From positions 1-21,097 of IMG/VR virus record IMGVR_UViG_3300017987_000421: a DNA stretch of 21,097 bases; one strand, written 5' to 3'. Positions 1 to 21,097 of this stretch are shown here, in pieces. The translations under genes and the position numbers were made by a program. Positions within the stretch are counted from its first letter, which is position 1; every line of letters starts with the position of its first letter. Source of the DNA: a virus. The notes below the pieces were generated by a model. The model searched no databases and was not told where the DNA came from. It was given only the letters and a program-made list of their open reading frames with translations.

Positions 1-1083
1 ACCACCATTAAGCCACATGATTGTGTCTTGGTCTTTTGGTTGAACTGTGTCTGCAACTGAAGGATTTGATCTTGCTCTGAGATAGTTTGAACCTTGGAGA
101 AGTTCATCTACAAAAATGTTTCTGTTGTAACCATCAAGCTTGTTTTCTTGACGAGAACAAACGTAGGTTTCGACAGGAGTCGATTGGTTTGAAAATTTAT
201 AAATAGAAACAAGGAATGCACCTTCTTCTTTTACATCATCAGGATAGGTGTCGTAGGTCTTAACTGTGAAACCAATTTTATCGTTCCACTCACCTTGATT
301 CGCACCGAAGAAAAGAAGTGATTCATCAGTTGAATCAACTTCAGTAACACCTTGAGTGGTTGTTGAAATGGTGAAACCAGTCGTGCCTGAGTCCACTGCA
401 TCGGTAACGTCACCAGCATTGTCGTTAGTGACTGTTATTTTCGATGCGTCAATTGCAACAGTAACTAGAGCAGAAGAAGATTCAATTGCTGTCTTGAGTG
501 CTGCTGCTACGTTGTCAGCAGTTTCATCGATTGCAATAGCGACTGGTATTGCTGTCTTCCCAGCCAAAGTGGGATCTGTTCCACCTGCATTGACATTGAA
601 CCATGCATAAAAAGTTCCAGCAGGAGTTGAAAACTCTAAATACTTATTGTTGAGATCACCTGATGAATCTGCTCGTGCAGTTATGTCTGTAACTTCGGCA
701 ACACCTGCAACATCTGGAGAAGAATCAAAAACAAATGCTGTTGGATCTGCAATTCCTGTCTGTAGTTGGTAGTTGTTTGTTGTGGAAGAAAGAGACTTCA
801 CAACTGCTCCACCGTACAAAGCATTTTTTGCTGCTCTTACTGCCCATAGCTTGTCAGACTTTTCAAGGAAAGCTAACGCTGAGAAGTAAGATACATCATA
901 ACCAACTTCAATCCTCTCATCGGGAGTCAGATACTTGAGCAGATCTGAGTCACTTGTAAGAAGAATCCTTTCATTAACTGCACCTTTTTTCGCAGGTATG
1001 GCGATTCCACCATAGACTCCAGCAAATGAGGGTACACGAGTTGAGAGATCAACCTCTCTCAATTTCACCTGTGGTGCTCCCAT
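1..1083 (-). CDS. Tail sheath protein, N-terminal part (runs off the window)
   Basis: This is the contractile sheath subunit that surrounds the tail tube. The reading frame is open from ATG at 1083 to the window edge, giving 361 residues with no stop; T4 gp18 is about 660 residues, so roughly the C-terminal half lies outside. The first 85 residues have the usual sheath start: VKLREVDLS, a Gly-rich loop (GVYGGIAIPAKKG), a litS-D-L segment, then a helix and LWAVRAAK. Residues about 125-250 look like the inserted beta-rich domain seen in many phage sheaths (FYAWFNV, then DETADNVAAALKTAI). The last visible residues, TIMWLNGG, fit the conserved core. An AGGGAG site lies upstream of the ATG. It is the last gene of the structural run seen here and shows that the phage is a myovirus. 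Confidence 0.88.
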   Translation of the reverse strand, partial: MGAPQVKLREVDLSTRVPSFAGVYGGIAIPAKKGAVNERILLTSDSDLLKYLTPDERIEVGYDVSYFSALAFLEKSDKLWAVRAAKNALYGGAVVKSLSSTTNNYQLQTGIADPTAFVFDSSPDVAGVAEVTDITARADSSGDLNNKYLEFSTPAGTFYAWFNVNAGGTDPTLAGKTAIPVAIAIDETADNVAAALKTAIESSSALVTVAIDASKITVTNDNAGDVTDAVDSGTTGFTISTTTQGVTEVDSTDESLLFFGANQGEWNDKIGFTVKTYDTYPDDVKEEGAFLVSIYKFSNQSTPVETYVCSRQENKLDGYNRNIFVDELLQGSNYLRARSNPSVADTVQPKDQDTIMWLNGG

Positions 1084-1112
1084 TATTTTCTCCCTTCATA
1101 ATTGAATTTAAT

Positions 1113-1298
1113 TTATAGTTTTACGACACCGTTTGGAAGAGATCCAACAAGTTGCTTGTCTGCTACCTTAACCCGACCTCTCGGTGGTACGACCATTCCC
1201 ATTCCGTTGTAGGATACAACCACAGAATGATTAAGACTGGATTTCAAAAAACCAGCACCTCTCTCTTCTTGTTTCACTTCTTTCTTTTTCTTAGACAT
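1113..1298 (-). CDS. Small protein of unknown function upstream of the tail sheath
   Basis: This is a 61-residue product that I do not recognise. The N-terminus is very basic (MSKKKKEVKQEERG); the rest is beta-like and hydrophobic (HSVVVSYNGMGMVVPPRGRVKV). I chose the ATG at 1298 because it has a GAGG site five bases upstream; the frame stays open further back to 1343, but that start would lie inside the preceding gene. The gene sits between a possible tail-completion protein and the sheath, so a virion or assembly role is plausible by position only. The MSKK start is not the capsid-targeting leader found elsewhere in the window, because it lacks the hydrophobic and LxE part. Confidence 0.6.
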   Translation of the reverse strand: MSKKKKEVKQEERGAGFLKSSLNHSVVVSYNGMGMVVPPRGRVKVADKQLVGSLPNGVVKL

Positions 1299-1305
1299 CT
1301 TAACC

Positions 1306-1944
1306 TCACGATGTGATAGTTCTCTCTGAAAGAACTTGTCCATATACGGATTTAATTGCTGCGTTTATTTGCTCTATGACAGCACCTTCTCCTTCGAAAA
1401 GATAGAACACGCCACGAATGGTGACTGTTCCTGCTACTGTCTTGTAGTAATTTCCTTCGATGTTGAATGTAGTTTCATCAAGTGCTTTTGTGTAATCGAC
1501 CGAGTATTTGTATGTCTCTACATCTGGGATTTCACACTCAATGTATTTCTCTTGAGCAAGTGCTCTTTCCGCAAGATAGAAGATTTCAAATTTTTCCATC
1601 TCTACTGCTGACTCATTCACATAAAGAAATGGGATCTCAAGTTCTCCGAGTACCCATTTGTATTTGAGTCTTTGACCGTCAACAACTCCTGCTTGTGCAA
1701 CTGATGTCGATGCTCTCCCAGCTATTCCATGCTCAGTGTGTCTGAGTGTCATTCTTTTAAAAATGAATGCTGGGAGAAAAGGTTCTTCACCACCAGTGAG
1801 TTCCATCTCTGCTCTGTGGTTTTTTAAAGCAGTCTCATAGGATAGACCTTCATCGTAAACGTAATTGGTTCCTGCAAAGTGACTCTCTAAGTAATCGAGA
1901 AACTCTTTGAGAACTAACGCTACATTTGAAAGTACATATGCCAA
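1306..1944 (-). CDS. Putative tail completion / neck protein (TTG start)
   Basis: The product is 212 residues. The likely start is TTG at 1944, preceded by AAGGA seven bases upstream and lying just past the TAA of the leader gene before it; no ATG in this frame gives a comparable product. The N-terminus is helical (LSNVALVLKEFLDYLESHF). The middle is beta-rich with a segment like those of tail-terminator or neck subunits (LGELEIPFLYVNESAVEMEK, then FEIFYLAERALAQ). It lies between head-tail connector candidates and the sheath, where T4-like phages carry neck and tail-completion genes. The assignment rests on position and general look, not on a recognised domain; another small structural protein is equally possible. 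Confidence 0.5.
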   Translation of the reverse strand: MAYVLSNVALVLKEFLDYLESHFAGTNYVYDEGLSYETALKNHRAEMELTGGEEPFLPAFIFKRMTLRHTEHGIAGRASTSVAQAGVVDGQRLKYKWVLGELEIPFLYVNESAVEMEKFEIFYLAERALAQEKYIECEIPDVETYKYSVDYTKALDETTFNIEGNYYKTVAGTVTIRGVFYLFEGEGAVIEQINAAIKSVYGQVLSERTITS

Positions 1945-1947
1945 GGA

Positions 1948-2139
1948 TTAATCCTTAATGTAGTCAGATTGAATTAATGCTTTTCTCAAGAGATCCATAG
2001 TTTTGTAAATTGGCCCACCAGATCCAGATTCCGTTCCTGAGATGTCAGTCAACTTCATTAATGCATCTTCAATATGCTTTGCTGCTTCTATAGCTTCTTT
2101 TGGTTTCTTTGCTTCGAGAAGTTCACTTGCTTTGCTCAT
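1948..2139 (-). CDS. Isolated small protein with the MSKA capsid-targeting-like leader
   Basis: This is a 63-residue product starting MSKASELLE-AKK. The start at ATG 2139 is set by AAGGTG upstream and by the TAA of the previous gene one base before it (TAACATG); a longer reading to 2196 would run into that gene. The leader ends in L-L-E at residue 9, which fits an (L/I)xE prohead-protease site. The rest is a short helical protein with a Gly/Ser turn (ESGSGG). It is the only leader-bearing gene among the connector genes, away from the two large cassettes, so it may be a packaged protein inserted here or a neck component that shares the signal. The function of the body is unknown. Confidence 0.7.
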   Translation of the reverse strand: MSKASELLEAKKPKEAIEAAKHIEDALMKLTDISGTESGSGGPIYKTMDLLRKALIQSDYIKD

Positions 2140-2140
2140 G

Positions 2141-2545
2141 TTAATCACCTTTTGCTGATAGTTGATATCTGGAGAAGACATCTGTTGTTGTACCAAGTGC
2201 TTCTTTGCTTACAATCTTATATTTCCTGCGACGATTATCTGTGCTGTTAATTTCAAGTTCATCACCCACTCGAACTTCTGTACTGGTTGTGTAAAGAAAT
2301 CCTTCTTGAAACGCACCAGAACTCATTGCAGCAGTCGGGAAGAAGTCATCACCAGTTACAATCCCAGTGATCTCTGTTTCATCACCATACTCTTCACCTG
2401 CTTCAACACCATAGACAGATGTATGTTCATCTATCTTTGCATGACGAATGATCAGAGGTATCCCATGAATCCTTTCAAGGACTCGTAGATAAGACACATG
2501 CATCGTCTTGAGAGCAACTTCAATATTTTGATAGAGAGTAGACAT
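2141..2545 (-). CDS. Putative head closure (stopper-like) protein
   Basis: The product is 134 residues. It begins with a helix (MSTLYQNIEVALKTMHVSYLR). The middle is acidic and beta-rich (DETEITGIVTGDDFF). The C-terminal part (GDELEINSTD, then RRRKYKIVSKEALG and a last beta strand) follows the pattern of small beta-barrel head-closure or stopper proteins, in which a xDxLEI strand is followed by xYKIxxxxxxG. It sits three genes before the sheath and after the SWIM-like protein, a usual place for connector parts. The site AGGTG is only two bases from the ATG, so initiation may depend on coupling to the upstream gene, whose TAG ends five bases earlier. The family match is weak and inferred from shape and position. 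Confidence 0.5.
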   Translation of the reverse strand: MSTLYQNIEVALKTMHVSYLRVLERIHGIPLIIRHAKIDEHTSVYGVEAGEEYGDETEITGIVTGDDFFPTAAMSSGAFQEGFLYTTSTEVRVGDELEINSTDNRRRKYKIVSKEALGTTTDVFSRYQLSAKGD

Positions 2546-2550
2546 GACAC

Positions 2551-3279
2551 CTATCGCATAATCATTTTGGCCATTACTAGTGCTTCCATGAATTTCCAGA
2601 CATGCTTACAGATGCCTAATTCATTTGTCGGGTTTTTAAAACTCCGACCTTCTATTGCCCACTTACCATCTTTCGTTGTCTTCTCATCATCAGCAGTTGC
2701 TTTACGAATATTGTTTGATCCTAGTTCATGCATTGCATTCCAAGGAATCATTTTCATTCCCTTGACAGGAACTTTGTCTGCTCTGTTGCTGGGAGAAGTC
2801 TTTCGTTTGTATCGTTGCCATCGACCACCTGCAAGGTTTCCTGATTGTGCAAGTTGATATTCAAAATTGAATCTGAAATCTTCACAACCATGCTCACCAG
2901 CTTTTGCATGTGTGCCATCACTACCACACCGGACTCTGACATCATCTGAAGATAGACTTGGCTTTCTAACCCACACAGGAGACTTTCCAGAGTCTACTTT
3001 GGAAACCATTATCCATTCGCCATCGGTAGGTTTTGATTCTTGGAAATCCATTCCATTGAATCTTGCTACTACTAAATATTTATCAGTCTCTCCTTGAACC
3101 CATCCCATGAAGAGAAGAGACTTTGTGTTTCTGTTGTAAGATACTTCAAGTTTTTTTGTTGCTTTGATCTTGGAGTTACTAGAATAGTCTGCTTGAGATC
3201 TGGAACCTTTTTTGATAGGAGAACGAACTTTCTTAATACCGTCTAGGACAGCCTTGAATGGTGCAGGTTTTTTTGCCAT
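2551..3279 (-). CDS. SWIM-like zinc-binding virion protein (neck region)
   Basis: The product is 242 residues with a basic N-terminus (KKPAPFKAVLDGIKKV, then SPIKKGSRSQ). From about residue 70 it shows a beta strand series (LLFMGWVQ, YLVVARFNG), then VRVRCG, a Gly/His loop, HGCEDFRFNFEYQ, a KRKTSPSNR stretch, and near the C-terminus NPTNELGICKHVWKF. Cys residues in VRCG and GCEDF together with CKH near the end look like a SWIM-type zinc ligand set (C, C, CxH). Phage structural proteins with a C-PDF-R ... NP ... CKH pattern are known, usually without an assigned job. Its ATG follows directly on the TAG of the upstream gene in the same frame. I am fairly sure it is a real structural gene; zinc binding is inferred. 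Confidence 0.65.
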   Translation of the reverse strand: MAKKPAPFKAVLDGIKKVRSPIKKGSRSQADYSSNSKIKATKKLEVSYNRNTKSLLFMGWVQGETDKYLVVARFNGMDFQESKPTDGEWIMVSKVDSGKSPVWVRKPSLSSDDVRVRCGSDGTHAKAGEHGCEDFRFNFEYQLAQSGNLAGGRWQRYKRKTSPSNRADKVPVKGMKMIPWNAMHELGSNNIRKATADDEKTTKDGKWAIEGRSFKNPTNELGICKHVWKFMEALVMAKMIMR

Positions 3280-3960
3280 CTAGCCACCCCAACCAAGATA
3301 AAATTTATGATCTTCGTTATCAAGATTTTCCATTGTCTTTTCTTCAAGTGACTCACCATCAGAAATCATTTCAGATGCATCAAGTGCAAGTGGCATTCCT
3401 TCAAGAGTGAAAGCTCTTCTTTGTCTTCCTAGAATTTGTTGGAACTTTGCTCTTGCAAGATCGAAAAACAAATCATCATCGTCTTCAAGAATGTTTACTT
3501 CCCACTCTGTTTCACCAGAACTGTTTGTTGACTCAATAAGCTTGCGATACCAAGCAGCATGAACTTCATAGACACCACCTACAGGTACATAGAGTCTTTT
3601 GTTTTCAAACCTGATAGGGAAATTTTCTTTAACGATGTCTGATGTGTAATTTCTTCCTAGAGATTCTCTAAGATGATATGGAAGAACTCCCAGTAGCCTA
3701 ATTGGAGTTGCTCCAATGATGAACGAAGGTATTCCGTACTGAGTGCCATTCACAGTAAATGAATCATCAAACTCATGATAGTATCCCGAACTAACTTCAA
3801 TGTTGAAATGGTCATCTAAAGGAACGTATTTGTTATATACACCCAGTACGGACTTAATTAGATACCGAAACTTGTCAACGTCTAATTCAATCAAGTCAGG
3901 ATCAATTAAAAATTGACCTGACTCAACAATCACTCTTTTCCAGATGTCTCTGATTCTCAC
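3280..3960 (-). CDS. Putative head-tail connector / neck protein (GTG start)
   Basis: The product is 226 residues. The start is GTG at 3960 with GGGGAG six bases upstream. The N-terminal 50 residues are helical (IRDIWKRVIVESGQFL), followed by a mixed beta region with PxGGVYEVHAAWYRK. A C-terminal helix (FFDLARAKFQQILGRQRRAF) is followed by a small LEGMPLALDASEM segment and an acidic tail ending FYLGWGG. Two genes downstream of the capsid gene and before the stopper-like gene is where myoviruses keep connector or adaptor subunits, and the final long helix pair suits such a protein. I do not recognise a specific family. It ends with TAG immediately followed in frame by the ATG of the next gene. 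Confidence 0.55.
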   Translation of the reverse strand: MRIRDIWKRVIVESGQFLIDPDLIELDVDKFRYLIKSVLGVYNKYVPLDDHFNIEVSSGYYHEFDDSFTVNGTQYGIPSFIIGATPIRLLGVLPYHLRESLGRNYTSDIVKENFPIRFENKRLYVPVGGVYEVHAAWYRKLIESTNSSGETEWEVNILEDDDDLFFDLARAKFQQILGRQRRAFTLEGMPLALDASEMISDGESLEEKTMENLDNEDHKFYLGWGG

Positions 3961-3971
3961 GAGTGACTCCC

Positions 3972-4301
3972 CTACCTTCTACTTTTGCCTTTTTGTTTTG
4001 ACTGACCTTTAGGCTCTTCTTTTTTGACTTCGACTTTAGGCTCTTCTTTTTTGACTTCAACTTTCGGCTCTTCTTTTTTGACTTCGACTTTAGGCTCTTC
4101 CTTCGTTTCACTCATAACACCTTCACTCCACTCGATGAGTTTCATTTCGTGCATAGAGTTTATCGACTGGGAGAAAAGCATTGCGTCTTCTTTCGTCTTG
4201 AACTTATGAACAGCACCAACTTTTTCAAGGATGATTGGATCTGCTGCTCTAGTCTTATTCGGAAGAAGTTTCACATATCCAGCTTTACTTGTGATCTTCA
4301 T
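3972..4301 (-). CDS. Small protein with K/E-P-K-V repeat tail, after the capsid gene
   Basis: The product is 109 residues. The start at ATG 4301 has CGGAGA upstream; an earlier in-frame ATG at 4352 falls inside the terminator hairpin and is discarded. The N-terminal 60 residues look folded (KITSKAGYVKLL, then GAVHKFKTKEDAMLF). The C-terminal part is a tandem repeat of KVEVKKEEP (three and a half copies of nine residues) ending in a basic GQSKQKGKSRR. The head-like N-terminus may bind a virion partner while the charged repeat is flexible. It follows the capsid gene but is separated from it by a strong terminator, so it is probably made in lower amounts or from another promoter. A capsid-decoration or assembly role is possible but unproven. 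Confidence 0.65.
   Translation of the reverse strand: MKITSKAGYVKLLPNKTRAADPIILEKVGAVHKFKTKEDAMLFSQSINSMHEMKLIEWSEGVMSETKEEPKVEVKKEEPKVEVKKEEPKVEVKKEEPKGQSKQKGKSRR
4007..4101 (-). repeat. 27-bp tandem repeat, about 3.5 copies, inside a coding region
   Basis: Units begin at 4007, 4034, 4061 and a partial one at 4088. Each full unit is 27 bp and encodes nine residues (KVEVKKEEP phase). Copies differ at only one to three positions, so the array is recent or is kept uniform by slippage. The length is a multiple of three, so changes in copy number would keep the frame. Confidence 0.9.
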
Positions 4302-4325
4302 TTTTTTCTCCGATTGAATTTTGTA

Positions 4326-4355
4326 GAAAAGCTTGGGTAACGAATTACCCAAGCT
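4326..4355 (-). terminator. Intrinsic terminator after the major capsid gene (UUCG tetraloop)
   Basis: On the minus strand the arms AGCTTGGGTAA and TTACCCAAGCT form a perfect 11-bp stem (4330-4355) closed by TTCG, the very stable UUCG loop, followed by TTTTC. It lies about 30 bases past the capsid stop codon and ahead of the ribosome binding site of the next gene, so it should uncouple strong capsid expression from the genes downstream. Confidence 0.85.
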
Positions 4356-4383
4356 CCCAAGGATAGACTTTCAGAACATCAAC

Positions 4384-5823
4384 CTATGGCTTGGCACCTA
4401 AGTTGAGAGTGAACTTGGTTACGAAGTTGTCGTTCATAACTTTCATTCCTGCCCATACACCAGCCCACTTTTGATCACTCATTGGGTTTGGCCCAAGAGG
4501 AATGACTTCAGAAGTGACGAGTGGCATATAAGGACAATAGACCAATGCACCTTCCCAAGGATTTGATGGTCGCCATACACACAGTCCTGTCTTGCTGTCT
4601 AGAACAGCTTGCTCGTTAACACGAACGATGGTGATGCCGTTAAGCGTACCATAGATGTGAGAGCCAAGAGTTGTTCCATCAGAAAGTTTTGTGAAACCTG
4701 CGAGAGTTCCGATGACTGCTGCGAGTTCACGACCAACGATCATTGTGGAGATAACACCACGACCACCATTGCCAACCATGATTGCTTCTGCGTCTGCAAG
4801 AGAATCAAAGAAGGTGTCTTTGTGATCACGATAAGAGATTGCCGAAGGTGGAGTCTTGTACCAAATCGTTTCGCCTTTTGCTGCTGCAAGAAGTTTACGA
4901 ATGGCATCACCAGCGAGTTCTCTGTTGATCTCGACCGTCAGATCTGTGGATGCTGAACTTTCGATGCTTGTTCCAAAACGCTTACGCATTGAATAGTTTT
5001 GGAGTGCTCCCCAAACTGATTTCAGTGCATACACATACGCTTGAACAGTTGTGCTGTCATAGTATGTGTGGATCTGGGGAAGATCGTCTGCAAGTTCCAA
5101 GTTTTGTTGGTACTCAGCATAGACCTTTTTGTTTGCAGCAGGAGCTACTGCGAATGTCAAGGCAACAACGCCAGTGACATAGTTGACTGTACCTGACAGT
5201 CCGATTCCGAGAAGCTGACCGACTGTTCCATTAGAACCTTCAGCAGCACCAACGTCTTTACACCATACAGTGGCATCGTCTTCAACTGTGATCTTGAGAG
5301 TCTCAGATCTGATTGGTTTTGCTGCAAGAGTAAAACCATAAGTTGTTGTAGGTGTTCCACCAGTATCCGCACCTTCTTCACCAGAGATGAAGTTGGAAGA
5401 ATAACCTTCGGAAGTTTTGATTGTTGAACGTGGATCAACAAGAACGTCATTGGCAGTGTTGTTGCCTTTGGTGTCTGTTGCACGAACAGTCTTGTACCAG
5501 ACGATTCCCTTTTCTTCTTGGATCGGTTGTGTTGCTGCGATTGAACCAAGGATGCTTTGTCCTTGAACGGCAGTGATCACATTGAAACCGATAAGAGGAA
5601 GCTTACCGAGTTGGTTTGTGTTTCCATCTGCTTCACAGATTTCGACAAGATCTTTGAATTGGTTGAGTTGCTCACCCAATGCCCAAACGTCATAATGATC
5701 GATTCCACCTTTTGCTTTCGCATAAAGAGAACCTTCAAACATGTCCATCTGCTCACGATACTCATCGTAAACCTTTTCACTGTCTTGCTTAATCTTAGAC
5801 TCTTTCATGTCTATGTTGCTCAT
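4384..5823 (-). CDS. Major capsid protein, T4 gp23-like, with candidate cleavage at Glu64
   Basis: The product is 479 residues, close to the 521 of T4 gp23. It forms the icosahedral shell. The first 64 residues are charged and helical and end in L-V-E-I-C-E, followed by ADGN. An I-C-E site at residue 64 fits a T4-type prohead protease, and T4 gp23 itself loses 65 residues there, so the mature protein would start at Ala65. After it come a beta/helix region (GKLPLIGFNVITAVQGQSIL, then ATQPIQEEKGIVWYK), a long strand-rich middle domain, and a C-terminal part with GALVYCPYMPLV and MSDQKWAGVWAGMKV, typical of this fold. AAAGGA lies seven bases before the ATG. It is placed right after the protease-scaffold gene, as in T4. 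It ends with TAG, and 12 sense codons follow before TAA; I regard these as untranslated. Confidence 0.87.
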   Translation of the reverse strand: MSNIDMKESKIKQDSEKVYDEYREQMDMFEGSLYAKAKGGIDHYDVWALGEQLNQFKDLVEICEADGNTNQLGKLPLIGFNVITAVQGQSILGSIAATQPIQEEKGIVWYKTVRATDTKGNNTANDVLVDPRSTIKTSEGYSSNFISGEEGADTGGTPTTTYGFTLAAKPIRSETLKITVEDDATVWCKDVGAAEGSNGTVGQLLGIGLSGTVNYVTGVVALTFAVAPAANKKVYAEYQQNLELADDLPQIHTYYDSTTVQAYVYALKSVWGALQNYSMRKRFGTSIESSASTDLTVEINRELAGDAIRKLLAAAKGETIWYKTPPSAISYRDHKDTFFDSLADAEAIMVGNGGRGVISTMIVGRELAAVIGTLAGFTKLSDGTTLGSHIYGTLNGITIVRVNEQAVLDSKTGLCVWRPSNPWEGALVYCPYMPLVTSEVIPLGPNPMSDQKWAGVWAGMKVMNDNFVTKFTLNLGAKP

Positions 5824-5833
5824 ATGAATTCCT

Positions 5834-5871
5834 TTCGAGAAAACTTAGTTAAGTTAAGACAAGCTCTCGAA
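5834..5871 (-). promoter_or_regulatory. Nested inverted repeat in the leader of the capsid gene
   Basis: In the gap between scaffold and capsid genes, TTCGAGA and TCTCGAA (5834-5840 and 5865-5871) can pair, and between them lies a second perfect inverted repeat, AACTTA-GT-TAAGTT (5842-5855). The outer arm ends next to the ribosome binding site of the capsid gene. It could be an mRNA structure that sets capsid translation or protects a processed 5' end, or a protein-binding site. There is no T-run, so it is not an ordinary terminator. Confidence 0.4.
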
Positions 5872-5900
5872 TGTAGATCCCTGCCAGTTTACATTTCTTT

Positions 5901-6623
5901 TTAAGAAAGACTTTCCATAAGATTCTGGCCAGCAGTTCTTTCAAACATAGAAGACTTTTTGTTTTCTTCTTTTTTGTCATCACTGTTGTCAGACTTACGA
6001 AATTTGTTTCTGTATTTCTTTGACTCATTGAGGTCTTTGAAAAAGTTTCTGACTTTTTCTTCGTCACCAGCATAGATTTCTCTAATCGCATCTTCAGTGA
6101 CACCAAACTCTTCTGCAAGTTCTGTGATCTTTTTGTTGTCTTTCTCTGCGTTCTTTTCTTCCATAAATTTTTTCGTGAGATCAAATGCTTCAGAAATTTC
6201 TTCTGGAGTACCAAGATCTTTGTACTCTTCTTTGATCTTCTTTGTGAGGTCAAGTGCTTCATCGATTTCTTCTGGAGTTCCCAGAGGAATATATTGCTCG
6301 ATGAGTTCTTTGCCCATGTCGAGTGCTTCTTCAATCTCTTCAGCAGTGCCGAGATCTTTGAATGCTTCTCTTTCTTTTTTCGCAAGCTCAAGAGCTTCGT
6401 CAATCTCTTCAGCAGTGCCAAGAGGTTTGAATGCTTCAAGTGCTTTCTCTGCTTCTTCTAGCTTCTTCTTTGTTTCATCAAGAACAACAACTTGCTCACT
6501 GAGTTCAACATTCTTTGATTTGAGATCTTCATTCTCATTCAATGCTGCGGTCAGATCTGATTGCATCTTGCCATTTTCTTTCAAAGCTGATTCTAGAAGT
6601 TCACTGTTGTTCTTATCGCCCAT
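5901..6623 (-). CDS. Scaffold protein from an internal start within the protease gene
   Basis: Met213 of the protease-scaffold frame is preceded by AAGAAGGAG with eight bases to the ATG, the best ribosome binding site in this gene and better than that of the full-length product. Initiation here would give a 240-residue protein made only of the scaffold part: a coiled coil, the four 23-residue repeats and the C-terminal tail. It starts right after the low-complexity linker NDSNNNGRKEGDDD that ends the protease domain. The arrangement is like the lambda C/Nu3 pair, where free scaffold is made in excess over the protease fusion. That a separate scaffold is made is inferred from the site and the domain boundary. 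Confidence 0.7.
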   Translation of the reverse strand: MGDKNNSELLESALKENGKMQSDLTAALNENEDLKSKNVELSEQVVVLDETKKKLEEAEKALEAFKPLGTAEEIDEALELAKKEREAFKDLGTAEEIEEALDMGKELIEQYIPLGTPEEIDEALDLTKKIKEEYKDLGTPEEISEAFDLTKKFMEEKNAEKDNKKITELAEEFGVTEDAIREIYAGDEEKVRNFFKDLNESKKYRNKFRKSDNSDDKKEENKKSSMFERTAGQNLMESLS

Positions 6624-7259
6624 GTCGTCATCTCCTTCTTTTCTTCCATTGTTATTGGAATCATTAATTGACATATCTAAAAGTTTATCCATTGACTCTT
6701 TCAAGTTTTCTACCAGTGCAGGTTTTGCTTCTAAGAATCCTGCATCAAGTACAAAGTCGAAACCACTTAAATTAAACTCATCAGGATCGACACTGGGAAG
6801 ACCTTCATGAGTTCCTTTGAACTTTCCTGTTGCTCGTGACGAAGTGTGAAGTTGAACACCTGCACGAGAAAGAGTGTTCAGAATTTTACCAGCAGGTGTG
6901 TCAAGAATTAGTGCTTCGCCATATCCTTGTTTTCCTTTGTCGGTATTTCTCACTTCAAGTTTAGTCATCACATGAGAAACTTTTCCCTCAAGGATTGCTT
7001 GGTCATCAAGCTTTTGTTCGTGAGATATTGTACCTAGCATTCTTCTGCCTTGAAGTTTCTCTTGGATATCTTTTCTACCAAGCTGTTTCTCCCAGACAGT
7101 GTCGGAGTACCATCGTTTGTTTCTTGACTTTCCGTTGGGAACAAAGAACGTACCAGATAGCTTTCCGAGAACATGCTTACCGTCTACCTCACTATTTGAT
7201 GCTTCTTCGATCTTGAATTGCAGTTGCGGATCGAAGACATCATTGGTGAAATTATCCAT
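5901..7259 (-). CDS. Prohead protease (T4 gp21-like) continuous with scaffold
   Basis: The product is 452 residues from ATG 7259, chosen because GGAG lies six bases upstream; an ATG at 7271 is in frame but poorly spaced. Residues about 1-185 form a herpes-fold assembly protease of the T4 gp21 family: RNKRWYSDTVW, the His motif GTISHEQ (His80), then LHTSSRATG with the catalytic Ser at 140 or 141, and DFVLDAGFLEAKPAL. The rest is a charged coiled coil with four 23-residue repeats (280-371), followed by an ELAEEFGVTEDAIREIYAG segment and an S-MFERTAGQNLMESL tail. In T4 the protease and scaffold (gp21, gp22) are separate genes; here they share one frame. The enzyme should degrade the core, trim the capsid protein and cut the leaders of packaged proteins at (L/I)xE sites. 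Confidence 0.85.
   Translation of the reverse strand: MDNFTNDVFDPQLQFKIEEASNSEVDGKHVLGKLSGTFFVPNGKSRNKRWYSDTVWEKQLGRKDIQEKLQGRRMLGTISHEQKLDDQAILEGKVSHVMTKLEVRNTDKGKQGYGEALILDTPAGKILNTLSRAGVQLHTSSRATGKFKGTHEGLPSVDPDEFNLSGFDFVLDAGFLEAKPALVENLKESMDKLLDMSINDSNNNGRKEGDDDMGDKNNSELLESALKENGKMQSDLTAALNENEDLKSKNVELSEQVVVLDETKKKLEEAEKALEAFKPLGTAEEIDEALELAKKEREAFKDLGTAEEIEEALDMGKELIEQYIPLGTPEEIDEALDLTKKIKEEYKDLGTPEEISEAFDLTKKFMEEKNAEKDNKKITELAEEFGVTEDAIREIYAGDEEKVRNFFKDLNESKKYRNKFRKSDNSDDKKEENKKSSMFERTAGQNLMESLS
6147..6422 (-). repeat. Four tandem 69-bp units encoding 23-residue scaffold repeats
   Basis: Each unit encodes LGT-(A/P)-EEIxEAxxxxKK or a close variant, 23 residues long, repeated four times without gaps (69 bp each). 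The protein units are clearly related, while the DNA has drifted, so the duplication is older than the 27-bp array at 4007. Each unit looks like a helix pair, giving a regular rod. Changes in unit number could change scaffold length. Confidence 0.85.
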
Positions 7260-7293
7260 AGAGTTCTCCATTAAATAAATTTGTCCTATATAA

Positions 7294-7317
7294 GAAAAAC
7301 GATTTTAATTTCGTTTT
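7294..7317 (-). terminator. Possible weak terminator before the protease gene
   Basis: On the minus strand AAAACGA and TCGTTTT pair in a 7-bp stem around AATTAAAA, and the right arm ends in a T-run (TCGTTTTTC). The stem is AT-rich and weak. It sits in the 117-bp gap between the 258-residue protein and the protease start, one of the longer gaps between genes here. Confidence 0.35.
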
Positions 7318-7330
7318 CCAACATTTTTTT

Positions 7331-7358
7331 ATTAGAATTTGATGATTGAGACTGTCAG
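7331..7358 (-). promoter_or_regulatory. Possible sigma70-like promoter ahead of protease-scaffold-capsid
   Basis: On the minus strand CTGACA (7353-7358) and TCTAAT (7331-7336) each match five of six bases of the bacterial -35 and -10 boxes, with a 16-base spacer. It lies in the gap before the protease gene. The weak hairpin at 7294-7317 would then be in the 5' leader, which makes the call uncertain. No clear T4-type late promoter was seen in this gap. Confidence 0.25.
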
Positions 7359-7376
7359 ATTCTTGACTAGCTTTTG

Positions 7377-8153
7377 TTATTTTGAATTGCCAGTTTTATG
7401 TAGGTCAATCATAGCCTTTAGATTTTTGAACAAAAACTTGGTGTATTCAGTATGTTCCTCTGTGTATGATTTTTTGGCGAAATCTTTTTTAATTTCTTCC
7501 CAATAGTTTTCCACAATTGCAAAGTCGATTTTCTCATGAAGAGAAATGGAATTGCAAATTGCCTTTTCGCTTACAACTCTACACAAAAACTCTTCGTCTT
7601 CGTCTGTAAAGTCAAAAGATCCTAGCCAAAGTTTCTTCTCAAGTCTTTCAAGAAACGGAAGAAGTTCTTCCATAAACATCCGGTACTCGATCTCTTCAGT
7701 CAGTGGATGATAGAACTCCATCTCAACGAATGCATGAGTCTTGAGTGATGAAAGACCTTGCAGTACTTCAATGACTTCGTGAAGATCACTGTATGATTCA
7801 TTGGCACCTTGTCTCTCTTTGGCTCTTTCCTTTGTCAGACCGAAACCATCTCTATCATAAAGTCTTGTTGCAATGAACCTTCCAAGTGCTCTGTGGAATT
7901 TCTTCCCAGTAGTTGATCTGTGGAATCTTTTGATTCCTTTAAGCATTGCATACCTATCTTTTCTCCACTGTTGTTTTGTTCTCTGGGATCTTCGAAAGTT
8001 TTTAAGTGGAGAGATTAGAGATGATCTTCTCTTCAAAAACTCATCAAGCATTTCTTCATCTGGAGAGAAGTGTTCACTCACTTGATCAATCATGTCTGTG
8101 CGTTCTATTTCCATCAGGAATAGTTTCTTCTCATTGTCATTTGTGAATCTCAT
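7377..8153 (-). CDS. Helical protein of unknown function upstream of the prohead protease
   Basis: The product is 258 residues and I do not recognise it. It is charged and mainly helical: an N-terminal helix (EKKLFLMEIERTDMIDQVS), a very basic stretch around residues 43-95 (LKNFRRSQRTKQQWRKDRYA, then KRFHRSTTGKKFHRALGRF), and a long acidic helical C-terminal part (EELLPFLERLEKKLWLGSFD). A TAGGAG site precedes the ATG. There is no capsid-targeting-like leader. It sits between the second leader cassette and the protease, where T4 keeps small prohead-core genes (67, 68), so a core or assembly role is possible by position. The basic segment could contact DNA or the acidic scaffold. Confidence 0.65.
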   Translation of the reverse strand: MRFTNDNEKKLFLMEIERTDMIDQVSEHFSPDEEMLDEFLKRRSSLISPLKNFRRSQRTKQQWRKDRYAMLKGIKRFHRSTTGKKFHRALGRFIATRLYDRDGFGLTKERAKERQGANESYSDLHEVIEVLQGLSSLKTHAFVEMEFYHPLTEEIEYRMFMEELLPFLERLEKKLWLGSFDFTDEDEEFLCRVVSEKAICNSISLHEKIDFAIVENYWEEIKKDFAKKSYTEEHTEYTKFLFKNLKAMIDLHKTGNSK

Positions 8154-8161
8154 TTGTTCTC

Positions 8162-8383
8162 CTACAATCGTGAGAGTCTTTTTGCCATGTCAAGTAATCG
8201 TCTAGCTTCTGACTCTTGATCGTCTGCTAGCATCAAAGCTTGTGTAATGTAGTTCAATGCTGTGTTTATGTCTTGCTTCTCAACTGGATCGGAATGAGGA
8301 TACTTCGAACCAAGTCTAAAAGACATTCGTGCAAGTTGAACTTTCAAGTTCTTGCTGTTTGATTTTTTCTTTTCTTCTGCCAT
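8162..8383 (-). CDS. Small helical protein of unknown function
   Basis: The product is 73 residues: a basic start (MAEEKKKSNSKNLKVQLARM) followed by two predicted helices (INTALNYITQALMLADD, then ESEARRLLDMAKRLSRL). No leader of the MSKA type is present. GGGAGTGAG lies upstream of the ATG, and its TAG is part of the TAGGAG site of the next gene. It follows directly on the leader-bearing genes. Function unknown; the helical hairpin form suggests a small virion or assembly factor. Confidence 0.6.
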   Translation of the reverse strand: MAEEKKKSNSKNLKVQLARMSFRLGSKYPHSDPVEKQDINTALNYITQALMLADDQESEARRLLDMAKRLSRL

Positions 8384-8386
8384 TGG

Positions 8387-8629
8387 CTAACTCACTCCCA
8401 GTTTAACCATGTTTTTATTCCAAGTCTTTATCAGGTCAGATGCTTTTTCAATATGTCCTTTGGCTAACTTATGAAGGACAGAACTGTCTATTGCATCGAA
8501 AGAATGCATAGCATCATCCAAGTTTTGAATAGCTTTGTTGAGCTTTATTTGATTGCTCTTAATCATATCCCTGTCATGGTCATTGACTTCAATCTTCGCT
8601 TCGTCTAAAATTTCTTTTGCTTTGCTCAT
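8387..8629 (-). CDS. Leader-bearing small helical protein
   Basis: This is an 80-residue product beginning MSKAKEILDEAKIE. The leader holds L-D-E at residue 10 (and K-I-E at 14) as candidate prohead-protease sites. The body is all helix and mildly basic: LNKAIQNLDDAMHSFDAID, then HKLAKGHIEKASDLIKTW. The ATG overlaps the stop of the upstream gene (ATGA), and its ribosome binding site, GGGAG, is part of a CTGGGAGA octamer at 8636. Function of the body unknown; it is inferred to be packaged in the head. Confidence 0.75.
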   Translation of the reverse strand: MSKAKEILDEAKIEVNDHDRDMIKSNQIKLNKAIQNLDDAMHSFDAIDSSVLHKLAKGHIEKASDLIKTWNKNMVKLGVS

Positions 8630-8838
8630 GCTAGTTCTCCCAGACTTACTTCTTCTTTTTTGTTATTCACTGTGACCATCACAAGAATATCTTCGTCGCC
8701 TGTCTTTGGATCGTCAACTGAAATCACAACACCTTCTTGTCCTTTGAATCTAAAGTTATCTTTTTTGAAAGTAACTTTAGTTCCTTTCTTGAGTTGAGAT
8801 GCTTTGATCTCGTTTATTATGTTTTTTGCTTTGTTCAT
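8626..8838 (-). CDS. Leader-bearing small beta-barrel (SH3/KOW-like) protein
   Basis: This is a 70-residue product beginning MNKAKNIINE, a variant of the leader with I-N-E at residue 10. The body, LKKGTKVTFKKDNFRFKGQE followed by GVVISVDD and ILVMVTVNNKKEEVSLGELA, has the strand order of a KOW or SH3-like barrel (L-x-G-x-x-V, then EGVVxSVDD). Such domains often bind nucleic acid or protein. It shares ATGA overlaps on both sides. Both the packaging and the fold are inferred. Confidence 0.7.
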   Translation of the reverse strand: MNKAKNIINEIKASQLKKGTKVTFKKDNFRFKGQEGVVISVDDPKTGDEDILVMVTVNNKKEEVSLGELA

Positions 8839-9056
8839 TTTAAATCCTTTGCTTTTGCAACATACGCATCTAACTCTTTGGCCACTTCTTTTCTTCGCTT
8901 GTTTTGTTCTGGAGTAGGATCTTCATCTCTGGTCATTAGACTCAACATTTCTTTCTTTAGCTCTTCAACTTTTTTCAAATCCTTTCTGTCTAGACCTTTG
9001 AACCTTGGATCTGGTTTCCCTTCAAATAGTACGATTACTTCTTTTGCTTTGCTCAT
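8835..9056 (-). CDS. Leader-bearing small charged helical protein
   Basis: This is a 73-residue product beginning MSKAKEVIVLFE-GKP, one of the cleanest leaders, with L-F-E ending at residue 12. After the candidate site the body is short, charged and helical (LDRKDLKKVEELKKEMLSLM, then KRRKEVAKELDAYVAKAKDL). AGGAG lies six bases upstream. It is the first gene after the hairpin at 9075-9097. Function unknown. Confidence 0.75.
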   Translation of the reverse strand: MSKAKEVIVLFEGKPDPRFKGLDRKDLKKVEELKKEMLSLMTRDEDPTPEQNKRRKEVAKELDAYVAKAKDLK

Positions 9057-9074
9057 TTTTGTCTCCTAGAAATT

Positions 9075-9097
9075 AATTGTCTCACAGTGAGACAATT
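9075..9097. terminator. Perfect hairpin at a gene junction (terminator or attenuator)
   Basis: AATTGTCTC and GAGACAATT form a perfect 9-bp stem around ACAGT, between two leader genes, overlapping the TAA of the upstream one. T-rich sequence follows on both strands but no long T-run on the transcribed side, so it may lower readthrough or guard an mRNA end instead of stopping transcription fully. Confidence 0.45.
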
Positions 9098-9564
9098 TAT
9101 TTTAATTTGGGTAAAACTTCTTTTTGCCAGTAGGATTTCCTACCAATTCTTGTCTTATCTACTTTAAGCTTATCAATTTTCTCACTTCTGCTTTTAGCTT
9201 TGGATACGTCAAATCCTCTATAGTCGCTACCCACCATAAGTTCTTTTTTGTGATAGATCTGTGGTTCATCTTTGGATGCTTCGACTCGAACAACAGTGCC
9301 ATCTTTTTTAACAACTCGTGAATCTCCAACTGTTGGTTCTGGACTTGAATCAAAATCTTTTGAATAGATGAAAGAGAAACTTCCTGCTTCTTTGTCGTAC
9401 TTGACGATAGTATACGAAAAACCATCAAGCTTCTCCTTTGCTTTCTTCAGATCTGACTGGGGAAAGATGCTGTCATAGTTCTTATGTACCCAAGTAGTCG
9501 AACCAATCTTTTTACCTATCGGTTCACTCTCGAATAGACTTATGATTTCTGATGCTGTTGACAT
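9097..9564 (-). CDS. Leader-bearing protein of a phage-wide unknown family
   Basis: The product is 155 residues from ATG 9564, the start with AAGGA six bases upstream (an ATG two codons earlier touches the ribosome site). It begins MSTASEIISLFE-SEP: the leader has ST in place of SK but keeps L-F-E at residue 12. The body runs through IGSTTWVHKNYDSIFPQ, YTIVKYDKEAGSFSFIYS, EPTVGDSRVV, then IYHKKELMVGSDYRGFDVSK and a basic end. This mix, with HK near the start and the IYHKK...GFDV block, resembles a protein type I have seen repeatedly in phage genomes without a known function. Its start overlaps the end of the membrane-protein gene by 25 bases. Confidence 0.75.
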   Translation of the reverse strand: MSTASEIISLFESEPIGKKIGSTTWVHKNYDSIFPQSDLKKAKEKLDGFSYTIVKYDKEAGSFSFIYSKDFDSSPEPTVGDSRVVKKDGTVVRVEASKDEPQIYHKKELMVGSDYRGFDVSKAKSRSEKIDKLKVDKTRIGRKSYWQKEVLPKLK

Positions 9565-9830
9565 GTACATTCCTTACGAGATTCCATCTTCTCAGTGCTG
9601 GCTACTATCTGATTGATTAGCACATCAAGTTTTTTCTTTTCTCTGTCCATAAATTTCATGTGTCTGCAATTAACGATGTCCATAAAGAAGAAAGCTAAAA
9701 CGAAAACCAAATAGGTAGCAGGGGAAAGATACTCACCACGACTAGCGTGAGCAATTCCCATGATGATAAATACGGTAGAAAAGATCCACGTTGAAATTGA
9801 AATGTTTTTTATGTCTTCAAGAGTAATCAT
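9540..9830 (-). CDS. Small membrane protein with two transmembrane helices
   Basis: The product is 96 residues. Two hydrophobic helices are visible, about 13-28 (STWIFSTVFIIMGIA) and 37-54 (PATYLVFVLAFFFMDIV), joined by a short loop, followed by a charged C-terminal tail with a CTC motif (KECTCQQHQKS). TAGGAG lies upstream of the ATG. It has no leader and would sit in the inner membrane with both ends on the same side. The size and two-helix form are compatible with a holin or spanin partner, but no lysis gene is seen nearby, so that is only a possibility. It is out of character in a cassette of soluble, leader-tagged proteins. Confidence 0.65.
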   Translation of the reverse strand: MITLEDIKNISISTWIFSTVFIIMGIAHASRGEYLSPATYLVFVLAFFFMDIVNCRHMKFMDREKKKLDVLINQIVASTEKMESRKECTCQQHQKS

Positions 9831-9838
9831 CTTCTCTC

Positions 9839-10069
9839 CTATAAAAGATTTGCCATCTGTGATGTGAATGCTGATAGGTAAGGAAAGTTTTTTGCTACAT
9901 AGACACTGAGTTCTGCTGCCGTTGTTTTAGTATTGGTTTTCTTTGCCCACTTCTTAAACCCAGAAACAACTTCCTTCAGATCTGGTTTCTTCTTTGCTTT
10001 CAAGAAGACGTTGATCGTTCGTGCTGCTTTATTCATTGGATTTAGTGTGTGCTTTGGATCTGCACTCAT
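9839..10069 (-). CDS. Small basic protein of unknown function
   Basis: The product is 76 residues, starting at the ATG that overlaps the TGA of the upstream gene (ATGA). It is basic and helical (INVFLKAKKKPDLKEVVSG, then FKKWAKKTNTKTTAAELSVY). An internal Met12 begins MNKAARTI, faintly like the MNKAKNII leader at 8838, but it has no ribosome site of its own and I do not count it as a leader. Its TAG lies in the ribosome site of the membrane-protein gene. Function unknown. Confidence 0.6.
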   Translation of the reverse strand: MSADPKHTLNPMNKAARTINVFLKAKKKPDLKEVVSGFKKWAKKTNTKTTAAELSVYVAKNFPYLSAFTSQMANLL

Positions 10070-10785
10070 CGTCTATATTTCCCACCGACTACGTTACGAC
10101 CACCAGAGATTTTCTGCATCTTATTTAGCTTCGGACGTTTTACTGTCTTCGCAATTCGCATCGATCTCTTTCTCTTTCGATTGATCTGACCTTTCTTTGC
10201 TTTTCTCTTTCGTGCTGCTTTTCTAAATCCTGCTTTTTGTTTCGCAGTTAGACGAGCAACTCTTTTTCTTTTGACGATAGGAATTCTGACTCGCTTACCA
10301 CCACGAACCACTGTGACCATTCGTGCTTCGTTCTTTGTTGGATATTCTTTTTCTTCGTAATCAATATCTCCACCTTGAAAGATAGTCATCATGGTTGTCT
10401 TGTTCATCCAAGAAAGATCCATGAGATTTACATAAACACCAAGAGAAGTTTTTATCAGTGGTGGTGCTTGTGGGGATAGATCAACAATGATTGATTCTTC
10501 TTGCTCACCATCTTCTTCTGCATCATGAAGGATCATTGCTTCTGCCGAGTGAGTTTCTTCATCGAAGTAGAAAGCAACTGCCATCTCATCACCTTCAGAG
10601 TCGATGAAATAAACAGTTTGCACACCTTCATAGTCAACTTCAACTTCGTCACATGAAACACCTTCAAGACCAAGTGAGTTAAACTTCTGGTTGAACTGTT
10701 TGACCACCGTACTCGTATTGATGTGAGTTAGAACAGGATCTGACAGTGCCATGATCTGTTCTTTTATCTCTTTAGCTTTTGACAT
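10066..10785 (-). CDS. Leader-bearing protein with histone-like basic C-terminal tail
   Basis: The product is 239 residues beginning MSKAKEIKEQI, with I-K-E at residue 9 as a candidate cleavage site. Residues about 45-105 are acidic (DEVEVDYEG, FIDSEGDEMAVAFYFDEE, DAEEDGEQEE). Residues 161-239 are extremely rich in Arg and Lys (RIPIVKRKRVARLTAKQKAG, then RKAARKRKAKKGQ, NRKRKRSMRIAKTVKRPK). Similar Lys/Arg tails occur in phage proteins thought to contact packaged DNA. With the leader, the simplest reading is an internal head protein whose tail binds genome DNA and whose acidic half shields it before packaging or contacts the scaffold. AAGGAG precedes the ATG. That it binds DNA is inferred from composition. 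Confidence 0.75.
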   Translation of the reverse strand: MSKAKEIKEQIMALSDPVLTHINTSTVVKQFNQKFNSLGLEGVSCDEVEVDYEGVQTVYFIDSEGDEMAVAFYFDEETHSAEAMILHDAEEDGEQEESIIVDLSPQAPPLIKTSLGVYVNLMDLSWMNKTTMMTIFQGGDIDYEEKEYPTKNEARMVTVVRGGKRVRIPIVKRKRVARLTAKQKAGFRKAARKRKAKKGQINRKRKRSMRIAKTVKRPKLNKMQKISGGRNVVGGKYRR

Positions 10786-10786
10786 T

Positions 10787-11023
10787 TCATTTCTCCTTAA
10801 TTACATATTTGCCGAGTTCTTGATCGATGTATTTAAACGTGACGTTGAATCCTTTTTCGTTTGCTTTCTTGGATTCCCCATGAACTTTTCGAATGACAAA
10901 CAGAAGTTCGTTTATAATGATTTGCTTTTCATCATAAGACATAAGCTCATTGTAAGCGTCTTCATCACTGATAGGACTTATCAGATCTGAGTCTAACCCG
11001 AAATGTTCCTTGAATGGATTCAT
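10787..11023 (-). CDS. Small acidic-to-neutral protein of unknown function
   Basis: The product is 78 residues (MNPFKEHFGLDSDLI, then DEKQIIINELLFVIRKVHG and a beta-like end, FNVTFKYIDQELGKYVIKEK). There is no MSKA leader, although its neighbours on both sides have one. The start overlaps the stop of the upstream gene (ATGA) and has only a weak ribosome site, which suggests translational coupling. Not recognised. Confidence 0.55.
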   Translation of the reverse strand: MNPFKEHFGLDSDLISPISDEDAYNELMSYDEKQIIINELLFVIRKVHGESKKANEKGFNVTFKYIDQELGKYVIKEK

Positions 11024-11304
11024 ACATCTTTTGGTTTTCTCTTAGAGTCTTTCACTGCTCTGATCTTCTCAATATTCTTTGCCAACGATAGATTTATTTC
11101 TTTTAGAATTTTTTCATCATCACTGGTTGCAGGACTGGGAGAAGGATGAGAGTAGTTCACCATGTTTGTGAGTTTCTTCTGAGCGTCTTGTATAATATGA
11201 CGTATGTGTCTGCTACCTTGATTTGACTCTACCTCTTTGACCTTAGTTCGAAACTGCTTTCCAGTCTCATTAAGATACTTCTTTATGTCAGTCGCTTTAC
11301 TCAT
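11020..11304 (-). CDS. Leader-bearing basic helical protein
   Basis: This is a 94-residue product beginning MSKATDIKKYLNE-TGK, with L-N-E at residue 13. The body is helical and basic (FRTKVKEVESNQGSRHIRHI, then IQDAQKKLTNMV), broken by a Pro/Ser linker (HPSPSPATSDD), followed by a second helix and a basic end (DSKRKPKDV). GGAG lies eight bases upstream. Function unknown; a small basic internal head protein would suit the leader. Confidence 0.75.
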   Translation of the reverse strand: MSKATDIKKYLNETGKQFRTKVKEVESNQGSRHIRHIIQDAQKKLTNMVNYSHPSPSPATSDDEKILKEINLSLAKNIEKIRAVKDSKRKPKDV

Positions 11305-11305
11305 T

Positions 11306-11620
11306 TTATTTTCTCCAATCCTTATGTGCTAGTTGTTTTCCCTGTTCGTGGTTATATGGATTGTCGAACTTTCTCATAATCTTTCCACGTTTGTTCCGAG
11401 TTGCTTCTTCATGTTTCTTCCCTTGGACTTTCGAGTCAGCACGATTCTTCTGGTAGAACAAATACGAATGAAGGAGCATTGCACTTGTGTGGTCGTCTGT
11501 AGAAAAATTTGAATGCTTCGGGTTATCGAAGTCACTGTAGATTTCTTTCCCACTGTGAGTGTAACCAATTAGCTCACTCTTACCTTCACATAATTTTCTT
11601 AGTTCAGTTGCTTTCGACAT
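11306..11620 (-). CDS. Leader-bearing protein with FSTDDH / LH pattern
   Basis: The product is 104 residues from ATG 11620 (AAGGAG seven bases upstream; the longer frame to 11662 would enter the preceding gene). It begins MSKATELRKLCE-GKS, with L-C-E at residue 12. The body reads YTHSGKEIYSDFDNPKHSNF, then STDDHTSAMLLHSYLF, and a basic, His-rich C-terminus. The combination of T-x-SGK-x-IY, a D-x-P-x-H turn and F-S-x-x-DH followed by an LH helix resembles a small protein type common in phages, with no function I can name. The start overlaps the end of the ribbon-helix-helix-like gene by 17 bases. Confidence 0.75.
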   Translation of the reverse strand: MSKATELRKLCEGKSELIGYTHSGKEIYSDFDNPKHSNFSTDDHTSAMLLHSYLFYQKNRADSKVQGKKHEEATRNKRGKIMRKFDNPYNHEQGKQLAHKDWRK

Positions 11621-11798
11621 TAGACAACTCCTTTTTCTTCCTGCTAAGTCTTGATTTCTCATAATGGATTACTTGTTTTAAAATAGCTTTACGCATGAAC
11701 CCACGCATTGTGAGTCCATGCTCTTTGATTACTCTTTGCATCCTGTCACGAAGTTTGTCAGGAATGTCTGTTGCTACATGTCTTAGGTTTTCGTTCAC
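11604..11798 (-). CDS. Small ribbon-helix-helix-like protein (GTG start)
   Basis: The product is 64 residues. The start is GTG at 11798, overlapping the TGA of the upstream gene (GTGA), with only a weak ribosome site, so coupling is likely. The sequence has the form of an Arc/CopG-type domain: a strand (HVATDIPDK), helix one (LRDRMQRVIKEHG), a turn (LTMRG), and helix two (FMRKAILKQVIHYEK), followed by a basic end. Such proteins are usually dimeric DNA binders and repressors. Ribbon-helix-helix is inferred from pattern and length. It could regulate phage or host genes; the lack of a leader suggests that it acts in the cell, not in the head. Confidence 0.6.
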   Translation of the reverse strand: MNENLRHVATDIPDKLRDRMQRVIKEHGLTMRGFMRKAILKQVIHYEKSRLSRKKKELSNVESN

Positions 11799-12145
11799 TG
11801 AAATTTACTCTTTTGCAGGTCACTGGGAGAGATGATTCCTGCTTTTGCTGCTTTTGTTTTGTTCACTACGTCATTGTATCCTTTGATCAGTTGCTGGTTC
11901 GCAGGATAGGAAAACAAAACATGTTGCACGTTCGGTGCTACAGTCTCTGTCAAGTTGCAATCATCGATTGGTTGAAGATTAATGTTCATCTGCTTGTTCG
12001 GCATCGGTTGAACAATCATTCCCATTACGTTCTTCCAGATAGGATGACCTTTTTCTGTCTTAGAGACTTCACATACCACCTTCAGACCTGAAGACATTGT
12101 GTGGACAAAAATTGTTGGTTCAAAAGTTTTTGCTGTTTCTGTCAT
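11795..12145 (-). CDS. Sm-like fold candidate, similar in pattern to a T4-like phage family
   Basis: The product is 116 residues from ATG 12145, set by AAGGAG nine bases upstream (the frame stays open to 12229 but lacks a site there). The sequence follows a strand pattern with FVHTMSSGLKVVCEVSK, a loop, NVMGMIVQPMP, a short NINLQPIDD strand, VQHVLFSYPANQQLI, then a helix with GYNDVVNKTKAAKAG and IISPSD. A small beta protein with a SGxxVxCEV strand and a final YPxNxxLIxxYN helix recalls a conserved unknown family in T4-like cyanophages with an Sm-like look. I offer that as a resemblance from memory only. It has no leader, unlike the genes around it. Confidence 0.6.
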   Translation of the reverse strand: MTETAKTFEPTIFVHTMSSGLKVVCEVSKTEKGHPIWKNVMGMIVQPMPNKQMNINLQPIDDCNLTETVAPNVQHVLFSYPANQQLIKGYNDVVNKTKAAKAGIISPSDLQKSKFQ

Positions 12146-12170
12146 GAGTTTTTTCTCCTTTGAAATTAGA

Positions 12171-12647
12171 TTAACTCTTCTTGATTTTATAGATCTCGAA
12201 ACCGTTTTCCTTGTGAAGAGATTCGGCACCGAGTGTTACATTTCTTTGATATGTTCCCTTAGAGGTTTCACCTTGCTTCTCAATGTCTCGTCTGACCACG
12301 ATAAACGCTTCACCACCGGACTTTAACTTCTTCCTGATTCCTGACATCACCGAAGCTTCCTTCTCTTTAGGGAGAGTGTTTAAGACATACTGACACAGTA
12401 TCTTGTCGTAGGTCTTCTCTGGCATCTCTGGGAAGGTAGCAGGATCATATTTATCCCAGCCATTTTTATTAGCGTCAGATCCTTTTCCACAACCGTAGTC
12501 AAGAGTGTTTCCACCTTTTGAGAGATGACCATTTTCTTTTAACCATCTCACTGGTGCTGATTCTGTGGATCTTGAGATAGCAGTCTTAGCAGACTTGTCT
12601 TCATCTGCACCTTCGATGATTGAAATTATTTCTCTTGCTTTACTCAT
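12171..12647 (-). CDS. Leader-bearing SAM-dependent methyltransferase-like protein
   Basis: The product is 158 residues beginning MSKAREIISIIE-GAD, with I-I-E at residue 12 as the candidate cleavage site. The body is a short class I methyltransferase: motif I LDYGCGKG (49-56), a motif II-like acidic YDPA (67-70), motif IV region YDKILCQYVLNTLP (80-93), and LKSGGEAFIVVRRD (108-121). It is short for the fold but holds all the SAM-binding elements. What it methylates is not visible; the D-x-GCG-K-G-D and QYVLN blocks recall methyltransferases near DNA-modification systems. An enzyme carrying the leader would be carried in the virion and injected with the DNA. AGGAG lies ten bases upstream. Confidence 0.8.
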   Translation of the reverse strand: MSKAREIISIIEGADEDKSAKTAISRSTESAPVRWLKENGHLSKGGNTLDYGCGKGSDANKNGWDKYDPATFPEMPEKTYDKILCQYVLNTLPKEKEASVMSGIRKKLKSGGEAFIVVRRDIEKQGETSKGTYQRNVTLGAESLHKENGFEIYKIKKS

Positions 12648-12880
12648 GTCGGAGTAACTCCTATAGTTTTAAAGATCCAGTTTCTAAGATCCTTCTCATT
12701 GTCGAATGAAGCAGAAAGAGCTACACCTTGAAAGTATGGTTTCCAAACCTTTCCTTCTTTCCTGATGTCATACCCTTTAAACTTTCCACTCTGTCTAGCA
12801 AACTTGATAAGACCTTTTAAAGTCAACTTGAATTCTTTTTGCTTCTCGTAAAAAGCTATCAGATCTGATGCTTTACTCAT
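12644..12880 (-). CDS. Leader-bearing small protein
   Basis: This is a 78-residue product beginning MSKASDLIAFYE-KQK; F-Y-E at residue 12 is at the usual leader position though F replaces L/I. The body is a helix (KLTLKGLIKFARQSGKF) followed by a small beta unit (YDIRKEGKVWKPYFQGVALS) and a C-terminal helix (NEKDLRNWIFKTIG). This helix-strand-helix form resembles small substrate- or DNA-contacting units, but I cannot name a family. AAGGA precedes the ATG. Confidence 0.72.
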   Translation of the reverse strand: MSKASDLIAFYEKQKEFKLTLKGLIKFARQSGKFKGYDIRKEGKVWKPYFQGVALSASFDNEKDLRNWIFKTIGVTPT

Positions 12881-12883
12881 AGA

Positions 12884-13108
12884 TCATTCCTTATTGTAAA
12901 GTCTGTTGATTGCGTCTTGATCCTTCTCGATAATCGGTCTAGGTGGAAACCAAGTCTGCTCTACCGGAACACTCGGTGGGATATAGGTTCTGTTTTTCAA
13001 ATGACCTACGAGTTCTTTATTGTTTTGTCTTCTTCTCTCTTCTTCTCTTCGTCTTTGTTCACTGGGAGAAAGATAAACGAGTTTTCTCTTTACAACTTTA
13101 AGCGTCAT
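12884..13108 (-). CDS. Small Arg/Glu-rich protein downstream of the portal
   Basis: The product is 74 residues. It has a strongly charged helix (SPSEQRRREEERRRQNNKEL) and then a Pro-rich part (YIPPSVPVEQTWFPPRPIIE). The start lies inside the portal gene end, with GAAGGAG six bases upstream. No leader is present. It may be a small portal- or scaffold-linked protein by position; function unknown. Confidence 0.6.
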   Translation of the reverse strand: MTLKVVKRKLVYLSPSEQRRREEERRRQNNKELVGHLKNRTYIPPSVPVEQTWFPPRPIIEKDQDAINRLYNKE

Positions 13109-14780
13109 CTGGTTCTCCTTCTGGATTTGGTTCAGCAGGTGCTGTCATGTCAGGATTGATCGGTGCAGGTGGATCTTTTGGAACCTTCTTCACATTGAGA
13201 ACATCCTTCAGACCTACAAGTCTAAATTGCTCTGCAAGAAAATCAGCAAACTTATCGTAGTCAATTATCTCTTCCATTGGAGATCCTTCTTCTCCAAGAT
13301 CAAAGACAAAATCTTTTGCACTGGATATCATTCCAATAGATGTATCAAGATACTCAAGTGAGTCAAGGTTATCAATCTCAACAAGCTTGTGAATAAAATT
13401 AACTTCAATGTCAGACTTTTTAAATTCTATTCCTTTGTTTGCGAGATCAATCATGATGAGTTCTATGATACCGTTAGCAAGTGATCTCTGAATGTTCTTG
13501 AGAAGTCTGAGATACCTTGCATAGCGTCTGAGCATGTTTCCTTTTGACTCATCATCAGCAGCAAACAAAACTTCATATGGAATACCTACTGCCGATGTAA
13601 TGGATCGTCTGATGTCTTCGATTGAAGAAAGAAGATCATCAGGTTCTTGTGATGTATGCTCAACAGCAGTGATAGTTCCTTTGTCTCCAAAAATAGGAAC
13701 AACTTTTATTTTACCTGCGGTGTTCATCACGTTTTCAACAGTGAGTTGGTCTTTTGATTTATCAAGACCAATCTTTTTGTTTAACGTCTGCTCTACCTGT
13801 CTTGCTGCTGCGAGTCCTTTCTTAACGTCATAGTTCGGTGGAACCTGCATACCAAATATTGTGCCATTGGAAAGTTTTGCTATTTTGGTAGCTGGTACAA
13901 GATTCTCTAGTACCTCTAATTCTTTCACTTTGGAGAGGACAGGAAACAACATCGACTTACCGATGCGAACAAATCGTGGGATATCTTTTAAGACTGCTTT
14001 CACTCTTTCAGTCTGCTGATTGTATCCAACCATACATCCTTGATAGAGTTCTTCATGAAGATCAATTCTAATCTTCCTTGCATCCATAGAAAATCTTACA
14101 AACTCAGACTCTTCCTTCTTAACGACATTTCCCTTTATGTCCATGCAAAGATATTCTTCTACCTCTGAAAACTTAGTGAGAGCAATTACCATATGCTGAA
14201 TCACATTATCGTTAAGCTCTATAAGACCAAACTCTTTTGGTTTTTTGTCTTCTGCTTCACTCAGATTATTTTCTTCTTTTGCATCAGGTGATTTATTTAT
14301 CTCTGTAGACAAAAGGTAGTCACCATATAGAAGCATGTCGGGAGTAATTGTTTTCACGATAGTATCAAAACCATACTTCTCATCGAGATCCTTGATAGCT
14401 TTTTTGATCTTTGGTTTCTTCGAAGTCACATCAAGAATATTCCCAGTGGCAACATCTGGGGAAAGAGCATCTTCTGTGATCTGGTCAATGATGGTTTCTA
14501 CTAGCCAGTTTCCTCTGATCCTCTCAATCTCTTTAAACATCTGATGTCTGTGCTGAGAGATCCTTGTGTAGATAGAAGTGTACGCAAGATTGACATGATA
14601 GTTTTTCATACTTGAATCATGTCTGATGTCTTGAAGTTTCTCTTGAAACTCTTGCATGGTGATACGACCACGATTCTTTTCGACTATGGATTCTTCTAGC
14701 TTTTCCAGTTGCAGATCTGAAAGCTGAATATGAGTTTCTACAGGTGAAAAAACATTTTTGATTCTGTCTAATAAATTCAT
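13098..14780 (-). CDS. Portal protein, T4 gp20-like
   Basis: The product is 560 residues, near the 524 of T4 gp20. It forms the 12-fold ring through which DNA is packaged. The N-terminal 110 residues are helical (SMKNYHVNLAYTSIYTRISQ). A wing region follows (DMLLYGDYLLSTEI, then an acidic EENNLSEAEDKK loop, then FGLIELNDNVIQHMVIAL). Later come FVRIGKSMLFPVLSKVKELE, a VMNTAGKIKVVPIFGDKGTI strand pair, IEDIRRSITSAVGIPYEVLF, and the long helix RRYARYLRLLKNIQRSLANG, which fits the stem/crown helices of portals. The C-terminus is Pro-rich and acidic. GAGGA lies upstream of the ATG. It stands between the HNH gene and the second leader cassette, after the terminase as usual. Confidence 0.85.
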   Translation of the reverse strand: MNLLDRIKNVFSPVETHIQLSDLQLEKLEESIVEKNRGRITMQEFQEKLQDIRHDSSMKNYHVNLAYTSIYTRISQHRHQMFKEIERIRGNWLVETIIDQITEDALSPDVATGNILDVTSKKPKIKKAIKDLDEKYGFDTIVKTITPDMLLYGDYLLSTEINKSPDAKEENNLSEAEDKKPKEFGLIELNDNVIQHMVIALTKFSEVEEYLCMDIKGNVVKKEESEFVRFSMDARKIRIDLHEELYQGCMVGYNQQTERVKAVLKDIPRFVRIGKSMLFPVLSKVKELEVLENLVPATKIAKLSNGTIFGMQVPPNYDVKKGLAAARQVEQTLNKKIGLDKSKDQLTVENVMNTAGKIKVVPIFGDKGTITAVEHTSQEPDDLLSSIEDIRRSITSAVGIPYEVLFAADDESKGNMLRRYARYLRLLKNIQRSLANGIIELIMIDLANKGIEFKKSDIEVNFIHKLVEIDNLDSLEYLDTSIGMISSAKDFVFDLGEEGSPMEEIIDYDKFADFLAEQFRLVGLKDVLNVKKVPKDPPAPINPDMTAPAEPNPEGEPDDA

Positions 14781-14791
14781 TTAGGATTCCT

Positions 14792-15133
14792 CTAATCGTT
14801 TAGTTTTCTTCTCCAGATTTCTGCGTCTATCTCACACTGAGTATTGACATCTTTGAAGTCACAACAATGACCAAAAACAATATGACAATTGAGTGACTTG
14901 AACCTACCACCTTCGCATAACGTAATTAAATTACTTTCTTCAAGTTCCATGTCGGGAAATAGGTGGTATGGATAAATGTGATGTACAGTTATTTTTTTAT
15001 TTGATCCACACACATAACAGGTAGGAAACTTCTTTAAGTGTTCCTCTCTAACTTTTCTCCATTGGGGAGATCTCTTTGCACCTTTGGGAGCTTTGCCTTG
15101 TATCCTGTCTTTAATCTTCTCTATAAAACTCAT
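14792..15133 (-). CDS. HNH endonuclease next to terminase and portal
   Basis: The product is 113 residues. It holds a classic HNH core: zinc Cys39 and Cys42 (CYVC), the His pair HH at 51-52 in ITVHHIYP, Asn68 in ESNLITLC with Cys73, then NCHIVFGHC with Cys83, His84 and His89. The start overlaps the stop of the zinc-domain gene (ATGA). HNH proteins next to terminase genes take part in DNA packaging in several phages (HK97 gp74 is the known case), and others are homing enzymes. The position inside the terminase-portal block and the operon-like overlap favour a packaging-linked nuclease. No intron structure is seen around it. Confidence 0.85.
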
Positions 15134-15321
15134 TTGGGTTTTTTCCCGCCTTTGATTCTTTTTTGTTGTTCCAAAAACTTTTTTCTGTTCTTCTTTATTT
15201 CTTCATTCACAATATCAACACACAACTCAACACACTCATCACAAATAAAAACATTAGGCCCAGCCACTATCACTTTTACCTCGTCGTTTCTCTTTCCACA
15301 GAAGCTACAATCCAAACTCAT
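15130..15321 (-). CDS. Free-standing ClpX-type C4 zinc-binding domain
   Basis: The product is 63 residues from ATG 15321, which overlaps the terminase stop (TAATG) and has GGGGAG upstream. It is a nearly complete match in form to the N-terminal domain of the ClpX unfoldase: CSFCGK with Cys5 and Cys8, the segment [20 protein letters not shown], and Cys27 and Cys30, giving C-x2-C-x18-C-x2-C, then VDIVNEEI and a basic helical tail. In ClpX this domain forms a dimer and binds adaptors such as SspB and substrates. Here there is no AAA+ part. It could compete with host ClpX for adaptors or substrates, or recruit ClpXP; these are inferences. Zinc-domain proteins of this kind are known in some phages. 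Confidence 0.88.
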
Positions 15322-16844
15322 TACACTCCCCACAGTTGTTCTTTAAGTTGTGGTGACATTGATTCTCTGTTCTCTTCTTCCTCTCTTGCCATCTCTTCAC
15401 CCATTTCAAACCATGCATATTGTGCAGTAGATTCCATTCTTTCCAAGGCTTGAGATGTAGCGTCAACTTGGTCATCAAATTTCCCTGATGGAAATGCACT
15501 AATCTCTTCTAAGAACTCAGGAACCCACTTTGCTATTAATGGATCTGGAAGATAAACACATCCTGCTTCTATTTGTGGAGAAACTGCGTGAAGTCTTGCT
15601 TCCTTTGAATCTTTAGCCCTGATTCCTATCACTCCAGCAATGTCAGCTTGAAGTTCTTCGATGATTGCGTGACCGTTTGCTGCTTCCTCTACAATGATTT
15701 CTCTTGACTCTGGCCATCTTGCTTTCATCTTCTTGATAGCAGTTTTTGTTTGGACGTAAGTCATTCTCTCTCTGACTTGATCTAGAAGATGTTTCTTTGC
15801 TCCAAGCTTTCCCCAGACCTGACCGACTACAAATGAATTCTTGTTACCTGTTTTTCCGAAAGAACAATCCCAAGACTGCATCACATAATCATACTTCTCA
15901 AAAGGTGTTGAGTAATATCTCCACCAATTTCTGTTGATGATGTTACCACCTTCAACCGTTGGCGTTTGCTGATACATTGCTCCCCAAAAATACGAACCAA
16001 CACTGATCTTGATTTTAAGGAGTCGCTCTTCGCTATATTTTTCTGGCCAAAGAGCTTCATCAATTTGTCTCGGATCTTCTGGGTTATCATCTGTTTCCTT
16101 GATTGCTGGGAGATCGATTACTTCCCACTGGTCTGCGTCTGGATCTGACTCGGCAAGTGCGAGAAGTCTTCCTGAGAGATCATCTTCATGCCACCTAGTT
16201 TGGATGACAAGAACACTTCCTTCCTTCTCAAGTCTCGTGAATGCTGTTGAAGTGTACCAATCCCAAACCTTTTGACGGTATGTTGGTGACAGTGCTTCTT
16301 CTTGGTTCTTGATTGGATCGTCTATAATTAAAAAATCTGCACCCATGCCTGTGATAGCACCACCGACACCAGCACAACGATAAACACCTTTCCTGTTTAC
16401 AATTTCAAAAGTCTCAGAGTTTCTAAGATACGAACCATCGGCAACTGTGCGAATGTTCTTCTCCCAGAGTCTTGTCTCAGGGAAGATCTTTCTGTATGCA
16501 GGAGAGTCTATAACTCTTTGCACATCACGATTCATACGAGCAGCAAGATCTGCTCCATATGAACATGCAATAATTTGTGAGTCTGGTCTTTTACCAAGTA
16601 TGAATGCAGGAAGTCTTCTAGATGCAAGCTCACTCTTACCATGTCTCGGTGGAACAAAGATCATGAGTCTTTTAATTTCACCGTTGACAAACTTGTCTAG
16701 CTTCTCAGCTATGAGTTCATGATGCCAGTTTGTTTGGTAGTCTTCTTTGGTGAGTTGCGTGAATTCTAGAAGTTCTCTTCGTGCTAGTTCTATGTCGGTA
16801 TCTTCAAGTCCAAACTCCGCTTCTTTGATATCTTTTTTTGCCAT
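15321..16844 (-). CDS. terL: Terminase large subunit (DNA-packaging ATPase and nuclease)
   Basis: The product is 507 residues. It pumps DNA into the prohead and cuts concatemers. ATPase domain: Walker A PPRHGKS at 65-71, the adenine-side IIACSYG, Walker B FLIIDD at 171-176, and the coupling region [16 protein letters not shown] at 213-228. Nuclease domain: first acidic residue in QSWDCSFG (Asp326), second in IIVEEAANG (Glu386/387), third cluster in [13 protein letters not shown] (Asp457, 458, 461), as in the RNase H-like terminase nuclease. All catalytic positions are present. The ATG at 16844 has only a weak ribosome site. No small terminase subunit was recognised next to it. It follows the first leader cassette and leads into the zinc-domain, HNH and portal genes. 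Confidence 0.95.
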
Positions 16845-16872
16845 TTATTTTTGGGTTTCTTCTTCTCTTGGA

Positions 16873-17088
16873 TTACTTGTGAAATTGTTCGAACGGACAT
16901 CTGCCTGATGGTGTCGGTGTCATTCCAGTACTAACTCCATCATCCCAACTCAAACCACAAGTACCACATGTAACTTTGTCTTTTGCTTTCTCTCCATCTT
17001 TCAATGGCTAAACTTCGTAGTCTTTTGGGATATCACTAAGTTTTAATTTCTTCTCAAGTAAATCTATCACTTCTTTTGCTTTACTCAT
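16873..17088 (-). pseudogene. Leader-bearing zinc-ribbon-like gene broken or recoded by an in-frame amber codon
   Basis: From ATG 17088 the frame reads MSKAKEVIDLLE-KKLK, then LSDIPKDYEV, then TAG at 17008-17010, and continues in the same frame for 44 sense codons to TAA at 16873. The part after TAG reads PLKDGEKAKDKVTCGTCG, then LSWDDGVSTG, then PTPSGRCPFEQFHK. The C-x2-C ... R-C-P-F-E-x-F-H pattern resembles a small zinc-ribbon-like protein that I recall as common in phages, where a DYxPL...GxxA...TCGTCG order is usual. So one 71-residue gene is split by a single TAG. With termination only a 26-residue leader peptide is made. Several other genes here end in TAG, so genome-wide recoding is unlikely; a recent mutation, a suppressor host, or programmed readthrough remain. 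An AAGGA site precedes the ATG. Confidence 0.8.
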
Positions 17089-17120
17089 TTTTTATTTCCT
17101 TCCATACGTTTTAGTCTCTC

Positions 17121-17429
17121 TTATTTATCACCAAATTTAACTTTGCTTGGATCAATACCTAGTGCTTTTACAATCTTTAATGCATCTCCCTTAGATGTTT
17201 GTCTACCTTTTGGATCACTGTCACTTCCATGCCACAAAGAAACAAAAAACTTTCCATCTCTACCGTTACGAATAATGTCACTTAATAAAGAAGATTCAAT
17301 TGATTCGAGATCCGTATTGCCTTTGGATCTTGCCTTACTTTTTAAAGAGTCAAGTCTCTTTGATTCTTCATCAGTCAAATTTTTATACTTTACTTCCAGC
17401 AACTTTATTACTTCTTTTGCCTTACTCAT
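17121..17429 (-). CDS. Leader-bearing protein of unknown function
   Basis: This is a 102-residue product beginning MSKAKEVIKLLE-VKY, with L-L-E at residue 12. After the leader it is helical and charged (NLTDEESKRLDSLKSKARSK), followed by LSDIIRNGRDGKFFVSLWHG, a SDSDPKGRQTSKGDAL loop and a final helix with LGIDPSKVKFGDK. AAAGGA lies upstream. The first bases of the gene are nearly the same as those of the genes at 17088 and 17866. No family recognised. Confidence 0.75.
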   Translation of the reverse strand: MSKAKEVIKLLEVKYKNLTDEESKRLDSLKSKARSKGNTDLESIESSLLSDIIRNGRDGKFFVSLWHGSDSDPKGRQTSKGDALKIVKALGIDPSKVKFGDK

Positions 17430-17440
17430 TATTATTTCCT

Positions 17441-17866
17441 TTATTGAAATTCATCACCCAGTTTGTCCATAGTAAACCCAATATCTTCACGTTCATCTTC
17501 ACTTGATTCTATCGTTGTTAGATTAAGTAATTTCACTCTCTCGTAAACAACACCAGAAATTCTGTCCTCTATGGTTACTCTTCTTACCAAGACACCATTT
17601 GATTTTTTACCTAAAACAAAAGAATCTGCTTCAGCTTTGGCTGTTGAATAGGAATCATAAACATCAATCATTTTCCCTTGTGACTTAAACTTTTTTAGTA
17701 CCTCATCAGCACCATAAATTTCACTACCTTCCAAAACATCATAGTCATTACTTATACTAAGGAAATACTTGTTTGGTGTTTTCCCATCACCAACCATATC
17801 CCTTGCCATCTTTTTTACTTTGCTGTTCTCTTCGATAGAAGTAATCACTTCTTTTGCTTTACTCAT
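17441..17866 (-). CDS. Leader-bearing protein of unknown function
   Basis: The product is 141 residues beginning MSKAKEVITSIEE-NSK, with S-I-E at 12 and I-E-E at 13. The body has alternating strands and helices: NKYFLSISNDYDVLEGSEIY, then GADEVLKKFKSQGKMIDVYD, SYSTAKAEADSFVLG, and RRVTIEDRISGVVYERVKLL, with an acidic SSEDERED loop. It looks like a compact alpha/beta domain with two beta-alpha units, but I cannot name it. AAGGAG precedes the ATG. Confidence 0.75.
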   Translation of the reverse strand: MSKAKEVITSIEENSKVKKMARDMVGDGKTPNKYFLSISNDYDVLEGSEIYGADEVLKKFKSQGKMIDVYDSYSTAKAEADSFVLGKKSNGVLVRRVTIEDRISGVVYERVKLLNLTTIESSEDEREDIGFTMDKLGDEFQ

Positions 17867-17880
17867 TTTTTAGTTCTCCT

Positions 17881-18540
17881 TTATTTTTTATCAGACAATT
17901 CAAAATATTTTTCTATGTCTGACCGACTACTCTTAACTCTCTCTGCTGCCTTTTTGTAATTATTTAACTGGGAAAGAAGTTCTTTCTTTAGTCTATCAAG
18001 TTCTTTTTGAATTCCCTTCTCTCCATCATTAACTTTAAAACTTATGTAATCTTTATGTGATATTGACTCTCCACTTTTAACCTTTCCATCCGAGAAATAA
18101 AAACTGTTACCATCTACTGTAATAGACTTATTATATCTATCTACCTCAATACCTTTTTTCCTAAGACTTGAACTTATTCCCATAAGGATGGCATTTCTGT
18201 TCTGTCCTTCTTTTCTATCATCTATGATTCGTACAAGCTTTTTCTTGAGATTTTTGATTTGAGTATCAGATAATTTTTTAACTCTAACCCTCTTACTATA
18301 CTCATTCATTGCAGTAACAACTATAACAGATCCATCTCTGTCTGCTTGGAAATCAACTTCTTCACCATTGAGAGTTCCAGTAGCATAACCATAACTTGGT
18401 TTTCTGGTTATCTTGACTCCAAGAAGTTTTGCAAGATGCATCATCTCATCTGCTTTAAAATTCTCTTCACTGTTATATCTTGCAGATGAAACTTCAAATC
18501 CTTCTTGGATTTCCATAATTACATTTCTTGCTTTACTCAT
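17881..18540 (-). CDS. Leader-bearing protein with C-terminal coiled coil
   Basis: The product is 219 residues beginning MSKARNVIMEIQE-GFE, with I-Q-E at residue 13. An N-terminal half (FKADEMMHLAKLLGVKITRK, then YATGTLNGEEVDFQADRDGS) and a middle half (KKGIEVDRYNKSITVDGNSF) each look like a small helix-strand unit around a D-G turn and may be related repeats. The C-terminal 60 residues form a basic coiled coil (ELDRLKKELLSQLNNYKKAA). TAGGAG lies upstream. Function unknown; packaging is inferred from the leader. Confidence 0.75.
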   Translation of the reverse strand: MSKARNVIMEIQEGFEVSSARYNSEENFKADEMMHLAKLLGVKITRKPSYGYATGTLNGEEVDFQADRDGSVIVVTAMNEYSKRVRVKKLSDTQIKNLKKKLVRIIDDRKEGQNRNAILMGISSSLRKKGIEVDRYNKSITVDGNSFYFSDGKVKSGESISHKDYISFKVNDGEKGIQKELDRLKKELLSQLNNYKKAAERVKSSRSDIEKYFELSDKK

Positions 18541-18549
18541 TGCCGACTC

Positions 18550-19275
18550 CTAATTAACTCTGTACCCAAAGAAGTCACCCATCTCAACTTCTTCTCCATC
18601 ATAACTATTGAGAAAATGTCCACGACCATCTGCTCTCTCTGCTTCTGAAACAAACTCATCAAAGTCTGGGAGAAGGTTCATAAGGTCTTGGTTTCCACTC
18701 TCATACTTCTCTTGGTAGCTTTTGACCAACTCTTCAAGATTCATCCCAGTGTTGAGATAAATGATTTCTTCTTTATCTTCGATCTCAATTTCTTCTTCGG
18801 TGTCTTCATCATAGTAGGTAGACTCAAGACCTAGATTCTCAATCACAGAATCTTCAGTGATATGCCAAAGAAGAAAACTTGTGTTGAATGCCCACAGAGA
18901 TTCAGCAATATAATCTTTAAGTTTCTCATCTGCTTCATCATCCGTTAAGACTTCCCACTCTTCTCCATCTGCTTCAAAAGCGTACCCATTGTTTTCTACT
19001 TCTTCAGGATCTACTTTTAGATACTTGGCAAGTGCTTTCATTTTCTCTTCGTCAGATGCTTCACACATTCCTTCGAAGAACTTCTTCCAAAAAGATTTAC
19101 CTTGTTTCTTCTTTGCTGCTTTGGCATCGAAAGCTTGTTTGGTTTTCTTTGGCTTTGACTTCTTAAACTTCTTCATCATCTTTTTGATCTTCTTGAACGA
19201 AGGAAGTTTGAACTCATTAAGTTCTGTCCTGTGTTCATTGATCATGTCGATTATTTCAACTGCTCTTGTTGTCAT
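18550..19275 (-). CDS. Variant-leader protein of a phage-wide family with DGRGHF motif
   Basis: The product is 241 residues. The start MTTRAVEIIDMINE-HRT differs from MSKA but keeps the helix and I-N-E at residue 14, so I count it as a divergent leader. Residues 23-70 are very basic (PSFKKIKKMMKKFKKSKPKK). The rest is acidic: DEEKMKALAKYLKVDPEEVE, then WEVLTDDEADEKLKDYIAES, LWAFNTSFLLWHI, an EDTEEEIEIEDKEEI run, and ADGRGHFLNSYDGEEVEMGD ending GYRVN. The L-T-D-x-E-A-D, ESLWAF and DGRGHF..YDGEE blocks match a protein type I know from many phages without a function. The basic N-terminus may be an added module. GGGAG precedes the ATG. Confidence 0.78.
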   Translation of the reverse strand: MTTRAVEIIDMINEHRTELNEFKLPSFKKIKKMMKKFKKSKPKKTKQAFDAKAAKKKQGKSFWKKFFEGMCEASDEEKMKALAKYLKVDPEEVENNGYAFEADGEEWEVLTDDEADEKLKDYIAESLWAFNTSFLLWHITEDSVIENLGLESTYYDEDTEEEIEIEDKEEIIYLNTGMNLEELVKSYQEKYESGNQDLMNLLPDFDEFVSEAERADGRGHFLNSYDGEEVEMGDFFGYRVN

Positions 19276-19616
19276 TTTATGCTCCCTACTTTAATCCATC
19301 TTCCATCCCAAGGTTCAGATTTCCCATCAACTTTTAATATTTGTGTTCCCTTATTCTTTGAGACTCTAGCAGTAATACCGAGCATGGAAAGAATACCATT
19401 TATTCTTTCTTTTGTTGTTGGAGTATCCCAACCACTATCAGTAATTGAAACTTCTCCGTTATCAACTTTCACGATCTCATTTCCATGAAGCCAGACAGAC
19501 TTACCATCAGTTTCTGTGTTTGCAATTTTCTTCTTCTTTCCTTTCTTCAATGCTGATGCAATATCATCAGTAACCTTTCTGGCCATTTCTGTTATAATCT
19601 CTGTTGCTTTTGACAT
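19272..19616 (-). CDS. Leader-bearing protein with LHG / TTKERIN motif
   Basis: The product is 114 residues beginning MSKATEIITE-MAR; I-T-E at residue 10 is the candidate site. A basic linker (LKKGKKKKIANTETDGK) leads to a compact beta unit: SVWLHGNEIVKVDNGEVSIT, then DSGWDTPTTKERINGILSML, and a C-terminal strand pair ending PWDGRWIKVGSIK. The order LHG-N-x-I, D-S-G-W-x-T-x-TTK-x-R-x-N recalls a small protein family frequent in phages, unknown in function. The stop overlaps the start of the next gene (ATGA). Confidence 0.75.
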   Translation of the reverse strand: MSKATEIITEMARKVTDDIASALKKGKKKKIANTETDGKSVWLHGNEIVKVDNGEVSITDSGWDTPTTKERINGILSMLGITARVSKNKGTQILKVDGKSEPWDGRWIKVGSIK

Positions 19617-19621
19617 TTTAT

Positions 19622-20356
19622 TTATCCTTTCTTTATCTCGTATGCTTTGATTTCATTCTTACTAGGAATCCAAAGTTTCACCTTGACCTTATCACCAACT
19701 TTTAGCTTCGCCATCTTAGGATCGTCTTTAAGATCATACTCCTGCATACCGTAAAGTCTTTGCTTTCCGTAATTAACTTCAAACATAAAGTCATGCAAGT
19801 TGTTCTGGGAGAAGAATTGGTTTGCTCTTATTGATGCAATCTTTGAATCAATCCACTTTCCTTCGAACGCATCTTGGAAAACTCTCCATGCTGCTCTACC
19901 AGATGTGATGTCAGAGATTTTATGATATGCATCAAGGATTTTTTCAACAACACCACCGTCTACATAGTCATCTTTCTCTGCGTCTGAAACCATGCGAGTG
20001 TAGTTGTCTTTTCTATCTGCCTTTTTCCAAGCATTCATTGCATCCAAGTCACCAGATTTTACAAGATCATCAAGTTCAGTGACCATCAACGGAATGAATT
20101 TATCAAAAGCTTTCTTCCTTGCGACTTTATGCTTCTTGTAGAAATCTTTGAACTCATCGTAACCACCCTCACCTTTTTTTGGATCTCCATATGCATCTTT
20201 CTGTTCTGGATATTGCTTCTGAAGATCCTTCCAGAACTTTCTCTCTTCCTTGTCAAGCTTTCCAACTTGAATGGCAAGCTTTCTTGACGCACCAACTTTT
20301 GCTTCTGACAACTCTGCATCGTGCAGACTGCTGATAATATCTAATGCCTTACTCAT
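19622..20356 (-). CDS. Leader-bearing helical protein with C-terminal beta barrel-like end
   Basis: The product is 244 residues beginning MSKALDIISSLHDAELSE-AK; the leader is longer than usual, with L-S-E at 18 (a nearer Glu is 15). The body is helical and charged (LDKEERKFWKDLQKQYPEQK, then EFKDFYKKHKVARKKAFDKF), with DITSGRAAWRVFQDAF in the middle. The end, KLKVGDKVKVKLWIPSKNEI followed by KAYEIKKG, looks like a small barrel. AAGGAG lies eight bases upstream, inside the frame of the frameshifted gene before it. Function unknown. Confidence 0.75.
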   Translation of the reverse strand: MSKALDIISSLHDAELSEAKVGASRKLAIQVGKLDKEERKFWKDLQKQYPEQKDAYGDPKKGEGGYDEFKDFYKKHKVARKKAFDKFIPLMVTELDDLVKSGDLDAMNAWKKADRKDNYTRMVSDAEKDDYVDGGVVEKILDAYHKISDITSGRAAWRVFQDAFEGKWIDSKIASIRANQFFSQNNLHDFMFEVNYGKQRLYGMQEYDLKDDPKMAKLKVGDKVKVKLWIPSKNEIKAYEIKKG

Positions 20357-20511
20357 CCTTGACTCTCCTTATTTGATCTGCTTTTGATTGATTTACTTTA
20401 TGTCTATATGGTCTGAATTGACCTGTGAGAACTTTCGGTACTGGGAGATTACGTTTCCATCTCCATCCAAGTCCTTTGTTTGCATACTCCCATTCAGTCT
20501 GCTTTACTCAT
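20349..20511 (-). pseudogene. Leader remnant MSKAD followed, in the +1 frame, by a conserved-looking body
   Basis: ATG 20511 has AAGGT upstream and overlaps the stop of the preceding gene, but after ATG AGT AAA GCA GAC comes TGA (20494-20496). In the +1 frame a clean run of 47 codons follows: EWEYANKGLGWRWKRN, then LPVPKVLTGQFRPYRHKVNQ, then SKADQIRRVKDE, ending TAA at 20349-20351. That body has no start codon of its own and its composition (Trp, Arg, Tyr rich) looks like real protein. Skipping one base at GAC-U-GAA would join leader and body, as in the release-factor-2 frameshift at UGA. Either a one-base change broke the gene, or the shift is used. No function recognised. Confidence 0.65.
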
Positions 20512-20786
20512 TTAAATACCTTCTTGAACATCATTCTAAGTTGATATGTTTCATCTCTTGCTTTTCTTGTAGCTTCCATCGACTTCATTACTTGCTTATA
20601 AAGAGGTTTCATTGAATTCGGGACTTCTTCCATCTCATCAAATTCGAGTTTCAATGTAGTTAGTTTTTGAAAGATATCTCCCATCAGTTCATCAGCATTT
20701 GCAGGAAGGTGAAGAGATACATTTCCTTTTGATGCTTGCTTTTGTCCAAATATATTTCTCTCTAGCAATTCTTTTGCTTTGCTCAT
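20508..20786 (-). CDS. Leader-bearing protein from an internal start
   Basis: ATG 20786 begins MSKAKELLE-RNI, with L-L-E at residue 9 and a strong GAGGGAGAG site just upstream, within the longer frame. The 92-residue product is helical (DELMGDIFQKLTTLKLEFDE, then MKPLYKQVMKSMEATRKARD). Because the leader works at a protein N-terminus in T4, this start is more likely than the long frame to give the packaged form. It overlaps the start of the frameshifted gene (ATGA). Function unknown. Confidence 0.75.
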   Translation of the reverse strand: MSKAKELLERNIFGQKQASKGNVSLHLPANADELMGDIFQKLTTLKLEFDEMEEVPNSMKPLYKQVMKSMEATRKARDETYQLRMMFKKVFK

Positions 20787-21059
20787 CCTACTCTCCCTCA
20801 TTGTTTTATATTTACTTACAAGACTATCAAATTCTTTGATGATCTTGTCTTTGTCTTGACTGTTCTGATACTTGATATTTACATAACGCATGAGTGACTT
20901 GTAGTCTTGTGAATCTTCTTTAATGTGAAAAGACTTTCTACCTATCTGAAGAACAACACCTTCAAGATCCAGTGGAGAGTAAATCCTTGCACCTTTACCA
21001 CCTGCCATAAGTATGCAGTGTACTTTCTCACCATTAATTTTAATCTCCTTGGATCTCAT
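20508..21059 (-). CDS. Two-part ORF: N-terminal unknown domain with an in-frame leader-bearing protein
   Basis: The full frame from ATG 21059 encodes 183 residues. Residues 1-91 (KINGEKVHCILMAGGKGARI, then LDLEGVVLQIGRKSFHIKED and a helical end DKIIKEFDSLVSKYKTM) look like a small folded unit with a helix. At residue 92 a complete leader begins (MSKAKELLE), followed by 83 residues. No stop codon separates the two. GGAG precedes the upstream ATG by ten bases and overlaps the end of the previous gene. It is not clear whether the long product is made, or only two separate ones by a start inside the frame. The N-terminal part is not recognised. Confidence 0.6.
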   Translation of the reverse strand: MRSKEIKINGEKVHCILMAGGKGARIYSPLDLEGVVLQIGRKSFHIKEDSQDYKSLMRYVNIKYQNSQDKDKIIKEFDSLVSKYKTMRESRMSKAKELLERNIFGQKQASKGNVSLHLPANADELMGDIFQKLTTLKLEFDEMEEVPNSMKPLYKQVMKSMEATRKARDETYQLRMMFKKVFK

Positions 21060-21097
21060 TTTATAAAAGCTCCACTATCAATGTACTTCAGAAGATC
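21056..21097 (-). CDS. C-terminal end of an upstream gene (runs off the window)
   Basis: Thirteen sense codons (DLLKYIDSGAFIK) lead to TGA at 21056-21058, which overlaps the ATG of the next gene in the ATGA form used throughout this operon. The start lies outside the window. Too short to identify. Confidence 0.55.
   Translation of the reverse strand, partial: DLLKYIDSGAFIK

Follow-up and report, generated by a model that had tools for sequence, protein, structure and literature searches.

The TAG-bearing gene and the leader genes around it

The window analysed here, a 21,097-base virus record representing a fragment of a phage genome, contains a minus-strand ORF (17088→16873) which is interrupted by a TAG codon (Table 1). 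From an ATG that is preceded by its own Shine-Dalgarno-like GGAAGGAAA, 26 codons are read before the TAG (MSKAKEVIDLLEKKLKLSDIPKDYEV), and a further 44, among them those for the peptide VTCGTCGLSWDDGVSTGMTPTPSGR, separate the TAG from a terminal TAA (PLKDGEKAKDKVTCGTCGLSWDDGVSTGMTPTPSGRCPFEQFHK). The original prediction, which gave no strand, described a leader-bearing gene split by a stop, and the TAG does lie in frame at codon 27. This gene is flanked by that for the large terminase on one side and by a series of small genes on the other.

Table 1. Positions of the features discussed in the text, numbered along the window.
Feature	Position	Strand	Remarks
Ancestral reading frame, complete, 71 codons + TAA; TAG at codon 27	16873-17088	-	capsid-targeting-like leader + zinc-ribbon-like domain
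In-frame TAG, codon 27	17010-17008	-	next codon CCA; Gln/Arg/Lys/Val in homologues
Leader MSKAKEVIDLLE	17053-17088	-	common to ~19 window genes; LLE fits T4 gp21-type L/I-x-E cleavage motif
TTG, two codons past TAG, possible weak restart site	17002-17004	-	without clear Shine-Dalgarno sequence
Conserved domain IP-x2-[FYW]-x-V-[Q/K/R]-P...C-x2-CG...WDD...TP-x-P...RCPFE-x2-H	16876-17034	-	TAG inside domain
Prohead protease, Peptidase_S77, T4 gp21 family	5901-7271	-	candidate enzyme for leader removal
Gp23-like major capsid protein	4384-5823	-	gene ends in TAG

Variants of the leader, of the form MSKAKEIIxLLE or MSKAxEIIxxL/I-x-E, open approximately 19 otherwise unrelated minus-strand genes between 1948 and 20786. 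An L/I-x-E motif occurs within the first 18 residues in 17 of these 19 genes, versus 4/18 other genes and a background of 20% (20 genes were flagged as leader-bearing, one of them a false positive, such that 17/20 becomes 17/19). In T4, gp21 cuts after L/I-x-E, removing capsid-targeting sequences of 10-19 residues from internal proteins (PMC9026906). The S77 prohead protease of the window (PF03420, 32.3 bits, cut-off 27) is encoded in the same cluster as the gp23-like capsid protein. By analogy with T4, the shared leader is likely to be a capsid-targeting propeptide, and the genes which carry it may encode head-cargo proteins, with packaging and cleavage both putative.

The leader-bearing genes include one for a methyltransferase-like protein (12171-12647), and another (19272-19616) whose product matches PF23790 (Kyano_Gp96, E 7e-12), a domain family that takes its name from cyanophages. 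A different phage, represented by L098 (IMGVR_UViG_3300018018_000001, positions 1-8702) and L099 (IMGVR_UViG_3300038425_000200), carries a separate array of roughly a dozen genes with leaders of the same type as in the window (MSKAKEIIKLINEQ, MNKAKKMLNLLEQG, MSRAKEIIGLVEEE and others); no S77 match was detectable in that phage, and the zinc-ribbon gene had no match in L098. The window leader gene at 18550-19275 is 36% identical to a leaderless copy in L046 (6823-7155), and since that copy sits directly upstream of the L046 zinc-ribbon gene, these two cargo genes may move together.

Homology across the stop codon

Downstream of the TAG, the frame codes for a conserved zinc-ribbon-like domain (C-x2-C…CPFE-x2-H), which matches phrog_15177 (E=5e-14) and, by tblastn, the Thioalkalivibrio plasmid protein WP_013006482.1 (E=4e-15, 66% over 44 aa). 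Domain matches extend to 44 phage records, with 57 homologous viral loci. Membership of phrog_15177 is indicated both by the significant profile match and by the presence of all of the invariant C-x2-C, W-D, CPFE and H residues, and with these matches the post-TAG segment is not a chance open frame. Homology starts before the TAG, where SDIPKDYEV aligns with SEDIPDDFEV; relatives have IP-x2-[FYW]-x-V ahead of the TAG column and P-[LI] behind it, and the column itself has an invariant Val on one side and an almost invariant Pro on the other. As the residues just before the TAG share this homology, the two halves belong to a single ancestral protein whose domain contains the stop, in keeping with the single coherent protein originally proposed. 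In an AlphaFold model with the TAG read as Gln (mean pLDDT 80, pTM 0.62), the residues flanking the stop fall within the best-predicted part (pLDDT about 88 over residues 21-50). Sequence and fold searches of the PDB with this protein returned no significant match, and a Pfam search with the domain returned none. Elsewhere, in L059 (~10001-10138), the zinc-ribbon module is located early in an open frame of 489 residues in which SRKTAG-like motifs recur; this frame resembles a polyprotein with cleavage sites repeated along it.

Aligning homologues at the TAG site, a check that accompanied the original prediction, revealed a sense codon in 22/22 homologous loci having the motif (18 distinct sequences). 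Gln is encoded in 11 loci, Arg in 7, Lys in 3 and Val in 1 (CAG 7, CAA 4, AAG 3, CGN 6, AGA 1, GTC 1), and neither TAG nor any other stop occupies the column in any of the 22. The column is variable, yet Gln, Arg or Lys occupies it in nearly every case, and the CAG or AAG codon of 10/22 loci is a single substitution from TAG. Given that no locus among the 22 carries TAG, readthrough is not a feature of the zinc-ribbon-like family. Peptide, terminase and portal scans, together with a degenerate DNA pattern extending over the TAG, found no second strain spanning the site, and the gene had no match in the one record searched of the Rhizobium phage RHph_Y65 group, which contains the nearest named phages.

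TAG is otherwise an ordinary stop in this phage. The 38 called genes end in TAA (16), TGA (13) or TAG (9), and the capsid gene is among the last, as the original prediction held; capsid homology to Rhizobium phage capsids extends to residue 473/479. No TAG occurs in frame within the other genes of the window (about 6,340 codons). Wholesale recoding of TAG is ruled out by the nine genes ending in TAG and the single in-frame instance, and the earlier view that this is not simple recoding therefore stands. Within 8162-8629, the leader gene at 8387-8629 ends in TAG-CCA-ATG, directly in frame with the next gene; the junction (at 8387) resembles the TAG-CCA-TTG examined here, probably by chance, and was rejected as a similar case because the next gene starts from an ATG and GGGAG of its own, and no homologue joins both.

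The segment beyond the TAG has also kept its family character. Against a profile of 18 homologues from which the window gene was left out, the post-TAG part scored 96.1 bits, while homologues in leave-one-out tests scored 74.8 to 94.6, and all family-invariant residues are intact (P21, V26, C41, C44, W48, C64, P65, F66, E67, H70 and others), consistent with the original impression that this part still looks selected. Simulated neutral decay cost approximately 2 bits per random substitution (about 8 bits for four), so that the 134 bases, if untranslated, could have accumulated only a few changes; by this simulation, any loss of selection after the TAG would be limited to roughly 0.03-0.05 substitutions per site, a bound which says 'recent or still translated' without separating the two.

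A probable nonsense allele and its alternatives

We consider that the TAG is probably a recent nonsense allele, likely a segregating loss-of-function variant, in a head-cargo gene; of the options raised originally, a very recent mutation is the best supported, given the sense codon present at this position in all homologues. The intact gene would encode a small head-cargo protein, consisting of an N-terminal capsid-targeting propeptide (a helix, then L/I-x-E) and the zinc-ribbon-like domain, with the propeptide probably removed by the S77 prohead protease of the phage. A single substitution would have converted a sense codon (for Gln or Lys, judging from the homologues) to TAG, whereupon most ribosomes would halt after 26 residues, severing the leader from its cargo and leaving the domain unpackaged. 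The cargo gene bearing the TAG is probably dispensable. A capsid scan identified L103 (IMGVR_UViG_3300017989_000752, sample 3300017989), which is 99.945% identical to window positions 1-7290, an overlap that ends short of the TAG site; 4 of 7,290 sites differ, all of them synonymous, and there are no indels, suggesting that the differences are real strain variation with few base errors. At this diversity, chance alone would supply about 0.4 nonsense variants over 21 kb prior to selection, and one in a small accessory gene thus requires no special mechanism. Two points temper the nonsense reading: maintained readthrough would leave an identical, intact downstream sequence, and a suppressor tRNA could sit in the rest of the phage genome.

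An assembly or sequencing error, with a sense codon in the natural genome, is an unlikely explanation; although a single base of one contig is at stake and the sequence after the TAG is wholly intact, the base error rate looks low, judging by the four synonymous differences and the lack of indels across the L103 overlap. It is improbable that an amber suppressor tRNA, from the host or the unseen phage genome, reads the TAG as an amino acid, perhaps Gln, with some efficiency to yield the full protein. Among residues at the column Gln is the most frequent, and phages with TAG-to-Gln suppression are known (PMC10607447), but recoded phages have TAG in many genes (41/147 ORFs in phAss-1; PMC10607447), rather than once alongside nine TAG stops, and no tRNA was found in the 21-kb window or in L103.

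Programmed readthrough peculiar to this lineage, yielding a short leader peptide along with a little of the complete cargo protein, seems to us very unlikely. A C follows the TAG, the domain is intact, the gene is preceded by a good ribosome-binding site of its own, and no other instance of the leader fusion is known, such that leaderless homologues free of TAG are not conclusive. Nevertheless, neither line of inquiry bearing on this original option gave it positive support: the TAG is not conserved (0/22 homologous loci), and the 91 bases around and after it fold no better than shuffles (z=+0.57). The context is also CCAUUG, not CARYYA, the readthrough motif of plant viruses. We regard with equal scepticism a two-product scheme, not among the options raised originally, in which translation stops at the TAG and restarts at the TTG two codons on, giving a zinc-ribbon protein that has no leader and remains in the cell. 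The TAG-CCA-TTG spacing is favourable and other phages have leaderless homologues, but a restart would remove the conserved IPxDFxV part of the domain, and the TTG lacks a clear Shine-Dalgarno sequence. Least credible of all is that a leaky amber between capsid-targeting leader and cargo domain sets the cargo dose in the head, with mostly bare leader and little packaged protein; readthrough, if real, would constitute a novel means of setting the dose of packaged proteins in a phage head. As a probable nonsense allele in a cargo gene that the phage can likely do without, the TAG cautions against inferring readthrough from one metagenomic contig.

Comparison with known systems

The same zinc-ribbon-like domain, at 46-66% identity, is found in phrog_15177, in hypothetical proteins of Gordonia phages (as their C-terminal domain) and in WP_013006482.1; unlike the window gene, these have neither leader nor in-frame stop. 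Code-15 phages (TAG=Gln) such as phAss-1 likewise have TAG at columns where relatives have Gln, whereas here the in-frame TAG is single, and TAG is a regular stop. Prokaryotic genes with in-frame stop codons offer a parallel, in that a single stop interrupts an otherwise constrained gene, and a survey of bacterial genomes found such stops to be mostly short-lived, roughly like SNPs (PMC7918605); in contrast to those genes, the window gene is known from one sequence only.

The leader array, with its T4 gp21-like L/I-x-E, is of greater interest than the TAG. As with the T4 internal proteins (IPI-IPIII and Alt, whose capsid-targeting sequences are cleaved by gp21), a short N-terminal segment is common to otherwise unrelated small proteins, the L/I-x-E motif is present, and a gp21-family protease and a gp23-like capsid protein are encoded in the window cluster. 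The window proteins differ from those of T4 in that their packaging and cleavage are predicted only, one member is cut by a TAG, the leader sequence is different, and carriers number about 19 in 21 kb. This array of approximately 19 genes, which has a counterpart in a quite different 181-kb contig, may provide a sequence tag with which to list phage head cargo computationally.
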